Origin: Bacteroidales bacterium
GTDB lineage: Bacteria > Bacteroidota > Bacteroidia > Bacteroidales > P3
Assembly: GCA_017480785.1 (NCBI GenBank)
Contig: JAFURZ010000009.1
Coordinates: 1-64,000, forward strand
DNA: 64,000 bases
Reading direction: 5' to 3'
Part shown: positions 1 through 64,000 of the stretch, in pieces
How positions within the stretch are numbered: the stretch's first letter is position 1
Layout: each line of letters begins with the position of its first letter
Program-made: the position numbers and the translations under genes
Notes under the pieces: generated by a model
What the model saw: only the letters and a program-made list of their open reading frames with translations
The model's database searches: none
Told to the model about the DNA's origin: nothing

Positions 1-5
1 CGTAA

Positions 6-21
6 ACAGCCTTCGGGCTGT
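6..21 (+). terminator. UUCG-loop hairpin at left edge
   Basis: ACAGCC and GGCTGT pair around a TTCG tetraloop. No clear T run follows, so this may be the base of a terminator for a gene lying left of the window, or a processing hairpin. Confidence 0.35.
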
Positions 22-39
22 CTCAAATCCGGTTTAAAA

Positions 40-123
40 ACGTGTTATCAACGTGTTAGGTCCGACTGCAGTCGGACCATCCTCGGAGTTGAGTCGGAGT
101 TGTTACGGAGTTGTTACGGAGGG
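40..123. repeat. 11-bp-period repeat locus A with palindrome
   Basis: Two 11-bp units (ACGTGTTATCA, ACGTGTTAGGT) are followed by a perfect 18-bp palindrome at 60-77 and then 11-bp units at 84, 95, 106 and 117 (CGGAGTTGTTA type). It lies upstream of the first gene and outside any credible reading frame. It belongs to the set of 11-bp-period loci described under findings. Confidence 0.7.
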
Positions 124-140
124 GAGGCGGGGGTGCCCGG

Positions 141-166
141 CATTTAGGTCGTGCGCGACCTAAATG
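141..166. repeat. 11-bp-arm hairpin
   Basis: CATTTAGGTCG (141-151) and CGACCTAAATG (156-166) are perfect inverted arms around TGCG. No T run follows. It sits just upstream of the promoter of the first gene, so it may be an upstream terminator or part of repeat locus A. Confidence 0.55.
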
Positions 167-206
167 GGTGTCAGCATATTTTTTCGCCGGTATTGAAAAA
201 AAAGTG

Positions 207-214
207 TATCTTTG
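207..214 (+). promoter_or_regulatory. Bacteroidota -7 box, first T9SS gene
   Basis: TATCTTTG followed by CATCC, about 30 bases upstream of the ATG at 245. It matches the TAnnTTTG -7 element of the Bacteroidota primary sigma factor. The -33 element is not clear. Confidence 0.7.
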
Positions 215-244
215 CATCCTGATTTCATGTAATTGCAATTGGTT

Positions 245-1975
245 ATGAAGAGGATGCTTACACTGGTGGGTACGGTGCTCTGCCTGACGGCGGTGGCTGA
301 GGCCCAGACGAATATCACGGTGCAGGATGCTGTGGGTCAGATGCCCGAGGCGTTTGTGCAGAGCCATCTGCTCGGCGGCGGCGTGTATATTTTCAATGCG
401 AAGTACAACAATGCCACGAGTGCCATCGGCACGCCCTGTATCGGCACGTTCCAGAGCAACGGCTTTGCGGGGCTGATGATGACGGAGGGGGTGCTGATGA
501 CCACGGGCAACGTGGCCGTGGCACCGGGGCCCAACACGGCGGGCGACGTGTCGATGCCGGTCGCCGGCTACTACAGCGACCCCGAGATGGGCGCCGTGGC
601 CACGGGTGCCGTCAACGGCTGCTCGACGTTGGATTTCGACTTTGTGAGTCTCAGCGGCCAGGTGTCGTTCAACTATACGTTTGCGTCGGAGGAGTATCCG
701 GAGTATGTGTGCTCGGAGTACAACGATGTGTTTGCTTTCTTCGTGACGGGTCCCGACCCGCAGACCGGCGAGGAGGTGACGCGTAACATCGCCATCATCC
801 CCGGCACGGTGACCGTGGCCAATCCCGACGGCATTGCCGTGGCCATCAACTCGGTGAATCCGGGTGTGGCGGGGTCGTCGGGCGGCAACGGGGTGGGGTG
901 CCACTACGACTATAGCGGCTACTACACCGCCAACGAGCCGGCCGACGCGGCGATGGGTGCCGGCATACAGTATGACGGCTACACCAGCAAGCTGACGGCC
1001 CAGGCCTATGTGCTGCCCTGCCAGGTGTACCACATGCACATCTCGGTGTGCAATGTGGGTGACAACGATTACGACAGCGGGGTCTTCCTGGAAGGAGGCA
1101 GTTTTGTGGCTCCCAGTGCGGCCATCGGTCTGAGCCGCCACACGGTGGATACGGTCCGTGGCAGTTGTCCGCTCGCCATCCCGCTGACGCTGTCGCAGAC
1201 GTCGTTCGACGCGGGGCTGGTGCACTTCTCCTTCGGTGGCACGGCGGTGGAGGGCACCGACTTCGCGATAGCCGACGGCGCCGGCGCCGCCCTTGACAGT
1301 GGCGGGCTGGCCATCGACCACGGGGTGCACAGCTTCGTGCTGCGGGGCCTGCCGGGGGCCGACCTGGGCGAGGAGAAGACCATCGAGGTGTACCTGGCCA
1401 CGTCGCTCTGTCCCGCCTTCCCGCAGCTGCTCACCTACGACACGATGCGGTTCGTGCTGACGCGCGGGGGCGACGTGCGGGTGAAGGACACCACCATCCG
1501 CTGCTCCTATGCCTGCTTCGAGGTGGGCACCGAGCTCGTCTATGGCGAGGGGGATATCAGCTACCGCTGGGAGCCCACCACGGGCATCGACGACCCCTAC
1601 AGCCTGACCAGCACGGCGTTGATACTTGAGGATGCCGACTACCTGCTCATCGCCACCGGCGGCACGGGTTGCGGCAGCGACACCGCCGAGGTGCATGTGG
1701 TCATCACCGGCGAGGCGCCGAGCGGTGTCGACGGGGTGGAGGCCGACGGGGTGCGGCTCTACCCCAACCCCGCCACCGACGTGATACACGTCGAGGGGCA
1801 GGGGGTGCGGCGCGTCGAGGTGTTCGCTGCCGAGGGGCGCCGGGTGTATGAGTGGTCGGGTGCCGGAGAGCGGACGCCCGACATCCCCACCGAGGGGTGG
1901 GCGGCCGGCGTCTATGCCGTCCGCATCGGCACAGAACACGGTGTGTGCGGGGTGAAGATAGTGGTCAACAAATAA
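245..1975 (+). CDS. Choice-of-anchor L domain protein with T9SS sorting domain
   Basis: Predicted secreted surface protein of 576 aa. The ATG at 245 opens a typical signal peptide (MKRMLTLVGTVLCLTAVAEAQ); an in-frame TTG at 233 is less likely. Residues about 25-290 have the choice-of-anchor L pattern: an early LLGGGV stretch, then a long aromatic/acidic region around FASEEYPEYV. The middle is beta-rich with no recognised catalytic motif. The last 75 residues form a T9SS type A sorting domain (LYPNPATD, then GVYAVRI and a basic C-terminus), so the product should cross the outer membrane by the type IX system and stay on the surface or be released. A second T9SS substrate gene follows 21 bp downstream, suggesting co-transcription. 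The partner or ligand is unknown. Confidence 0.85.
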   Translation: MKRMLTLVGTVLCLTAVAEAQTNITVQDAVGQMPEAFVQSHLLGGGVYIFNAKYNNATSAIGTPCIGTFQSNGFAGLMMTEGVLMTTGNVAVAPGPNTAGDVSMPVAGYYSDPEMGAVATGAVNGCSTLDFDFVSLSGQVSFNYTFASEEYPEYVCSEYNDVFAFFVTGPDPQTGEEVTRNIAIIPGTVTVANPDGIAVAINSVNPGVAGSSGGNGVGCHYDYSGYYTANEPADAAMGAGIQYDGYTSKLTAQAYVLPCQVYHMHISVCNVGDNDYDSGVFLEGGSFVAPSAAIGLSRHTVDTVRGSCPLAIPLTLSQTSFDAGLVHFSFGGTAVEGTDFAIADGAGAALDSGGLAIDHGVHSFVLRGLPGADLGEEKTIEVYLATSLCPAFPQLLTYDTMRFVLTRGGDVRVKDTTIRCSYACFEVGTELVYGEGDISYRWEPTTGIDDPYSLTSTALILEDADYLLIATGGTGCGSDTAEVHVVITGEAPSGVDGVEADGVRLYPNPATDVIHVEGQGVRRVEVFAAEGRRVYEWSGAGERTPDIPTEGWAAGVYAVRIGTEHGVCGVKIVVNK

Positions 1976-1996
1976 TCAATCGACAGGAGGAGAACC

Positions 1997-4900
1997 ATGA
2001 TGAAAAAGATATCGACAGTCATTGCCTTGTTTGCCGTTGCTTTTCTTGCCGCCCCGGGTGCCCGGGCGCAGTGTGCGGGTGGCGGCACCGACTGCTACCT
2101 GGTGTTGGAGGCCCACGACAGCTATGGCGACGGGTGGAACGGCGGCGTGCTCGGCTTCGTCCAGGGCGGCACCACCATCGGCACCTACAGCCTCGGCCAG
2201 GCCACGGGGCGCGACACCATACGCCTCTGCTCGGCCGGCGGGCCGGTGGTCTGCTCGTGGACGCCGGGTTCCTTCGACGACGAGGTCTCGTTCAGCATCA
2301 CCGACTCGCTGGGGTCGCTGCTCTATGCGGCCGGCAGCATGTACGGTCTGTCGGGGGTGGTGGCCACGCTGGCTCCCTGTCCTGCCTGTCCGATGCCGGC
2401 CAGCCTGCAGGCCACCGAGGTGACCTCCACCACGGCCGTGGTGCGATGGCTTGAGGTGGGGTCTGCCGCGGAGTGGTACTACAGCTATGGCACGTCGGCC
2501 ACGCCGACAGGCACCTGGCTTTATTCCGACAGTGCCGGTGCCAGCCTGAGCGGCCTGCTGCCGAACACGCGCTACTACTTCTTTGTCTACTCCGACTGCG
2601 GCGGCGACACGTCGTCGTCGGCCGTGTTCACCTTCCGTTCGGCGTGCGGCGACCAGGGCCTGCCCTACGGCGAGGACTTCGAGAGTTACGATGCCGACCG
2701 GTCGATGCCCTACTGCTGGGTGCGGCGCGAGTCGGCGACGGGTGGCGGCGACACCTTCCCCAGGGTTGCCACCGACGAAAGCCACACGGGCAACCGCTCG
2801 CTGCTCTTCTCCCCGATGCAGGGCACCCAGTCGGTGGCGACACCGCCGCTGCCTGTCGTTGCCGGCGACGTGGAGGTGCAGCTGTGGCTGAAGGGCGGCG
2901 AGGCCGTCCAGGTGGGCTATGTCGACATGGACGATGCCGCGTCGACGTTCCATCAGGTGACAACGGTCGGTCCCACCGCCGCCACCGCCTCGACCGACAT
3001 GTGGGGCCTGCCGACCACGGAGTACCAGTGGAGCCAGTATGTCGTCCCGTTCACCGCCACGGGCGCTGCCGACAGCATCCGGGTGGTGCTGCGGGTGGCC
3101 GGTTCGATGGGGTTCGACGGGGTCTATGTGGACGATGTGGCCGTGCGGCCCTATAACAGCTGCCCGCAGCCGATGGCGCTGGCCGTGACAGGCACGGCGC
3201 CGGCGTCGGTCACGCTGGCGTGGACCTGCGCCGGTGCGAGCCAGTGGCAGGTGGCTTATGGTCCGCAGGGTTTCGACCCCGACGGCGCCACCGGCCTGAT
3301 TCCTGCCGCCAGCCCCACGGTCACCGTCACGGGGCTGGACGACACGGTGATGTATGACTTCTATGTGCGCACCGTCTGCGGAGGGCAATACAGCTATTGG
3401 AGCCATGTGGCCAGCTCGCTGCCCAACCTCTATGCGATGACCGCTGCGGTCGACACCCTCACGTCGTGCGGCGTCACCCTTGTCGACGACGGGGGGCTCG
3501 ACGGGGCCTTCAGCCGCAACCTCGACCAGGTGTTGGTGCTCCAGCCGGCAGGGGAGGGGCAGACCGTGCGCCTCCGCGGCTCGGTCCGCCTGTACAACAG
3601 CTACGGCGCTTCCTATGCTTCATACAGGAACACGCTCCGCATCTATGCCGGCAGCGACACGACCGGCCGCCTGCTGGCCAGCTATAATACGGTGAATGTG
3701 GACGACATCGACCTCATGTCCGAGGTGGGGACCATGACCCTCTGGTTCCGCTCGGGCGGCTATGTGCAGGACCGCCGCGACGGCTTCCGGCTGCGTGTGA
3801 GCTGTGAGGAGATGCCCTCCTGCTTCACGCCCTACGGCCTGACGGTGGGCAGCGTGGCCGGTTCCTATGCCATGGTCAGCTGGCAGTACAACGACGCCGA
3901 GGGCGAGGCGCCGGGCTTCGTGCTGACGGTGGTCGATGCCGACAGCAACGAGTCCGGGAGCTATTATGTCGACGGCACCGACCGTAGTTTTGTGCTCCTC
4001 GGCCTCCGCGAGCGTACCGCCTACCAGGTGTTGCTCAGCACCGACTGTGAGGTCAGCGACACGCAGACGGTCCACTTCGTCACCGGCTGCGACAGCGGCG
4101 GCGAGGTGGCGCTAGGTTCCGGCACCGCTACCGAGTCCTACATGCCGGCCTACCTCTATGCCCAGAGCAGCTTCTCGCAGCAGCTCTTCACGGCGGCCGA
4201 CCTGGCCGGGGTGCCCGTCATACAGGGCTTCAAGGTGTACATGACCAACAGCGCCGCCACCCCCAACCGCCAGTGGGATGTCTACCTCGACACCACTTCG
4301 CGCACCTCCTACGGCTCCAGCGCCGACTATGTGGAGCCGACGGCCGCGAAGCGCTACTTCTCGGGCGAGGTGAGCTTTGCCCAGGGATGGGTGGAGGTGG
4401 TCTTCGACAGCTCCTTCACCGTGCCTGCCGGCAAGAGTGTGGTGATGACCGTGAACGACAAGACGGGCGCCAACAACAGCTCGCGCTCTTTCCGCGTCAC
4501 CACGACGACTGCCACCACCGCCATCGTCGGCTACAACATCAGCGGACAGCTTGACGTCACCAGTGGCACGGCGGTGGCCGGTGTCAGTCCGATGACCCGC
4601 AATCGCCGCAACACCATACGCTTCATCACCAGCTGCGACAGCACGGGCTGTGTGCCTCCCCTCATCGTCAGTGCCGTGCCGGCGGCCCACAGCGTGACCC
4701 TCACGTGGGTGTCGGTGGGTGAGGAGAGCGAGTGGAAGGTGGAGTACCGCACGGGTACGGGCAGCTGGCTGACCGCCACGGCCTCCACGACAGACACTAC
4801 CTATACCGTCACGGGGTTGGACGCCACCACCACCTATGCCTTCAGGGTGAGCAGTCTCTGTGGCGACGATGAGGTGTCGCGCACCACCAGCGCCACTACC

Positions 4901-7900
4901 CTCTGTGGCGAGGAGCCGCTGCCGTTCCTCCAGACCTTCGAGGTCTTCCAGGCCTCCTCTTCCAGTGCGGCCCTCACCACCTGCTGGTCCCGTGGGTCGC
5001 TCGCCGGCTACTACCCCTACCGTGAAAGCGGCTACGGCCACCTCAGCAACTACTCCCTCTATATGGGTGGCTACCTCTCCTATATTGTCCTGCCCAGGAT
5101 GGCGGCCAGTGCCGACAGCCTCAGCGTGGGCTTCTATGCCATCAACGGAGCCCCTGACTACGGCGACGTGACCGTCGAGGTGGGAGTCTGCACCAATCCT
5201 GCCGATACGGCCACCTTCACCGTCGTCGGCTCGCGCGTCCTCACCGAGACCCAGTGGCGGCATGTGGAGGTGGACCTGGAGGACTACAGCGGTCCCGACG
5301 GCCATATCTTCGTCCGTGTGATGCAGACCGGCAGCGTGGAACTCAACATCGACGACCTGCGGGTGGCCTACCTGGACGACTGTCGCCGCGTGACCGCCGT
5401 GACGGTGGGCGAGCTCACCCTCTCGTCGGCCAGGCTGACCATCACGGACAACCACGACTATGGCAACTATATAGTTTACTACGGCACGACCGACGATACC
5501 GCCACTGCCGACACGCTCCATGTGAGCGGCACTACCGTGGTGCTCACGGGCCTCACGCCCAACACGCAGTACTATGTGTGGGTTGCCGCCCAGTGCGCGC
5601 CGGGCAGTGTGGGCCGCACCTTCGCCGTGCAGCCTTTCCGCACGCTGTGCTACCCCGTTGCCGTCACCGACTCGACGACATACCTTGAGGAGTTTGAGAG
5701 CGGCAGCCTCGTGTGCATGGCCGTCGAGAGCCCCGACGCCCTGCGCTGGGTGGTGGGCAGCGGTAGCGGTGTCCCCCATGCCCACAGCGGCGGACACATG
5801 GCCTCTGTGGCTGCTGACGGCGACCAGAGCGCAATGCTTGTTCTCCCCACCTTCGACTTCACCGCCTTGGATGGCGACGCCGAGTTCTGCTTCTACCGCT
5901 ACCAGTACCAAAGCACTCTGCCCGTCGAGTCGAGGGCTCCGGCGGGGCTGCTGGAGGTCTACTACCGTCCCGCCACGGCGGGCGACTGGACCCTGCTGGC
6001 GGTGGTCGACAGCAGCGTCAACGCCTGGCAGCGCTTCATCTACACGCTGCCCCTCTCGCAGGGTGCCGCCCTATACCAGGTGGCCCTCAAGGGGAGTCCT
6101 CGCGGCAACACGGGCGGCATCTTCGTCGACGACCTGCGTGTGTCGGCTCCGCCGGCATGCCCCATGCCGGCAGACCTCGCGGTGCGCCATGTCGGCGCGC
6201 GCGCGGCCACCGTTGCCTGGACGGGCAGCGCGTCGGCCTACAAGGTGCAGTATCGCGCCAGCGGGGCCCTGTCGTGGATGAGCCGTACCGTCGAGTATGT
6301 CGACACGGCCGTCATCGGCCCGCTCGACATGGCTACCCCCTACGAGGTGCGCGTGACCGCCCTCTGCGGCCCTTACAACCAGAGCGAGACGACCAACAGT
6401 GTGAGCTTTGTCACCGACTTCTGCGAGAACCGCCTCGAGGCCGACAACCACAGTCCCGCGGCTCCCGTCGCCGTCAGCTCACTTGCCCCGGTCTATACCA
6501 GCCACAACTACACCTACTCCGAGATACTCGTCGACAGCGCCACCCTGGTCGGCATGTCCGAAGTCAGTGGCATGGCCTTCTATGTCGATGCCGTCGGCAG
6601 CGCCTCCTTTATGACCAACTGCCAGATCTACATGGGGCATACCTCGGCGACCACCATGAGCGGCTTCCAGTACGACTCCTCGTTCGTTATGGTGTATGAC
6701 GGCGACATCAGCACGACGACCACCGGCATACGCCGTGTGCGGTTCACCACCCCCTTCGTTTGGGACGGTCACCGCAACGCGGTGCTCGGCATCATGTACT
6801 CCACCCCCGACTATGCCACCCATGGCGACACCTGGTTTGCCGCCCATCAGGCTGCGGGCAACAAGGTGTATGGCGGCAGCTCCGACTACACCCACTTCTC
6901 GCCCGCCCAGGCCGGCACCCTCCCGGCCGCCAGTTGCACTGCCTCCAGCATCGTGCCCGACCTCACCTTCTACGCCTGCCAGCCCGTATGCTACGAGCCG
7001 ATGCTCGACGCCGTGACCACCACGGCGGGCTCCATCACCGTCGACTGGCACAACGAGAACGCCGTCGTGCAGTTGCAAATCAAGGAGGCCTCCTCGGCGG
7101 TGTGGGACGACCCCGTCGTGGTCAATTCAAGCCACAACAACCTCCACAGCTACACCTACAACCTGTTGCCCGCCATGCAGGACTACAACCTCCGTCTGCG
7201 GCGCGACTGCAACGCCTCGGACCTCGGCTTCTCCGACTGGGTCGAGTTCGACGCCAGCACCGACACGGCCTGCTCCGTCCCGACCGACGTGAGCGTGAGC
7301 GCCACCGGCGCCACCACCGCCACCGTGGCCTGGACCGACGGCGCCACGAGCGGTAGCCGCTGGGAGGTGCGCATGTGGAATGCCGATGAGGACCTCCACT
7401 TCGACGTCGACAGCAACCCCGCCACCCTCACGGGCCTCACCTTCGGCAGCAGCTATCAGGTGGCAGTCCGCGCCCACTGCTGCCAGCACGACCGCGTCGT
7501 CGGCGAATACAGCGACCCCGTCAGTTTCGATAACATCTGCCAGCCCGTCAGTGGCCTCACCGCGCAACGCACCGGCAGCGATGTCACCCTCTCCTGGCAC
7601 CGCGGCAACCACAACACCAGCTGGCTCTTCGCCTATGGCTACGAGGGGTTCCACCCCAACCAGCAGCTGGGCTTCGGCACCGTGCAGGACACCTCGGTCA
7701 CCGTCGGCGGCCTTGAGGCAGGCTATATATATACGTTCCGCGTGCGCGCCCAGTGCGGCGACGGGTGGAACAGCGGCTGGAGCGCCGACGTCAACCTCGA
7801 CCTGCTCGGTATCGCTGCCGCCGATGGCGCCGGTGTGCACTTCTACCTGCAGCCCAACCCGGCCGCCGGATACGTAGAGCTCGGCCTCGAAGGGCTCCAG

Positions 7901-8068
7901 ACGCTTGCGCACGTAAGCATCCTCAGCCTTGACGGACGCCGGATGATGGCCTTCAGTACCAACGAACAGCACCTGTCTGTCGACATCAGCCAGCTGGCCG
8001 CCGGCACCTATTTTGTGCACCTCCAGACCGACAAGGGGGTAGATGTGCGAAAGCTAATTGTCAGGTAG
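1997..8068 (+). CDS. Giant FN3-repeat surface protein with T9SS sorting domain
   Basis: Secreted protein of 2023 aa. Start is supported by AGGAGGAG just upstream and a signal peptide ending ARAQC. After an N-terminal beta domain containing DSYGDGWNG come about nine fibronectin type III-like modules, beginning near residues 131, 388, 608, 884, 1130, 1388, 1664, 1758 and 1848. They alternate with choice-of-anchor/cleaved-adhesin-like sheets (for example LPYGEDFES to VYVDDVAV). The C-terminal 80 residues are a T9SS type A sorting domain (FYLQPNPAAG to VRKLIVR). No enzyme motif was seen, so a structural or adhesive role is inferred. It lies 21 bp after another T9SS substrate gene and probably shares its promoter. 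Confidence 0.85.
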   Translation: MMKKISTVIALFAVAFLAAPGARAQCAGGGTDCYLVLEAHDSYGDGWNGGVLGFVQGGTTIGTYSLGQATGRDTIRLCSAGGPVVCSWTPGSFDDEVSFSITDSLGSLLYAAGSMYGLSGVVATLAPCPACPMPASLQATEVTSTTAVVRWLEVGSAAEWYYSYGTSATPTGTWLYSDSAGASLSGLLPNTRYYFFVYSDCGGDTSSSAVFTFRSACGDQGLPYGEDFESYDADRSMPYCWVRRESATGGGDTFPRVATDESHTGNRSLLFSPMQGTQSVATPPLPVVAGDVEVQLWLKGGEAVQVGYVDMDDAASTFHQVTTVGPTAATASTDMWGLPTTEYQWSQYVVPFTATGAADSIRVVLRVAGSMGFDGVYVDDVAVRPYNSCPQPMALAVTGTAPASVTLAWTCAGASQWQVAYGPQGFDPDGATGLIPAASPTVTVTGLDDTVMYDFYVRTVCGGQYSYWSHVASSLPNLYAMTAAVDTLTSCGVTLVDDGGLDGAFSRNLDQVLVLQPAGEGQTVRLRGSVRLYNSYGASYASYRNTLRIYAGSDTTGRLLASYNTVNVDDIDLMSEVGTMTLWFRSGGYVQDRRDGFRLRVSCEEMPSCFTPYGLTVGSVAGSYAMVSWQYNDAEGEAPGFVLTVVDADSNESGSYYVDGTDRSFVLLGLRERTAYQVLLSTDCEVSDTQTVHFVTGCDSGGEVALGSGTATESYMPAYLYAQSSFSQQLFTAADLAGVPVIQGFKVYMTNSAATPNRQWDVYLDTTSRTSYGSSADYVEPTAAKRYFSGEVSFAQGWVEVVFDSSFTVPAGKSVVMTVNDKTGANNSSRSFRVTTTTATTAIVGYNISGQLDVTSGTAVAGVSPMTRNRRNTIRFITSCDSTGCVPPLIVSAVPAAHSVTLTWVSVGEESEWKVEYRTGTGSWLTATASTTDTTYTVTGLDATTTYAFRVSSLCGDDEVSRTTSATTLCGEEPLPFLQTFEVFQASSSSAALTTCWSRGSLAGYYPYRESGYGHLSNYSLYMGGYLSYIVLPRMAASADSLSVGFYAINGAPDYGDVTVEVGVCTNPADTATFTVVGSRVLTETQWRHVEVDLEDYSGPDGHIFVRVMQTGSVELNIDDLRVAYLDDCRRVTAVTVGELTLSSARLTITDNHDYGNYIVYYGTTDDTATADTLHVSGTTVVLTGLTPNTQYYVWVAAQCAPGSVGRTFAVQPFRTLCYPVAVTDSTTYLEEFESGSLVCMAVESPDALRWVVGSGSGVPHAHSGGHMASVAADGDQSAMLVLPTFDFTALDGDAEFCFYRYQYQSTLPVESRAPAGLLEVYYRPATAGDWTLLAVVDSSVNAWQRFIYTLPLSQGAALYQVALKGSPRGNTGGIFVDDLRVSAPPACPMPADLAVRHVGARAATVAWTGSASAYKVQYRASGALSWMSRTVEYVDTAVIGPLDMATPYEVRVTALCGPYNQSETTNSVSFVTDFCENRLEADNHSPAAPVAVSSLAPVYTSHNYTYSEILVDSATLVGMSEVSGMAFYVDAVGSASFMTNCQIYMGHTSATTMSGFQYDSSFVMVYDGDISTTTTGIRRVRFTTPFVWDGHRNAVLGIMYSTPDYATHGDTWFAAHQAAGNKVYGGSSDYTHFSPAQAGTLPAASCTASSIVPDLTFYACQPVCYEPMLDAVTTTAGSITVDWHNENAVVQLQIKEASSAVWDDPVVVNSSHNNLHSYTYNLLPAMQDYNLRLRRDCNASDLGFSDWVEFDASTDTACSVPTDVSVSATGATTATVAWTDGATSGSRWEVRMWNADEDLHFDVDSNPATLTGLTFGSSYQVAVRAHCCQHDRVVGEYSDPVSFDNICQPVSGLTAQRTGSDVTLSWHRGNHNTSWLFAYGYEGFHPNQQLGFGTVQDTSVTVGGLEAGYIYTFRVRAQCGDGWNSGWSADVNLDLLGIAAADGAGVHFYLQPNPAAGYVELGLEGLQTLAHVSILSLDGRRMMAFSTNEQHLSVDISQLAAGTYFVHLQTDKGVDVRKLIVR

Positions 8069-8147
8069 TACTACCCGAATATACCTCAAGGAAAGGAGGC
8101 GTGAATGGTCTTAAAATATGTTAAATATTGATAAAAATGCAAATTTG

Positions 8148-8179
8148 TTTTGTCAGTTTAAGAAATAGTCGTATCTTTG
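8148..8179 (+). promoter_or_regulatory. rpsO promoter
   Basis: TTTTG (8148-8152) and TATCTTTG (8172-8179) are separated by 19 bases, the standard Bacteroidota -33/-7 arrangement. The leader to the S15 ATG is about 45 nt. Confidence 0.8.
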
Positions 8180-8228
8180 CATTCGATTTGAGAACGAAAA
8201 AAAGAGAATAAAACACACGCAAAACACT

Positions 8229-8498
8229 ATGTATCTGACAAAAGAAAAGAAAGAAGAGATATTCGCCCAATATGGCAAGTCGGTAAAAGATACAGGAAGC
8301 ACCGAGGGACAGATTGCCCTGTTCACCTACCGCATCCAGAACCTTACCGAGTTGATGAAGCAGCACAAGAAAGACCAGGTGAGTGAGCGCGCCCTCGTCG
8401 GCCTCGTCGGCAAGCGCCGCAAGATGCTCGACTACCTGAAGGAAAAAGACATTGAGCGCTACCGCGCCATCGTCAAACAGCTTGGCCTGCGCAAATAA
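8229..8498 (+). CDS. rpsO: 30S ribosomal protein S15
   Basis: S15 is a primary 16S rRNA-binding protein of the small subunit platform. The 89-aa length is exactly typical. Characteristic segments are present: GSTEGQIALFTYRI, L..H.K.. near the middle, and the C-terminal GLVGKRRKMLDYLK block. It has its own promoter and is followed by a strong terminator, so it is transcribed alone here. Confidence 0.97.
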   Translation: MYLTKEKKEEIFAQYGKSVKDTGSTEGQIALFTYRIQNLTELMKQHKKDQVSERALVGLVGKRRKMLDYLKEKDIERYRAIVKQLGLRK

Positions 8499-8541
8499 AG
8501 AAAGAGAAAAAAAGTTTTTCATATTTATTTGGTTATGGTTG

Positions 8542-8576
8542 GGACTCCCGGCGTTCTGCTGGGAGTCCTTTTTTCT
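8542..8576 (+). terminator. rpsO terminator
   Basis: GGACTCCC (8542-8549) pairs with GGGAGTCC (8561-8568), followed by a T-rich tail. It lies between convergent genes and could also help stop the minus-strand barrel operon. Confidence 0.85.
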
Positions 8577-8597
8577 CCCTGTATGTAATTCTGCTGG

Positions 8598-10796
8598 TTA
8601 CTGACCGGCGGCGCCGGTGCGTGCCTGCCATGCCAGGTCCAGTTTGCCGATGCGCCAGGTGAGGCCGAAGGTGATGTAGCGCGACTTGTTGTGCGACGAC
8701 TCGGTGGAGGCAAACGAGGGGGTGGAGACCGTCATCAGGTAATTGTTGCTGTCGAAGAGGTCGCTGATGTTGAGGTACAGTGAGAGGCGTCCCTTGCAGA
8801 GGGTGGCCGAGGCACCGAGGCCGACGGTGACCGCCTGCTCGGTCTGGCTGTAGAGTCCCAGGGTTGGGTTGCCGTAGCTGATGTTGGCATCGAGGTTCAC
8901 CAGCTGGGCCACCTTGGCCCAGAGGCGGGCGTAGAGCTGCCATGAGGTCATCTCTTGCATAGCCTCCCCCTCGACGGCATAGCCCTGGCGGTAGAGGCTG
9001 GCATTGAGGCTGACGCTGGCCCACGCGGTGGGACGGTAGGTGAAGTTGGCGTCGGCTCCGGCTTTATAGGAGGAGACAATGTTGAAGGGCATGGAATAGG
9101 ATATCACGCGGCCGAGCCAGGGGTCGACGCCGGGGGTCGAGGAGGTGATGCTCTCGATGCCGCCCGTGGTGTAGTTGGCATAACTCTCTATGCCCATGTT
9201 GCCAATCTTCTGGAAATACCTGTTCCAACTAAGGGAGGCCTTGTGGGTGTTGGAGCTGTGCAGACTGCGGTTGCCAACTATGTAGGAGTCGTCGCTATAG
9301 GTGCGGCTGGTGGTGAGGTCGCCGCCCGAGGGGGTGGAGACGGAATAGGAGTAGCGGAGACGGAAATAATGCATCGAGGGGGTGCGGTAGGTGAGGTTGG
9401 CCGAGGGCTCGAGGGTAAAGAAGCGGAAGAGGGTGTCGTCGGGGAAGAGGCCCGTGTTGGAGATGCGGAGCCAGTCGCGCGAGGTGTGCAGGTCGCCGCT
9501 GAGGGTGAGGCGTTCCCATTCGTGGCGCCACGAGAGGCTGAGGTAGAGACTGTTGGTGTAATAGTCGGAGACGTAGTTGCGCAGGGTGTCGGCGGGCAGG
9601 ATGGTGCGGCCGCGGTGATTGTTGCCGTAGGGACGGCCGCCGAGGCGGAGGGAAAACTCGTCGTGAGTGCCGACAGGACGGTTGTAGCGGAGGGTGAAGT
9701 CGACGCTGTTGCGCCGCGTATCGAGGTCGGTGGTGCGGTCGTAGGGCAGCAGCAGCCCCGCGGCATTGCCCTCGGCCAGCGAGATGAGGCGCATCTGGTG
9801 GTAGTCGTTGCCCATGAATTGATAGTTCCACATGCCGCCGAAGGTGAGGTTATGCCCCTTGGCGCCGGGCAGGCGGTGTTTGATGTCGAAGTGGGTGAAG
9901 CCGTTGAAGGCGAGAAAGCTCGACGCGCTACTGTCGAGGTAGTAATAGTGGGCCGTGTCGGGCAGGTAGTCCCACTGCTCGTAGTGGTAGCCGCTGCGGT
10001 CTCCATAATGGCCGTTCAGCATGTTCCACGACATGAGGCTGAAGTCGGTCGTGGAGTCTATCTTGTAGTCCACGTGTATGCTGTTGCTGCCGAAGACGGT
10101 GGCGCCGTGAGAGGCGTAGTCGTAGGTGCGGCGGCTGGTGGTGTCGCCGCCATCGGTGAGCACGTTGCCACCGTTGCCGTCGCTGCCGAAATGGCTGTTG
10201 CTCACGGCCAGATGGAAACTGAACTTCAGGCGGTCGGTGTTGCGCACATAGCTGAACCACGGCGAGACGTAGGGCCGTGAGTTGCCGCTGAGGCCGAGTA
10301 TCCACAGCTCGCTGGTGCGCAGGCGTGCCGAGGTGACAATGTTGACTATATGGTGCCCCTCGTCAACCATATACTTGGCCGAGGGGTTCTTGATTACCTC
10401 GATGCGGGCCAGCGCATCGGCAGGCATACTCTCGAAGAAGGCGCGGAGCGTGGGGCCGTTCATGCCCGTGGGGCGCCCGTTGAGCCACACGTCGACCTGG
10501 TCCGAGCCGCGCATCGTCAGGTTGCCCTCCTCGTCGATTTGCACCGTCGGCGCATTGCGGATGGCATCCCATGCCGTCAGGTCGCGCACCGTCTCGTCGT
10601 TCTCCACGTTGTAGTTCACCACCTCGCCAGTCATGCTGTAGACAGGCTTGGGAGCCGAGACGCTGATTTCCTTCAGCTTCATCATCTTCATCCTGGCGTC
10701 GATGCTGTCGAGGGTGGCCTGGCTGACGCTGTCGGTGGTCTGTGCCTGTGCCACGAACGGCAGCAGGACAAGAAGCAGGGTAAGGGTCTTTTTCAT
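8598..10796 (-). CDS. TonB-receptor-like outer-membrane beta-barrel protein
   Basis: Outer-membrane protein of 732 aa. The signal peptide ends FVAQAQ. Residues about 45-160 form a plug domain (AWDAIRNAPTVQIDEEGN, then GRPTGMNG and IEVIKNPSAKY); the rest is the alternating aromatic pattern of a large barrel (OMP_b-brl_3 type). Unlike SusC proteins it lacks an N-terminal carboxypeptidase-like domain, and no clear TonB box was seen. Its ATG overlaps the stop of the preceding gene (ATGA), making it the last member of a four-gene ECF sigma operon. Likely a transporter or sensor of a substrate related to that sigma factor; the substrate cannot be told from sequence. Confidence 0.8.
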   Translation of the reverse strand: MKKTLTLLLVLLPFVAQAQTTDSVSQATLDSIDARMKMMKLKEISVSAPKPVYSMTGEVVNYNVENDETVRDLTAWDAIRNAPTVQIDEEGNLTMRGSDQVDVWLNGRPTGMNGPTLRAFFESMPADALARIEVIKNPSAKYMVDEGHHIVNIVTSARLRTSELWILGLSGNSRPYVSPWFSYVRNTDRLKFSFHLAVSNSHFGSDGNGGNVLTDGGDTTSRRTYDYASHGATVFGSNSIHVDYKIDSTTDFSLMSWNMLNGHYGDRSGYHYEQWDYLPDTAHYYYLDSSASSFLAFNGFTHFDIKHRLPGAKGHNLTFGGMWNYQFMGNDYHQMRLISLAEGNAAGLLLPYDRTTDLDTRRNSVDFTLRYNRPVGTHDEFSLRLGGRPYGNNHRGRTILPADTLRNYVSDYYTNSLYLSLSWRHEWERLTLSGDLHTSRDWLRISNTGLFPDDTLFRFFTLEPSANLTYRTPSMHYFRLRYSYSVSTPSGGDLTTSRTYSDDSYIVGNRSLHSSNTHKASLSWNRYFQKIGNMGIESYANYTTGGIESITSSTPGVDPWLGRVISYSMPFNIVSSYKAGADANFTYRPTAWASVSLNASLYRQGYAVEGEAMQEMTSWQLYARLWAKVAQLVNLDANISYGNPTLGLYSQTEQAVTVGLGASATLCKGRLSLYLNISDLFDSNNYLMTVSTPSFASTESSHNKSRYITFGLTWRIGKLDLAWQARTGAAGQ

Positions 10797-11320
10797 TGTT
10801 CCTGGTTTAATTCGGTGGAAGTCATGTGTCCGGCTATCTTGAGCGCTTCCTCATCGCTGGTGACGAGGAAGGCAAGAACGACCATGCGGTCGGAAGGGTA
10901 GTAGATGGCATAGTAGCCCTTGTCGCCCGGCAGTCCGTCGGCGTTGAAAATCACCAGGTGCTTGCGCTCGCGCCAAAGCATGGCCGTGGAGTCGGCCTTC
11001 TGCTTTATCTGCTGCGCCATGTCTTCGGGCATTTTCTGTGTGGTGCTATCGGATGGAGTAGTGCGTATCGTTCCATTCATGCGGAGACGCTTCGGCGCGT
11101 AGGGCAGGTCGTGCAACTCGCGCAGCAGGGTACGGTAGACGGCGGAGTCATCGGTCTGCAGGAGGGTGACGCACACGCTGTCGCCACAGTTCAGAGGGTA
11201 TCGCTCGACGCAGTAGGCCTGCACGTCGGGACGTGTGGCATAGCGCTTGTAGAGCCCTGTCTGTGCATTGATGGTAACGGTAGAAAGCAGAAGCAAGACC
11301 AGTGATAATGTTCGTTTCAT
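10793..11320 (-). CDS. Secreted hypothetical protein of the sigma operon
   Basis: 175 aa. The ATG at 11320 overlaps the TGA of the upstream gene and opens a signal peptide (MKRTLSLVLLLLSTVTINAQ), so longer upstream starts are rejected. The mature part has a mixed alpha/beta pattern, one cysteine-containing stretch (YPLNCGDSVCV) and no motif I recognise. Small secreted proteins such as DUF4252 members occupy the same place in other Bacteroidota sigma operons, but I cannot confirm membership. It is coupled by ATGA overlaps to both neighbours, suggesting equal expression with the anti-sigma-like protein and the barrel. Confidence 0.75.
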   Translation of the reverse strand: MKRTLSLVLLLLSTVTINAQTGLYKRYATRPDVQAYCVERYPLNCGDSVCVTLLQTDDSAVYRTLLRELHDLPYAPKRLRMNGTIRTTPSDSTTQKMPEDMAQQIKQKADSTAMLWRERKHLVIFNADGLPGDKGYYAIYYPSDRMVVLAFLVTSDEEALKIAGHMTSTELNQEQ

Positions 11321-11634
11321 GTTCTTTTTATTTCTTTGATATGGTTGATATTGTTGTCTATCAAGGCCATCACGTCGTCGGGCGAGCACTGGCTGTTGCA
11401 GTAGATGCCTGGGGTAGGGGTGGCGGCCTGTGCCTCGTTGGTGCGTGGCAACAGGAGTACAAGAAGCACTGCGGCAGCCGCAGAGACAACGGGGATGGTG
11501 ATGCGCCATACGCTTCTCCGTGCTCTGTCCTCCGTTTTCCGTCCTCCGTGCTCCTTGCGACGCAGCGCGTTGGCGGCATGTATCTGTTCTATCAAATTGT
11601 CGGTATTCATAATATTGGTCTTTCGATTCTTCAT
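11317..11634 (-). CDS. Probable anti-sigma or sigma-operon membrane protein
   Basis: 105 aa (97 aa if the ATG at 11610, giving MNTDNLIEQIHAANALRRKE, is used; I cannot decide). It has an N-terminal helical cytosolic part, one transmembrane helix (about residues 48-62, SAAAAVLLVLLL) and a short periplasmic tail with two cysteines. Position directly after an ECF sigma gene, topology and size fit an anti-sigma factor, though no ASD/FecR domain is visible. The linker between the start and the helix (about residues 25-40) is encoded by six 7-bp repeats at 11513-11554, an in-frame insertion of low-complexity DNA. Confidence 0.65.
   Translation of the reverse strand: MKNRKTNIMNTDNLIEQIHAANALRRKEHGGRKTEDRARRSVWRITIPVVSAAAAVLLVLLLPRTNEAQAATPTPGIYCNSQCSPDDVMALIDNNINHIKEIKRT
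11513..11554 (-). repeat. 7-bp tandem repeat inside a gene
   Basis: On the minus strand: GGAGCAC, GGAGGAC, GGAAAAC, GGAGGAC, AGAGCAC, GGAGAAG, six units with exact 7-bp period. It stays in frame because 42 bp is a multiple of three. The same kind of array is found at 57888-57936. Confidence 0.75.
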
Positions 11635-12111
11635 TCACCATTCACTGCTCACCATCCTGCGAAGTTTCTCTTTGATGCGTCCGATGCGTGTGGTGACGTT
11701 GCTTTGACTGATGCCCAGCAGTCGTCCTATCTCGTCGGTGGAAAAGCCGTCGAGGTAGAGGTCTATCAACCGTTTGTCGCCGGCCGGCAGCATTGCGATA
11801 AGGGCTTTCATGTGTGCCGCCTGCTCGCGGAGGGCCGCATCTTCGGGCAGGTCGAAGCCGTCGAGCGGTACCGTGGCTACCTGCCGCAGCCTCCCTCGTC
11901 GCCAGCTGATGGCGGTATTCAGGGCTACGCGGTAAAGCCATGTGATGGGCCGATGCTCCGGACGGTAATCTTTCCATCCCATCCACAGATGCATCAGTAT
12001 CTCCTGACGCAGGTCCTCGCGCTCCTCCGCTTCGCGGCAGAACGAACGACACACGTGGGTGATTGCCGCCTCGTGCTTCTCTATCAGTTCTATGAAGGGG
12101 TGCTCGTCCAT
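11635..12111 (-). CDS. ECF-type RNA polymerase sigma factor
   Basis: Sigma-70 family factor of 158 aa, the usual ECF size. Region 2 spans about residues 8-75 (CREAEEREDLRQEILMHLW, then PITWLYRVALNTAISWRR). Region 4 is at about 100-155 with the helix-turn-helix FSTDEIGRLLGISQSNVTTR, recognising -35 elements. It heads an operon of a probable anti-sigma protein, a secreted protein and an outer-membrane barrel, an arrangement common in Bacteroidota for envelope or nutrient response. Its last codons and stop lie in a GTGAATG-type 7-bp repeat. No TAnnTTTG promoter is evident upstream, so autoregulation through an ECF promoter is possible. Confidence 0.92.
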   Translation of the reverse strand: MDEHPFIELIEKHEAAITHVCRSFCREAEEREDLRQEILMHLWMGWKDYRPEHRPITWLYRVALNTAISWRRGRLRQVATVPLDGFDLPEDAALREQAAHMKALIAMLPAGDKRLIDLYLDGFSTDEIGRLLGISQSNVTTRIGRIKEKLRRMVSSEW

Positions 12112-12197
12112 TGCATCGTGAGATGTTTACACCCTTATTAAACGAAAAAAACGACGAAATGTCACACCGACGGCAAAAAAAACAAGAGCAGAAACGG

Positions 12198-13742
12198 CTA
12201 CTCCTCGCTGTCGTCAAAGAAAATGCTGTACCACTTGCGTGGTGTGGCGGCAGGAGCCACTTCTTCTGTGGCGAGGTGACACAGCGTGTTGTCGAGGGCC
12301 TCCTGGTTGTCGCTGAGCACCATCAGGCGGTCGCCTTCCTGCAGTACCGTCTTGCCCGTGGGGACGAAGTAGCTTTCGCCCCTTTTCACCATGATGGCGA
12401 GAGTCTGCGACGGCAGGCGCAAATCCATCAGATGCACTCCGTGCTCAAGCATGGAGGCGGTAATCTCCACCTCGGTGGAGACCGACTTGATTTCCTCGGG
12501 GAAGTCGATGTCGAATTCGGACGAGGCAGTACGCGGGTTCTCCTCGGGCGGCTCCGATACCCCGAGCCACTTGGCCATCAAGGGCAATGTGGTGCCCTGC
12601 ACCACGAGGCTTACCAGGGTGCAGAGGAACACAATGTTGAACATCAGGTTGCTGTGCGGCACGCCAGCGGCCCGACAGGTGATGGCGAAGATGATGGGTA
12701 CCGCACCCCGCAGCCCCACCCACGAGACAAAGAGGCGGTCCTTGAAAGTGTATTGGCGGAACGGCACCATCGAGAGGAATACGGCCAGTGGACGTGTGAC
12801 GAATATCATCACGAAGCTGACAATCAATCCCGGCAGAAGAACGGTCTTCAGCTCCGAGGGATTGACCAGCAGTCCCAGCGTGAGAAACATCGAGAGCTGT
12901 GCCAGCCAGGTGATGCCGTCGAAGAAGTTGCGCGTGGAGCGCCGGTGAACGAACTTGCTGTTCCCCAGCACGAGACCGGCAATGTAGACGGCCAGAAAGC
13001 TGTTGCCCTTCATGTAGAAGGTGGCGGCAAAGACAAAGAATGAGCCCGCCAGCACGAGAATGGGGTAGAGGGCTACGTTGTCGATGTTAATCCTGTTGAC
13101 AATCCACACCAGCGCTTTGCCGAAGAGCCATCCCGCAACGGTACCCACCGTCAGTTGTACCGCCAGCATGCCCAGTGCCGACCACCAGTTGGGGGTGCCC
13201 CCTTGTTGCACAAGACTGATGAAGGTGAGCACCATGACGTAGGCCATCGGGTCGTTGGCTCCGCTCTCCAGCTCCAGTGTGGGACGCAGGTTGTGTTTCA
13301 ATCGAAGTCCCTTGCCCCGCAGGATGGAAAAAACCGAAGCCGAGTCGGTGCTGCTCATGGTCGATGCTAGCAACAGGCAGAGCATCAACCCCATGCCAAG
13401 CCGATGGTCGAGTGCGAAATAGAGCACCACGCCGGTGCTGACGGCGGTGAGGAGCACTCCTGCGGTGGCCAGCGTCACGCCAGGACCGAATACAGGCTTG
13501 ATGTCCGCAATCTTGGTGTCGAGTCCGCCGGAGAAGAGGATGGCGCTGAGGGCCACCGTGCCCACCATTTGGGCCACGGCGTTGTTGTCGAAGCGGATTC
13601 CCAGGCCGTCGCTTCCGAAGATCATGCCCACCCCGAGAAAAAGGAGCAGGGCGGGCACGCCGAAACGGCTGCCCGCCTTGCCCGCCAGTATGCTGGCAAA
13701 GAAGAGGAGAGATAATACCAGTAGGACGAATTCTATTTGCAT
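12198..13742 (-). CDS. Potassium/proton antiporter, CPA1 family (NhaP2/CvrA-like)
   Basis: Inner-membrane antiporter of 514 aa. The ATG at 13742 starts directly with the first membrane helix; longer in-frame extensions are Arg-rich and not credible. About 12-13 helices cover residues 1-395, including the ELESGANDPMAYV motif typical of the CPA1/NhaP2 core. A cytosolic RCK_C (TrkA-C) domain follows at about 425-495 (TASMLEHGVHLMDLRLPSQ), as in K+/H+ antiporters responsive to nucleotide ligands. It overlaps the preceding gene by 10 bp and is the last gene of a minus-strand operon of small membrane proteins. Ion preference (K+ versus Na+) is inferred from family only. Confidence 0.88.
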   Translation of the reverse strand: MQIEFVLLVLSLLFFASILAGKAGSRFGVPALLLFLGVGMIFGSDGLGIRFDNNAVAQMVGTVALSAILFSGGLDTKIADIKPVFGPGVTLATAGVLLTAVSTGVVLYFALDHRLGMGLMLCLLLASTMSSTDSASVFSILRGKGLRLKHNLRPTLELESGANDPMAYVMVLTFISLVQQGGTPNWWSALGMLAVQLTVGTVAGWLFGKALVWIVNRINIDNVALYPILVLAGSFFVFAATFYMKGNSFLAVYIAGLVLGNSKFVHRRSTRNFFDGITWLAQLSMFLTLGLLVNPSELKTVLLPGLIVSFVMIFVTRPLAVFLSMVPFRQYTFKDRLFVSWVGLRGAVPIIFAITCRAAGVPHSNLMFNIVFLCTLVSLVVQGTTLPLMAKWLGVSEPPEENPRTASSEFDIDFPEEIKSVSTEVEITASMLEHGVHLMDLRLPSQTLAIMVKRGESYFVPTGKTVLQEGDRLMVLSDNQEALDNTLCHLATEEVAPAATPRKWYSIFFDDSEE

Positions 13743-14263
13743 AGCTGTTGTATTGCTGCAACCTCTGTGCCAAGGAGCACCACCACTCCGGTCTCCGGGT
13801 CGAAATGGCCCGTGTCGTACCGCCCGGCCTGCAGCAGCGCCACGGCGCCGTCGTGGCTTTTCAGTATGTGCACCGCACCGTTGGACGAGACGGTAGGCAT
13901 CACGGTGGCCAGTGCCGCGAGGTTGCCGCTGCCGAGGATGTCGACACAATGCTGGTAGTCGGTTACGCTAAGGTAGACCATTTTGTCTTTCATCCGGCTG
14001 TGGGTCGGCACATAAAGGTAATGCCACAGGGCCCCGCTGAGGGTCATCGCCGTCAGCAGTATGCCCACTGCCGTCGTGATGGCGCACACGGTCAGGGTGG
14101 CGGTCTGCATGCTGTCGCTCAGGTCGGCCTTGAACAGCAGTATCAGCAGTCCGGCACCTATGGCCAGCAGTATCAACCCGCTAAAGGGTGAATTGTGCCG
14201 CCGTACTATTTTCCCGCCCATCTCGGCGGCGATATATTCATTGATTGTCTGTTTCTTTTCCAT
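13733..14263 (-). CDS. Hypothetical two-helix membrane protein
   Basis: 176 aa. Residues 26-45 (FSGLILLAIGAGLLILLF) and 52-77 form two membrane helices; the C-terminal ~90 residues are a soluble domain (from KDKMVYLSVTDYQHC). No family recognised. It starts 6 bp after the stop of another small membrane protein with a similar two-helix layout and overlaps the antiporter start by 10 bp, so translational coupling with the antiporter is likely. The pair may be divergent paralogues. Confidence 0.75.
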   Translation of the reverse strand: MEKKQTINEYIAAEMGGKIVRRHNSPFSGLILLAIGAGLLILLFKADLSDSMQTATLTVCAITTAVGILLTAMTLSGALWHYLYVPTHSRMKDKMVYLSVTDYQHCVDILGSGNLAALATVMPTVSSNGAVHILKSHDGAVALLQAGRYDTGHFDPETGVVVLLGTEVAAIQQLCK

Positions 14264-14269
14264 TCTGTT

Positions 14270-14764
14270 TTAATTCTTTGTGTTTTTATTAATGATTATT
14301 TCCGTTAGCGGCACATACCGCTTGCCTTCCACGCGGGTCAGCTGCGAATAGTAGCAGCGCTCCTCGCGGTCGCTGTATCGCACCAAGGCCAGCTCAGGCT
14401 TGGCCTGCCGTTTGATGGCCTCAAGCGCCTTCTCGTCGTGGGCTTCCAGGGCTGCGACCAAGGCCTGCTCCTGTGCTGTAGCATAGTAGGCATAGGTGGG
14501 TTCCAACACGGCGTGTAGCTCGCGGCTGTAGGGACGGCGCGAGTCGCCGAACAGCCAGTAACACAACACCGTCAGCAGACTGCATCCGCCCACGATAATG
14601 CCACCCACCAGTGCCGACGAGCCGCCGTCGGAGAGGTTGGGAAGGAAAATATAAAGCACGCCGCACAGGACGCCAATCGCCGTCAACACCCACGACGACC
14701 ATAGGGGTAGCAGCGTACGGCGTATCTCTGGAAGTTTGTAGATTGATTTTCTGATGTATTCCAT
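14270..14764 (-). CDS. Hypothetical two-helix membrane protein
   Basis: 164 aa with a short basic N-terminus, membrane helices at about 24-42 (WVLTAIGVLCGVLYIFL) and 50-70, and a soluble C-terminal half with an Ala/Glu-rich helix (ATAQEQALVAALEAHDEKALE) that resembles a TPR-like or coiled-coil helix. No known family. It precedes the similarly built 13733-14263 gene by 6 bp, in the same operon as the antiporter. Confidence 0.75.
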   Translation of the reverse strand: MEYIRKSIYKLPEIRRTLLPLWSSWVLTAIGVLCGVLYIFLPNLSDGGSSALVGGIIVGGCSLLTVLCYWLFGDSRRPYSRELHAVLEPTYAYYATAQEQALVAALEAHDEKALEAIKRQAKPELALVRYSDREERCYYSQLTRVEGKRYVPLTEIIINKNTKN

Positions 14765-14891
14765 AACTTTTATGCTGTTGTTTCATTCCATAGTATGAAC
14801 CATGATGCCTTTCCGCGTACAACAGGAGTGTACGCACACAGGCAGGACATTCATCGGATGTCTTGTACAAAGGAAGGGAGAAACAGCAGCA

Positions 14892-15233
14892 TCAGAGCCT
14901 GAGACACTTCAGCAGGTAGATGTAGCCGCGATGGACGTAGGCTCTGGACGCAATCGAGGAGGCCATCGGCCGTGCAAACACCGCGTGGTGGGTGACCGTA
15001 AAGGTGGCCGTGCCCGTCGGCGTCTCGTGTAGCACGCGTACCGTCGTGGGAGGTGTCAGCAAACAGCCACCGGGGGCGGCCAGCACATCGTGCATGCCGA
15101 TATCCTCCCACTGTGGACGCTCCATCTGGCTGCCGTTTGACAGTACCGCTGTCGCCGTAGGCTCGTTTCCAGCCCGCAGCGGAAGCACACATATCAGTGC
15201 CAACAGCAGTAGTATCAGCCTTTTGAGTCGCAT
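14892..15233 (-). CDS. Small secreted hypothetical protein
   Basis: 113 aa. The ATG at 15233 begins a signal peptide (MRLKRLILLLLALICVLPLRA); the earlier in-frame ATG at 15269 lies upstream of the -7 promoter box and is rejected. The mature domain is about 90 residues of beta-rich sequence without recognised motifs. It has its own promoter and is the first gene of the minus-strand run ending in the antiporter; 127 bp separate it from the next gene, so they may be separate units. Confidence 0.65.
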   Translation of the reverse strand: MRLKRLILLLLALICVLPLRAGNEPTATAVLSNGSQMERPQWEDIGMHDVLAAPGGCLLTPPTTVRVLHETPTGTATFTVTHHAVFARPMASSIASRAYVHRGYIYLLKCLRL

Positions 15234-15255
15234 GGTACATCTACCTAACCTGTTG

Positions 15256-15263
15256 CAAAGATA
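15256..15263 (-). promoter_or_regulatory. -7 box for the small secreted protein gene
   Basis: TATCTTTG on the minus strand followed by CAACAGG, about 22 bases upstream of the ATG at 15233. Its position rules out the longer start at 15269. Confidence 0.75.
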
Positions 15264-15693
15264 CAACATTTTTAGAAAACCTGTAGTGATTGATTCTTAC
15301 GTGCCAGCGGAAGTGGTGATTCCAGGACGAACCAGTCAAATACTATTTGGACTGTGGTGAATTATATAATAAGCATATTTAAATATGTTTAATCTATAAT
15401 TTTTGTATAAATAACAGAGCTTTAGTTCGGTATGGTAATATTTTAATTCTATGATTGTTGAAAACAATCTGAATTGAACATTAATAAATAAAGCTTATTC
15501 CGGATATAGATTAGATATCAAGCTGAAAAAATATACTTGATATTATAGTTTTTTTGTATTTTTGTAGTCTAAAAAAATAAGACATGATAAATGGTGAATT
15601 AATAGAGAAACAGATGGTGCTTGGGTACAGCGATAGACTGTCTAAAGGCCCTCGATAGCCCCAATTATTTTTTGCCATTTCAGAAAGAATGCG
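15264..15693. other. AT-rich spacer at left edge of restriction island
   Basis: Base composition switches here from about 60 percent GC to strongly AT-rich. A 24-codon ORF (15584-15658, MINGELIEKQMVLGYSDR then LSKGPR and stop) follows a TATTTTTG-like box near 15556; it may be a truncated gene or a short leader peptide. I see no tRNA, att site or insertion sequence end in the stretch. Confidence 0.5.
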
Positions 15694-15701
15694 TATCTTT
15701 G
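15671..15701 (+). promoter_or_regulatory. Promoter of the restriction-modification operon
   Basis: TTTG (15671-15674), 19-base spacer, TATCTTTG (15694-15701). The leader to the methyltransferase ATG at 15765 is about 60 nt. Confidence 0.8.
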
Positions 15702-15764
15702 CAAATTGAAATAATTACAGGTTGTAAACATAAGACATTATACAAACAGAGAAATAACAACACA

Positions 15765-16661
15765 ATGAAAGCGAAACCATTTATCAAATGGGTGGGCGGA
15801 AAGGGCCAACTCATAGAACAACTGGAAGCGTTGCTTCCCGCTGACTTTGACAAATGGGAGAACGTCACTTACATTGAGCCTTTTGTGGGCGGAGGAGCTA
15901 TGCTTTTCTATATGCTTCAGAGACACTCCAATATCAAGTCGGTTGTCATCAATGACATCAATGAAGATTTGACTACATGTTATAAAGTAGTGCGTGACAA
16001 CCCAATGATGTTGGTCGATTCTCTTTCTGAAATTCAAAAAGAGTATTATTCTCTTCAGTCGGAGAACTTGCGCAAGCAGTTCTTTATGCTGATGCGTGAG
16101 GAGTTTAACAGCAAAACACTTGAGCCAATCCGAAACACCACACTGTTTTTCTTTCTCAACAGGACCTGCTTTAATGGGCTTTACCGAGTGAACAAATCGG
16201 GGTTGTTTAATGTTCCTTTCGGGAAGTACGAGACACCAACCATCTGCGACCCCGTTACAATATTTGCAGATAGTGAAGTGCTACAGAATGTTGAAATAAT
16301 GACTGGCGACTATCAGAGAACATTCAAAAAAGCCCAAGGTAATACGTTTTTTTATTTTGACCCTCCTTATCGTCCATTGAATAACACCTCCAGTTTCAAC
16401 GACTACACAAAAGATGCTTTCAACGATTTTGCTCAGGAACGTTTGAAAAAGTTCTGTGACCGCATTGAGAAGGCAGGGTATTCGTTTATGCTGAGCAATT
16501 CGGATTGTAGCGATATGTTCTTCGATGATCTGTATGCACAATATATTATTGACCGAGTATGGGCTTCTCGCAACGTGAATGCCAATCCAACAAAGCGAGG
16601 AAAACTAACTGAAATCCTTGTTCATAATTATCAAGAAACAAAACAAACATTACGGGCATAA
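15765..16661 (+). CDS. dpnM: DNA adenine N6-methyltransferase, DpnM/Dam family
   Basis: Protects host DNA by methylating adenine in GATC (specificity inferred from the family and the linked DpnII-like endonuclease). 298 aa, normal for D12-class alpha methyltransferases. KWVGGKGQL (8-16) and EPFVGGGA (38-45) form the S-adenosylmethionine-binding motif; DPPY (199-202) is the catalytic motif; the C-terminal NPTKRGKLTEILVHN block is also typical. Start at ATG 15765 gives MKAKPFIKWVGGKG; a longer in-frame start would overlap the promoter. The stop is followed after one base by the endonuclease ATG, so methyltransferase and nuclease are tightly coupled. Confidence 0.93.
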   Translation: MKAKPFIKWVGGKGQLIEQLEALLPADFDKWENVTYIEPFVGGGAMLFYMLQRHSNIKSVVINDINEDLTTCYKVVRDNPMMLVDSLSEIQKEYYSLQSENLRKQFFMLMREEFNSKTLEPIRNTTLFFFLNRTCFNGLYRVNKSGLFNVPFGKYETPTICDPVTIFADSEVLQNVEIMTGDYQRTFKKAQGNTFFYFDPPYRPLNNTSSFNDYTKDAFNDFAQERLKKFCDRIEKAGYSFMLSNSDCSDMFFDDLYAQYIIDRVWASRNVNANPTKRGKLTEILVHNYQETKQTLRA

Positions 16662-16662
16662 A

Positions 16663-17493
16663 ATGGCTGCACACACGAAAGAACAATTTGAATTGTTTAT
16701 GTCCCAGTTGCACGAGACTAACGCTACTCTTGACTTTTATTGCGATTTTCCCAAGATTGCAAAGAATGTAGCTGACATCGAAATCAGTCTTAATACATTA
16801 AACTATCTCATCGGAAAAGATGATTTGCGCTCTGCTGTGCAAGCACTTTGGGATAGAGACAAACGAGTGTTTGAGGTGATGGATATTCTTATTGCAACTC
16901 GCAAAAAGGACGATAAAAAATACATTGACAATGATGGCTCGATGCATTCAATCCATTCTCTGTTCAGTTCGGTTGACGGTGTGATGAAATTTATTGAGGG
17001 TACGGGTCTTGATAAGGTGTTCAGAAACAAGGATGTCAAAGATCTCGTGGATTATGTGTATGGGGTTGAAACTGGATTAGATACTAACGCTCGGAAGAAC
17101 AGAAGCGGCGCCATTACAGAGACACTTGTCGCTCGTATCTTCGACAATGCTGGAATTAGCTATCGTGAACAAGTCTCTTCTAAAGAATTTCCAGCCATCT
17201 CAGCAGTGTTAGGTGCCGACCAAAAAGTGTTTGATTTTGCCATTGTATCTCATGGCAAAACCTACCTTATTGAGGTGAATTTCTACTCTGGTGGCGGTTC
17301 CAAGCTAAATGAAGTGGCGCGTTCCTACACCGATGTTGCGCCAAAAGTGAACGGGGTACCTGGATTCGAGTTTGTCTGGATAACTGATGGCGAAGGGTGG
17401 AACAGCGCTAGGAATAAACTGGAAGAAGCCTTTGCTGCTATTCCAAACATCTACAATCTTACATCGATCAAGGATTTTCTCTTAAAAATATAA
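16663..17493 (+). CDS. dpnB: Type II restriction endonuclease, DpnII/MboI family
   Basis: Cleaves unmethylated GATC (inferred from family). 276 aa, matching DpnII size. The C-terminal nuclease core has D191 (KVFDFAIV) and E204-x-N206 (YLIEVNFYSGGG), the DpnII form of the PD-(D/E)xK site, preceded by the family block KNRSGAITETLV (145-156). The start at 16663 is one base after the methyltransferase stop; the upstream extension would overlap that gene. It lies between two methyltransferases and an unknown protein in one AT-rich operon. The gene contains two GATC sites of its own (17041 and 17467). Confidence 0.92.
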   Translation: MAAHTKEQFELFMSQLHETNATLDFYCDFPKIAKNVADIEISLNTLNYLIGKDDLRSAVQALWDRDKRVFEVMDILIATRKKDDKKYIDNDGSMHSIHSLFSSVDGVMKFIEGTGLDKVFRNKDVKDLVDYVYGVETGLDTNARKNRSGAITETLVARIFDNAGISYREQVSSKEFPAISAVLGADQKVFDFAIVSHGKTYLIEVNFYSGGGSKLNEVARSYTDVAPKVNGVPGFEFVWITDGEGWNSARNKLEEAFAAIPNIYNLTSIKDFLLKI

Positions 17494-17498
17494 ATAAC

Positions 17499-18023
17499 AT
17501 GGCAAGAAACGTCTATTCTCATTCCATCGACTTGAAGAAGTTGACCATAACGAATGCTCCTCGCGAAGAGTTTGCTGAGAGAGTAATTGGCATTGAATAT
17601 CGTGGATACGAAGTTGAACAATGCGAAGATGGTCGTAAGATTGTTATTACAAAGCCAGGTGGAAAAAGCGTGTATGGACATCCAAAGAAAGAAGATATCC
17701 TGGTTTTTATCTATAACCCTGTGAACAGTGACCTATGGCAGATCTCTCATAAGCAGATTTTGGAAGATGTTACGGCGAAATGTGAAGAAAATCCTCAGGA
17801 GGGGAAGAGATTGATAGCATTGCTAGAAAGAACATTAAACGGAGAAGAACCCAATGACTTTATTGCTGACATTCGAAGTCTTTCTTTTCAAACAGGAGAA
17901 CGTCCAGAAGAATTGATTAAGGCATACAAATGGATCTGGGGACAAGAAGACGTGAACTATCCTAACGGCGAAGGCCGCTTTATGTCTTGGGAAGCATACA
18001 AAGAATTACTTAAATCGTTGTGA
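17499..18023 (+). CDS. Unknown protein embedded in the DpnII-type operon
   Basis: 174 aa, no signal peptide or membrane helix. The N-terminal half is beta-rich with basic patches (EQCEDGRKIVITKPGGKSVYG), the C-terminal half helical and acidic (FIADIRSLSFQTGERPEELIKAYKWIWGQED). I do not recognise a family. It starts 5 bp after the endonuclease stop and its TGA overlaps the GTG start of the second methyltransferase, so it is firmly part of the operon. The classical DpnII operon (dpnM-dpnA-dpnB) has no such gene. A control, accessory recognition or anti-restriction role is possible; this is inference from position only. Confidence 0.8.
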   Translation: MARNVYSHSIDLKKLTITNAPREEFAERVIGIEYRGYEVEQCEDGRKIVITKPGGKSVYGHPKKEDILVFIYNPVNSDLWQISHKQILEDVTAKCEENPQEGKRLIALLERTLNGEEPNDFIADIRSLSFQTGERPEELIKAYKWIWGQEDVNYPNGEGRFMSWEAYKELLKSL

Positions 18024-19207
18024 CCTATCCATTGTCTATATATCCGGATTATACAATCTTGCATGGCAATTGCATGGAACGGCTGACGGAGATAGAGAAT
18101 AACTCCGTCAACACCATCTTTGCGGACCCGCCGTACTTTCTCAGCAACGGCGGCATCAGTGTGCAAAGCGGTAGGCAGGTGTGTGTGGATAAAGGCGACT
18201 GGGACAAAGGTGGTACTCCTGAGTATATCTACGAATTCAACCGTCAATGGCTGTCGCTCTGCCGCCCCAAGCTCAAGGATGACGGAACAATATGGATTAG
18301 CGGAACGCACCATAATATCCATGTGGTCATGCGTTGTCTGCAAGAGTTGGGATATAAGGTGCTGAATACAATTACTTGGCAAAAGTCCGACCCTCCACCC
18401 AATCTTTCATGCCGTTATTTCAATTTCTCTACCGAGCTGATAATTTGGGCTCGAAAAATGGAGAAAAAACCGCACAAATTTAATTATGAGACGATGAAAC
18501 AATTGAATGGGGGACGACAAATGACAGACGTTTGGCGTATCCCTGCGGTAGGCCTTTGGGAGAAGCAACAAGGCAAACATCCCACACAAAAGCCATTGAG
18601 GCTCCTTTATCGCGTTATCCTGGCTTCAACCAATGAAGGCGACACCATATTAGACCCGTTCAGTGGCTCCGGTACAACAGGAATTGCAGCAAATCTGCTT
18701 GGTCGTAAATACATCGGCATTGAGCAAGACAAACAGTTTTGCGAGTTGTCATTGTGCAGACGTCAAGCACTTGAGGATGAAAAAATGCGCAAGAAACTGT
18801 TTGACAAAATGCGTTCGTCATCAGAAGAGACCACCGTCCTCATCAACCACATGCGAGACACCGACCGTGAAAATGCGATGAAAATGGGGATAACTTATAT
18901 GAGGGCTGGCGATTCAAAAGGCTCTTTGCTGGTTAAAGAAGGGTTTGAACGCTTGGGGTATGTTTGCATTCACACTGGTGGTAATAACCCGGAGTTGTTC
19001 AGATTAACCAAAAAAGGCTTTCAGATTTGGACGGCAGAGGCGTTACGGGAGAAAGGATTCTCTGCAGAAAACGCTCCTTACTACGCTGTAATGCGATTTG
19101 ACCCCACAAATCCTGTCCCTTTTGGCCAGCCAATCAACCTACACAAACGCTCATTTACGCAAGTCGCACGAATACAGCCACTCAGTGACTTTATAGAACT
19201 GAAATAG
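18020..19207 (+). CDS. dpnA: Second adenine methyltransferase, DpnA-like with C-terminal extension
   Basis: Beta-class N6-adenine methyltransferase of 395 aa. In DpnII systems this enzyme methylates GATC also on single-stranded DNA, protecting incoming plasmids. DPPY (36-39) precedes the SAM motif DPFSGSGTTG (212-221), the permuted order of the class. GTG at 18020 overlaps the previous stop (GTGA) and gives a full N-terminus starting near DYTILHGNC. Family members are about 270 aa; here about 140 extra residues (from about 255) contain a helical linker and a small alpha/beta region (KGSLLVKEGFERLGYVC to YYAVMRFDP) that I cannot assign. This extension is the odd feature of the system. Confidence 0.88.
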   Translation: MTYPLSIYPDYTILHGNCMERLTEIENNSVNTIFADPPYFLSNGGISVQSGRQVCVDKGDWDKGGTPEYIYEFNRQWLSLCRPKLKDDGTIWISGTHHNIHVVMRCLQELGYKVLNTITWQKSDPPPNLSCRYFNFSTELIIWARKMEKKPHKFNYETMKQLNGGRQMTDVWRIPAVGLWEKQQGKHPTQKPLRLLYRVILASTNEGDTILDPFSGSGTTGIAANLLGRKYIGIEQDKQFCELSLCRRQALEDEKMRKKLFDKMRSSSEETTVLINHMRDTDRENAMKMGITYMRAGDSKGSLLVKEGFERLGYVCIHTGGNNPELFRLTKKGFQIWTAEALREKGFSAENAPYYAVMRFDPTNPVPFGQPINLHKRSFTQVARIQPLSDFIELK

Positions 19208-19283
19208 AAAACTATAAAAATGAGGTGGGTAATCACAAGTATTTTGCGCAAAAAACGCCTGTTGATTATCAGTCGATTGCATT

Positions 19284-19352
19284 CAGTTCAACTCGAGTTC
19301 GACTCGAATTCGTGTCGAACTCGTGTTGAACTGGAGTATAACTGTAGTTGAA
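19284..19352. repeat. 11-bp-period repeat locus B with 20-bp inverted repeat
   Basis: Arms 19284-19303 and 19314-19333 are complementary over 20 bp with one mismatch, around TCGAATTCGT. The stretch also reads as six degenerate 11-bp units (GTTCAACTCGA, GTTCGACTCGA, ATTCGTGTCGA, ACTCGTGTTGA, ACTGGAGTATA, ACTGTAGTTGA). It lies at the right edge of the restriction island, about 80 bp after dpnA. Confidence 0.8.
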
Positions 19353-19493
19353 AACAGTATGTTGTGCTCCTCGTCTCTATGCCGGTTCCAATCCGTTTTG
19401 AGAGATGCTTCCCGATTCTTTGTCCGTCATTTTCGCGCCGCCCCGCAAAATAAATCTGCGGAAGCCGCGTTATGTTAAGAAAAGGCAACAGCT

Positions 19494-19826
19494 ATGCAGA
19501 TAACAGTGGAAGACTTCGACAAGGTGGATGTCCGCATCGGCACCATCGTGGCGGTGGATATCAACAAGAAGGCCCGTAAGCCGGCCTATAAGCTCACTGT
19601 GGACCTCGGCGAGGAACTGGGCACCAAGACCTCGTCGGCTCAGATTACCGACCTTTACTCGCCGGAGGACCTTGTCGGCCGTCAGGCGGTGTTCTGTGTC
19701 AACCTGGCCCCGATGCACATCGGAAGCGTCCGCAGTGAGGTGCGCATCCTCGGCAGCGAGAGCGTGGGCGGCGTGGTACTCCTCCAGCCCTCGATGGCGG
19801 TGAAAAACGGCGACAAGGTGTTTTAG
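19494..19826 (+). CDS. csaA: CsaA-type tRNA-binding domain protein
   Basis: 110 aa, made entirely of one OB-fold tRNA-binding domain as in CsaA (export-related chaperone in Bacillus) and the C-terminus of MetRS. Characteristic segments: FDKVDVRIGTIV (8-19), the middle AYKLTVDLGEELG, and VNLAPMHIGSVRSEVRILG. It normally dimerises. The stop is followed after 2 bp by a glyoxalase-fold gene, so they share an operon. Confidence 0.88.
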   Translation: MQITVEDFDKVDVRIGTIVAVDINKKARKPAYKLTVDLGEELGTKTSSAQITDLYSPEDLVGRQAVFCVNLAPMHIGSVRSEVRILGSESVGGVVLLQPSMAVKNGDKVF

Positions 19827-19828
19827 TT

Positions 19829-20215
19829 ATGCGACTGAACAAGGTACACCACATTGCCGTCATCTGCTCCGACTACCGCCGGAGCCTCGACTTCTACACG
19901 CGGGTGCTGGGGATGGAATTGTTGGCGGAGCACTACCGCGAGGCGCGGCAGTCGTGGAAGGCTGACTTGGCGTTGAACGGTGAGTACGTCGTGGAGTTGT
20001 TCTCCTTCCCCTCGCCGCCTCCGCGCCCGTCGCATCCCGAAGCGGCGGGCTTGCGGCACCTGGCCTTCGAGGTGGACGACATCTGTGAGGCCGCCGCCGA
20101 GTTGGAGCGCCTGGGCATCAATCACGAGCCCGTCCGCACGGACGAATACACCGGCCGCCGCTTCTTCTTCCTGCAAGACCCCGACGGCCTGCCGATAGAG
20201 ATGTACGAGCATTAG
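19829..20215 (+). CDS. VOC / glyoxalase-fold protein (YaeR/GloA2-like)
   Basis: 128 aa with two paired beta-alpha-beta modules: HHIAVICSDYRRSLDFYTRVLGM near the start and GLRHLAFEVDDICEAAAELERLG to FFFLQDPDGLPIEMYE. Metal ligands fitting the fold are His near residue 8, Glu in YVVELFSF, His in LRHLAF and Glu in PIEMYE. The family includes glyoxalase I-like and dioxygenase-like enzymes; the pattern is closest to YaeR/SMU1112c. The substrate is unknown. It sits 2 bp after csaA and 16 bp before the next gene. Confidence 0.82.
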   Translation: MRLNKVHHIAVICSDYRRSLDFYTRVLGMELLAEHYREARQSWKADLALNGEYVVELFSFPSPPPRPSHPEAAGLRHLAFEVDDICEAAAELERLGINHEPVRTDEYTGRRFFFLQDPDGLPIEMYEH

Positions 20216-20231
20216 ACATATAATTAACGAT

Positions 20232-21305
20232 ATGAGCATATTGCAAGTTTTAGGCGACAAAACGCTGAAGGGAGTGGCACGGCGGCAAGCCGTCGTCGCC
20301 GAAATCATGGCCGACGGCAACGCCCTCGCCGAGATTGAGACCAGTCTGTCGCAGTTGGATGAGAAACACGTGGCCACCATCCTCGAAGCCATCGAAGAGA
20401 TCACCAACAAACGGCTGAAAGCCCTCGGCGTTGGCTATCTGCGGCTGGCCATGCCGTTCGTGGCCTCCACGAGCAACTCCTGCCGCCGCGAAGCCTCGCG
20501 CATCGTGGGCAATATGGCTGCCGACTTCCCCGACGAGGTGGCACCTTCCATCGACTCCCTGCTGGCCAATGCCTCCGATGAAGGCACCGTGGTGCGCTGG
20601 AGCGCCGCCTACGCGCTTTCCCGCATCGTCGTCCTGCCCGCCTACGCCGACTCGCCCCTGCGCCAGCGCGTGGAAGCCCTCTGCGAAACCGAGCAGGACA
20701 ACGGAGTCCGCGGACAATACGAGAAGGCCCTCAAGAAGCTGAAATCTGCGGCTCGTAATGCCATGAACGACAACACAGAAAACAAATATGTGGGCAGCAA
20801 TGCGGTCTATGAAGAGACGCTGCGCACACGGCGGCTGGTGGCGGAGATGAACACCGGTTGGCACGACGAAGGCGAGGTGCGCGAGTACCTGCGGCAGATT
20901 ACAGGCAAGGAGATTGACGACACGGTGCGCGTCTTCCCACCGCTGAATATCAACTACGGCTCCGGCGTGACGCTGGGGCGCGACTGCTTCCTGAACTTCG
21001 ACTGCACGCTGTTGGCCCTCGGCGGCATCACCATCGAGGACGATGTCTTCATCGGCCCCCACTGCGTGCTGGCCACGGAGTACCACCCCGAAGGCCCCAC
21101 CACGCGCCACTCGCTGCTCACCAAGCCTATCGTCGTCCGGCGCAATGCCTGGCTGGGAGCCAACGTTACGGTGCTGGCCGGCGTCACCATCGGCGAGAAC
21201 GCCATCGTGGCCGCCGGCAGCGTGGTGACCAAAGACGTGCCGGACAATATGGTCGTCGCTGGCGCCCCTGCGAAGATTATCAGAACCATACGGACAGAGC
21301 AATGA
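20232..21305 (+). CDS. HEAT-repeat / left-handed beta-helix acetyltransferase fusion
   Basis: 357 aa with two unlike halves. Residues 1-175 are HEAT-like helical repeats (LDEKHVATILEAIEEITNKRLKAL; VRWSAAYALSRIV). Residues about 178-357 form a maltose/galactoside O-acetyltransferase-type domain: an N-terminal cap (YEETLRTRRLVAEMN), then hexapeptide turns (FNFDCTLLALGGITIEDDVFIG; LGANVTVLAGVTIGENAIVAAGSVVTKDVP) with the likely catalytic His in YHPEG. The halves join at ARNAMNDNTENKY, where an internal Met could once have been the start of a free enzyme. The acetyl-CoA-dependent transfer is inferred from family; the acceptor is unknown. It overlaps the next gene by ATGA. Confidence 0.85.
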   Translation: MSILQVLGDKTLKGVARRQAVVAEIMADGNALAEIETSLSQLDEKHVATILEAIEEITNKRLKALGVGYLRLAMPFVASTSNSCRREASRIVGNMAADFPDEVAPSIDSLLANASDEGTVVRWSAAYALSRIVVLPAYADSPLRQRVEALCETEQDNGVRGQYEKALKKLKSAARNAMNDNTENKYVGSNAVYEETLRTRRLVAEMNTGWHDEGEVREYLRQITGKEIDDTVRVFPPLNINYGSGVTLGRDCFLNFDCTLLALGGITIEDDVFIGPHCVLATEYHPEGPTTRHSLLTKPIVVRRNAWLGANVTVLAGVTIGENAIVAAGSVVTKDVPDNMVVAGAPAKIIRTIRTEQ

Positions 21306-21697
21306 ACCCTGAAAGGGAACCGAACACCGCTGAATTCAAAAATATTGAAGTGATGAACGTCGAAGACTACCGCAACTACTGCCTCTCGCTGGGCGAGGGC
21401 ATCGAGGAGAAGTTTCCGTTCGCCAAGTTCAAGAATGGCGAGGGCGTGCTGGTGTTCTACGTCTGCGGCCACATGTTCTCCTTCTTTGACTGCGACGAGT
21501 TCAGCGTGGTGTCGCTCAAGTGCCAGCCTGAACGTATCCCCGAGCTCCGCGAAAGGTACTCATGTATCGGCGACCCTTACAACGAATCCGCCAAGCATTG
21601 GATTGGCATCGACCCACAGACAGCCCCCGACACATTGCTCAAAGAGCTCACCCTCAATTCCTACGAGATAGTAAAGAGCAAGTACAGCAAAGCATAA
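21302..21697 (+). CDS. MmcQ/YjbR family protein
   Basis: 131 aa alpha/beta protein of the CyaY-like YjbR fold: YCLSLGEGIEEKFPF, then VLVFYVCGHMFSFFD, VSLKCQPERIPELRERY and HWIGIDPQTAPDTLLKELTLNSYEIV. The family is often called DNA-binding, but its role is unproven. The ATG at 21302 overlaps the previous TGA; an internal ATG at 21353 (MNVEDYRNYC) would give the more usual family N-terminus, so the true start is uncertain. Confidence 0.85.
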   Translation: MNPEREPNTAEFKNIEVMNVEDYRNYCLSLGEGIEEKFPFAKFKNGEGVLVFYVCGHMFSFFDCDEFSVVSLKCQPERIPELRERYSCIGDPYNESAKHWIGIDPQTAPDTLLKELTLNSYEIVKSKYSKA

Positions 21698-21722
21698 CCT
21701 TCAAAATCATGGTAGCTGTAGC

Positions 21723-21756
21723 AAAATGTGAACTTTTTACCGCAGTTTGTTTTTGG
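21723..21756 (+). promoter_or_regulatory. Shared operator-like element, copy 1 (yqhD-like gene)
   Basis: AAAATGTG, five variable bases, then TTTACCGCAGTTTGT and a T-rich run ending GG. It sits at a fixed distance upstream of the -7 box (21777). Near-identical copies with the same spacing occur at 24900 and 32473. Probably the binding site of an AraC-type regulator such as the one encoded at 24086. Confidence 0.75.
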
Positions 21757-21776
21757 TCTGTTTTGGAAAAAGTTCG

Positions 21777-21784
21777 TATTTTTG
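21777..21784 (+). promoter_or_regulatory. -7 box of the yqhD-like operon
   Basis: TATTTTTG followed by CAAAA, 42 bases upstream of the ATG. The 63 bases from AAAATGTG to TTTGC have exactly the same length as at the two sister promoters. Confidence 0.75.
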
Positions 21785-21825
21785 CAAAATATTTTATGGA
21801 TAAAAGCTAAAACCCTATACACACT

Positions 21826-22989
21826 ATGCAGAATTTCAACTATATGACCCCGACGCGCCTCATCTTTGGCAAAGGCGTTGTGGAGAAGCTGCCCGAAGTG
21901 ATGGAGCAGTTCGGGAGGAAAGTCCTCCTCACCTATGGTGGCGGCAGCATCAAGAACATCGGCCTCTACCAGAAGGTTCTAGACCTGCTGAAGGGCTACG
22001 AAATCATCGAGCTCAGCGGCATCCAGCCCAACCCGAAGTACGACCCCAGCGTGCTCGACGGCGTGCGCCTGTGCAAGGAGCACAAGGTGGACGTTATCCT
22101 TGCTGTGGGCGGCGGTAGTGTCCTCGACTGCTCGAAGGCCATCGCCGCAGGCGCCTGCTACGACGGCGACCCATGGGACCTCATCAGCTACAAGGTCAAG
22201 GCCCAGGCCGCCCTGCCTATCGTCGACATCATCACCTTGGCGGCCACGGGAAGCGAGTACGACGCCGGCGGCGTCATCTCGCGCACCGAGACCAACGATA
22301 AGATAGGCTACGTCGCCCCGCTGCTCTATCCGCACACCTCGTTCCTCGACCCCACCTACACCTTCTCCGTCAGCCGCAAGCAAACCGCCGCAGGCATCGC
22401 CGACGCCATGAACCACACCATCGAGCAGTACTTTACCGAGGACACCACGCTGCTCAACGACGGCTTCTGCGAGAGCATGCTGCGCTCGCTGATGGTCAAC
22501 GGCCGCCGCTGTCTGGAGAACCCTGAGGACTACACCGCCCGCGCCGAGATGATGCTCTGCTGCACATATGGCTGCAACCGCATCCTCTCCCTCGGCAACA
22601 GCCCCAGCGGATGGCCCTGCCACGGCATCGAGCACGCCCTCAGCGCCTACTACGACATCACCCACGGCGAGGGCCTGGCCATCATCACGCCGCGCTGGAT
22701 GCGCCACATCCTGAACGACCACACCCTGCCGCGCTTCGTCAAGTACGGCGTCAACGTCTTCGGCATCGACGCCACGCTGCCCGAGCGCGAGATTGCGGAA
22801 CGGGCCATCGACGAGACCTACCGTTTCTTCGAGAGCATCGGCATCCCCATGCACCTGCGCGAAGTGGGCATCGACGACAGCAGGATAGGGGAGATGGCTC
22901 ACCACATCGCCGTCAACGAAGGCCTTGACCAGGCCTACGCCCCGCTGAGTGAGCAGGATATTGCTGAAATAATAACCAATAGTCTATAA
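21826..22989 (+). CDS. Iron-containing alcohol dehydrogenase, YqhD/BdhA type
   Basis: 387 aa NAD(P)-dependent group III dehydrogenase reducing aldehydes to alcohols. The N-terminal Rossmann part has GGGSIKNIG and DVILAVGGGSVLDCSKAIA. The metal-binding helical part has GIADAMNHTIEQYF and SGWPCHGIEHALSAYYDITHGEGLA, containing the His ligands. Closest pattern is YqhD/butanol dehydrogenase, enzymes that remove short-chain and reactive aldehydes. Its promoter carries the shared operator-like element; a DUF362 lipoprotein follows after 4 bp, so they are co-transcribed. Confidence 0.92.
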   Translation: MQNFNYMTPTRLIFGKGVVEKLPEVMEQFGRKVLLTYGGGSIKNIGLYQKVLDLLKGYEIIELSGIQPNPKYDPSVLDGVRLCKEHKVDVILAVGGGSVLDCSKAIAAGACYDGDPWDLISYKVKAQAALPIVDIITLAATGSEYDAGGVISRTETNDKIGYVAPLLYPHTSFLDPTYTFSVSRKQTAAGIADAMNHTIEQYFTEDTTLLNDGFCESMLRSLMVNGRRCLENPEDYTARAEMMLCCTYGCNRILSLGNSPSGWPCHGIEHALSAYYDITHGEGLAIITPRWMRHILNDHTLPRFVKYGVNVFGIDATLPEREIAERAIDETYRFFESIGIPMHLREVGIDDSRIGEMAHHIAVNEGLDQAYAPLSEQDIAEIITNSL

Positions 22990-22993
22990 ACCA

Positions 22994-24013
22994 ATGAAGA
23001 AAGCATTAGTATTATTCGCAGCTGCCGCCATAATGATGGTGGGCTGCAAGAGTAACAACCAGCCTGCCGAGGCTCAACCTGACGAAGATGAGGCCGTCGT
23101 GTATCTGACCCGCGACATCAGCCCCGAGGCGCTGGTGAAAATCTACGACGCCCTGGGCGTGCAGGCCGAGGGCAACGTGGCCGTGAAGATAAGCACCGGC
23201 GAAGGCAGTAACCCCAACTATTTGAAGCCTGAACTCATTCGCCTGCTGGTGGAGAAGGTGAACGGCACCATTGTGGAGTGCAACACTGCCTACGGCAATG
23301 GCCCTGCCGACAAGCAGGACGAGCGCACCACCTCGGCCAACCACTGGAAAGTCATCGAGCGCCACGGATTCACGCCCCTGTTCAAAGTCGACATCATGGA
23401 CGAGGAGGGCGAGATGCGCATCCCCGTGCGCGACACCACGCACATCAAGTACGACATCGTGGGCAGCCACATGGCTAACTACGACTTCATGATTGCCCTC
23501 AACCACTTCAAAGGTCACCCCATGGGCGGCTACGGTGGAGCGCTGAAGAACCTCAGCATTGGCTGCGGCAGCCCTAACGGCAAGGCCTACATCCACTCGG
23601 CCGGCAAGATGGAAGTGCTCGACATGGCCCGCCTCTGGACGCCCGAATTCATCGGCGATCAAGACGGCTTCCTGGAGAGCATGGCTGCTGCTGCGCAGGG
23701 CGTGACCGACTACTTCCGCGCCAAAAAGGGTATCATCTACATCAGCGTGATGAACAATATGAGCATCGACTGCGACTGCGTCGACCACCCCGAGCCCGTG
23801 AAGCTTGAGGACTACGGCATCCTGGCCTCCACCGACCCCGTGGCCCTCGACCAGGCCTGCATCGACATCATCAACCAGCAGCAGGTCACGGCTACCAACG
23901 ACCCCACCGATCTCCTCAGCCGCATCGACAAGCAGCACGGCGTGCACACCATCGAGCACGGCGAAGCCATCGGCCTCGGCACCCGCAAGTATCACATCGT
24001 CAGCATCGACTAA
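22994..24013 (+). CDS. DUF362 family lipoprotein
   Basis: 339 aa. The signal peptide ends in lipobox MVGC (Cys18), so the protein is probably lipid-anchored. Residues 40-330 match the DUF362 pattern: VAVKISTGEGSNPNYLKPELI, TIVECNTAYG, the conserved LNHFKGHPMGGYGGALKNLSIGC centre, and DYGILASTDPVALDQACIDI near the end. DUF362 proteins are often linked to iron-sulphur or redox genes, but this one lacks a ferredoxin domain; two Cys (CDCVD) could bind a metal. It lies 4 bp after the YqhD-like gene, suggesting an electron-transfer or stress role. Confidence 0.85.
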   Translation: MKKALVLFAAAAIMMVGCKSNNQPAEAQPDEDEAVVYLTRDISPEALVKIYDALGVQAEGNVAVKISTGEGSNPNYLKPELIRLLVEKVNGTIVECNTAYGNGPADKQDERTTSANHWKVIERHGFTPLFKVDIMDEEGEMRIPVRDTTHIKYDIVGSHMANYDFMIALNHFKGHPMGGYGGALKNLSIGCGSPNGKAYIHSAGKMEVLDMARLWTPEFIGDQDGFLESMAAAAQGVTDYFRAKKGIIYISVMNNMSIDCDCVDHPEPVKLEDYGILASTDPVALDQACIDIINQQQVTATNDPTDLLSRIDKQHGVHTIEHGEAIGLGTRKYHIVSID

Positions 24014-24041
24014 TTGTAGAGAGACCGAAATACAATAATTC

Positions 24042-24080
24042 GGGTGCGTCTGCGTTATATATATGTAACCAGACGCACCC
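24042..24080. promoter_or_regulatory. 11-bp-arm hairpin upstream of the AraC gene
   Basis: GGGTGCGTCTG (24042-24052) and CAGACGCACCC (24070-24080) are perfect inverted arms; the 17-nt loop is itself partly dyad-symmetric (GTTA...TAAC). It ends 5 bases before the AraC ATG. It could be a terminator of the yqhD-DUF362 operon, an attenuator in the araC leader, or an autoregulatory operator. Confidence 0.55.
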
Positions 24081-24085
24081 TTGCT

Positions 24086-24898
24086 ATGAATGAACTGCAC
24101 GAAGATATACTGATTGCCGACAATCTGGGCAGCACGGCCCTCCGCCAAACCCAGGGCTATATCACCCATGCGTTGTGCCGGCAGGGTGGATGCTCGTTCT
24201 TCATGGGTCCGGTCTGCCACCACTTCGCCGCCGGCGACTGCCTCATCATCCCCCAGCAGAGTCTGCAGATGAATCGTCTGGAAGCCAGTGATGATTTCGT
24301 CGTGGAAGTCATCTATGTGAAGTCGACATTCATCCAGAACTCTACGCCACAGAGCAACTACGGCATGCGCGGCCATCTGGCCCTCTTTGAGAACCCTGTC
24401 ATGCACCTCAACGAAGAGCAGCAGCAGGTTTGCGCCCTCAATTTCGATTACATTCGTCGCCGCCTCGCGCTGCCACACCACCATTTCCACCTCGATGCCA
24501 TGCTCAACGCCGTGCAATGCATGATTATCGACTTTTTCGACTTCCACGTCGAGCTCTACGGCGACCGACCTGTCTCATCGCAACAGGCGGTGCTCATGGA
24601 GCGCTTCCTGTCGTTGCTCGATGGGGGCGAGTACCGCCGCTACCGCGATGTGGGCCACTACGCCGCCATGCTCTGTGTCACGCCCAAGTACCTCTCCGAG
24701 GTGTGCCATAAGGTCAGTGGCCAGTCGGCCCTCTATTGGATTACGCGCTACACGGCCCTTGATATCAGTCGCCAACTGCGCCGCCGTGACCTCACCCTCG
24801 ACGAGGTCTCCGACCTCTACGGGTTCTCTTCCCTCAGCTATTTCGCCCGCTACGTGCAGAAGCATTTGGGTGCCCACCCCAGCGAGCTACGCGGCTGA
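24086..24898 (+). CDS. AraC-family transcriptional regulator
   Basis: 270 aa. The ATG at 24086 follows the hairpin; an upstream GTG lies inside the hairpin arm and is rejected. Residues about 1-160 are a cupin-like effector domain with a conserved cysteine-containing loop; residues about 175-268 carry the double helix-turn-helix (YAAMLCVTPKYLSEVCHK, then LTLDEVSDLYGFSSLSYFARYVQKHLG). It sits between the yqhD-like operon and the CMD-cupin operon, both of which, with the flavodoxin-AKR operon at 32.5 kb, carry the same promoter element. It is therefore the best candidate regulator of that set, parallel to YqhC in E. coli. Confidence 0.9.
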   Translation: MNELHEDILIADNLGSTALRQTQGYITHALCRQGGCSFFMGPVCHHFAAGDCLIIPQQSLQMNRLEASDDFVVEVIYVKSTFIQNSTPQSNYGMRGHLALFENPVMHLNEEQQQVCALNFDYIRRRLALPHHHFHLDAMLNAVQCMIIDFFDFHVELYGDRPVSSQQAVLMERFLSLLDGGEYRRYRDVGHYAAMLCVTPKYLSEVCHKVSGQSALYWITRYTALDISRQLRRRDLTLDEVSDLYGFSSLSYFARYVQKHLGAHPSELRG

Positions 24899-24899
24899 A

Positions 24900-24933
24900 A
24901 AAATGTGACATTTTTACCGCAGTCTGTGTTTTG
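24900..24933 (+). promoter_or_regulatory. Shared operator-like element, copy 2 (CMD-cupin gene)
   Basis: AAAATGTG, five variable bases, TTTACCGCAGTCTGT, then GTTTTG. It overlaps the end of the AraC coding region by nothing and begins two bases after its stop. Spacing to the -7 box equals copies 1 and 3. Confidence 0.75.
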
Positions 24934-24953
24934 GCCGTTCGGGGAAATTTTCG

Positions 24954-24961
24954 TATCTTTG
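24954..24961 (+). promoter_or_regulatory. -7 box of the CMD-cupin operon
   Basis: TATCTTTG then CAAAAATTT, 22 bases upstream of the ATG at 24983. It forces the start at 24983 rather than the longer in-frame option. Confidence 0.78.
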
Positions 24962-24982
24962 CAAAAATTTTACGACAGAGTT

Positions 24983-26086
24983 ATGAAGCACATCTATCGC
25001 ATCGCGCTTGTGGCGCTGACAATGGCAATGACAGCCTGCAGTAGCAAGATTACAACAACTGACAACGACATGAATACACTGAGTTTCAACAATGAGCAGG
25101 CAGCAGCAATGACGCTGATAGCCTGCTACGAGGCGCAGGGAGACCTGTCGTCGCTGTCCGAGGCTATAGACAAGGCATTAGAGTCCGGACTGACCGTCAA
25201 TCAGGTGAAGGAAGCCCTCTCGCAACTCTACGCCTACACGGGTTTCCCGCGCTCCCTCAACGCGCTGGGTACGCTGCAGAAGATAATCGAGCAGCGCAAA
25301 GCCGACGGCAAGAACGTCGAGGAAGGCCCCGAGGCCTCGCCGATGCCCGCAGGCTATGACGCCCTGAAACAAGGCACCGAGGTGCAGACCCGTCTCGTCG
25401 GCCAGCCCTTCGACTATGCCTTTTGCCCCGCCGAGGACTACTACCTCAAGGCGCACCTCTTCGGCGACATCTTCGCCCGCGACGTGCTGACCCACGCCGA
25501 CCGCGAGTTTATCACCGTCAGCGCGTTGAGCGGACTGGAAGGCGTGATGCCACAGCTCATCTCGCATGTACGCGGCGCCCGCAACATGGGCGTCACCGAG
25601 GAACAACTGCAGGGCATCGCTGCCACCCTTCGCAGCCGTGGACTCGAGGCCGCAGCCCTGCGCTGCGAGGCCGCCATTGCTGGCGACGGCAAGCCCATCC
25701 CGCCGTCGGCCTGGCCCCTCGGCGAGCCTAACGACGCCTTCGCGCAGTACTTCACAGGGCAGAGCTACCTGGCCGTACTGGACCCCGCGAGTGGCCTCTG
25801 CAATGTCACCTTCGAGCCCTGCTGCCGCAACAACTGGCACATCCATCACGCCGCCGTGCAGCACCTGGTCTGCGTCAGCGGCCGCGGCTGGTATCAGGAG
25901 TGGGGCAAGGAGCCCGTGGAGCTCAAGCCCGGCACCGTGGTCACCGTTCCCGCAGGCACCAAGCACTGGCACGGCGCCGCCCGCGACACCTGGATGCAGC
26001 ACTTGGCCTACTACACCGACCAGAAAGCCACCTATCGCACCGAGTGGCTGGAGCCTGTTACTGACGAACAATACAAAAAATTATGA
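24983..26086 (+). CDS. Lipoprotein with carboxymuconolactone decarboxylase-like and cupin domains
   Basis: 367 aa. The signal peptide ends TACSS, a lipobox with Cys19. Two CMD/AhpD-like helical domains follow (about 35-100, LESGLTVNQVKEALSQLYAYTGFPRSLNAL; about 150-225, HADREFITVSALSGLEGVMP). Neither shows the CxxC redox pair of AhpD. A cupin domain fills about 275-350 with metal ligands in NWHIHHAAVQHLV and GTKHWHG. The combination suggests an envelope enzyme acting on a small quinone-like or peroxide compound, but the reaction is unknown. Its promoter carries the shared operator-like element; the stop overlaps the next start (ATGA). Confidence 0.85.
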   Translation: MKHIYRIALVALTMAMTACSSKITTTDNDMNTLSFNNEQAAAMTLIACYEAQGDLSSLSEAIDKALESGLTVNQVKEALSQLYAYTGFPRSLNALGTLQKIIEQRKADGKNVEEGPEASPMPAGYDALKQGTEVQTRLVGQPFDYAFCPAEDYYLKAHLFGDIFARDVLTHADREFITVSALSGLEGVMPQLISHVRGARNMGVTEEQLQGIAATLRSRGLEAAALRCEAAIAGDGKPIPPSAWPLGEPNDAFAQYFTGQSYLAVLDPASGLCNVTFEPCCRNNWHIHHAAVQHLVCVSGRGWYQEWGKEPVELKPGTVVTVPAGTKHWHGAARDTWMQHLAYYTDQKATYRTEWLEPVTDEQYKKL

Positions 26087-26703
26087 ACGTACTACTTATC
26101 AATGGCAGCCCCCATGGCAAGGACGGCTGCACACAGACGGCCCTCGAGGTGGTGGCCGAGACACTGAACACCGAAGGCATCGACACGCAGATTGTGCACG
26201 TGGGCCACAAGGACATCCACGGATGCATAGCCTGCTTCAAGTGCGCCGAGTTGGGGCGCTGCGTGTTCGATGACGAGGTGAACCGCGTGGCGCCGCTCTT
26301 CGAGAAGGCCGACGGCCTGGTCATCGGCTCGCCGGTCTACTATGCCGGCATGGCGGGCACCATGACGTCGTTCCTCGACCGCCTGTTCTTCTCCACCCAC
26401 TTCGACAAGCGCATGAAGGTAGGCGCCGCCGTGGTCTCGGCGCGTCGCGCGGGTACCACCGCCACCTTCGATGCTATGAACAAGTACTTCACCATCAGCG
26501 AGATGCCCATCGCCAGCAGCCGCTACTGGAACATGGTGCACGGCTACTCGCGCCAAGACGTGATGCAAGATGCAGAAGGTGTACAGTGTATGCGCATTCT
26601 TGGCCGCAATATGGCTTTCCTTATCCGCGCCATCGCCGCAGAGCGCGAGCGCACAGGACTGCCCGCCGCCGAGGAGGTCACCTACACCAATTTTATCCAC
26701 TGA
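26083..26703 (+). CDS. Flavodoxin-family NAD(P)H-dependent FMN oxidoreductase
   Basis: 206 aa. The N-terminal FMN phosphate loop is NGSPHGKDGCTQTAL (6-20). The CIACFKC motif (about 48-54) is typical of the iron-sulphur-flavoprotein/NADPH-dependent FMN reductase group. GLVIGSPVYYAGMAGTMTSFLDRLFF is the flavin-ring segment. The ATGA overlap with the CMD-cupin lipoprotein indicates coupled translation, so it may supply electrons to, or act on the same electrophile as, that protein. Confidence 0.88.
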   Translation: MNVLLINGSPHGKDGCTQTALEVVAETLNTEGIDTQIVHVGHKDIHGCIACFKCAELGRCVFDDEVNRVAPLFEKADGLVIGSPVYYAGMAGTMTSFLDRLFFSTHFDKRMKVGAAVVSARRAGTTATFDAMNKYFTISEMPIASSRYWNMVHGYSRQDVMQDAEGVQCMRILGRNMAFLIRAIAAERERTGLPAAEEVTYTNFIH

Positions 26704-26891
26704 CAGTGGTTACGGCCGCCGTCTTCGGCGGCGGCCGCCACACCTGGCGCCTCCAGCTCACTTTCAAGCTCCGCAAACAAGACGGCTCCTGGCAGTTCAC
26801 CGAGTCCCGCGCGTCGACTTATTGAAGGTCTATCATAAGTCTTTCTCCACGGCATAATGAAAAAATATTTTGCCGGATGGATTATTATTCG
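26704..26891 (+). other. Intergenic stretch with GC-rich hairpin and possible coding remnant
   Basis: A GC-rich hairpin (GGCCGCCG, TCTT, CGGCGGCGGCC) lies at about 26713-26735 and could terminate the flavodoxin operon. Downstream bases to 26825 can be read as a short protein-like piece (WRLQLTFKLRKQDGSWQF) without start, possibly a gene remnant. Confidence 0.35.
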
Positions 26892-26899
26892 TAATTTTG
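26855..26899 (+). promoter_or_regulatory. Promoter of the AAA ATPase gene, within a repeated segment
   Basis: TTTTG (26868-26872), 19 bases, TAATTTTG (26892-26899). About 40 bp around it (from AATGAAAAAATATTTTGCCG to CGTAAT) recur almost unchanged at 28135-28172, directly after the ATPase gene. Confidence 0.75.
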
Positions 26900-26988
26900 C
26901 AGCGTGAATTTATGGAGTAGAACTCCGTATTTTTCGTGTAAATCAGGAGTTATATTCTGAATAATAATAAAAGAACAGACTGTTTAAA

Positions 26989-28140
26989 ATGATAAAAAGG
27001 TGGCCTAAAATAACTGATGCACAAGAAGAAAGTGTGTTCCTTTTCGGTGCACGTCAGACAGGGAAGACGACCTTATTGTTGAATTTGTTCCCTAACAGCA
27101 GATTCTACGACCTGCTGGAGAGCGACACCTACGAGCGTTTGAGGCGTAATCCTGCACTCCTCCGGCAAGAACTTGCCACCGCAAGAGAGGGGGAAATTAT
27201 CATCATCGATGAGATACAGCTAATCCCCGAATTGCTGAACGAGGTGCATTGGCTCATTGCACGACAGGATGTCCATTTTATCCTCAGTGGTTCGAGTGCC
27301 AGAAAATTGAAACGCAAAGGGGTGAACACGCTGGGAGGACGGGCTGTGCGCAATGTGCTTTATCCTCTTGTCTCTGCCGAAGTGCCAGAGTTCGATCTGA
27401 TAAAGGCCGTGAACCGAGGCATGCTACCCACTCACTATCTGGCCACCAGCGAGCGACAGCTGCAGAAACGCATGCAGGCATACGTGTCGGTCTATCTGAA
27501 AGAGGAGATTGCCGCCGAAGCCTTGGTGCGCAAGCTGTCGTCGTTCAACCGTTTCATGGAGGTGGCGGCGTTGACCGACGGCGAGATGGTGAACTACACC
27601 AACATCGCGCAAGATTGTGGAGTCGATGCAAAGACAGTCAAAGAGTACTTCTCCATATTGGAAGAGACCCTGATTGGCTATATGGTGCCGGCGTTCCGAC
27701 GCACGGTGAAACGACGCCTCAACCAGTCGCCGAGGTTCTATTATTTCGATGTATCGCTTCCCAACTACCTGCTGCACCGACAAGACATGCAGCCTGGCAG
27801 CGACGACTTCGGCCATGCCTTCGAACATCTGATGGTGCAGGAAATCATCGCCTATCTCGGCTACCACGACATCGAGAATGCACTGTCCTATTGGCACACG
27901 CATACAGGGTATGAGGTGGATGCCGTGCTGGGTGATGCCGAGGTGGCCATAGAGTTCAAGTCCACCACCGAGGTGCAATCGCGGCATCTGCGTGGGCTCA
28001 AAGCCTTCCACGAAGAGCATCCCGACGCACGCCTAATCATTGTCTCGCTCGATGTGGCACCGCGTATATTCAACGACGTTGAGGTAATGCCCGCCACCCA
28101 TTTCCTACATGAACTGTGGGCTGGCAGAATCTATAAATGA
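26989..28140 (+). CDS. ATP-binding protein, AAA_14 with DUF4143
   Basis: 383 aa. Walker A is GARQTGKTT (20-28) and Walker B IIIIDEIQLI (about 68-77), followed by a sensor-like HFILSGSSARKLKR. The C-terminal part (about 190-370) is the DUF4143 region with a nuclease-like E/K pattern (TGYEVDAVLG, then VAIEFKSTTE). Such proteins are common accessory genes of unknown role in Bacteroidota. Direct copies of its promoter segment on both sides suggest it arrived or was duplicated as a unit. Confidence 0.88.
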   Translation: MIKRWPKITDAQEESVFLFGARQTGKTTLLLNLFPNSRFYDLLESDTYERLRRNPALLRQELATAREGEIIIIDEIQLIPELLNEVHWLIARQDVHFILSGSSARKLKRKGVNTLGGRAVRNVLYPLVSAEVPEFDLIKAVNRGMLPTHYLATSERQLQKRMQAYVSVYLKEEIAAEALVRKLSSFNRFMEVAALTDGEMVNYTNIAQDCGVDAKTVKEYFSILEETLIGYMVPAFRRTVKRRLNQSPRFYYFDVSLPNYLLHRQDMQPGSDDFGHAFEHLMVQEIIAYLGYHDIENALSYWHTHTGYEVDAVLGDAEVAIEFKSTTEVQSRHLRGLKAFHEEHPDARLIIVSLDVAPRIFNDVEVMPATHFLHELWAGRIYK

Positions 28141-28172
28141 AAATATTTTTTGCCGGATGGATTATTGGCGTA
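28135..28172. repeat. Degenerate second copy of the ATPase promoter segment
   Basis: ATGAAAATATTTTTTGCCGG followed by ATGGATTATT and CGTAAT repeats the 26855-26894 segment with few changes. The -7 box is decayed (TAATACAA), so it is probably not an active promoter. Confidence 0.7.
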
Positions 28173-28174
28173 AT

Positions 28175-28214
28175 ACAAAAGCATCCCCTGCAAACATGCA
28201 GAAGATGCTTTTGT
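28175..28214. terminator. Bidirectional terminator
   Basis: ACAAAAGCATC (28175-28185) and GATGCTTTTGT (28204-28214) are perfect inverted arms, with an inner CTGC/GCAG stem. It lies between the convergent ATPase gene and the minus-strand 28235-30351 operon. Confidence 0.75.
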
Positions 28215-28234
28215 AGCATAATGGAAGTCTCCAA

Positions 28235-28525
28235 TCAGAGTACTTCCATCAAGCCGATGATGGCAGCAGGCAGGAAGAAGAACTGCACGGCGTAGCCGAG
28301 GGCGGTCAGTATGCGGCTACCTGCCAGTTCTGCTTGGCTCTTCACCCAAAACCAGCGTGGTGGCACGGTGTCGCCCCAACCTACAATGCCGATAATCAAC
28401 CCTATCACTGCCGAGATGACACCCAAAATGAGTGTTACTGGTTCGGGATCCTCAATCAGATATAGCAGACCGAATATAATCGCTACTGGCGAAATCCACT
28501 GCCATAGCCATAGAAATACTGCCAT
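28235..28525 (-). CDS. Small membrane protein, unknown
   Basis: 96 aa with membrane helices at about 8-24, 30-50 and 76-94; the middle carries GWGDTVPPRWFWVKSQAELAG. No family recognised. It is the last of three minus-strand genes with 12-bp and 8-bp gaps, so it is probably expressed with the BspA-like protein. Confidence 0.65.
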   Translation of the reverse strand: MAVFLWLWQWISPVAIIFGLLYLIEDPEPVTLILGVISAVIGLIIGIVGWGDTVPPRWFWVKSQAELAGSRILTALGYAVQFFFLPAAIIGLMEVL

Positions 28526-28537
28526 GCTTTATGATTT

Positions 28538-29695
28538 TTATTCGAGTACGCCAATTCCAATTAAAATGCCAAGTACGGTCATCAACACTATCATGAAAAC
28601 GAAGAAGAGTGAGATTACAACTGCGGAGGTGTATCTACCATCGAAATATTCTTTGGCTGTTTCTCTCCGTCCGCTATCATAAATTTGGGATTCTGGTTTT
28701 TTCGTTTTGAAAACCAAGTTCCGAATCCAATTGCTGTGTTTCTTTTTGTTTCCCTGTGCATCAATATATTGTATTCTACAATACTTACGTGTCACCTTAT
28801 CAACAGTCACATCTTTTTTGCCGTTGTGAATTATAACGCTTGGCAATTCCTTTACTAAATCCCAACGTTCTCCCAAAGACCATTCAAGTTGTGGAATGGT
28901 TTTGACGCTCGATGGAATCTCAAGAGGTTCTGTGAAGTGATATAAGTCTACGAAGTTTGGGCCGAGATATTCAATTCCATCAGGCAGTTTCATACTCTTT
29001 ATAGAACAATGATAGAATGCAGACTCGCCTATTGACTCCAGTGTGGATGGGAAAACTATTTTTGAGAAATCCCCACTGAAGGCATTGTCTCCAATTTTTC
29101 GCAGACCCTCTGGGAGTTTCAATGTCCCCATCTCAAGATGGCAATTATAAAAGGTTGCGTTGCCAATGGTTTTTAATTCACTAGGGCGCTCGTCCGAGAA
29201 TACAATCTCTTTTAGACTGCATTTATCGGGTAACGTTGCATATAGATAATGCGAGACGCCACCACAAATCACCTCCTCAATTTCTCTTATTGAAGGTGGT
29301 ATTATACATTCGGTTACCTTTGAACCCCAAAAAGCACCCACGGTGATAATACCTTCCGACGTGGTCGGTTTTCGCCGTTTGTCATTGTGGTAATCCACAA
29401 ACGTGTACTTACATCTAGTAAAAGACCCTAATCTTGTTACAGGGTATTCTTTTCCACCTATCTGAATAGACATTGGAATGATGAGTCTACCAGCTGCATC
29501 CCACGTGTTTAACAGCGTTATCTCCCCGCTTCCTTCCAATTTATACAAGCATCCGTTGTATGTAAACATGGACCCTTTGGATACACTCACGATATTTTCT
29601 GTACCAACATCTGGAATGTTTTCAAAAAGCCCATAATCGTAGTAATGTACGTCATAACTGTTCGTACTTGAATTTTTTATGTCAATTCTGTCCAT
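28538..29695 (-). CDS. BspA-type leucine-rich repeat protein with C-terminal membrane anchor
   Basis: 385 aa. Residues about 90-285 contain LRR_5 (BspA) repeats, for example LKTIGNATFYNCHLEMGTLKLPEGL and KIGDNAFSGDFSKIVFPSTL. A basic region follows and one transmembrane helix lies near the end (about 358-382, AVVISLFFVFMIVLMTVLG). There is no N-terminal signal peptide, so orientation is uncertain; most likely a C-terminally anchored cytosolic or surface repeat protein. It is lower in GC than the flanking core genes, consistent with an accessory region. Confidence 0.78.
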   Translation of the reverse strand: MDRIDIKNSSTNSYDVHYYDYGLFENIPDVGTENIVSVSKGSMFTYNGCLYKLEGSGEITLLNTWDAAGRLIIPMSIQIGGKEYPVTRLGSFTRCKYTFVDYHNDKRRKPTTSEGIITVGAFWGSKVTECIIPPSIREIEEVICGGVSHYLYATLPDKCSLKEIVFSDERPSELKTIGNATFYNCHLEMGTLKLPEGLRKIGDNAFSGDFSKIVFPSTLESIGESAFYHCSIKSMKLPDGIEYLGPNFVDLYHFTEPLEIPSSVKTIPQLEWSLGERWDLVKELPSVIIHNGKKDVTVDKVTRKYCRIQYIDAQGNKKKHSNWIRNLVFKTKKPESQIYDSGRRETAKEYFDGRYTSAVVISLFFVFMIVLMTVLGILIGIGVLE

Positions 29696-29703
29696 TTTGA
29701 AAA

Positions 29704-30351
29704 TTATTTATAGGTTATTGGGAAATATTCTTTGCCTGCCAACCAAAGCATAATGTCGACCTGACGGAAAGTGAGGTTGGTGATGCCGTAGGCCTCGCGC
29801 ATTCGGCAGACGATATCGCGGAACTTGCGGTAGTCCTTCAAGTCGTTGTTGAGGAACTTCAGCTTTCGGTCTCGGTTGCGCAACTCGCGTAACATCTTGT
29901 CCACGTATGAGTCGTAGATGGGGAAAGCCTCGGCGTTATGGTGAGCGCAGAACTTGGTGGCGAATGAGTAAAAGTCCCGAGTTCTTTCGCCAGCATCGCT
30001 GGTCGGCACATTACGCAGTTCCTCAACCAGCGATAAATCGCCTTGCGCCATTCTTTGCCCGAGATTCTCGACACCCATATAGTGTTCCACCACACGATAA
30101 ACACTATAGATGCTCGTGCTGTAGAAGTCATTGAGGGTGGAACATTTGATGAGTAGGTCGCTACGGTCGAGGTATTCCTTGTCTTTTCGTGGACGGAATA
30201 GCCTCGCCAATGCCTCTTCAGCACTGCGGTAGCGATTGAGGGTCATCCACTGCTGCCAGTAGTGGTCGGCCTCGGCTGCGCTTGGACGGAAGTTCTTGAA
30301 CTCCGTTGCATGTTTGGTTGCCATTTTGCTTGTCCATTTATAGTTAAACAT
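29704..30351 (-). CDS. Conserved hypothetical protein, helical
   Basis: 215 aa (206 if the ATG at 30324 is used). Soluble and helical, rich in Arg and Tyr. A distinctive stretch at about 130-160 (FYSFATKFCAHHN, then FPIYDSYVDKML) recurs in accessory proteins of Bacteroidota, but I know no proven function. It is the first gene of a three-gene minus-strand operon with the BspA-like protein (8-bp gap). Confidence 0.68.
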   Translation of the reverse strand: MFNYKWTSKMATKHATEFKNFRPSAAEADHYWQQWMTLNRYRSAEEALARLFRPRKDKEYLDRSDLLIKCSTLNDFYSTSIYSVYRVVEHYMGVENLGQRMAQGDLSLVEELRNVPTSDAGERTRDFYSFATKFCAHHNAEAFPIYDSYVDKMLRELRNRDRKLKFLNNDLKDYRKFRDIVCRMREAYGITNLTFRQVDIMLWLAGKEYFPITYK

Positions 30352-30391
30352 TCTACCACGAAGAAAGTGGAGCCATTCATTGTGTCTCTAT

Positions 30392-30557
30392 TTCTTGATG
30401 ATAGGGCTGGACTCCCTGTTACGTAAAAATATTGATTTCTGAATTGCCCCACGTGTGGACATATTCAGATTTGCGAATACTATCCAACAGGAGCATCATA
30501 CTTCATTATTCTTTTTACGTAACTTCTGAGAAGTGTCCAGTTTCTCATCATCAAGAA
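30392..30557. repeat. Imperfect inverted-repeat pair in long intergenic region
   Basis: Left part: TTCTTGATGAT (30392), CTGGAC (30407), GTTACGTAAAAA (30418). Right part is the reverse complement of the same three blocks in reverse order (30512-30523, 30535-30540, 30547-30557), with slightly different spacers. The ~80 bp between carry no recognisable gene. The rest of 30352-30890 shows no credible coding sequence. Confidence 0.65.
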
Positions 30558-30893
30558 TAAGGCGAATATGCGCTTTCTTCCACAAAACGGATTTCTCCCC
30601 GTTTGCGACTGCAAAAGTACAAAGAATATTTCATTCCACAAAAATTATTTTCAATTATGGAGAAAAAATCAGATAAAGGATGGTCTGGAGTAGGCGCTTT
30701 GTCAGTCAATTTCATCGAACTATCGCCGAGAGACCGAAGAAGGACCGAGCTTGGATCATAGTCGGCACATAGGAAGGAGACAGTAGTTGATCAAAGGTTG
30801 AGTAAACGGGGAGCAAAACCTATAGACTATACCTCTATTGTTCCGATTTGAGCAAAAAGCATCATTTGTTTGCTGGTATCGGCAAAAAAGTTG

Positions 30894-30985
30894 TATCTTT
30901 GCACCGTGGTTTTAACGAAAACTTGCCGATAGTTCAGATTGTTTCCATTTTTATTTTGTTGTATTCAAGAAAAGTTGTATTTTTG
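30894..30985 (+). promoter_or_regulatory. Tandem promoters of the AbiE module
   Basis: Two -7 boxes, TATCTTTG (30894-30901) and TATTTTTG (30978-30985). The second has TTTTG 19 bases upstream and lies 23 bases before the antitoxin ATG. Two promoters could allow antitoxin autoregulation at one of them. Confidence 0.7.
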
Positions 30986-31007
30986 CATCGTCTTTTGATT
31001 GGAATAA

Positions 31008-31628
31008 ATGAATTATTTGCAATTCAGAGAGCAGTGGCACAGAATGGGTTGCTTCAATATCTATCAGGTTCGGGCGTGGTGTCCGGACTTTGACAGAAGC
31101 AATATTACCCGTTGGGTGAAGCGTGGCTACCTGGTGAAACTCCGTCAGGATTGGTATGCTTTCAGCGAACTGTTGTCTCAACCTGATGCACCAAAGTATG
31201 TGGCAGGTGCTATGTACAGTCCGTCGTACGTCAGTCTCCATGCAGCACTGGCATACTATGGCATCATACCCGAAGCTGTGTCGAAGATAACCAGCGTCAC
31301 CTCTCGGCGGACCACGTCGTACTGCAATGCCTTTGGGGAATTCAGTTATCAAACCGTCAAGCCTGAGTTGTTTTTTGGCTACAAGCCCGTGTCCTTCCCC
31401 TCCGGAGGCAGTTATTTGATGGCACATCCAGAGAAAGCCATTGTCGACCTGCTCTATCTTTATCCACAGTACAACACAGAGGAGTCTCTGCTCGACCTGC
31501 GCTTTGACGAATACTGGATGCAGGAGGACTTGAATCTTGACCTCCTCATGGAATACACACGTCGCTGCTCCTCGAAAAGCCTCCAGCAACGGATTGATTT
31601 ACTCATAAAAACCTATCGAAATGATTGA
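31008..31628 (+). CDS. AbiEi-type antitoxin (type IV toxin-antitoxin)
   Basis: 206 aa. The N-terminal winged helix (about 1-50, FNIYQVRAWCPDFDRSNITRW, RGYLVKLRQDWYAF) binds DNA in this family; the C-terminal part is the AbiEi antitoxin domain (YSPSYVSLHAALAYYGIIPE to HPEKAIVDLLYLYP). It represses its own operon and counteracts the nucleotidyltransferase toxin encoded next. The stop overlaps the toxin start by 8 bp. The pair is a known phage-defence/abortive infection module. Confidence 0.88.
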   Translation: MNYLQFREQWHRMGCFNIYQVRAWCPDFDRSNITRWVKRGYLVKLRQDWYAFSELLSQPDAPKYVAGAMYSPSYVSLHAALAYYGIIPEAVSKITSVTSRRTTSYCNAFGEFSYQTVKPELFFGYKPVSFPSGGSYLMAHPEKAIVDLLYLYPQYNTEESLLDLRFDEYWMQEDLNLDLLMEYTRRCSSKSLQQRIDLLIKTYRND

Positions 31629-32409
31629 TATAGAGTTTCTGCTTGCATTCTATCCGCAATCTGTTGCGACGAACAAGGCATTCCATAAGCATATACTGAA
31701 GGAATATGTCGAACTGCTGGCATTGGAGCATCTGTCGCGCTCGCCATTGGCGGAAAAGATTGTTTTCATAGGGGGCACCAACCTGAGACTTGTGCATGGG
31801 ATAGACCGTTTCTCCGAGGATTTGGATTTCGACTGCAAAGGGCTCTCGGAAGAGGAGTTTATGGGACTGTCTGATGCCGTTGTGGAGTGCCTTAGAAACA
31901 ACGGTCTGCGTGTGGAACTGCGCGACAAGGAAAATCCTAATCTTACCGCTTTCCGCCGTAACCTGTATTTCCCGGAGTTGCTTTTTGAAATGGGCCTCTC
32001 AGGCCATCGAGAGGAACGTTTTCTGATGAAGATGGAGGCGCAGGATCAAGGAGTGGCCTACATGCCCGAAACGGCCCTGATTAACCGGTGCGGATTCCTG
32101 TTTCCCATGCCAGTGGCTCCGAAAGACGTGCTGCTTTCGATGAAACTGTCGGCACTCCTTGCAAGAGCCAAAGGCCGTGATTTCTACGACACTATCTTCC
32201 TCTGGCAACAGACATCACCCAACTACGACTTCCTTGCCGCCAGATGTGGAATAGGAACGCCCGGCGCGTTGAAGCAGGCATTGAACGAGAAGTTGTCGTC
32301 CATTGACCTGAAGAGGAAACAGAGGGACTTTGAGCACCTGCTTTTCAATACTTCACGCAGTTCCCAGATACTGCATTTTCGAGAGTTTATAGACGACAAA
32401 ATACATTGA
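31621..32409 (+). CDS. AbiEii nucleotidyltransferase toxin
   Basis: 262 aa. Nucleotidyltransferase core: GGTNLRLVHG (51-60) and RFSEDLDFD (63-71), the GG-D-x-D metal site; later LSMKLSALLARAKGRDFYD, the conserved K..A...R..KD(F/Y)YD motif. Family members transfer nucleotides to tRNA or similar targets and stop growth during phage attack. It overlaps the antitoxin gene by 8 bp. Confidence 0.9.
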   Translation: MIDIEFLLAFYPQSVATNKAFHKHILKEYVELLALEHLSRSPLAEKIVFIGGTNLRLVHGIDRFSEDLDFDCKGLSEEEFMGLSDAVVECLRNNGLRVELRDKENPNLTAFRRNLYFPELLFEMGLSGHREERFLMKMEAQDQGVAYMPETALINRCGFLFPMPVAPKDVLLSMKLSALLARAKGRDFYDTIFLWQQTSPNYDFLAARCGIGTPGALKQALNEKLSSIDLKRKQRDFEHLLFNTSRSSQILHFREFIDDKIH

Positions 32410-32472
32410 CGGAACTTTTCCATTAGCTTCTTCTACTTTTTTTGACGAAGACGGGCTTTGGGTTACCACGGC

Positions 32473-32506
32473 AAAATGTGCAACATTTGCCGCAGTTTGT
32501 GTTTGG
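32473..32506 (+). promoter_or_regulatory. Shared operator-like element, copy 3 (flavodoxin-AKR operon)
   Basis: AAAATGTG, five variable bases, TTTGCCGCAGTTTGT, then GTTTGG. It is 63 bases from the first A to the C of the TTTGC at the -7 box, as in the other two copies 7.6 and 10.7 kb away. Confidence 0.75.
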
Positions 32507-32526
32507 GCTGTTTGGATAATTGTTCG

Positions 32527-32534
32527 TACTTTTG
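32527..32534 (+). promoter_or_regulatory. -7 box of the flavodoxin-AKR operon
   Basis: TACTTTTG then CAAAAAA, 23 bases before the ATG at 32557; this rules out the longer in-frame start at 32458. Confidence 0.75.
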
Positions 32535-32556
32535 CAAAAAATTTCAAGCAAAAAAA

Positions 32557-33171
32557 ATGAAAATCAAATTCATCCTCACCGCAGTCCTTGCACTCCTTAT
32601 GGCTGCCGGCTGCAACTGCCAGACCAACAATCAAACGACAGTAAAACAATCAAACAAACCTATTATGAACAAGATAGTCATTTTCTTCTCCCATGCGGGA
32701 GACAACTACAGCGTGGGCAACATCGAGGTGGGCAACACCAAGATTGTGGCCGACTACATCACCGAACTGACGGGCGCCAACCAGTACGAAATCGTCACCC
32801 ACAAGTACGACGGCATGGCCTACACGCCGCTCATCAAGCTGGCGCAGGACGAGGCCAACCGCGGCGAGCTGCCACCCTATGAAGGCAAGGCCCCCGACCT
32901 CTCGCAGTACGACACCGTCTTCATCGGCGGACCGGTATGGTGGGGCACCTACCCGCAGGTGATGTTCACCCTGTTCAAGGACATCAACCTCGACGGCAAG
33001 ACCGTCATCCCCTTCACCACCCACGAAGGCAGCGGCCTGGCCTCCTGCGTCAGCGACGTGAAGCAGGCCTTCCCCAAGGCCAAGGTCACCGCGGGCTTCG
33101 CCATCGCCGGCCACGAGGTGCGCACCGGCAAGGCCAAGGTTGAGAAATGGATTAACAGCGTAGTAAAATAA
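32557..33171 (+). CDS. Flavodoxin-domain lipoprotein
   Basis: 204 aa. Signal peptide with lipobox AAGC followed by a short Gln/Asn/Thr-rich linker, then a flavodoxin-like domain: IVIFFSHAGDNYSVG is the FMN phosphate loop and DTVFIGGPVWWGTYPQVMFTLF the ring-binding segment. Unusual in being lipid-anchored: a flavodoxin outside the cytoplasm suggests envelope redox chemistry, as with the CMD-cupin and DUF362 lipoproteins of the same presumed regulon. An aldo/keto reductase gene follows 3 bp downstream. Confidence 0.85.
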   Translation: MKIKFILTAVLALLMAAGCNCQTNNQTTVKQSNKPIMNKIVIFFSHAGDNYSVGNIEVGNTKIVADYITELTGANQYEIVTHKYDGMAYTPLIKLAQDEANRGELPPYEGKAPDLSQYDTVFIGGPVWWGTYPQVMFTLFKDINLDGKTVIPFTTHEGSGLASCVSDVKQAFPKAKVTAGFAIAGHEVRTGKAKVEKWINSVVK

Positions 33172-33174
33172 AGT

Positions 33175-34026
33175 ATGATTATGGAATACACGAAACTTTC
33201 CAACGGCGTCGGGATGCCCTTGCTGGGCTACGGCGTCTTCCAGGTGCCACCGGCCGAATGCGAGCGCTGCGTCAGCGACGCCCTCGGCGTCGGCTACCGC
33301 ATGATTGACACCGCCCAGGCCTACGCCAACGAAGAAGGGGTAGGGGAGGCGTGGAAGAAGAGCGGCCTGAAGCGCGACGAGCTCTTCCTCGTCACCAAGG
33401 TATGGATAAGCAACAACGGCGAAGAGCGCGCCGCCCGCAGCATCGACGAGAGCCTGCGCAAACTCCAGACCGACTACATCGACCTGCTGCTCATCCACCA
33501 GGCCTACGGCGACGTCTTCGGCACCTGGCGCGCCATGGAGCAAGCCTACCGCGACGGCAAGGTGCGCGCCATCGGCGTCAGCAACTTCCAAGAGGCCCGC
33601 TTCTTCGACTTCGCCCACTATGTCGACATCAAGCCCATGGTCAACCAGTTGCAGTGCAACGCCCTCATCCAGCAACGCGGCATCGAGGGTGTGTTGAAAG
33701 AATTCGACTGCCGCCTGATGGCTTGGGGGCCGCTGGGCGGACAGGGCGTGGATGGTATCATCAAAAGCGACCTACTCGGCGAAATCGGGCAAAAATACGG
33801 CAAGACCGCCTCGCAGGTGGCCCTCCGCTGGCTCACCCAGCGCGGCGTCATCGCCATCCCCAAGAGCAGCCACCGCGACCGCATGGCGCAGAACCTGAAT
33901 ACGATGGACTTCACGTTAAGTGACGCCGAGATGGACCAGATTGCCACCATGAACCAGCACGACACCGGCACCATCAACTTTGCCGACATGAACTTCGTCA
34001 AGTACCTCATCGAGACCTACGGCTAG
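33175..34026 (+). CDS. Aldo/keto reductase (DkgA-like)
   Basis: 283 aa (281 if the ATG at 33181 is used). NADPH-dependent aldehyde/ketone reductase of the (beta/alpha)8 class. Tetrad visible: Asp and Tyr in MIDTAQAYANE, Lys in VTKVWI, His in LLIHQAY. GVSNFQ, and IPKSSHRDRMAQN, the NADPH-binding segment, are also present. In E. coli the homologous pair yqhD-dkgA is controlled by the AraC protein YqhC; here it has the same promoter element as the yqhD-like gene 11 kb upstream. It ends at a large palindromic repeat. Confidence 0.92.
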   Translation: MIMEYTKLSNGVGMPLLGYGVFQVPPAECERCVSDALGVGYRMIDTAQAYANEEGVGEAWKKSGLKRDELFLVTKVWISNNGEERAARSIDESLRKLQTDYIDLLLIHQAYGDVFGTWRAMEQAYRDGKVRAIGVSNFQEARFFDFAHYVDIKPMVNQLQCNALIQQRGIEGVLKEFDCRLMAWGPLGGQGVDGIIKSDLLGEIGQKYGKTASQVALRWLTQRGVIAIPKSSHRDRMAQNLNTMDFTLSDAEMDQIATMNQHDTGTINFADMNFVKYLIETYG

Positions 34027-34052
34027 TCCAGTACCCCCTGTTTCCTCTGGGT

Positions 34053-34143
34053 TTTTTACGGTAGTATTACGCTAGTATTACGGTAGTATTACGCTTTTAA
34101 AGCGTAATACTACCGTAATACTAGCGTAATACTACCGTAAAAA
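34053..34143. repeat. 11-bp-period repeat locus C, perfect 45-bp inverted repeat
   Basis: Arms 34053-34097 and 34099-34143 are perfectly complementary over 45 bp around a single T. Each arm consists of 11-bp units (AGTATTACGCT / AGTATTACGGT). It starts 27 bp after the aldo/keto reductase stop. The outer ends are T5 and A5, so it is not a classical U-tailed terminator on either strand, though the transcript would fold into a very stable hairpin. The rest of 34144-34268 shows nothing else. Confidence 0.9.
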
Positions 34144-34268
34144 TGGCGGAGGTGATAGGGGTGGAATAATGCCTCTCCGGGGCTAATGCCGCGGCGTCAT
34201 CTGTCGCTTTCGCCGCGTATTTCCTGATTATTGTAGTCTGTTTTTTGTGCCTATTCGGAAAAAGTTTG

Positions 34269-34276
34269 TATCTTTG
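34269..34276 (+). promoter_or_regulatory. -7 box of the VTC cluster
   Basis: TATCTTTG followed by CAGTAATAATA. Leader of about 50 nt to the ATG at 34331. Confidence 0.72.
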
Positions 34277-34330
34277 CAGTAATAATATAAGAGATAGAGG
34301 TTGACATTAGTAATTCAAATACAATACCTT

Positions 34331-34744
34331 ATGAAAAAGCACCTCATCCTTCTCGTGGCCCTTTGCCTTCTGGGGGGCACGCTGTGGGCTCAGGACAAGC
34401 CCGGTGCCAAGCGCGAACGCAAGAAGAACCTGGTGGTCAAGGAATGGAACACCAAGGCCGGCTCGTCGACGCCTTATCTGGACAATATCGTCACCTATGA
34501 CGAGTTGGGGCGCAAAACGGAGGAGATAGAATATGCCTCCTATGGCCAAAAGAAGCGCGTCACCTACGAGTATGAGGGCTCCAGTACCAAGTGCAGCCGC
34601 CAGGTGGAGTATGATGACAAGAACCACGCCGTGCGGGTGAAGAAGTTCGAATACAACGAGGACGGCACCCGCAAGGCACAGTACAACTACTCGCCCAAGG
34701 GCAAGCTCGAAAGCACCAAGACGTTCGAGTACTCCTATAAGTGA
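34331..34744 (+). CDS. Small secreted protein with RHS-like Tyr repeats
   Basis: 137 aa. The ATG at 34331 starts a signal peptide (MKKHLILLVALCLLGGTLWAQ). The mature part is basic with short beta repeats of the YD/RHS kind (DELGRKTEEIEY, YEYEGSSTKCSRQVEYDDKNH, YNEDGTRKAQYNYSPKGKLE). No enzyme motif. First gene before the VTC-domain protein, 27 bp upstream of its start. Confidence 0.7.
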   Translation: MKKHLILLVALCLLGGTLWAQDKPGAKRERKKNLVVKEWNTKAGSSTPYLDNIVTYDELGRKTEEIEYASYGQKKRVTYEYEGSSTKCSRQVEYDDKNHAVRVKKFEYNEDGTRKAQYNYSPKGKLESTKTFEYSYK

Positions 34745-34771
34745 TTGCAGGCTTGTTGATTGGTGAGTAGC

Positions 34772-35563
34772 ATGGATATTCTGCATTCGGTGTTAGGAAG
34801 CATGCAGCCCATCGGGCTGGACGACATGAAGGCTGTGCGGCTGATGAACCGCGTGGACCAGAAGTACATGGCGTCGGCCGATAGGTTGGAGGAGTTGCTG
34901 TCTCGCATCGCCGAGGGCTACTACGTGCAGCACATCGAGGGCAATCCGCTGGCACCCTACAGGACACTCTATTTCGACACCGACGACCTGCAGATGTACA
35001 CCATGCACCACAACCAAAAGCTCAATAGGCAGAAACTACGTGTGCGCACCTACCGTTCGACCGACACTACCTTCTTTGAAATCAAGAACAAAGACAACAA
35101 GAAGAAGACCCGCAAGGTGCGGATACCGATAGACGTGTCGATGTTCGACCGAGCCCTCGAGGTCCCCGAGGTCCGCGACTTCGTTGAACAAAACACTCCC
35201 TATGCAGTCCAGTCTCCAAAGTTCGGTAATCGGAACTCCCTCCACGAGTGCCTGGAGAACCGTTTCGAGCGCATTACCCTGGTGGATAAGGGCATGAGCG
35301 AGCGCGTTACCATCGACCGCGGCATCACCTTCCACAACCGCGCCACCGGCATCGACGCCGACATATCACGGTTGCTGGTCATCGAGGTGAAGCATGAGGT
35401 GGGCGCCCCGATGAGCGATATCGAGCGTGCGTTGCACGACCTGCATGTCCTGCCCCGTCGCATGAGCAAATACTGCATCGGCACCGCCCTCACCGACCCC
35501 GCCGCCAAGAGCAACCGCTTCAAGGAGAAGCTCCTCTTTATCGAAAGAATACATAAGCAATAA
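34772..35563 (+). CDS. VTC-domain (polyphosphate polymerase-like) protein
   Basis: 263 aa. VTC fold: LMNRVDQKYMA near the N-terminus, YRTLYFDTDDLQMYTMHHNQKLNRQKLRVRTY (basic substrate tunnel and metal-binding acid), EIKNKDNKKKTRKVRI, and the C-terminal LLVIEVKHE acidic motif. In yeast the VTC domain makes polyphosphate from ATP; bacterial stand-alone homologues have unproven activity. It is followed by a DUF4956 membrane protein, a widespread pairing. Start chosen at ATG 34772 rather than an upstream TTG. Confidence 0.88.
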   Translation: MDILHSVLGSMQPIGLDDMKAVRLMNRVDQKYMASADRLEELLSRIAEGYYVQHIEGNPLAPYRTLYFDTDDLQMYTMHHNQKLNRQKLRVRTYRSTDTTFFEIKNKDNKKKTRKVRIPIDVSMFDRALEVPEVRDFVEQNTPYAVQSPKFGNRNSLHECLENRFERITLVDKGMSERVTIDRGITFHNRATGIDADISRLLVIEVKHEVGAPMSDIERALHDLHVLPRRMSKYCIGTALTDPAAKSNRFKEKLLFIERIHKQ

Positions 35564-35586
35564 CACACAATAACGCAATCCCCATT

Positions 35587-36306
35587 ATGAAACTCCTGCA
35601 ATTAGACTTTGACCCCGAGATTGCCGACCTGCACCTCGGAAGTGCCGACGACCAGGCAGTCGATTTCCTCGGCCTGCCCCTCTACGACGGTCCCAGCCTG
35701 GGCAAGATGCTCATTCTCTTTGGTATCAACCTGTTGGTTTGCTGGGTCATCACCCACTTCTTCTACTACCGCAAGAGCCGCCGCCGCGACTACTACTTCA
35801 CCTATATGCTCTTCTCGACGGCCATCTTTTTCATCCTCAACCAGCTTCAGAACATGAAGATTGAGGTGGGCATCGCCCTCGGTCTCTTCGGCATTTTCAG
35901 CATGATACGCTACCGCACCGAGCAGCTGCGCATCCGCGAGATGACCTACCTCTTCGTGCTCATCGCCATCAGCATCATCAACGGAGCCGGCATGGCCACC
36001 AGCTACGCCTCGTTCATCGCCGTCAACGTCATTTTTATCCTTCTCATTGCTGTGCTTGAGGCTGTTGGCATGTTCAACCGCAAAGGCGAGAAGATAATCA
36101 ACTACGAGAAGATAGAGCTTATCCACCCCGACCGGCGCGAGGAGTTGCTGGCCGACCTGAAGAGCCGCACCGGCCTCAACATCACCAAGGTGCAGGTGGG
36201 AAGTATCAACTTCCTCAAGGACACCGCCTTCCTCAAGGTGACCTACATCCCCGAAGACGGCGAGCCCAACGACATCGACATGATTACCAAATTCAAACAG
36301 AAATAA
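35587..36306 (+). CDS. DUF4956 membrane protein
   Basis: 239 aa. Helices at about 38-58, 72-87, 92-108 and 120-160, followed by a cytosolic ferredoxin-like tail (LADLKSRTGLNITKVQVGSINF). The core GIALGLFGIFSMIRYRTEQLRIREMTYLFV is diagnostic of DUF4956. These proteins regularly accompany VTC-domain proteins, suggesting a membrane partner for polymer synthesis or export (inference). The next gene starts 1 bp after its stop. Confidence 0.88.
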   Translation: MKLLQLDFDPEIADLHLGSADDQAVDFLGLPLYDGPSLGKMLILFGINLLVCWVITHFFYYRKSRRRDYYFTYMLFSTAIFFILNQLQNMKIEVGIALGLFGIFSMIRYRTEQLRIREMTYLFVLIAISIINGAGMATSYASFIAVNVIFILLIAVLEAVGMFNRKGEKIINYEKIELIHPDRREELLADLKSRTGLNITKVQVGSINFLKDTAFLKVTYIPEDGEPNDIDMITKFKQK

Positions 36307-36307
36307 G

Positions 36308-38002
36308 ATGAAGAAATCCATCCTTTGGCCTGTCGCAGCGCTTCTGCTGCTGGCAGTGGGCTGCAACAAGGACAACATCACTGTCGTCAGCGACACCACC
36401 TCGTCGGGTGGCGGAGTGGATGTCAGCGACGTGGAAAACATCGACACCAACTATGACCGTACAGTGAATGTCGTGTTCGCCACCGCGGGCGCCACCGTGA
36501 GCGGTACCGGCGATAGCCTCACCGCTACCGTCAGCGGCAACGATGTGACCATCCACAACCTCGGTACCGAGAAGGTTCTCTACAACGTCAGCGGCACCAC
36601 CACTGACGGCTTCCTGAAGATATACAGCGACCGCAAGCAGGCCGTAAGGCTCGACGGCGCAAGCATCAAGAACACGCGTGGCGCCGCCATCAACGTGCAG
36701 GGCGAAACGACACGGTCGAAGGGCAAGCGTGTGGACCTCATCCTCACTGGGGCCAGCACCGTTGCCGACGGCAGCAGCTACACATTGACACCCTCCGACG
36801 AAGATGAGAAAGCAGCCATCTTCAGCGAAGGGCAGATTATTGTCAGCGGCAGCGGTTCGCTGACGGTCAATGCTACGGGCAAGTCAGGCATCACCAGCGA
36901 CGACTATGTGGCCTTCCTCGACGGGTGCACGGTGGATGTCAGCTCGTCGGCCGGCCACGGCGTGCGCGGCAAGGACTTTATCCTTGTCAGCGGCGGAACA
37001 ATCACTGTCAACGTCTCGGCCAACGGCCGGAAGGGGTTCAGCAGTGACTCGCTGGTGCGCTTCGAGGGTGGCGAGACCACTATCGGCATTACCGGCAGCA
37101 CGGTGGTGGAGAGCGGCGACACCGCCCGCTCGGCCGGCATCAAGGCCGACCAGCTGTTCGAGATGGCCGGTGGCAGCCTGACCATCACCAACAGCGGCAC
37201 CGGCGGCAAGGGCATCAGCGGCGACGGCGCTGCTGTCTTCAGCGCCGGCACCGTCAATGTCACGGTGACGGGCAACAACTTCGGCTCCAGCGGCGGCGGC
37301 TGGGGCGGCGGCTGGGGTGGCAACAACAGCAACAACAGTGTGGGCGCCAAGGGCATCAAGTTCGACGGAGCCATCACCATCACTGGCGGCACCATCGCCG
37401 TCACCGCATCGAAACACGAAGGTATCGAGACCAAAAGCACGCTGACCATCAGCGGCGGGCAGGTGTACAGCCAGTCGAGCGACGACGCCATCAACAGTGC
37501 TTCCGACATGACCATCAGCGGAGGCTACGTGTGCGCCTATTCCACAGGCAACGACGGCCTCGACGCCAACGGCGACCTCTACATCAACGGCGGCGTGGTC
37601 TACGCCATCGGTGCTTCCTCCCCCGAGGTGGCCATCGACGCCAATACCGAAGGCGGCCACAAACTGTATATCCAGTCGGGGGCCACCATCATTGCCATAG
37701 GGACGCTTGAGAACGGTGCACAGCTGTCGCAGAGCTGCTACCAGGCCTCGTCGTGGACGAGGAACGTGTGGTACTCGATGACTGTCGGCAACAACACCTA
37801 TGCCTTCAAGACCCCTTCATCGGGAGGCAGCAGGCTGGTCGTGTCCGGGCCGCAGCAGCCGTCGCTCAAGAGCAATGTCACCGTCAGCGGCGGAACGTCC
37901 ATCTGCAAGGGCATGCTCAACCTTGCACCCGAAACCAGCGGCGGCAGCAATGTGACGCTCAGCAATTACAGTGGCGGCGGTGGTGGCGGCGGTTGGCATT
38001 GA
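36308..38002 (+). CDS. Cthe_2159-like carbohydrate-binding lipoprotein
   Basis: 564 aa. The signal peptide ends AVGC (lipobox). The body is a right-handed beta-helix built of short repeats ending in GG or DG (SGGTITV, AGGSLTI, TGGTIAV, SGGQVYSQSSDDAINS, SGGYVCAYSTGNDGLDANG), the pattern of the Cthe_2159 domain, which binds cellulose/polygalacturonate and calcium in Clostridium thermocellum. A Gly/Trp/Asn-rich loop (about 328-345) and a Gly-rich C-terminus are notable. It follows the VTC and DUF4956 genes directly, as in many Firmicutes and Bacteroidota loci; the joint role is unknown. Confidence 0.85.
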   Translation: MKKSILWPVAALLLLAVGCNKDNITVVSDTTSSGGGVDVSDVENIDTNYDRTVNVVFATAGATVSGTGDSLTATVSGNDVTIHNLGTEKVLYNVSGTTTDGFLKIYSDRKQAVRLDGASIKNTRGAAINVQGETTRSKGKRVDLILTGASTVADGSSYTLTPSDEDEKAAIFSEGQIIVSGSGSLTVNATGKSGITSDDYVAFLDGCTVDVSSSAGHGVRGKDFILVSGGTITVNVSANGRKGFSSDSLVRFEGGETTIGITGSTVVESGDTARSAGIKADQLFEMAGGSLTITNSGTGGKGISGDGAAVFSAGTVNVTVTGNNFGSSGGGWGGGWGGNNSNNSVGAKGIKFDGAITITGGTIAVTASKHEGIETKSTLTISGGQVYSQSSDDAINSASDMTISGGYVCAYSTGNDGLDANGDLYINGGVVYAIGASSPEVAIDANTEGGHKLYIQSGATIIAIGTLENGAQLSQSCYQASSWTRNVWYSMTVGNNTYAFKTPSSGGSRLVVSGPQQPSLKSNVTVSGGTSICKGMLNLAPETSGGSNVTLSNYSGGGGGGGWH

Positions 38003-38025
38003 ACCATCAAAATAGAAAAAAGGAG

Positions 38026-38868
38026 ATGAAAAAGACTATCATAGCTTTGTTATTGCTCGCAGTAGCGATACCGGCAGCGGCGCAGACCGACGTAGAACTC
38101 GACAATGAGTTTGGCGCCCGCCTGTCGGTTGCGGCCGACAAGAAACTGACCAAGGGCCTGCACCTACGCTTGGAAGAAGAGGTGAGGTTTGACGACAACT
38201 TCGGTGCTTTCAACCGTTTCCATACCACGCTGGGTCTCAGTTATAAGGTGAACGACTACCTGAAGCTTGGGGTGGGCTATGCCCTGATTAACCCATGGGA
38301 CAGCGACAGTAACAGTTTCAAGTCGGCCCGCCACCGCTTGATGCTCGACGCCACGGGCAGCATGCACTTCGGCGTCTGGCGGCTCTCGCTCAAGGAGCGC
38401 TTCCAGGCCACCTACCGCAGTGGCGACATGAACGTGTATCAGAACCCGCGTACGGCGCTCACCCTCAAGAGCCGCCTGAAGTTGCAGTACAAGGGCTGGC
38501 GACGCTTCGAGCCATATACGTACCTCGAGCTGCGCAACACCCTTAACGCCCCCGTCATTGAGGCAACCTACAATGACGCCACCGGCAAGTGGGGCTACTA
38601 CAGCGGTGGCACCTTCTACAGCAGGGATGATGACAACCCCGGCTGGTTTCTTGACGGCTTCGACGGTGTCTACATCAACCGCTTCCGCTTTGCGATGGGT
38701 TTCGACTACCGTATCAACCGCGAGAGCTCCATCGACGTATGCCTGCTGCTCGACCAAGTCAGAGACAAGGTGGTCGATGCCAATGCCGAGGGGACAAAGC
38801 TGAAAAGCTACACCCGCGAGAAAGGATTCGTCGGCTGGCTCGCCGTCGGGTACAAGTATGCCTTCTAG
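38026..38868 (+). CDS. DUF2490 outer-membrane barrel-like protein
   Basis: 280 aa. The ATG at 38026 overlaps an AGGAG ribosome-binding site region and opens a signal peptide ending PAAAQ. The mature part alternates aromatic strands typical of small outer-membrane barrels (LRLEEEVRFDDNFGAFNRFHT, LKLQYKGWRRFEPYTYLELRN) and ends GYKYAF with terminal Phe. It matches the DUF2490 pattern. Last gene of the VTC cluster; possibly an export pore or acyl/lipid-binding barrel, unproven. Confidence 0.82.
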   Translation: MKKTIIALLLLAVAIPAAAQTDVELDNEFGARLSVAADKKLTKGLHLRLEEEVRFDDNFGAFNRFHTTLGLSYKVNDYLKLGVGYALINPWDSDSNSFKSARHRLMLDATGSMHFGVWRLSLKERFQATYRSGDMNVYQNPRTALTLKSRLKLQYKGWRRFEPYTYLELRNTLNAPVIEATYNDATGKWGYYSGGTFYSRDDDNPGWFLDGFDGVYINRFRFAMGFDYRINRESSIDVCLLLDQVRDKVVDANAEGTKLKSYTREKGFVGWLAVGYKYAF

Positions 38869-38877
38869 GCCTCCAGT

Positions 38878-38893
38878 GCCCGCGGGCTTTTTT
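38878..38893 (+). terminator. Short GC hairpin with T6 tail
   Basis: GCCCGCGGGC followed by TTTTTT directly after the DUF2490 gene. The stem is short, so moderate confidence. Confidence 0.5.
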
Positions 38894-38935
38894 CATCCTG
38901 TTTACGATTTCCTATCCACTATTCACTTTTTTTCG

Positions 38936-38943
38936 TATCTTTG
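38936..38943 (+). promoter_or_regulatory. -7 box of pnp with long leader
   Basis: TATCTTTG then CACTTTC. The leader to the pnp ATG is about 120 nt and contains a GGGGAC/GTCCCC hairpin near 39020. E. coli pnp controls itself through a leader stem; a similar role here is only a possibility. Confidence 0.7.
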
Positions 38944-39070
38944 CACTTTCTTTTTGCCGGTCATTGGATGCCCGCCGAAGGAGATAGAGAACTGAATATT
39001 AACGCTTTTATGGGCTTTGGGGACGGTCCCCGAAGCTGCGGTAAAGTAATAGAAAACAATAAAAAACAAA

Positions 39071-41347
39071 ATGAACGAACACATTATCACTAAGCGTTTC
39101 GACCTCGGCGACGGCCGCATGATCGAAATCGAGACCGGCAAGTTGGCCAAACAGGCTGACGGCGCTGCCGTAGTCCGCATGAACAACACGATGCTTCTGG
39201 CCACCGTCTGCTCGAAGAAGGAAGTGGGCGAGAACGTCGACTTCATGCCTCTCACTGTTGACTATCAGGAAAAATACGCCGCCATGGGCCGCTTCCCCGG
39301 TGGTTTCTTCAAGCGCGAGGCACGCCCCTCGGAGCATGAAATCCTCATCGCCCGCCTGGTCGACCGCGCCCTGCGTCCCCTCTTCCCCGACAACTTCCAC
39401 GCCGAGGTGCAGGTGAACATCACCCTCATCAGCGGCGACCACGACACCATGCCCGACCAGCTGGCAGCCCTCGCCGCCGCGTCGGCCCTCGCCGTGAGCG
39501 ACATACCTTTCAACGGCCCTGTCAGCGAGGTGCGCGTGAGCTACCTCGACGGCCAGTACGTCATCAACACCCCCATGCAGGACATCGAACGCGCCGACCT
39601 CGACCTCATCGTGGCTGCCACCGAGGACAACATTATGATGGTGGAAGGCGAAATGAAGGAGGTCAGCGAGGACGTGATGCTCAACGCCCTCAAGGCCGCT
39701 CACGAGGCCATCAAGATACAGTGCCGCGTGCTCAACGAGCTCACTGCCGAGACAGGCAAGACCGAGAAGCGTGAGTACTGCCACGAGGTGAACGACGAGG
39801 AGCTGCGCGAGCGCGTCCGTCAGGCCGTCTACCAGAAGTGCTACGACTTCAGCAAGCAGGGCATCGCCAACAAGCACCAGCGCGAGGACGGCTTCGCCGC
39901 CATCAAGCAGGAGTTCATCGACGCCAACTACACCGAGGAGACCCTCACCGACGAAATCAAGTTCATGATTGACCGCTACTACCACGACACCGAGCGTGAG
40001 GCCATGCGCGACATGGTGCTCAACGAGCGCACCCGCCTCGACGGCCGTCAGCTGGACGAGATACGCCCCATCTGGTGCGAGACCGACTACCTGCCCTCGG
40101 CACATGGCAGTGCCATCTTCACCCGCGGCGAGACCCAGTCCCTCTCCACTTGCACCCTCGGCACCAAGCTCGACGAGCAGAAGATTGACGGCGCCGTCAT
40201 CGAAGGCATGCGCCGCTTCCTGCTGCACTACAACTTCCCCGGCTTCGCCACCGGCGAGGTGAAACGCAGCGGCAGCACGAGTCGCCGCGAGGTGGGTCAC
40301 GGCCACCTGGCTTGGCGCGCCCTCAAGGAGGTGCTCCCCACCGAGGAGGAATGCCCCTACACCATCCGTGTGGTCTCCGACATCCTCGAGAGCAACGGCT
40401 CCTCCTCCATGGCCACCGTCTGCGCCGGCTGCATGGCGCTGATGGATGCCGGCGTCAAGCTGCGCAAGCCTGTGGCCGGTATCGCCATGGGCCTCATCTC
40501 GAAAGGTGACAAATGGGCCGTGCTCTCCGACATCCTCGGCGACGAGGACCACCTCGGCGACATGGACTTCAAGGTCTGCGGCACCCGCGACGGTATCACC
40601 GCCTGCCAGATGGATATCAAGGTCGACGGCCTCAGCTACGACGTGCTGGCCAAGGCCCTCGAGCAGGCCCGCCAGGGACGCCTCTACATCCTCGACAAGA
40701 TTGCGGAGACCATCCCGCAGCCCCGCGAGGACTACAAGGACTTCGTGCCCCGCATCGAGCAAATCAAGATACCGAAAGACTTCATCGGTGCCGTCATCGG
40801 CAAGGGTGGCGAGGTCATCCAGAAAATCCAGGCCGAGACCAACACCATCATCAATATCGAGGAGGAAGGCGAGTTCGGCATTGTCGACGTCGCCTCGCAG
40901 AACAAGGACGACATCGCCGCCGCCCTCAAGTGGATCAAGGACATCTGCACCGTGCCCGAGGTGGGCGACGTGTTCGATGCCAAAGTCGTTTCGATTGTCG
41001 AGTTCGGCGCCTTCATGGAGTTCCTGCCCGGCAAGGAAGGCCTGATGCACATCAGCGAGTACGAGTGGGGTCACCCCGAGACCCTCGAGGGTGTCATCCA
41101 CGTGGGCGACGAGTTCCAAGTGAAGGTCATCGCCTTCGACGAGAAGAACGGCAAGATAAAGCTCAGCCGCAAGGCCCTCCTGCCCAAGCCCGAAGGCTAT
41201 GTGGAGGAGAAGCCCGCCCGCCGCGAAGGCGGCAACGGCGGTGGCCGTGGCGGCAACGGTGACCGTGGCCGCGACCGTGGTCCCCGTCGTGACGGCAACG
41301 GCGGCGAACGCCGCAGCTCCGGCAACGGCGGTGGCCGTCGTCGTTAA
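39071..41347 (+). CDS. pnp: Polynucleotide phosphorylase
   Basis: 3'-5' phosphorolytic exoribonuclease, core of RNA decay. 758 aa. The first RNase PH domain starts [26 protein letters not shown]; the second, catalytic one carries [13 protein letters not shown] and the [18 protein letters not shown] phosphate-binding segment, with Asp residues in [22 protein letters not shown] domain follows ([21 protein letters not shown]) and an S1 domain ([32 protein letters not shown]). The C-terminal ~40 residues are Arg/Gly-rich, a common RNA-binding tail in Bacteroidota. Followed by a strong terminator. Confidence 0.97.
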
Positions 41348-41372
41348 ACCGGTACAATTATCTGCCAACCAT

Positions 41373-41410
41373 CAAGGAAAGTCCCACCCCTCGTGGGGCT
41401 TTCCTTATTT
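41373..41410 (+). terminator. pnp terminator
   Basis: AAGGAAAG plus TCCCAC (41373-41386) pairs with GTGGGG plus CTTTCCTT (41392-41405), loop CCCTC, tail ATTTT. Strong 14-bp stem. Confidence 0.88.
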
Positions 41411-41560
41411 TCATCCGGTCTTGTTTTTTTAGCTTCGGCGGTGTACTCCAGACAACCGCTCTGCATACCTCTCAACTCAATATGTCAAAAAACGCTCGTC
41501 CGATGTCGCCACCGGACGGCCTCCAATATAAGGCCGTTTTGCCGAAATGCTCAAAATCGA

Positions 41561-41608
41561 CCCACGAAAGTACCTAACTTTCCCACAGAAGTACCTGATT
41601 GTCCCACA
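41561..41608. repeat. 21-bp tandem repeat
   Basis: Two 21-bp units starting CCCAC and containing AAGTACCT (41561-41581, 41582-41602) with a third CCCACA start. Period 21 rather than 11. Lies in the 358-bp gap between pnp and the phosphoesterase gene; the gap otherwise holds the pnp terminator, a hairpin and a promoter. Confidence 0.65.
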
Positions 41609-41628
41609 CCGCCCACTTCCTCCGAATT

Positions 41629-41683
41629 CTTGAAAGTTTTACAAAAACTTTCAAGGATTATCAAAAAATTATTCGTATCTTTG
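41629..41683 (+). promoter_or_regulatory. Promoter with 12-bp-arm hairpin, phosphoesterase gene
   Basis: CTTGAAAGTTTT (41629-41640) and AAAACTTTCAAG (41644-41655) are perfect inverted arms separated by ACA, directly upstream of the -7 box TATCTTTG (41676-41683). The dyad covers the -33 region and could be a repressor operator, or a terminator of readthrough from the left. The leader is only about 20 nt. Confidence 0.65.
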
Positions 41684-41705
41684 CAGTCGAAAAAAGACAA
41701 TAGGT

Positions 41706-42551
41706 ATGACAGAACGTGGGAAAACACATCCGAGGCAATTATCGGAAGAATCATCTGACAAACTGGGCCTACGCATCCAGTTTGTCAGCGACCTTCATTT
41801 GGAGTTTCCGCAAAATCGTCAATGGATTGCAAAACATCCACTTGATGTATCAGGGGACATATTGCTTATTGCTGGCGATACGGCATATCTGGATTTGCCA
41901 GATTCAAACAACGAGACATATTCAGCATACGAATTCTGGGATTGGGCGAGCGAGCACTACAACCAAGTTATTGTATGTTTGGGCAATCACGATTTCTATG
42001 GCTATTACGACCTTTCCACAATATCTAACGGTTACTGCAAACAGATTCGACATAATGTGGATGCATATTACAACAGTGTTGTGCATTTTGATGGTATAGA
42101 CATTATTGTTTCTACATTATGGTCGAAGATTAAACCGTATGATGCGTTTCTTACAGAACGAAATGTCAGCGATTTCTATCGCATTATGTATGACGGGCAC
42201 CGACTTACAGCGGATGATTTCAATTCCGAACACGAACGTTGCTTCGCTTTTATCCAACACGCTATTTCGAGCAGTGACGCCAAAAAGATTATTGTCCTTA
42301 CGCATCACGTCCCCACACAGTTATGTACGGCAGCAGAATTTCAAAACAGCACTATTAATGGAGCCTTTACGGTAGAGTTGGGTGAATATATTGCCAGTAG
42401 CCGTATTGATTATTGGATATATGGACATTCGCACCGTAACATCAAGGCACAAATAGGCAACACTCTTATTCTATCTAATCAGTTGGGTTACGTTTCTTCT
42501 AAAGAACATTTGATGAATGGATTCAGCCCTTCGGCAATGATTGAACTATAA
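41706..42551 (+). CDS. Calcineurin-like metallophosphoesterase
   Basis: 281 aa, no signal peptide. All metal-site motifs are present: D-x-H in VSDLHLEF, GD in LLIAGDTAYL, GNHD in VCLGNHDFY, H in VLTHHVPT, and GHSH in WIYGHSHRN. It is AT-rich compared with pnp upstream and is followed within one codon by sequence resembling an HsdS C-terminus. Such phosphoesterases are frequent accessory genes at restriction or defence loci; the substrate cannot be told. Confidence 0.88.
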   Translation: MTERGKTHPRQLSEESSDKLGLRIQFVSDLHLEFPQNRQWIAKHPLDVSGDILLIAGDTAYLDLPDSNNETYSAYEFWDWASEHYNQVIVCLGNHDFYGYYDLSTISNGYCKQIRHNVDAYYNSVVHFDGIDIIVSTLWSKIKPYDAFLTERNVSDFYRIMYDGHRLTADDFNSEHERCFAFIQHAISSSDAKKIIVLTHHVPTQLCTAAEFQNSTINGAFTVELGEYIASSRIDYWIYGHSHRNIKAQIGNTLILSNQLGYVSSKEHLMNGFSPSAMIEL

Positions 42552-42628
42552 CTATAGAAAATGGCAAACAAGAAAATCAAAAACTAACCGAATTACAGTC
42601 TTTGCTTTTGGCAAAGATGGGGCAATGA
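42552..42628 (+). pseudogene. Remnant resembling the C-terminus of a type I restriction specificity subunit (HsdS)
   Basis: In frame up to a TGA at 42626-42628 the DNA reads ENGKQENQKLTELQSLLLA then KMGQ, the kind of coiled-coil tail and terminal block found in Bacteroidota HsdS proteins. There is no start and the upstream part is replaced by the phosphoesterase gene. Together with the hsdR-like fragment at 44373 it suggests a deleted type I system. Identification rests on a short stretch. Confidence 0.45.
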
Positions 42629-42643
42629 TTAAAATTAATTGAA

Positions 42644-43063
42644 ATGACACACAATCAAAAATTAGATATGCTATTGTATGGCCTGCTGTCACGTGTCCCA
42701 CAAAGAAACACTACTGGGAGTGATTCCAGCGCTTTGACTTTTGATTTTCTATGCTCTGCCCTGTTTAAAGATGAATCTATTACCCCTTGGGGGGTGAAAT
42801 TCTTACAAGACAGATTGGTTGGGGACGGTTACGTCGAGATGATAACCGTGAACAACATACAAATACCAAATATCACTCAAAAGGGAATAAAGTTCATACA
42901 AGATGGAGGCTATCAAAGAGAGAGAGAAAGATTGGTTTTGCAGGACGAAAATGTTCGCACTACAATAGAAAGCAATAAAAGAAGCAAAAGTGCATGGGTC
43001 GTATCTCTTATTTCGCTTGGATTGTCGCTAATTGCTATAGTCGTACAAATAATATTCAGATGA
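42644..43063 (+). CDS. Hypothetical protein with C-terminal membrane helix
   Basis: 139 aa, AT-rich. The N-terminal 95 residues look like a small winged-helix-like or YjcQ-like fold (ITPWGVKFLQDRLVGDGYVEMI, ITQKGIKFIQDGGY); a basic linker follows and one transmembrane helix ends the protein (about 117-138). No family assigned. It lies between the hsdS-like remnant and the Fic gene. Confidence 0.68.
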   Translation: MTHNQKLDMLLYGLLSRVPQRNTTGSDSSALTFDFLCSALFKDESITPWGVKFLQDRLVGDGYVEMITVNNIQIPNITQKGIKFIQDGGYQRERERLVLQDENVRTTIESNKRSKSAWVVSLISLGLSLIAIVVQIIFR

Positions 43064-43192
43064 AATAGATAAGAAAAAAATGGATAATCACCGAAGGATT
43101 GTCGAAGGAGAACAGTATAAAACGAATTGTGAAAGATGTGATTTATTTACATTTGTACTCGAAAGTGTGATAATGTTATAAAGAAATAAGCT

Positions 43193-44377
43193 ATGAAAGA
43201 CGGATATTTTGACTTTGACGAATATATACGCCAGGGGGAACCTGCACAACAGGAGAAAGCTGGATATTGGCAGACGGCCATCGGCCTCCAAGCGGTGGAC
43301 GGCCTGAAGGTATCGGAATATCTTCAGGACACTGCCCGTCGGCACATCGAGGGAGACATCACCATCGACGAGGCCCGTGAGCTCGTCAACCAGTACTATG
43401 TTACCAAGACAGCACACGATACCCACGACGAGGATACGGAAGAGGCCGACCGCGTTTCATCGAACATCGTGAGGGTGCTGTCAAGTCCCACTTTCGATTT
43501 TACCACTGGAGGCTACCAGTCGGTGCATCGCCGAGTCTTCGAGGGAGTGATGAAACATGCTGGCGAGTTCCGTACCTACGACATCACCAAGAAGGAATGG
43601 GTGCTGGATGGTGATACTGTGCTCTACCTGAACTGGGAAGACCTGCGTCGAGCCATTGATTACGACTTGGGGCAGGAACGTGTCTACACTTACAAAGACA
43701 AGAACCCGGACGAAATGATAAGCCATTTGACCCGATTTGTCTCGGGCTTGTGGCAAATACACGCCTTCGCCGAAGGCAACACTCGTACCACCGCTGTATT
43801 CACCATACAATATCTTCGTTCGCTGGGATTTGAGGTAGATAACGACCAGTTTGCAAAGCATTCGTGGTATTTCCGCAACGCATTGGTGCGAGCCAACTAC
43901 CGTAATGTGGCGAAAGGGATTGAGTACACCCCCATCTATCTCGAGCGTTTCTTCCGCAACCTCTTGCTGGGTGAGCAATGGGACCTGCGCAACCGCTATC
44001 TACATATCCACCCGACCGAGGAATGGAGAGTGCAACCCAGTTTGGTCACCCCCGCAACCACCCCCGCAAGTACCCCCTCAAGTACTTGTGCAAGTTCGTC
44101 TGCAATATACTTAAATTCAGACAGTAAACTTTATACGAATAATGATAATATTATTGAACTTGTACGGGTCATTGCATACGAAGAATTAAGCATTAAGCAG
44201 ATGATGGAATTAAAGGTGCTTAAAGACCGTATGAATTTCGTGGAGTACCACCTTGAACCCGCATTGAAGGAGAAGTTTGTCCGCAGGAAATACCCCGACC
44301 GACCCAACCACCCCAGACAGAAATATTTGCTGACCGTCAAGGGGGTGGCACTATACAAAGAACTGACAAAAGAATAA
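43193..44377 (+). CDS. Fic family protein
   Basis: 394 aa. Fic motif HAFAEGNTRTT at residues 190-200 (catalytic His190), with the flap region around TYKDKNPDEMISHLTRFVSGLW upstream. Fic enzymes transfer AMP or similar groups to Thr/Ser/Tyr of target proteins. The N-terminal ~110 residues are helical. A low-complexity Pro/Ser/Thr segment (about 285-305) leads to a C-terminal winged-helix-like domain (IAYEELSIKQMMELKVLKDRMNF to YLLTVKGVALY). Fic genes of this type are often found between hsdS and hsdR in type I restriction loci; the flanking remnants fit that. Confidence 0.9.
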   Translation: MKDGYFDFDEYIRQGEPAQQEKAGYWQTAIGLQAVDGLKVSEYLQDTARRHIEGDITIDEARELVNQYYVTKTAHDTHDEDTEEADRVSSNIVRVLSSPTFDFTTGGYQSVHRRVFEGVMKHAGEFRTYDITKKEWVLDGDTVLYLNWEDLRRAIDYDLGQERVYTYKDKNPDEMISHLTRFVSGLWQIHAFAEGNTRTTAVFTIQYLRSLGFEVDNDQFAKHSWYFRNALVRANYRNVAKGIEYTPIYLERFFRNLLLGEQWDLRNRYLHIHPTEEWRVQPSLVTPATTPASTPSSTCASSSAIYLNSDSKLYTNNDNIIELVRVIAYEELSIKQMMELKVLKDRMNFVEYHLEPALKEKFVRRKYPDRPNHPRQKYLLTVKGVALYKELTKE

Positions 44378-44512
44378 CAACTATGCCATACTTCAAGAAC
44401 AATCCATCATCGCCTTGTTGCAGGAGCAGGGGTATGAATATGTGAGGGGCGAGGACGTCGAGCGCGACCTTGACGAGGTGGTGTCGCGCGAAGACCTTTC
44501 GACATATCCGTA
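44373..44512 (+). pseudogene. Remnant resembling the N-terminus of type I restriction subunit R (HsdR)
   Basis: In the frame ending at TAA 44510-44512 the DNA reads LQEQSIIALLQEQGYEYVRG, then EDVERDLDEVVSREDL, close to the HsdR N-terminal pattern (helix, GY.Y..G.D..RD..EV...D.L). No start codon, and the frame runs into the 11-bp repeats. It directly follows the Fic gene stop. Confidence 0.5.
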
Positions 44513-44563
44513 AAGAACTCGTAAAGAACTGCCGGGAAACAGCTGAGAAACAGAGGCAAGAAA
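44509..44563. repeat. 11-bp-period repeat locus G
   Basis: Units CGTAAAGAACT, CGTAAAGAACT, GCCGGGAAACA, GCTGAGAAACA, GAGGCAAGAAA, all 11 bp apart. It joins the end of the hsdR-like fragment to core sequence, so it may mark the deletion joint. Confidence 0.7.
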
Positions 44564-44599
44564 AAGGGCGGATGCTGGGGACACTTTGAAAAAAAACCG

Positions 44600-44607
44600 T
44601 ATCTTTG
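44600..44607 (+). promoter_or_regulatory. -7 box, lipocalin-like lipoprotein gene
   Basis: TATCTTTG followed by CAGTCGG, 57 nt before the ATG at 44664. Confidence 0.72.
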
Positions 44608-44663
44608 CAGTCGGCAATGGCCAGTGCGAGTGCGGCTATTGTGCTGACAATTATTTTGTTGAT

Positions 44664-45092
44664 ATGAAAAGAGCGATAATTACAACGGTTTTTTTTGCGG
44701 CGATGTGTCTGACCGGCTGCGGTCCGTCGACCGATGCCGAGTTGCTGGAGGGCAAATGGAACTTGACGCATGCCCAGGCAGAGGTCACGACGGGTTCGGC
44801 GCCCACCGTGACTAGCGACCTGGAGGGTTATGTGGGCCGGACGATGGAGCTGTCGGAGGACGGCCTGTGCCGTCGTGTCGACCGCGACGAGGTGCAGATA
44901 TGCCTGTGGTACTTGTCGACCGACCGGCGGCTGGTCTTTGCCGACACCCTCGACAACCATGTGCTGGAGGACTACGCCATCGACAAGCTGACCAAGGAGC
45001 AGCTGGTGTGCAGCAACGAGTACACCAGCTATGACAGCCTTTCCGGCACGCAATCGCGCTACGCCTACCGGTTTGAATACAGCAAGGACTGA
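44664..45092 (+). CDS. Lipocalin-like lipoprotein
   Basis: 142 aa. The ATG at 44664 gives a short signal peptide with lipobox LTGC. The mature part starts with LLEGKWNLTHAQAE, the beginning of Bacteroidota lipocalin-like domains, and alternates short strands (YVGRTMELSEDGLC, QICLWYLSTDRRLVF, YAYRFEYSKD). Ligand unknown. Single-gene unit between the Fic locus and the giant adhesin. Confidence 0.75.
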   Translation: MKRAIITTVFFAAMCLTGCGPSTDAELLEGKWNLTHAQAEVTTGSAPTVTSDLEGYVGRTMELSEDGLCRRVDRDEVQICLWYLSTDRRLVFADTLDNHVLEDYAIDKLTKEQLVCSNEYTSYDSLSGTQSRYAYRFEYSKD

Positions 45093-45250
45093 GGCTGGCG
45101 GGAGGCCTGTCGGTGGGGCCGTCCAATGAGCTATATGGGTTAAATAATGTTAAATAACTCATACGGGGACGGTGCATTTGATAAATTGAGGTTATTGTAT
45201 ATGGTGGACGCAAGGAGAAAAAAACTTTTTGCCGATATGGGAAAAAGTTG

Positions 45251-45258
45251 TATCTTTG
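45251..45258 (+). promoter_or_regulatory. -7 box of the giant adhesin gene
   Basis: TATCTTTG followed by CATCCGG; leader of about 70 nt to the ATG at 45336. The rest of 45093-45250 holds a duplicated GTTAAATAA motif but no gene. Confidence 0.75.
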
Positions 45259-45335
45259 CATCCGGAGAATTGAATTGGGGGTGTAATATAGTGATAATCA
45301 ATACCATATAACTATTGTAACTCTGTGCAATAACA

Positions 45336-48300
45336 ATGAAAAAGAAAGTCTTGGCACTGTTTTTGGCGCTGCTGGCGACGGCGGTGCTGCCCCTGCGGGC
45401 ACAAACTTTGGTGGATTACTACCGTTTCAGTACCCGTGTGGACGCCACGGCGTGGATGGACATCACGGGCGTGGACTCGGCGCTGATAGCCACCCCTGAC
45501 AGTGGGGTGTTCCGCTACGATAATTCGGCGGTGACAGATATCGGCTTCACCTTCGCTTTCGGTGGAACGGACTACACCCAGTTCTCGGTCAACCTCAACG
45601 GCGTGTTGCGCTTGGGCCCGTCAAGGGTGCCCGTGAGCAGTCAGACCAACCCGCTGACGCGGACGTTGTATATGCCTATGGTGAACGCCTACGGTGCCGC
45701 GGGCGAGATGGATTCCTCCTGCCACCTGCGCTGTGCCACGCTGGGCACCGCAGGCAACCGTGTGCTGGTGGTGGAGGCGCGGCTCAAGGTGTTCAATTCG
45801 GACAGCTCCTATGTCAGCTGGCAGACGCAGCTGCACGAGGCCACCGGCGAGGTGCTTGTCGTCTACGGTCCGTCGGCGAATACCGGTGCGTTGCCTGTCA
45901 CCCAGCCCGGGTTGGCGAAGACTGTCAACGACATACTCTTTATCGACCATGCCACCCATACGGTGCAGCGCTTTGTCAGCACAGCGGTGCCTACCAACGG
46001 GGCCGGCCTATGGCCTGAGGCGGGGCGCTGCTACAGCTTTGTGCCCGACATGGCCGCCTGCCCTTATCCACCGGCGGTGGCTATGGAGGATGCGCCTTTC
46101 GACAGCGTGAGGCTGGCGTGGGGCGGTGTGTTTGGCGGCACGGCCTGGCGCTTGACGATTCCCCTTGTCGGAATAGATAGCGTGCTGACCGACACTTCTT
46201 TCACCTTTGGCGGTCTGGAACCCTACACCGACTTCACCGGCACCTTGCAGAGCATCTGCGGCGGCGACAGCAGCCTGCGCCAGCGTCCCTTCAGTTTCAA
46301 CAGCGGCTGCGGCACGGTGCATCTGCTGCCGTGGAACGACGACTTCCAGGCGGCTGTCACCAACGACTGCTGGGCCAAACCCTATAAGACCTCGGGCAAC
46401 CGCTGGCAGCGCCAGACGTCCAATAACAACTACTATATGCGTGCGGGCTACAGCACCGTGACGTCGACAGTCTACAACGAGTGGCTCATCTCGCCGCCCG
46501 TGGTGTTGCCCGACACGGTGGGGCTCACGCTGCACTGGTGGTACCAGGGTGTGAAGTTGAGCAATGTAACCCCCAAGGTGCGGGTGCGCCTGCTGGTGTG
46601 CGACACCCTCGACGTAGCCGACACCACGGCCGCATGGGTGACCCTCGACACGCTGGACGACTCCCCGTCGTATTTCCAACAGTTCCAGCTGCGGCTCGAC
46701 GCCTATGCCGGTCACCGTGTGCGCGTGGCTTTCCAGCGCTTTGGCAAGGGCGGCCAATATGCCTATCTTGACGAGGTGGGCATCGAGGTGCTGACGCAGC
46801 CGGGCGTGTCGTTGCAGGCCCCCGCCAGCACCCGTACCGCCGACACCACAGTGGTGGTGGCCGAGTTCACCGCCGGCGTGCTGGCCAACCCGCAATACAC
46901 GTGGCACTCCACGATGGACGACCGTGGCGAGGCACTCGTCCTCTCCGCCGCCGACACGCTGAAGATAGTCTACAGTGCGTCGGGCATCGACACCGTCACC
47001 GTGACTCTCACCACCGACTACGGCACCGCTACGGCCACGACGGTAATCTATGTGGCCGACTGCCAGCCTGTCACCTCTTTCCCGTGGCGCGAGGGCTTCG
47101 AGCACGGCCTCGACTGTTGGGATATGCCCACCAGCGGCCCCAATGTGTGGGAACTGCGCACCACCGGCGCCCACAGCGGCCAGCGCGTGGCTTGTGCCCG
47201 CGAACACGACGTGTACAACCCCTTCGACACGCTGGTATCACAACCCATCGTAGTGCCGGATGACGCCCATGGACTGACGCTGATGTGGTGGATGAGACAC
47301 GACGGAGGTTCGGGACCGTCCACCTTTCGCAAGATGATGGTGAAGGCGCTCAATGCGGCCAACCCCGTCTGGAGTTCGGGCGACTCCCTGTTCTACCGCA
47401 ACAGCACCGATATTCCGACCACATGGCAGCAGTTCTCCGTCGACCTTGAGCCGTTGGCTGGGCAGACAGTCCGGTTTGCATGGGCGGGTAGCAGCTATTC
47501 CAATAGTACGTATATTTACATCGATGATATTGAAATCCGTTACACGCGCGAGCCGGTCATCAGCCTGGCGGCTGCCGAGGAGCGCCTGCTTGTGGATGAC
47601 ACGGCCGACCTGACGCTGACCATGTTGGAGGGCGACACGGTAGGTGCGACCTACATGTGGAGCTCCACCATGGCCGACCACGGACTGGCCGACTACATCG
47701 GTGGCGGGCAGCAGTCGCTGCGCCTCGCCTACCACGGTGCGGGTCTCGACACCATCGTGGTTTTCGTAATCAATGCCTACGGCACGGCGACCGACACCGC
47801 CATGGTGCGTGTCTGCCCGAAGTACGACACCCTGCCTTGGGTGGCCGACTTCGCCAGCGAAATCTCCTGCTGGCAGGTGCTGGAGGGCTCGTGCAGCGTC
47901 CACAGCAGCGGCTACCTGAGCCTCGAGGACTGGCCCACCACCGTGGTCTCGCCGCCGGTCTATGTGCCCGACGACGGCAACGTGGTGCTGGAGTACGACT
48001 GTGGCTATAGCTTCTTCTACGGCAGCACGCTGGTGATGGTCACCACCGACATGACGACCTTCGACACCCTCATCGAGGACCCCTTCGTCACCGGTACCCA
48101 CCCCAGCACCCGCCTGCCCCTCGGCGCCTACGCCGGCCAGTATGTCCGTGTGGTCTTCAAAGCCACGGGTCAGTTCCTGCAGTTTTACCTGGCCAGCGTC
48201 CAGATACGCTATGCCCTCGAGCCGGTGGTGCAGGTGGTGTCCGACGACGGCTACTTCCCCGGCACGCCGGTGACCCTCACGGCCTCGCTGCTGGAGGGCG

Positions 48301-51300
48301 ACACGGTGAACCTCATCTACTCCTGGACCTCCACCTTGACTCAGCGCGGCGACGCCACGCTGACCTTCGACGGTGGCCCGCAGGCCACGCTCGTCCCCTC
48401 GGTGGGCGGGTCTGACACCGTCACCGTGTGGGCTACCAACAACCACGGCACCGACAGCACTACGATAGTCGTCAACATCAAGCCCTGCGCCATGGTGGAC
48501 TCGCTGCCGTGGGTGGAGGACTTCAGCAACCAGTTCACCTGCTGGTGGCAGCCCGCCGGGAGCCAATGGTCGCCCGACAATACGGGCAGTATGGCGTGCG
48601 TTATCAACTATCCCACGACGGGTGACAACTGGCTCGTCTCGCGTGCCATCGAACTGCCCTACCTGCTGGCGGAGGAAGGCGAGGGCCTGCAGCTGTGGTG
48701 GGATGCCGCCGCCATCTTTGCCAACGGCCACACCTACAGCGTGTGGATTACGACGGGCGACTACCGCGACACCAACAGCTACGACCTTCTGGCCACCTAC
48801 AGTTCGCCCCTTCCCGCTTACAATAGCGGATGGAAAACCCCGCGTATTGACCTCAGCGCATACGCCGGAGATACGGTACACCTGGCTTTCCGCTACCAGA
48901 CGCACTACTACGAGGTCTCCGGCATCCCCGGCATCCTGGCCATCGACAGCGTGCGCATCTTCGACACGCGGCCTCCGCAGGTCGCTATTGTGCCGCCCGC
49001 GCGCTGCTTTGTCGACGACACGGTGGTCTACTGTGCCAACCACGTCCACGGCGTGCGCAGCGGCATGACCTACACATGGCAGTCGACGATGGCACAGCAG
49101 GGGCTGGCCACGACATGGGTCGTCGACTCGCTCTTCTATGTGGTCTACCATATCGCCGGCTACGACACCGTCAGCCTTATAGCCACCAACGCCTACGGCA
49201 GCGACACAGCCATGGTATGGCGCCAAGTGAAGGGCTGCCCCGCCGTCACGGTGCCGTGGCATGAGGACTTCGAGGTGGCCAACCCCTGCTGGTCGGGGTC
49301 GTGGGTGCGTGAACAGATGACCTACCTTGCGAACGACTCCACCACATATGTGGTGCAATCGAACCCCAACAGTTGGTATGCCTCGCCTTGGATTGACCTG
49401 CCCGACACCGTGGGGCTACAGCTGATGTGGAACAAGCAAGCAAGCTCGGCCAGCAGCTTTATGAAGATATTCGTGTCGCCCACGGGCAGCATCGAGCCTG
49501 CCGACTTCACCGACACACTCCTCTACCGCCAGACCCCTCTGGGGTACGACTCGGTGTCGCTCGATGCATACGCCGGCCGTCGCATCCGCGTGGCCTTCGC
49601 ACAGTTGACGAGCAGCAACTACTCCGACGTCTACGCCCTCGACGACATCCGCGTCGACTACAACCGCACGGCCCCGCAGGTATCGCTCACAGCTCCCGTT
49701 CTCGCCGCCCTTGGCGACACCATCACGGCTATCGCCAACCTCAGTGTCAATGCCCAAGGTGTGACCTACAGCTGGAGCTCCACCATGATGGGCAGCCTCA
49801 CCCCCAGCCCCTCTCCGACTGGAGAGGGGAGTGAAGTCCATCTGCTTTACACGGCCCCCGGCACCGATACCATCACGGTCATTGCCACCAATCTCTATGG
49901 CAGCGACACTGCTTGGGCGGTGGTGACGGTGATTGATTGCAGCGGCAGGTCGGTCCCGTATTTTGAAGACTTCAATGGCACGCTGGCCACCAACGTCAAT
50001 GGCCCCGGTGTATTGCCTCCCTGCTGGGAAACTGTATGGAACGGTAGTGTCGAGGGTCTTGCGCCCCATGTTATCTTTCCGGGAGGATACTCTCTGATGA
50101 GCAACATCCCCGACAATGCGCTCTTTATGGTGACCAGTAATTATCAGACGTACGACACCCTGGCCGAGGTGAGGCTGCCACGCATGGCCGACAGCCTACA
50201 GACCCTCTCGCTGGCCTTCGACTACCGCTTCGAGAACGCCGGTTTCGGAACGCTCACGGCGGGCTACTACAACGGTTTGGGCGAATATGAGGTAATCAAG
50301 ACCATGACTCCAAGTGTTGGCAGTTATAGTCGCGACACCGTCCACTTCACCACCGCCACCGTCGCCGACGCACAAATGGTGCTGCGGTGGTCTCAAGGTA
50401 TGGTGGGCTATGCTGTGCTTATCGACAATATAGAAGTGTTCCACACGGGGACCGTGCCGTTGCTGCCGCAGGTGGCCGTCAGTGGCCCTGCCACGGTCGA
50501 CGCCTTCGACACGGTGACCTTCACCGCCACCCTGCAGCAGTGCGACACCACGGGACTCACCTACACATGGCATAGTTCGCTGTTGGGAGGCCTCACCCCC
50601 AGCCCCTCTCCGACTGGAGAGGGGAGTAGTGTGCAGCTGGCCTACACGGTTGTGGGCACCGACACCCTCACCTGCATTGCTACCAATGCCTATGGCGCCG
50701 ACACCGCCATGCTCATAGTCAATGTGCAGTGGCCTGCCACGTGGACCCATACCGTCACGGTGGCCAGCGCCGACAGCACCATGGGACTCGTCGCCCTGGG
50801 CACACGTACCTCCCCGGCCGACTCGCTGACGGTTGCCCACGGCAATGCCGTCACCTTCCGCTCGATAGCACTTGCAGGATACCACTTCGTGCGATGGAGC
50901 GACGGCGCCACCGAGGTGCTGCGCACGGTGACGGTGGTCAGCGACACCCTCTTTGTCGCCTACTTTGAAGCCGACACGCCCGACACCGTGTGGCACACCG
51001 TCACCGTCAATGCCAACGTCGTAGGTGCTGCCGAGCCCTACGGCAGCGGCACCTACGCCCATGGCGACACGGCCGAGATTGGCTACCAGGTGCTCGACAC
51101 CCTCGCCGTGGGAGGGCATTGGACCTTCCTCGGCTGGAGCGACGGCGTGCAGGGCAACCCGCGCAGTATCGTCGTGGAGAGCGACACCGTCATCACCGCC
51201 CTCTTCGAGTGGGTGGCCGACAGCGTCGGCATCGACCAGACCGGCACCGGCAGTTGGTCGATGTGGCCCAACCCCGCTCATGCCGAGGTGATGATACGGG

Positions 51301-51467
51301 CGGAGAGCCCCACCACCGTGCTGCTGGTCGATGTGACAGGACGCGAAGTGCTCCGGGCCGACATCCCCTCGGGCAACACAAAGGTGGATATAAGCTCCCT
51401 GTCACGTGGCGTCTACTATGTCCGCCTGAAGGAATCGGTGGGTGTGAAGAAACTGATAGTGAGGTAG
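45336..51467 (+). CDS. Giant adhesin: cleaved-adhesin/PKD-like modules, InlB-type repeats, T9SS sorting domain
   Basis: 2043 aa. The signal peptide ends LRAQ. After an N-terminal beta domain come six modules starting (L)PWxEDF...CW and ending IDxIxV/I (choice-of-anchor J / cleaved adhesin type; bases about 46307, 47055, 47815, 48487, 49237, 49940). Each is followed by a PKD-like piece (YTWxSTM to DTVTVxATNxYGxDTA). Two divergent InlB B-repeats follow (about residues 1805-1955, ending WSDG..... ....FE). The last 75 residues are a T9SS type A sorting domain (MWPNPAHAE to VKKLIVR). Two identical 38-bp DNA repeats sit in frame at 49794 and 50591 and encode a Pro/Ser linker. Presumed surface adhesin; ligand unknown. 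Confidence 0.87.
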   Translation: MKKKVLALFLALLATAVLPLRAQTLVDYYRFSTRVDATAWMDITGVDSALIATPDSGVFRYDNSAVTDIGFTFAFGGTDYTQFSVNLNGVLRLGPSRVPVSSQTNPLTRTLYMPMVNAYGAAGEMDSSCHLRCATLGTAGNRVLVVEARLKVFNSDSSYVSWQTQLHEATGEVLVVYGPSANTGALPVTQPGLAKTVNDILFIDHATHTVQRFVSTAVPTNGAGLWPEAGRCYSFVPDMAACPYPPAVAMEDAPFDSVRLAWGGVFGGTAWRLTIPLVGIDSVLTDTSFTFGGLEPYTDFTGTLQSICGGDSSLRQRPFSFNSGCGTVHLLPWNDDFQAAVTNDCWAKPYKTSGNRWQRQTSNNNYYMRAGYSTVTSTVYNEWLISPPVVLPDTVGLTLHWWYQGVKLSNVTPKVRVRLLVCDTLDVADTTAAWVTLDTLDDSPSYFQQFQLRLDAYAGHRVRVAFQRFGKGGQYAYLDEVGIEVLTQPGVSLQAPASTRTADTTVVVAEFTAGVLANPQYTWHSTMDDRGEALVLSAADTLKIVYSASGIDTVTVTLTTDYGTATATTVIYVADCQPVTSFPWREGFEHGLDCWDMPTSGPNVWELRTTGAHSGQRVACAREHDVYNPFDTLVSQPIVVPDDAHGLTLMWWMRHDGGSGPSTFRKMMVKALNAANPVWSSGDSLFYRNSTDIPTTWQQFSVDLEPLAGQTVRFAWAGSSYSNSTYIYIDDIEIRYTREPVISLAAAEERLLVDDTADLTLTMLEGDTVGATYMWSSTMADHGLADYIGGGQQSLRLAYHGAGLDTIVVFVINAYGTATDTAMVRVCPKYDTLPWVADFASEISCWQVLEGSCSVHSSGYLSLEDWPTTVVSPPVYVPDDGNVVLEYDCGYSFFYGSTLVMVTTDMTTFDTLIEDPFVTGTHPSTRLPLGAYAGQYVRVVFKATGQFLQFYLASVQIRYALEPVVQVVSDDGYFPGTPVTLTASLLEGDTVNLIYSWTSTLTQRGDATLTFDGGPQATLVPSVGGSDTVTVWATNNHGTDSTTIVVNIKPCAMVDSLPWVEDFSNQFTCWWQPAGSQWSPDNTGSMACVINYPTTGDNWLVSRAIELPYLLAEEGEGLQLWWDAAAIFANGHTYSVWITTGDYRDTNSYDLLATYSSPLPAYNSGWKTPRIDLSAYAGDTVHLAFRYQTHYYEVSGIPGILAIDSVRIFDTRPPQVAIVPPARCFVDDTVVYCANHVHGVRSGMTYTWQSTMAQQGLATTWVVDSLFYVVYHIAGYDTVSLIATNAYGSDTAMVWRQVKGCPAVTVPWHEDFEVANPCWSGSWVREQMTYLANDSTTYVVQSNPNSWYASPWIDLPDTVGLQLMWNKQASSASSFMKIFVSPTGSIEPADFTDTLLYRQTPLGYDSVSLDAYAGRRIRVAFAQLTSSNYSDVYALDDIRVDYNRTAPQVSLTAPVLAALGDTITAIANLSVNAQGVTYSWSSTMMGSLTPSPSPTGEGSEVHLLYTAPGTDTITVIATNLYGSDTAWAVVTVIDCSGRSVPYFEDFNGTLATNVNGPGVLPPCWETVWNGSVEGLAPHVIFPGGYSLMSNIPDNALFMVTSNYQTYDTLAEVRLPRMADSLQTLSLAFDYRFENAGFGTLTAGYYNGLGEYEVIKTMTPSVGSYSRDTVHFTTATVADAQMVLRWSQGMVGYAVLIDNIEVFHTGTVPLLPQVAVSGPATVDAFDTVTFTATLQQCDTTGLTYTWHSSLLGGLTPSPSPTGEGSSVQLAYTVVGTDTLTCIATNAYGADTAMLIVNVQWPATWTHTVTVASADSTMGLVALGTRTSPADSLTVAHGNAVTFRSIALAGYHFVRWSDGATEVLRTVTVVSDTLFVAYFEADTPDTVWHTVTVNANVVGAAEPYGSGTYAHGDTAEIGYQVLDTLAVGGHWTFLGWSDGVQGNPRSIVVESDTVITALFEWVADSVGIDQTGTGSWSMWPNPAHAEVMIRAESPTTVLLVDVTGREVLRADIPSGNTKVDISSLSRGVYYVRLKESVGVKKLIVR
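49794..49831 (+). repeat. 38-bp hairpin repeat inside adhesin gene, copy 1
   Basis: Contains CCCCTCTCC and GGAGAGGGG around GACT. Identical to 50591-50628. Encodes LTPSPSPTGEG. Looks like a mobile intergenic-type palindrome that entered a coding region in frame between PKD-like strands. Confidence 0.8.
50591..50628 (+). repeat. 38-bp hairpin repeat inside adhesin gene, copy 2
   Basis: Identical 38 bp to 49794-49831, at the equivalent point of another PKD-like module, while flanking bases differ. Confidence 0.8.
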
Positions 51468-51503
51468 CAGTAAGTTTTATTTGGCCAATCGGTAAAATAG
51501 TTG

Positions 51504-51511
51504 TATTTTTG
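51504..51511 (+). promoter_or_regulatory. -7 box of purM
   Basis: TATTTTTG followed by CAGTC, with TTTGG about 20 bases upstream; 19 nt before the ATG at 51530. Confidence 0.72.
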
Positions 51512-51529
51512 CAGTCAAAAGAGTGTTCA

Positions 51530-52696
51530 ATGGATAAATACAACCAACGCGGCGTTTCGGCATCGAAAGAGGACGTGCACAACGCCATCAAGAATATCGA
51601 CAAGGGCCTCTATCCGAAGGCTTTCTGCAAGATAATACCCGACCTGCTGGGTGGCGACCCCGGCTACTGCAACATCATGCACGCCGACGGCGCCGGCACC
51701 AAGAGCAGCCTGGCCTACATGTACTGGCGCGAGACGGGTGACCTCTCGGTGTGGAAGGGCATCGCCGTGGACGCCATCGTGATGAACACCGACGACCTGC
51801 TCTGCGTGGGCGCCCTCGACCACATCCTGCTCAGCTCCACCATCGGACGCAACAAGCAGCTGGTGCCCGGCGAGGTCATCTCGGCCGTCATCGGCGGCAC
51901 CGAGGAGTTCTGCCAGACCATGCGCGACATGGGCATCGACATCGTCCTCACCGGCGGCGAGACGGCCGACGTGGGCGACCTGGTGCGCACCATCATCGTA
52001 GACAGCACCGTGACAGCCCGCATGCGCCGCGCCGACGTCATCGACAATGCCCGCATCCAGGCCGGCAACGTCATCGTGGGTCTCGCCAGCTATGGGCAGG
52101 CCAAATACGAGACGGCCTACAACGGCGGCATGGGCTCCAACGGCCTCACCTCGGCACGCCACGATGTCTTCTCGCACGTATATGCAGAGAAGTACCCCAT
52201 GTGCTACGACCGCAACCTGCCCGACGAGGTGGTCTTCTGCGGCTCCAAGCTGCTCACCGACCCCACCGAGGTGCCGGGCGTCGATGCCGGCCACATGGTG
52301 CTCTCGCCCACACGCACCTACGCCCCCATCATCCGCAAGGTGATGGACGAATACCGCCCCAAAATCGACGGCATGATACACTGCTCCGGCGGTGCGCAGA
52401 CCAAGGTGCTGCACTTCATCGACAGCCTGCATGTCGTCAAGGACAACCTCTTCCCCGTGCCGCCGCTCTTCCGCATGATACACGACGAGAGCCACACCGA
52501 CTGGCAGGAGATGTACAAGGTGTTTAACATGGGTCACCGCATGGAACTCTACACCGACGAGGCCACGGCCCGCGGCATCATCGACATCAGCCGCTCGTTC
52601 GGCGTCGACGCACAGATAATAGGTCATGTCGAGGCTGCCGACAAGGCCCAGGTGACCGTCAACACAGAAAACGGAAAATACGAATACTATGGCTGA
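51530..52696 (+). CDS. purM: Phosphoribosylformylglycinamidine cyclo-ligase (AIR synthase)
   Basis: Fifth step of purine synthesis: ATP-dependent closure of FGAM to AIR. 388 aa, the longer form typical of Bacteroidota. Signature segments: N-terminal YNQRGVSASKEDVHNAI, HADGAGTKSSLAYMY (nucleotide site), GIAVDAIVMNTDDLLCVGA, DIVLTGGETADVGDLV, and the C-terminal MIHCSGGAQTKVLHF and FNMGHRMELY. Start at ATG 51530 directly after the promoter; the longer upstream frame lies inside the adhesin gene and is spurious. It overlaps the next gene by 8 bp. Confidence 0.95.
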   Translation: MDKYNQRGVSASKEDVHNAIKNIDKGLYPKAFCKIIPDLLGGDPGYCNIMHADGAGTKSSLAYMYWRETGDLSVWKGIAVDAIVMNTDDLLCVGALDHILLSSTIGRNKQLVPGEVISAVIGGTEEFCQTMRDMGIDIVLTGGETADVGDLVRTIIVDSTVTARMRRADVIDNARIQAGNVIVGLASYGQAKYETAYNGGMGSNGLTSARHDVFSHVYAEKYPMCYDRNLPDEVVFCGSKLLTDPTEVPGVDAGHMVLSPTRTYAPIIRKVMDEYRPKIDGMIHCSGGAQTKVLHFIDSLHVVKDNLFPVPPLFRMIHDESHTDWQEMYKVFNMGHRMELYTDEATARGIIDISRSFGVDAQIIGHVEAADKAQVTVNTENGKYEYYG

Positions 52697-53387
52697 AACA
52701 TCGGTAACCACCTATTTGAGTGACCGCAAGGAGGTCCGTCTGGAGTCGGGACTGCCCGACAGTGTCTCTGCGCGCACGTTCAACGTGGTCATGTGCGCTG
52801 TGTTGTTCTGGGGCTTTCTGGTCAACGCTGCCATGGTCTACTTCCTGGGCGACATGATGATGGCGGTGGCAGCCCGCATCAAGTGGTGGATGTGGCTGCT
52901 GGCCTACGCGGTGCCCACGCTGGCGGGCATCATCATCGCCGCGCGGAGCACCAACCCCTTCATCAGCTTCGTGGGCTACAACCTGGTGGTGCTGCCCATC
53001 GGCTTGATGCTGGCCATGCTACTGCCGATGTTCCCGGTGGAAATAATATTCAAGGCTATGGTCCTCACCGCCATCGTGACGCTGACCATGCTGGTGCTGG
53101 CGGTGACGGCGCCGCAGTTCTTCCTCGGCCTCGGACGCACGCTGTTTGTGGCCTTGCTGGTGGGCCTGCTGGCCGAAGTGGTGGCCACCTTCCTCCTCGG
53201 CTACCGCGGCATGCTCTTCGACTGGCTGTTTGTCATTATCTTCTCGGGCTACATAGGCTACGACGTGGCCCGCTCGCAGGCCTTCCCCAAGACGCTCGAC
53301 AACGCCGTCGACTCGGCCCTCGACATTTATCTCGACATTATCAACCTGTTTATCCGTCTGTTGAGCATCCTGAGCCGCAATGATTGA
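52689..53387 (+). CDS. Bax inhibitor-1 (BI-1/YccA) family membrane protein
   Basis: 232 aa with seven predicted helices between about 30 and 230. The C-terminal pattern is diagnostic: FSGYIGYDVARSQ, then DNAVDSALDIYLDIINLFIRLLSIL. BI-1 members conduct calcium or protect membrane protein quality control (YccA inhibits FtsH in E. coli); the role here is inferred. Its start overlaps the purM stop, suggesting co-expression. Confidence 0.88.
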   Translation: MAETSVTTYLSDRKEVRLESGLPDSVSARTFNVVMCAVLFWGFLVNAAMVYFLGDMMMAVAARIKWWMWLLAYAVPTLAGIIIAARSTNPFISFVGYNLVVLPIGLMLAMLLPMFPVEIIFKAMVLTAIVTLTMLVLAVTAPQFFLGLGRTLFVALLVGLLAEVVATFLLGYRGMLFDWLFVIIFSGYIGYDVARSQAFPKTLDNAVDSALDIYLDIINLFIRLLSILSRND

Positions 53388-53457
53388 AAAAAAAGTTTTC
53401 AAAAGTGCACAATAAAGGAGAAAAGCCTCCGTTAATAAAGGCGTTTTAATACTTCAA

Positions 53458-53530
53458 GCGACAATAGCTCAGTTGGTAGAGCGGCGGCTTCCCAAGCCGC
53501 AGGTCGCGGGTTCGAGCCCCGTTTGTCGCT
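53458..53530 (+). tRNA. tRNA-Gly (anticodon CCC)
   Basis: 73 nt clover-leaf: acceptor GCGACAA/TTGTCGC with T discriminator, D stem GCTC/GAGC, anticodon stem GCGGC/GCCGC with loop TTCCCAA (anticodon CCC), T stem GCGGG/CCCGT with loop TTCGAGC. CCA is not encoded. Followed by a strong terminator. Confidence 0.96.
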
Positions 53531-53546
53531 CCCAGACGCACCAGTA

Positions 53547-53575
53547 GAGCCGGCCTTCAGGCCGGCTCTTTCTTT
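53547..53575 (+). terminator. tRNA-Gly terminator
   Basis: GAGCCGGCC, loop TTCA, GGCCGGCTC, then TTTCTTT. Confidence 0.9.
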
Positions 53576-53598
53576 ATGTGTATCAGCCTGTTCCATGG

Positions 53599-53681
53599 CT
53601 GTTCTTTTACTTTTCTAAAAGAACAGTAAGAAAACAACCGAAGAACAACCGAAGAACAACCGAAGAACAGCCGAAGAACAG
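53599..53681. repeat. 11-bp-period repeat locus D
   Basis: A hairpin with perfect 11-bp arms (CTGTTCTTTTA 53599-53609, TAAAAGAACAG 53616-53626) is followed by four 11-bp units CCGAAGAACAA/G at 53638, 53649, 53660 and 53671. Lies between the tRNA terminator and the yitT promoter. Confidence 0.8.
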
Positions 53682-53722
53682 ACCTTTCGGAAATAGTCTA
53701 TGCCGATATCAGAATAAATGTG

Positions 53723-53730
53723 TATCTTTG
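53723..53730 (+). promoter_or_regulatory. -7 box of the YitT gene
   Basis: TATCTTTG followed by CACATTC, 54 nt before the ATG at 53785. Confidence 0.75.
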
Positions 53731-53784
53731 CACATTCATCCCCACGGGGGTGAATAGGTATTGTATTCTAATTTATAATATATT

Positions 53785-54738
53785 ATGACAGAAGTGAAGA
53801 TAACGAAAGACTGGAAAAAAGAGGTGGGCTCCTACCTGCTGCTTATCCTCGGAAGTGCATTGTTCGCCGTGGGCGACGTGATGTTTGTCAACCCCTACCA
53901 CCTGGCCCCGGGCGGCGTCTATGGCTTGGCCAACGTGTTCAACGCCCTGTGGGGTTGGAAGATATCGGTGGCGGGTATCTGTATGGATATCCCCCTGCTG
54001 ATTATTGGCACCATCATCCTGGGACCCAAATTCGGCGTGAAGACCATCATCTCGGTCATCCTGATACCGTTCTTCACCTTTATCCTTGAGACCACCTGGG
54101 GCTATGCTCCCCTCATCCACGACGGTGCCTTCCTCGACAGCGCCCAGCACACGGCCCTCTCGTACATGGACGGCGAAGTGGAGCGCTGGTTCCTGCCCGA
54201 CATGTTCCTCAACACCGTGGTGGCCGGCCTCATCTATGGCGTGGCCATCGGCGTCATCTTCCGTGCCGGCGCCACCAGCGGCGGCTCGGACATCATCTCC
54301 ATGATTATCCACAAGTACACCAAGATATCGCTCGGCACCCTGGTGCTCATTGTCGACAGCTGCATCTCGCTGACCACCCTCATCATCGGCGACATCCGGC
54401 TGCCCATCTACTCCATCCTCCTCATCTATATCGAAAGCAAGATAATCGACCTCGTGGTGGACGGCATGAAGAGCTACAAGACCATGTTCATCGTCACCGA
54501 CGAGCTGGAGACCGTGCGCGACTACATCCTCAATGAGCTACAGCGTGGCGGCACCTGCCTCACCGGCACCGGCCTCTACCAGGGCAACGAGCGCAAGATG
54601 ATTTACGTCACCCTCGACCGGGCCGACATGGTGAAGCTCAAGAGCAACCTGCACCGCCTCGACCCCAAGGCTTTCGTCAATATCATGGAGAGCAGCGAGA
54701 TACTCGGCTTCGGCTTCAAGGCGCTGCCGAAAGAATAA
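53785..54738 (+). CDS. YitT family membrane protein (DUF2179 C-terminus)
   Basis: 317 aa. Helices at about 15-35, 50-75, 80-105, 135-160 and 170-215; the family core MFVNPYHLAPGGVYGLANVF and FRAGATSGGSDIISMIIHKYT is clear. The cytosolic C-terminus (about 230-315) is the DUF2179 domain (TCLTGTGLYQGNERKMIYVTL). Presumed transporter or channel of unknown substrate. It is somewhat longer than usual because of an insert (about 105-135, YAPLIHDGAFLDSAQ). Confidence 0.9.
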   Translation: MTEVKITKDWKKEVGSYLLLILGSALFAVGDVMFVNPYHLAPGGVYGLANVFNALWGWKISVAGICMDIPLLIIGTIILGPKFGVKTIISVILIPFFTFILETTWGYAPLIHDGAFLDSAQHTALSYMDGEVERWFLPDMFLNTVVAGLIYGVAIGVIFRAGATSGGSDIISMIIHKYTKISLGTLVLIVDSCISLTTLIIGDIRLPIYSILLIYIESKIIDLVVDGMKSYKTMFIVTDELETVRDYILNELQRGGTCLTGTGLYQGNERKMIYVTLDRADMVKLKSNLHRLDPKAFVNIMESSEILGFGFKALPKE

Positions 54739-54781
54739 ACCCCTCGCACAATAAAAGAGTCACTTTGGCGTTACTCACGGC

Positions 54782-55978
54782 ATGAAGGTACTCCAACTCT
54801 GCAACAAGCCCCCGTATCCGCCCGTCGACGGCGGCACGATGGCCATGAACAGCATCACCCAGGGCCTGCTGCGCGCCGGCTGCGAGGTACGTGTGCTGAC
54901 GGTGGAGACCGACAAGCACCCCGTGCACCGCGACCAGCTGCCCGACGACTACCTCCGTGCCACCAACCTCGAGTCGGTCTATATCGACCTCTCTGTCAAG
55001 CCTCTGCCCGCTGCGGTGGCCATGCTCTGCGGCGAGTCCTACCACGTGAAGCGCTACCACAGCGACGCCTTCGCGCGACGCCTCACCGCCATCCTGCAGC
55101 AGGAGCGGTTCGACGTGGTGCACGTGGAGAGCATCTTCCTCACCCCCTACGTGCCCATCATCCGCCGCTACTCGCAGGCCAAGGTCATCCTCCGCGCCCA
55201 CAACGTGGAGCACCTCATCTGGCGCCATGTGGCCCAGAGCACCCGCAGCTACTTCAAGCGCTGGTACCTCAAGCACCTCTCGCTCACCCTCCGGGCCTAC
55301 GAGATGGAGCACCTCGGCGACTACGACGGCATCGTCTGCATCACGCAGGGCGACGCCGACTACTTCCGCGCCAACGGCTGCCGGCGCCCGGTCACGGCCA
55401 TCCCCTTCGGGGTGGAGCACGGGGAACGGGGCACAGAGCCCGTGGAGCCGCTCTCGCTCTTCCACATCGGGGCCATGGACTGGATGCCCAACCAGGAGAG
55501 CATCAACTGGCTGCTCGAAAGCGTGTGGCCCGTGGTGCACCGCGAGGTGCCGCAGGCCCACCTCTACCTGGCCGGCCGCAAGATGCCCGACCGCCTCATG
55601 CAGGCCCGCATCGACGGCGTCACCATCGTGGGCGAGGTCGACGACGCCCGCCGCTTCATCGCCGGGAAGCAAATCAACGTGGTGCCCCTCCTCAGCGGCA
55701 GCGGCATCCGCGTGAAGATAATCGAGGCCATGTCGATGGGCAAGGCCGTGGTCACCACCACCGTCGGCGCCCGCGGCATCGACTACACCGACGGCGAGAA
55801 CCTGCTCATCGCCAACACCCCCACCGAGTTTGCGCGCCAAATCAGGCGCCTCGTCGACGACCCCGACTACTGCCGCAGGGTGGGGGAGGCCGCCGCCCGG
55901 CTGGTGGACGGGCAGTACGACGTACACCGCCTCACCGACCGTTTGTTGCAATTCTATAAAGAAAGGATAGACCTATGA
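54782..55978 (+). CDS. Glycosyltransferase family 4
   Basis: 398 aa GT-B fold transferase. N-terminal acceptor domain: NKPPYPPVDGGTMAMNSITQGLLRAGCEV, then VHVESIFLTPYVPIIRRYSQAKVILRAHNVEHLIW. C-terminal donor domain: FHIGAMDWMPNQESINWLLE, VNVVPLLSGSGIRVKIIEAMSMGKAVVTT, the E-x7-E region. Transfers a sugar from a nucleotide donor, likely in cell-surface glycan synthesis; donor and acceptor unknown. It overlaps the next gene by ATGA. Confidence 0.9.
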   Translation: MKVLQLCNKPPYPPVDGGTMAMNSITQGLLRAGCEVRVLTVETDKHPVHRDQLPDDYLRATNLESVYIDLSVKPLPAAVAMLCGESYHVKRYHSDAFARRLTAILQQERFDVVHVESIFLTPYVPIIRRYSQAKVILRAHNVEHLIWRHVAQSTRSYFKRWYLKHLSLTLRAYEMEHLGDYDGIVCITQGDADYFRANGCRRPVTAIPFGVEHGERGTEPVEPLSLFHIGAMDWMPNQESINWLLESVWPVVHREVPQAHLYLAGRKMPDRLMQARIDGVTIVGEVDDARRFIAGKQINVVPLLSGSGIRVKIIEAMSMGKAVVTTTVGARGIDYTDGENLLIANTPTEFARQIRRLVDDPDYCRRVGEAAARLVDGQYDVHRLTDRLLQFYKERIDL

Positions 55979-56499
55979 AAACCCTCGGACGTTGGCTGGC
56001 CCTGGCGGCCGTGCTGCTGATGGCGGCCCCCCTGTCGGCCCAAATCAACATTCCCGGCACCAGCGTCAGCTTCCAGCTTGACAATAACGAGTGGAGCTAC
56101 CTCCGCACCTTCAAGAGTGACGACGGCAGCCACACCTACTACTACTGCTATGTCGGCGAGGTGCTCCTCGACGACGCCGGCGACACCGTCCTGCCCCTCC
56201 TGCGCATCTATGTCAAGGATGGCTACGGCAGCGACCTCTACGAGCTCGTCTACGACCGTTATGTCGACCAGCCCTACCAATCGCTCCGCGAGTGGAACAA
56301 GGGCGACGGGCTGCCCGCCCGCGGCGGCCTCGGCTACGAGGGCATCTACACCAAGCCCTCCGACAAGCGCGACTATCGCTTCCTGATGACCTACTTCAAG
56401 GAGCGCCGCACCGCCGTCGAGTTCCGCCTGGAGACCACCCGCGAGACCTACGAGGACATGGAGGTCAAGTTCAAAAAGATACTCTCGTCGGTAAAATGA
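55975..56499 (+). CDS. Secreted hypothetical protein
   Basis: 174 aa. Signal peptide ends PLSAQ. The mature part (FQLDNNEWSYLRTFKSDDGSHTYYYCYVGEVLLDD to YFKERRTAVEFRLETTRETYEDMEVKFKKIL) resembles small periplasmic proteins of a PsbP/lipocalin-like alpha-beta layout, but I cannot assign a family. ATGA overlaps on both sides link it to the glycosyltransferase and the PorE-like protein in one operon. Confidence 0.75.
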   Translation: MKTLGRWLALAAVLLMAAPLSAQINIPGTSVSFQLDNNEWSYLRTFKSDDGSHTYYYCYVGEVLLDDAGDTVLPLLRIYVKDGYGSDLYELVYDRYVDQPYQSLREWNKGDGLPARGGLGYEGIYTKPSDKRDYRFLMTYFKERRTAVEFRLETTRETYEDMEVKFKKILSSVK

Positions 56500-59105
56500 A
56501 AGGCGGTAGGTTGAAAAGGTTCATAGTCTCTATAGTCACCATTGCCGCTATAGCCACTATGGCCGGCGCAGGCAGCGCCCGGGCACAGGAGTCGGACGAC
56601 GACTATGCCGCCCGCTTCACCGCCCTGCACCGCGCCTTCGCCCTCCACCCCCACGACGAAGAGACCCTCTACAACCTCGCACTCTTCTACTTCGACAACT
56701 CCAACCCCATGCGCAGCCTGCCCATGGCCATCGACTATGCCCGCCTCACCGAGGAGTGCCACGCCGACCTCCTCCTCCGCGACCGGGTGCGCGACCTGGT
56801 GCAGCTGCAACGCAAAGGCATCACCCTGGCCTCCATCCGCGAACTCAAGCAGGCCATCCACGCCGCCGCCCTCGAGACCGTGCGGCTGCACACCGACCTC
56901 CCGATGACCGAAGTGGACGCCTATCTCGACCACTTCGCCGACAATGCCGACCTCGTGCGCCTCCTCCGCGAGCGCCGCTACCGGATGGTCTTCGACCGCC
57001 TCCTGGCCCGCGGCAGCGTGGCCGACTGCCACGCCTTCATGCAGACCTACCCCGGCACCACCGAGTCCGAGCAGCTGGGCGATCGCATAGGCTCCCTGGC
57101 GGCGGCCGACTTCGCCGCTGCCGCCACCGTCGAAGCCGTCGACTCGCTGGCCGCCACCTACCCGGCCTTGCCCTCCGTGCGCCGCGCCGCCGACCGGCGC
57201 AAGGCGCGTCTGGCATTCCTCGCCGCCGACGCCGAGGGGTCGCTGGAGGCCTACAACGCCTTCCTCTCGCGCTACCCGGCCAGCGACGAGAGCGAGCAGG
57301 CCCGCCTCCGCATCGACCACCTTCTCGAGGCCGACCTCGCCAAGCGCCAGACCGCCATGGAGCTGGCCCACTTCGCCGACTCCAACGCCGACCTCGCCCT
57401 GGCCGACCAGGCCCTGGCACGACTCCGCCGCCTCATCTACACCCGCCGCGACGCCACCATGGCACAGTACTACGTGGACCACTTCCCCCTCGACAACTAC
57501 TATGCCGAGGTCTACAGCCGCTACTACTCCTGGCATGCCGTCGAGGGCAACAGCGCCCCCCTGACCCGCTTCGCCGACGCCAACCCCGCTTTCCCCTTCC
57601 CGCGGGCCCTCGAGGACGACCTGGAGCGCGCCACCGAAATCGACGACGCCACCCTCCTCGACGATTACACCGAGAAGGCCTACGACCGCTATGCCGACTA
57701 CGTGCGCCTGATGATGGGCAAGGCCATCGCCATCGTGCCCCTGCAACGCATGCTGCAGCCCCTCCTGCGCGAGCGTCGCTACGCCGACGCCCTCTTCCGT
57801 ATCGAGCAGTTCGAGATATGCTTCGACAACCAGTGGCGCAGCCAGTACGACGCCCTGCGACGCCTCGTGGCTACACCCCCGAAGGGTGGAGAGCGGCGAG
57901 TGGCGAGTGGAGAGCGGAGAGAGGAGACAGGAGGGCGTAGGACCCTCTCACGCGACGGCGACGTGTGGATTGCCGAGTACGACGCCGCCGACAGCAGCTG
58001 GCGCGTCAGCGACCTGCCGCCATTCCCCGTCAACACCGACTACATCGAGACCGACGCCTGTCTGCTGCCTGACGGCAGCGGCATACTCCTCGCCTCCGAC
58101 CGGCCCGGGGGCTACAACCTGCAGGCCTCGGGCGATAACTTCCACGGCGACACTGCCCTCGCCACCGACCTCTGGTTCATTCCCTTCACCGGCCACGGCT
58201 GGGGCACCCCCGTCAATCTGGGCCCCAAGGTCAACACCCCCTACTGCGAGCGCTACCCCGTCATCAGCCGCAACCTGCGCACCCTCTACTTCGTCAGCGA
58301 CGCCCACACAGGCCTCGGCTTCGGCGACATCTATGTCGTCGAGCGCACCGACCCCTCCGACTGGACCTCCTGGGGCGAGCCGCGCAACCTTGGACGCGAG
58401 GTGAACACCCCCTTCCGTGAGGCCGACCTCAGCCTCAGCGACGACGAACGCCACCTCTACTTCGCCTCCAACGTCTCGGGCGACTGGCTGACCTACAGCG
58501 TGCCCACCAGCCACGACACCGCCGGCGCCGGCAGCACCTACAGCCTCGACGTCGCCGATCTCGGCTCCTCGCTCGTGCGACTCTATGTGGCCGACGTCGA
58601 CCACCAGACCGTCACCCAGGTCGTCGACCGCAACGGCGGCGAGCCTGCCGGCAAGGTGGACGTGAGCATGCGCCGCGGCACCCGCTACGCCCTCCTGGCC
58701 GACGCGGGCACCACCTTCGTCATCGCCACCCCTGTCGACCCCGACCTCCTCGGCGTCTACCGCATGCCGGCCTACACCTATGAGGACCTCGTCGGCACCG
58801 ACCGACCCCTGCCCCTGCCGGTGGTACGCTTCTCGGCCGACGGCACCGAGCTGCTCCCCGTGGCACAGCTGCAGCTCGAACAGCTGGCCCGCTTCCTGAC
58901 GGCCCATCCCGCCGCCGTCGCCGAGTTCTTCGTCGACGTGCCCGGCCCCGACGCGCGCCAGGCCTACACCCTCGCGCTCCAACGCTGCGAAGTCCTGCGC
59001 GACTTCCTGGCCCAGCGTGGCGTCGCCGCCGCGCGCATGCTCCTCTCGCCCTACGGCAACGCCCGCCCCGGCACGGACGGCGTCTCCGTCCGCTTCCGCG
59101 AATAA
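56496..59105 (+). CDS. PorE-like envelope protein: TPR-like, PD40 propeller, OmpA-like C-terminus
   Basis: 869 aa. Signal peptide ends ARAQE. Residues about 20-440 are helical TPR-like repeats; about 460-680 contain PD40/TolB-type propeller blades (LLPDGSGILLASDRPGGYN, YPVISRNLRTLYFVSDAHTGLGFGDIYVV, DLSLSDDERHLYFASNVSG). A short beta domain follows, then an OmpA_C-like end (RFSADGTELLPVAQLQLEQL to VLRDFLAQRGVAAARMLLSPYG). This domain order matches PorE, a T9SS component proposed to bind peptidoglycan, though several usual OmpA peptidoglycan-binding residues are not obvious. A 49-bp 7-bp-repeat array (57888-57936) inserts a basic, low-complexity loop between TPR and propeller. ATGA start overlap. 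Confidence 0.75.
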   Translation: MKGGRLKRFIVSIVTIAAIATMAGAGSARAQESDDDYAARFTALHRAFALHPHDEETLYNLALFYFDNSNPMRSLPMAIDYARLTEECHADLLLRDRVRDLVQLQRKGITLASIRELKQAIHAAALETVRLHTDLPMTEVDAYLDHFADNADLVRLLRERRYRMVFDRLLARGSVADCHAFMQTYPGTTESEQLGDRIGSLAAADFAAAATVEAVDSLAATYPALPSVRRAADRRKARLAFLAADAEGSLEAYNAFLSRYPASDESEQARLRIDHLLEADLAKRQTAMELAHFADSNADLALADQALARLRRLIYTRRDATMAQYYVDHFPLDNYYAEVYSRYYSWHAVEGNSAPLTRFADANPAFPFPRALEDDLERATEIDDATLLDDYTEKAYDRYADYVRLMMGKAIAIVPLQRMLQPLLRERRYADALFRIEQFEICFDNQWRSQYDALRRLVATPPKGGERRVASGERREETGGRRTLSRDGDVWIAEYDAADSSWRVSDLPPFPVNTDYIETDACLLPDGSGILLASDRPGGYNLQASGDNFHGDTALATDLWFIPFTGHGWGTPVNLGPKVNTPYCERYPVISRNLRTLYFVSDAHTGLGFGDIYVVERTDPSDWTSWGEPRNLGREVNTPFREADLSLSDDERHLYFASNVSGDWLTYSVPTSHDTAGAGSTYSLDVADLGSSLVRLYVADVDHQTVTQVVDRNGGEPAGKVDVSMRRGTRYALLADAGTTFVIATPVDPDLLGVYRMPAYTYEDLVGTDRPLPLPVVRFSADGTELLPVAQLQLEQLARFLTAHPAAVAEFFVDVPGPDARQAYTLALQRCEVLRDFLAQRGVAAARMLLSPYGNARPGTDGVSVRFRE
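57888..57936 (+). repeat. 7-bp tandem repeat inside the PorE-like gene
   Basis: Seven units GGAGAGC, GGCGAGT, GGCGAGT, GGAGAGC, GGAGAGA, GGAGACA, GGAGGGC with exact 7-bp period. Encodes GERRVASGERREETGGR between two domains. Same type as 11513-11554. Confidence 0.78.
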
Positions 59106-59153
59106 TCCTTCCTTATTTTCCCGACCACACCCCGTGGGGGTGATGGAATTTAG

Positions 59154-59297
59154 CCGTGGGTGCAAACCCACGGGGTACGGTGCCGCATAGCTTGTGAGCC
59201 CCGGAGGGGCGATGGAAAAAAGCGGGAATGTGTCGCCCCTCTGGGGCTCAGGTGGGATATGGAGTGTATCGCGCTGACCGTGGGTTTGCACCCACGG
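59154..59297. repeat. Composite nested inverted repeat (REP/BIME-like)
   Basis: Outer elements 59154-59173 and 59278-59297 are each hairpins (CCGTGGGT/ACCCACGG) and are exact reverse complements of one another. Inner elements 59196-59212 (GAGCCCC...GGGGCGA) and 59233-59249 are reverse complements with one mismatch. A further CCCGC/GCGGG hairpin lies at about 59310. The 365-bp gap 59106-59470 contains no gene, only this element and the next promoter. Confidence 0.8.
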
Positions 59298-59434
59298 CTA
59301 TTATCTGTCGCCCGCTCCGCGGGCTTTGCGTCTACTGGATTACGCCGAAGGCGGGAGCTGTTAGCCGTCAAGTTATTAACACTGGATTGGGTATTTCTTT
59401 TCCCGGAGAGGGACTGTATGTGAAAAAAAATCTG

Positions 59435-59442
59435 TAATTTTG
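59435..59442 (+). promoter_or_regulatory. -7 box of the hydrolase gene
   Basis: TAATTTTG followed by CAGCGTCG, 28 nt before the ATG at 59471. Confidence 0.68.
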
Positions 59443-59470
59443 CAGCGTCGTTTATAATACCCTGACCGCT

Positions 59471-60277
59471 ATGGAACAACACCGTACACTGACCGTCGAC
59501 GGCCGCACCGTGCACTATCGCGACGAAGGCCGCGGCAACACGCGCACCCTCGTTCTCCTGCACGGATTCATGCAGAACCTCGACGTGTGGAGCTCCTACG
59601 TGCTGAGCTACATGCACCGCCTGCGCGTCATCACCATCGACCTGCCGGGCCACGGCCTCACCGACACCTTCTGTGACGTGCACACCACCGACTTCATGGC
59701 CGGCATTGTCAAGGAGGTGCTCAACGCCGCCGGCGTCGACCAGTGTGTCATGGTGGGCCACTCCATGGGCGGCTACGTAGCCCTCGCCTTCGCCGACCGC
59801 TACCCCTATTCGGTCAAGGGACTGGGTCTCATCAACTCGCATGCCCTGGCCGACAGCCCCGAGAAGCGGCAGAGCCGCGAGGAGGTGTGCCAGGCCGTCC
59901 AGCAGAACCGCGCCTCCTACATAGTGGGCTTCGTCCCCTCGCTCTTCGACGAGAGCCGCACCGCCGCCCTCTCGCACGACATCAAAGACCTCAGCGACCA
60001 GTGCCTCGAGACCACCACAGCCTCCATCATCGCCGCCCAGCGCGGCATGGCCCAGCGCCCCTCGCGCCTCGACGTGCTGCAGCAGCTCGACGTGCCCTTC
60101 TACTTCGTCTATGGCAAGAACGACCCCCGCATACCCATCGAGCTGGCCGTCACCCAGACCCTCCTGCCGCGCCGCTCCGAGAGCCTCCTGCTCTCCGATG
60201 TGGCGCACATGGCCTTCCTCGAAGAGCGCGAATACCTCAAACCCCGCCTCCTCAACTTCGTCGAGGGTTGCTATTGA
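59471..60277 (+). CDS. Alpha/beta hydrolase
   Basis: 268 aa, cytosolic. Oxyanion loop LVLLHGFMQN (about 27-36), nucleophile elbow GHSMGG (Ser about 99), the acid in YFVYGKNDPRIP and the His in LLSDVAHMAFLEE complete the triad. The pattern resembles MhpC/BioH-like carboxylesterases. Substrate unknown. Single-gene unit between two repeat clusters. Confidence 0.9.
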   Translation: MEQHRTLTVDGRTVHYRDEGRGNTRTLVLLHGFMQNLDVWSSYVLSYMHRLRVITIDLPGHGLTDTFCDVHTTDFMAGIVKEVLNAAGVDQCVMVGHSMGGYVALAFADRYPYSVKGLGLINSHALADSPEKRQSREEVCQAVQQNRASYIVGFVPSLFDESRTAALSHDIKDLSDQCLETTTASIIAAQRGMAQRPSRLDVLQQLDVPFYFVYGKNDPRIPIELAVTQTLLPRRSESLLLSDVAHMAFLEEREYLKPRLLNFVEGCY

Positions 60278-60297
60278 CGCCCGTTGATTTACTGTCG

Positions 60298-60357
60298 GTT
60301 GACTTCATTTCAACTTGATTTCGACTTGATTTCAAGTCGAAATCAAGTCGAAATGAT
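60298..60357. repeat. 11-bp-period repeat locus E with 25-bp inverted repeat
   Basis: Arms 60305-60329 and 60332-60356 are complementary over 25 bp with one mismatch, loop TT. Units of 11 bp: GTTGACTTCAT, TTCAACTTGAT, TTCGACTTGAT, TTCAAGTCGAA, ATCAAGTCGAA. Starts 21 bp after the hydrolase stop. The rest of 60358-60603 is AT-rich with an A/T-tract and a poor promoter-like TATGTTCCTTTGCAG near 60506. Confidence 0.85.
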
Positions 60358-60603
60358 TATAATCGGTTGATGTTCAGCAGCGGAAAATATTTCACGACGG
60401 CTGCTGTAGTTTCCGACTCTCATTTTACGTTCTTATAGTTAACGGCCGGCAGAGGGCTTATGGAAATGTTAAAAAAACAAAAAAACTTGTTTTTTCCATT
60501 TCTTTTATGTTCCTTTGCAGTTGGTTTTGTCCCGCCGAAATGGTGGTAAGGAAAGAAATAGAAAATGGTAATCAGAATATTAACCAATTTAATACACAAC
60601 ATC

Positions 60604-63600
60604 ATGAGAAAGCAATTATCGTTTCTGATGCTCCTGGCACTGATGGTGCCGTGGACGTCGCGTGCGCAGTCGTGCACGCCCATCAGCACCTTCCCGGTGA
60701 CTTACGGCTTCGAGGCCTCGGAGGGCTTCACCTCCACGGTCACCGCGGCGGCGGCCTGCACCACGAATGTGTTCGGCACCTGCTGGCGCAACGAGTCTAC
60801 CTCGGGCACGGCATCGACAGCCAACCGTATCTGGCACATCTATGGTGGTACGTCGACGACGTACAAACACACCGGCAGTAATTCTCTGATACTGCCCGAC
60901 AAGGGCTCTTCTTCGGCGGTGCACACCACCATGCTGGTGTTCCCCGCGATGAACTTCACCAGCGCCAACGGCTATGTGGTGTCGTTCTGGATTCAGCGCA
61001 ACGGCACCGCGACCAACAACAACCCCGAGGGCATCAAGGTCTATGCCAGCCCCACCGACACCATCGGCCCCAATGCCGTGCTGTTGGGTCATTATTCGCG
61101 CCATCGCACGATGGCCTATCCCGACATCGTCCCCACGACGGGATGGTACCAGTATGAGACCGCTCCCATCACCCTGACGGGCACGGTCTACCTGATTTTT
61201 GAGGGCCAGAGCTACTACAGCTCCAGCACCTATATCGACGATGTGGTCATCTCGGAGGCCCCGTCGTGCAACAGGGTGACCGACCTTGCGGCGCCCGACT
61301 CGCTCATCACTTCGTCGAGCATTACCCTTACCTGGACCGACGCCAGCAACACATCGGCCACCTACGACATCTACCGCCTCACGGCCACCGACACCACCCT
61401 CGTGCAGAGCGGTGTCAGCGGCACCACCTACACCGTCACCGGCCTCGAGGGCAGCACGGGATACACCTTCGCCGTCATGGCCAACTGCGGCGGTGGTGAC
61501 TATGCTGCGCTCTCGACCCCCGTCTCGGCCTATACAAGCTGCATGATGATATCCTCCCTGCCGTACCAGAACGGCTTCGAGGACGACCCGGCCTATTCGG
61601 CTGTCCCCTATGCCGAGGCCTTCCCCCTCTGCTGGACCCGCATCAACGATGCCTCGGGCACGTTCAACTACTATCCCTACCTCTCCACCACGTCCACCTA
61701 TGTGCACAGCGGCTCGGTGGGCATGTACTGGTATCATAGCACCACTAATACCTATGCCAGCAACGAGTATGCTGTGCTGCCTCCGGTTGACCTGACGGTC
61801 TACGACGTCAGCGACCTCACCCTGGCGTTCTATGCCAAGACCACCAGTACCAGCTATCATCCGCAACCCATCATCGGTGTGATGACCGATCCCACCGACA
61901 CTTCGACCTTCGTGGCGGTGCACACCTTCAGCGATACCGCCCTCACCACCAACTGGCAGCTCTTCGCCATCTCGCTGGCCAGCTATACAGGCAACGGCGC
62001 CTATATCGCCATCAAGTGGCCTAGGCCGAGTGCGCTGCAGTATATGGCCATCGACGATATCTTCCTGACCGACAGCTGGTGCAATGCCCCCACGAACCTG
62101 ACGGCCATGACGACCTCCAGTGAGTTGACCCTCAGCTGGAACGCCAACGGCAGCACGAGTTTCATCGTCTATGCCGGCGACGACACTGTCTCCAACGTCA
62201 CCGACAGCACCTATACCTTCAATAGCCTCGACCCCAACACGCTCTACAACTACGGCGTTATGGCGAATTGCTCGGGCAGCGCCAGCCTGACGCTCGAGGG
62301 CAGCATCCGCACCCTCTGCGAGCCCCTCACCAGCCTGCCCTACGAGAACGACTTCGAGGGCGTGACCAGCTTCCCCTCCAATGCCGATGCTTTCCCCTCC
62401 TGCTGGACGCGCGTCAACGACGCTTCGAATACCTCCTATAACTATTATCCCTACCTCACGACCACTGCCAGCTATGTGCACAGCGGTTCGGTGGGCATGT
62501 ACTGGTACCACACCACCACCGCAGGCTACGCCAACAATGAATATGCCGTGCTGCCGCAGGTGGATCCGACGATGTACGACGTGAGCGACCTGACGCTCGC
62601 TTTCTATGCCAAGACCACCGGCGCTACCTATCATCCCCAACCCATCGTCGGCGTGATGTCCAACCCCGCCGACACTAGCAGCTTCACCCCGGTCTATACC
62701 TTTACGGCTACCGAGGTGACCACCGACTGGCAGCTCTTCGTCGTGCCTCTGTCGAGCTACACGGGCACGGGCAGCTATATCGCCATCAAGTGGCCCAAGC
62801 CGAGTGTACTGCAGTATCTGGCCATCGATGACATCTATCTGACCGACAGCTGGTGCGATGCACCCGAGAATGTTGCGGCTACGTCGACCCCCCACGAGGT
62901 GACCCTCACCTGGAGCGCCAACGGCAACACGAGCTTCACCGTCTCTGTCGGCGAAGACACCGTCTATGGCGTTTCCGGCACCACCTATACCTTCACCAAC
63001 CTCACCCCCAACACGCCCTACACCTATGCTGTGGCTGCGGAATGCTCCGGTAGCACCAGCTTGTATGTAGGCGGCAGCATCCGCACCGAGTGTGTGGCTC
63101 TCGACAGCCTGCCCTACACGCAGACCTTCGAGGCGGCCGCAACGGGTAGCGCCTCCAGTCAGACCTTCGTAGACTGCATGCATCGCCTGAACAACGGCAC
63201 CACCTACTTCGGGTGGCCCTATGTGAGTGCTTCGGCCAGCTACAACGTCACGCCTGACGGCGGCAAGGGCCTCTATTGGTTCAACTCCACCACCGCCACC
63301 ACCTATGGCGACTACCAGGTGGTAGTGCTGCCTGCCGTGGACACCGACTACTTCGCCATGAACACCCTGCAGCTGCGCTTCTGGGCCCGTGCCACCGCCG
63401 CGTCCTACGATGTGAGGTTCCAGGTGGGTGTGATGACTGACCCCACCGACGTCAGCACCTTCCAGTTGGTGCAGAATGTCGTGGTGGGTGGCAACACTAC
63501 CTATAACGAGTATATCGTGACCTTCGGAGACTTCGAGGGCTATGGCCAGTATGTAGCCATCAAGGCTGTGCGTCCCACGACATCGTGGTATGCCACGGTG

Positions 63601-64000
63601 GACGACATCACCCTCGAGGTGATGCCCAACTGCCCGAACATTGTCGACCTCACCGTCGCAGGTACTACGCCCGGTTCCGCCCTGCTCACCTGGAACTACC
63701 GGGAGGGCTACGACACCCCCGTGGGCTACGAACTGACCTATGAGGCTGTCGGCAGCGACGATCCCACCACAATCTATCCCACCGATCCCGTGGCTCAGCT
63801 CTCCGAACTCACGGCCGGCACCACCTACAAAGTGTGGGTGCGCTCTGACTGCGGCAGCGAACAAGGCGCCGTGGACAGCATCGTCTTCAACACCCGTTCC
63901 TTCAACTGTGTGGAAGTGGATGCCACCAGCCTCGACACTGTGGAATTCACCAACTCGACGAGCGGCATCTCGGGCTGCTTGGCCTATGCTTCGTCGGGCA
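60604..64000 (+). CDS. Large secreted adhesin with choice-of-anchor J and FN3 modules (3' end missing)
   Basis: At least 1132 codons, open to the window edge. Start ATG 60604 with signal peptide ending SRAQS. Modules: an N-terminal choice-of-anchor J-like domain (YGFEASEGF to YIDDVVISEA), FN3 (VTDLAAPDSLITSSSITLTW), then three tandem copies of a choice-of-anchor J plus FN3 unit starting about 61552, 62326 and 63100 (LPYENDFEG; CWTRVNDAS; SGSVGMYWYH; YAKTTG; LAIDDIYLTDSWC). The first two copies are 774 bp apart and very similar, indicating recent duplication. By analogy with the two upstream giants a T9SS sorting domain is expected past the window edge. Confidence 0.85.
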   Translation, partial: MRKQLSFLMLLALMVPWTSRAQSCTPISTFPVTYGFEASEGFTSTVTAAAACTTNVFGTCWRNESTSGTASTANRIWHIYGGTSTTYKHTGSNSLILPDKGSSSAVHTTMLVFPAMNFTSANGYVVSFWIQRNGTATNNNPEGIKVYASPTDTIGPNAVLLGHYSRHRTMAYPDIVPTTGWYQYETAPITLTGTVYLIFEGQSYYSSSTYIDDVVISEAPSCNRVTDLAAPDSLITSSSITLTWTDASNTSATYDIYRLTATDTTLVQSGVSGTTYTVTGLEGSTGYTFAVMANCGGGDYAALSTPVSAYTSCMMISSLPYQNGFEDDPAYSAVPYAEAFPLCWTRINDASGTFNYYPYLSTTSTYVHSGSVGMYWYHSTTNTYASNEYAVLPPVDLTVYDVSDLTLAFYAKTTSTSYHPQPIIGVMTDPTDTSTFVAVHTFSDTALTTNWQLFAISLASYTGNGAYIAIKWPRPSALQYMAIDDIFLTDSWCNAPTNLTAMTTSSELTLSWNANGSTSFIVYAGDDTVSNVTDSTYTFNSLDPNTLYNYGVMANCSGSASLTLEGSIRTLCEPLTSLPYENDFEGVTSFPSNADAFPSCWTRVNDASNTSYNYYPYLTTTASYVHSGSVGMYWYHTTTAGYANNEYAVLPQVDPTMYDVSDLTLAFYAKTTGATYHPQPIVGVMSNPADTSSFTPVYTFTATEVTTDWQLFVVPLSSYTGTGSYIAIKWPKPSVLQYLAIDDIYLTDSWCDAPENVAATSTPHEVTLTWSANGNTSFTVSVGEDTVYGVSGTTYTFTNLTPNTPYTYAVAAECSGSTSLYVGGSIRTECVALDSLPYTQTFEAAATGSASSQTFVDCMHRLNNGTTYFGWPYVSASASYNVTPDGGKGLYWFNSTTATTYGDYQVVVLPAVDTDYFAMNTLQLRFWARATAASYDVRFQVGVMTDPTDVSTFQLVQNVVVGGNTTYNEYIVTFGDFEGYGQYVAIKAVRPTTSWYATVDDITLEVMPNCPNIVDLTVAGTTPGSALLTWNYREGYDTPVGYELTYEAVGSDDPTTIYPTDPVAQLSELTAGTTYKVWVRSDCGSEQGAVDSIVFNTRSFNCVEVDATSLDTVEFTNSTSGISGCLAYASSG

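Follow-up and report, generated by a model that had tools for sequence, protein, structure and literature searches.

The window, a 64,000-nt stretch of a Bacteroidales genome, carries three gene units of interest on its forward strand. The first comprises a YqhD-type iron-containing alcohol/aldehyde dehydrogenase (387 aa, 21826..22989) and a DUF362 putative lipoprotein (339 aa, 22994..24013). It is followed by an AraC-family regulator with a C-terminal HTH_18 domain (270 aa, 24086..24898). The second unit encodes a CMD and cupin putative lipoprotein (367 aa, 24983..26086) and an NADPH-dependent FMN reductase/flavodoxin-like protein (206 aa, 26083..26703), the third a Flavodoxin_4 putative lipoprotein (204 aa, 32557..33171) and an aldo/keto reductase (283 aa, 33175..34026). 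Pfam assignments (Fe-ADH and DUF362; CMD, cupin and FMN_red; Flavodoxin_4 and Aldo_ket_red) agree with the gene identities proposed in an earlier sequence-only reading of this DNA. By eye, the DUF362, CMD-cupin and flavodoxin proteins have N-termini that resemble lipoprotein signals. No -7 box was present between the yqhD-like/DUF362 unit and araC.

Each unit is preceded by a 67-bp block on the forward strand. The motif AAAATGTG-N5-TTTRCCGCAGTYTGT begins at 21723, 24900 and 32473, and in all three blocks exactly 63 bases lead from the first A to the C of TTTGC, as had been described. Site 1, before the YqhD-type gene, spans operator and core promoter (21723..21789). Its operator, columns 1-29 of the block (21723..21751), contains a putative distal half-site AATGTG, a CCGCA box and a putative proximal half-site TTTGTT, and its -7 box is TATTTTTG (21777..21784). 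Site 2, before the CMD-cupin gene (24900..24966; operator 24900..24928; -7 box TATCTTTG, 24954..24961), starts one base past the araC stop codon. Site 3 stands before the flavodoxin gene (32473..32539; operator 32473..32501; -7 box TACTTTTG, 32527..32534). The -7 consensus TAnnTTTG is given in a passage of PMC7366714. Invariant among the three blocks are 8/8 of columns 1-8, 0/5 of columns 9-13, 13/15 of columns 14-28, 11/22 of columns 29-50 and 15/17 of columns 51-67.

The block is rare. Elsewhere in the window, AAAATGTG-N5-TTTRCCGCAGTYTGT had no further match with up to three mismatches, and 100 shuffled windows gave 0 matches. The own genome (2.25 Mb searched, 92% complete) has no fourth full-length block. 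Sites 1, 2 and 3, all in the training set of the scoring profile, score 48.0, 51.7 and 51.4 bits there, and the next match, restricted to columns 17-65, scores 25.2. With a profile made from the three window sites alone, the values are 74 bits and 24 for the next match. Since both profiles include the three sites, the gap and not the scores is the evidence. The window-only profile is dominated by core-promoter columns, with 108 of 119 same-genus genomes passing E 0.001, and was used just for the own-genome gap and the top relatives. The 15-base element alone is unspecific in the own genome: 75 + 68 matches were found with three mismatches, compared with 46 + 69 for the reversed control. The sole extra 15-base match with at most one mismatch (C16:239932) is G+C-rich and has no -7 box at the offset of the block; it was rejected. 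The same spacing before many unrelated genes was not found, as the three full-length matches of the own genome all lie in the window. Of the 119 same-genus genomes, 53 have a site at E ≤ 1e-6, with 1-4 matches each.

The bits carried by separate column ranges divide the block. In 19 other TANNTTTGC places, taken from both strands of the window, coding or not, columns 51-64 hold 20.8 bits and columns 34-50 hold 7.9 bits, compared with 20.4 and 7.8 in the 48-site regulon set introduced below. Columns 23-33 hold 3.7 compared with 8.1. Columns 1-22 hold 2.9 compared with 21.0, the latter value being inflated by selection because the choosing profile includes these columns. The block is a composite: approximately columns 34-67 are like ordinary promoters, columns 1-22 are unlike them and columns 23-33 partly so. 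The special part therefore comprises roughly the first 30 bases and not 63. The sequence-only reading had seen the upstream identity as going beyond a promoter consensus. This stands for columns 1-22 and does not for columns ~34-67, which are common to ordinary promoters. The values support a predicted ~30-bp operator fused to a core promoter of the ordinary kind.

Relatives were represented by 50 loci retrieved with the AraC protein of 24086. Together with the window, they contain 52 sites above score 33, of which 48 are distinct and 49 lie outside the window; the best of 20 column-shuffled profiles reached 12.3 and the reversed profile 11.3. A search of relatives for matches upstream of oxidoreductases had been suggested, and 38 of the 52 sites precede redox-type genes. 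The first gene downstream encodes an aldo/keto reductase (18), a flavodoxin (10), CMD (4), a ferredoxin-type protein (4) or YqhD (2). The other 14 sites precede genes for hexapeptide transferases (4), SnoaL/DUF4440 proteins (3), esterases or alpha/beta hydrolases (4), cut or short genes (2) and a gene without a Pfam match (1). These 14 are not obviously redox genes and count against a redox regulon. The spacing was analysed with a profile of columns 1-29 (window sites and L001) that is blind to spacing, run on the other 49 loci. A -7 box was located at offset 54 in 40 matches, at any other offset in at most 5, and at all other offsets combined in 65. Iterating a left-half profile with a permissive cut-off pulled in A/T-rich sequence; only its spacing peak was kept as a lead, and the spacing test was redone without iteration. 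In relatives with an AraC of 45-73% identity, promoters keep the block with the same spacing.

Over 28 non-redundant sites, a direct repeat with a lag of 21 within the operator reaches 4.79 identities out of 10, compared with 2.81 in generic promoters, and its peak was reached by 0 of 5000 within-site shuffles of these sites. In the window itself the repeat is weak, the three sites having 3, 4 and 5 identities out of 10. A second copy swapped in from another site scores 0.434 compared with 0.447 within the site; there is thus little within-site covariation, and the direct repeat is a consensus-level feature. One activator site at a fixed helical face had been proposed; the operator rather has the appearance of a pair of half-sites forming a direct repeat. 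In L003:17848 and some other relatives, half-site sequence stands in place of the -33 TTTG.

The AraC protein encoded at 24086 has an AraC-type HTH at its C-terminus (HTH_18, Pfam, E 1.2e-15), and its profile matches the DNA-binding domain of E. coli AraC (2k9s, E 1.5e-5). No Pfam domain was found in the N-terminal part. The predicted structure (mean pLDDT 81.5, pTM 0.60) has a beta-rich N-terminal part, with strands within residues 25-79, followed by helices. Cysteines C31, C116 and C145 are invariant in 28 aligned sequences (window and 27 relatives).

Quite probably, the three blocks are operators of a small local regulon controlled by the AraC-family activator encoded at 24086-24898. The small regulon of the sequence-only reading is supported, as neither a wide spread of the block before unrelated genes nor its loss from orthologous promoters came out. 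The regulator would bind each block as two direct-repeat half-sites with the core TGTG. Being 21 bp apart, they would lie on the same helix face, separated by the conserved CCGNA box. The promoter is of the TTTG...TAnnTTTG kind, and the half-site nearer to it would abut or overlap its -33 element. Judging by the target genes, the signal sensed by the N-terminal domain would probably be a quinone, a reactive carbonyl or another electrophile of this kind. On this signal, AraC may recruit RNA polymerase and activate the units. Switched on would be the yqhD-like and DUF362 genes, and perhaps araC itself because no -7 box separates it from this unit, then CMD-cupin with the FMN reductase, and flavodoxin with the aldo/keto reductase.

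Some observations could be explained differently. A strong core promoter alone, or three recent copies of one promoter cassette, would need no regulator and would agree with the match of columns ~34-67 to ordinary promoters of the own genome. This is highly improbable in view of columns 1-22, with 21.0 bits in the regulon set compared with 2.9 in generic places, of columns 9-13, which differ among the three blocks while their flanks do not, and of the persistence of element and spacing in relatives with diverged AraC. AraC may also bind the sites as a repressor or dual regulator, as a protein bound to a near half-site that abuts or overlaps the -33 element could block the polymerase. Such a role is improbable: the tandem layout beside the promoter matches activating AraC sites as portrayed in passages of PMC4760080 and PMC6018408, and half-site sequence replacing the -33 TTTG, as in L003:17848, is expected of a promoter that depends on help.

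The operator may be real and read by another regulator, for example by a second AraC-type protein, ~32% identical in relatives, with the adjacent AraC as a mere neighbour. Sites L022:4909 and G021 C22:570-633, each between a paralogue and a divergent gene, would fit. Among the 119 same-genus genomes, an AraC match goes with a site in 40 of 53 cases, which speaks for AraC, but a site was also present in 13 of the 66 genomes lacking such a match; the Fisher p of 1e-9 is overstated, because the profile came from loci retrieved with AraC, which makes the test in part circular, and because the relatives are not independent. Where a genome has no more than a distant AraC (26-34%) or a fragment of one, a site is present in 19 of 30 cases, and a paralogue may therefore serve some. 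Also counting against the main explanation, a site above score 33 is absent from 15 of the 50 AraC loci; contig ends do not account for this, since 48 of these loci extend at least 230 nt beyond araC. Control by another regulator is nevertheless unlikely. The single AraC match of the own genome at E ≤ 1e-20 is the gene adjoining the sites, 25 of the 50 loci have araC and a site no more than 160 bp apart (with the site immediately downstream in 23 and divergent in 2), and 21 of 23 same-genus genomes with an AraC of at least 53% identity have a site. By adjacency and co-occurrence, the AraC of 24086 appears to be the best candidate regulator.

A strong inverted repeat (score ≥9) occurs in 17 of 48 sites; of the generic promoters in these loci, 8 of 98 have one. 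It is absent from the window sites and was left out of the main explanation for this reason. A dyad scan gave a modest within-site excess (4.85 vs 4.19). Prevotella-type relatives have a complementary arm on the other side of the -33 element that mirrors the CCG box (AATCCCCG...CGGGGATT); other versions of the arms differ yet stay complementary, even within one locus. A terminator of the preceding gene is not favoured because the left arm is at a fixed distance from the -7 box; the fixed place of the right arm is partly by construction, the sites having been found with an ungapped profile. It is doubtful, though conceivable, that in the promoter of a redox/electrophile regulon of rumen-type Bacteroidales a second, covarying layer is added to the 21-bp tandem AraC site. 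Besides the tandem site, promoter opening may then need either a hairpin, formed by DNA or RNA, or AraC making a second, inverted contact.

The kind of system, an AraC regulator with a tandem site and local operons, is familiar. The araI1-araI2 site of E. coli is a direct repeat with a 21-bp centre spacing that overlaps the -35 element. The window operator has a similar 21-bp direct repeat, its near copy abutting the -33 box, but half-site sequence and targets differ and the promoter is of the TAnnTTTG type. According to passages of PMC4760080 and PMC6018408, araI1 and araI2 are adjacent half-sites by the promoter, and the polymerase is recruited once both are filled. Bacteroidetes regulons for sugar use have likewise been inferred by comparative genomics, from conservation of regulators and operators (for example PMC3878776 and PMC3870299); these concern polysaccharide or rhamnose use, unlike the carbonyl/redox enzymes of the window. 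No publication on the window regulon was among the matches listed in the open PMC literature. The predicted operator, regulator and target list are testable for an apparent electrophile/redox control in a rumen-type Bacteroidales group, and targets in uncultured genomes become predictable from sequence. In E. coli, YqhC binds and activates the yqhD-dkgA promoter (in a passage of PMC8262776). As there, an AraC-type regulator lies beside a YqhD-type reductase, and a DkgA-type aldo/keto reductase is among the targets. The YqhD-type protein and E. coli YqhD share 40% identity over 359 aligned positions; for the aldo/keto reductase and DkgA, the value is 38% over 258. The window AraC and YqhC are not significantly similar; their best blastp match covers 22 residues of the HTH at E 0.023. 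Unlike the single promoter in E. coli, the window has three separate promoters of the Bacteroidetes type and adds CMD-cupin, FMN reductase, flavodoxin and DUF362 genes. This suggests a second assembly of the YqhC-YqhD-DkgA logic known from E. coli, with an unrelated regulator of the AraC type.

The sequence-only reading had placed one shared block before three window units, beginning at 21723, 24900 and 32473 on the forward strand (sites 1 to 3). A 28-base pattern with at most three mismatches matched the window exactly at these three places and found nothing in 100 shuffles of it. The proposed 63 bases from the first A to the C of TTTGC were confirmed in all three blocks. R1, a sequence-only profile built from 48 regulon sites, scored the window sites in their own genome with 51.7, 51.4 and 48.0 bits. 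It detected no fourth site in this assembly, which is 92% complete in 19 contigs, such that a further site could lie in absent sequence; the next match had 25.2 bits and covered columns 17–65 only. A profile of the three window sites alone gave 74 bits each and 24 bits for the next match. As window sites belong to the training sets of both profiles, the evidence is the score gap.

A search with the AraC-family regulator encoded at window 24086–24898 (+) yielded 50 loci with best segments 45%–73% identical. They come from assemblies of Bacteroidales or Bacteroidetes, several of which bear titles of MAGs from the rumen or another fore-stomach. Many of these loci have kin of the same enzymes near araC. 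With the starting profile of 67 columns, made from the window sites and one relative, scores in other loci were far higher than with column-shuffled profiles. Three rounds brought 52 sites (48 distinct) in the window and the 50 loci above a score of 33; the best of 20 shuffled profiles reached 12.3 and the reversed profile 11.3. Such a site was present in 35 loci and absent from 15. Contig ends do not account for the latter: 48 of the 50 loci extend at least 230 nt past araC. Eleven weaker matches (score 16–33) were left out; four of them have a relative of flavodoxin or FMN reductase downstream.

Targets were assigned by blastp to window proteins (E ≤ 1e-5) or by Pfam, and for L003:10859 by tblastn position. 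The first gene downstream of the 52 sites encodes an aldo/keto reductase (18), flavodoxin (10), CMD protein (4), ferredoxin-type protein (4) or YqhD (2). The remaining 14 are hexapeptide transferases (4), SnoaL/DUF4440 proteins (3), esterases or alpha/beta hydrolases (4), cut or short genes (2) and one without Pfam match. In same-genus genomes, the strongest sites precede relatives of YqhD, flavodoxin, DUF362, CMD, FMN reductase and aldo/keto reductase; one strong site precedes a short-chain dehydrogenase and a few lack an assignable gene.

The block was compared with the 19 other TANNTTTGC places in the window, on both strands, coding or not. The right part is common: generic places and the 48 regulon sites are alike in columns 51–64 of the −7 region (20.8 and 20.4 bits) and in columns 34–50 (7.9 and 7.8 bits). 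In promoters of the window genome, a run of T that ends in TTTTG(CC) is often followed by a GG/A-rich stretch and the −7 box, a pattern also seen in background matches of the profile searches, themselves profile-selected. Columns 23–33 are partly shared (3.7 bits generic vs. 8.1 regulon). The left part differs, with 1.7 vs. 12.2 bits in columns 1–12 and 1.2 vs. 8.8 bits in columns 13–22, the regulon values being inflated because the sites were picked by a profile spanning the same columns; the generic set is unaffected. The closest generic place agrees at 10 of 23 specified operator positions. Thus, the sequence-only reading correctly held that the upstream identity is no promoter consensus, but the special part, the operator, comprises roughly the first 30 bases and not all 63.

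Columns 3–12 were compared with stretches 15 to 27 columns further on. In 28 non-redundant sites, identity peaked at lag 21 with 4.79 of 10 positions, followed by 3.93 at lag 19, with 2.81 in generic promoters; the lag-21 value was not attained in any of 5000 within-site shuffles. Across all 48 sites, lag 21 had an identity of 0.447, and no other lag from 8 to 26 exceeded 0.335. A second copy swapped in from another site still gave 0.434, which places the repeat in the consensus and leaves little covariation within sites. The clearest direct repeat is ATTGTGAAAG / AATGTGAAAG at L003:14623. In the window, the half-site core TGTG occupies columns 5–8 and 26–29 (TGTT in site 1), and the near core adjoins the −33 TTTG (columns 30–33 or 31–34). 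Bacteroides promoters are described with TAnnTTTG at −7 and TTTG near −33 (excerpts of PMC7366714).

The 49 loci other than L001 were scanned with a profile of columns 1–29 built solely from the window sites and relative L001. At a threshold of 4, TANNTTTG lay at offset 54 in 40 matches, at any other single offset in at most 5 and at all others together in 65; at threshold 10, the ratio was 22 to 7. The constant operator-to-−7-box spacing is a property of the whole family.

Prevotella-type relatives carry complementary arms mirroring columns 13–22 near columns 39–48, e.g., AATCCCCG...CGGGGATT. Strong inverted repeats occur in 17 of 48 sites, none of them a window site; among generic promoters in the same loci, 8 of 98 have one. 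The repeats span the promoter, and their arms flank the −33 region and vary with complementarity kept (L033:6888–6954, L016:4245–4311, L036:5991–6057), even within one locus (L034:8946–9012 vs. L034:9909–9975). A similar element occurs in genome G036 (L129, 27.7 bits), which lacks an AraC match, and another precedes the second araC of L034 (L034:2150); the element may therefore not belong to this AraC alone. A different inverted repeat, CATCCATTT...AAATGGATG, lies between −33 and −7 downstream of araC at L003:10859–10925 and L008:10859–10925.

The link of the block to araC is supported by position. Of the 50 loci, 25 have a site no more than 160 bp from the araC match, in 23 cases downstream in the same orientation and in 2 cases divergent; window site 2 begins one base past the araC stop codon. 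The adjoining gene is the only AraC match (E ≤ 1e-20) in its genome. Among 119 same-genus genomes, 53 have a site (E ≤ 1e-6; two partial, G097 from column 17 and G112 from column 10), 53 an AraC match (E ≤ 1e-20) and 40 both (Fisher p 1e-9, with a profile trained on AraC-bearing loci and relatives that are not independent). Where AraC is ≥ 53% identical, 21 of 23 genomes carry a site, all except G023 and G035; the latter has a recognisable one slightly below threshold. Sites in 13 of 66 genomes without AraC match count against the link. G086 (93% complete) has three window-like sites on C15 and C1 (62, 40 and 33 bits by the window-only profile), of which the highest-scoring one precedes a short-chain dehydrogenase gene, and no AraC match at E ≤ 1e-20 was found. 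At L022:4909–4975 and G021 C22:570–633, related sites separate another AraC-type gene (~32% identical) from a divergently oriented gene for a hexapeptide transferase or an aldo/keto reductase; this may reflect a paralogue of the regulator that uses a similar operator.

No −7 box was found between DUF362 and araC in the window. A perfect 11-bp inverted repeat, GGGTGCGTCTG/CAGACGCACCC, at 24042–24080 ends 5 bases upstream of the start codon of araC. It scored 15.0, with 10.5 (L011) and 10.0 (L024) as best values in 17 relatives checked, and is a possible attenuator or terminator restraining araC expression. In L001, L017 and L020, the araC start follows a −7 box by just 12, 17 and 16 bases, respectively, which suggests a leaderless or nearly leaderless araC transcript in some relatives. 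Between the second and third regulated units, directly before site 3, an AbiEii-type gene (PF08843) and its upstream partner (206 aa, without Pfam match) at 31008–32409 are perhaps a type IV toxin–antitoxin pair. Genes for a DUF4143 AAA ATPase, a BspA-type leucine-rich repeat protein and a small protein (weak DUF6308) at 26989–30351 part regulated units whose relatives sit closer together in several other loci; they may be inserted cargo.

AraC has 270 residues with an HTH_18 domain. In the AlphaFold2 model (mean pLDDT 81.5, pTM 0.60), strands between residues 25 and 79 are followed by a helical middle part and the HTH domain. C31, C116 and C145 are invariant across 28 aligned AraC sequences, making a sensing of electrophiles by thiols possible. 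At araI1–araI2, E. coli AraC occupies two half-sites in tandem with a 21-bp spacing, the promoter-proximal one lying at −35. The operator resembles this in its 21-bp direct repeat, whose near core adjoins the −33 TTTG. Two adjacent sites and polymerase recruitment are described for araI1–araI2 (excerpts of PMC4760080, PMC6018408). Window targets are 40% identical to YqhD and 38% to DkgA of E. coli, where YqhC activates yqhD and dkgA and binds their promoter region (passages of PMC8262776). In contrast, the window AraC is no full-length homologue of YqhC (E 0.023 over 22 residues). With similar targets and an unrelated regulator, the window regulon would work like YqhC-yqhD-dkgA, as an analogue and not a member of that system.
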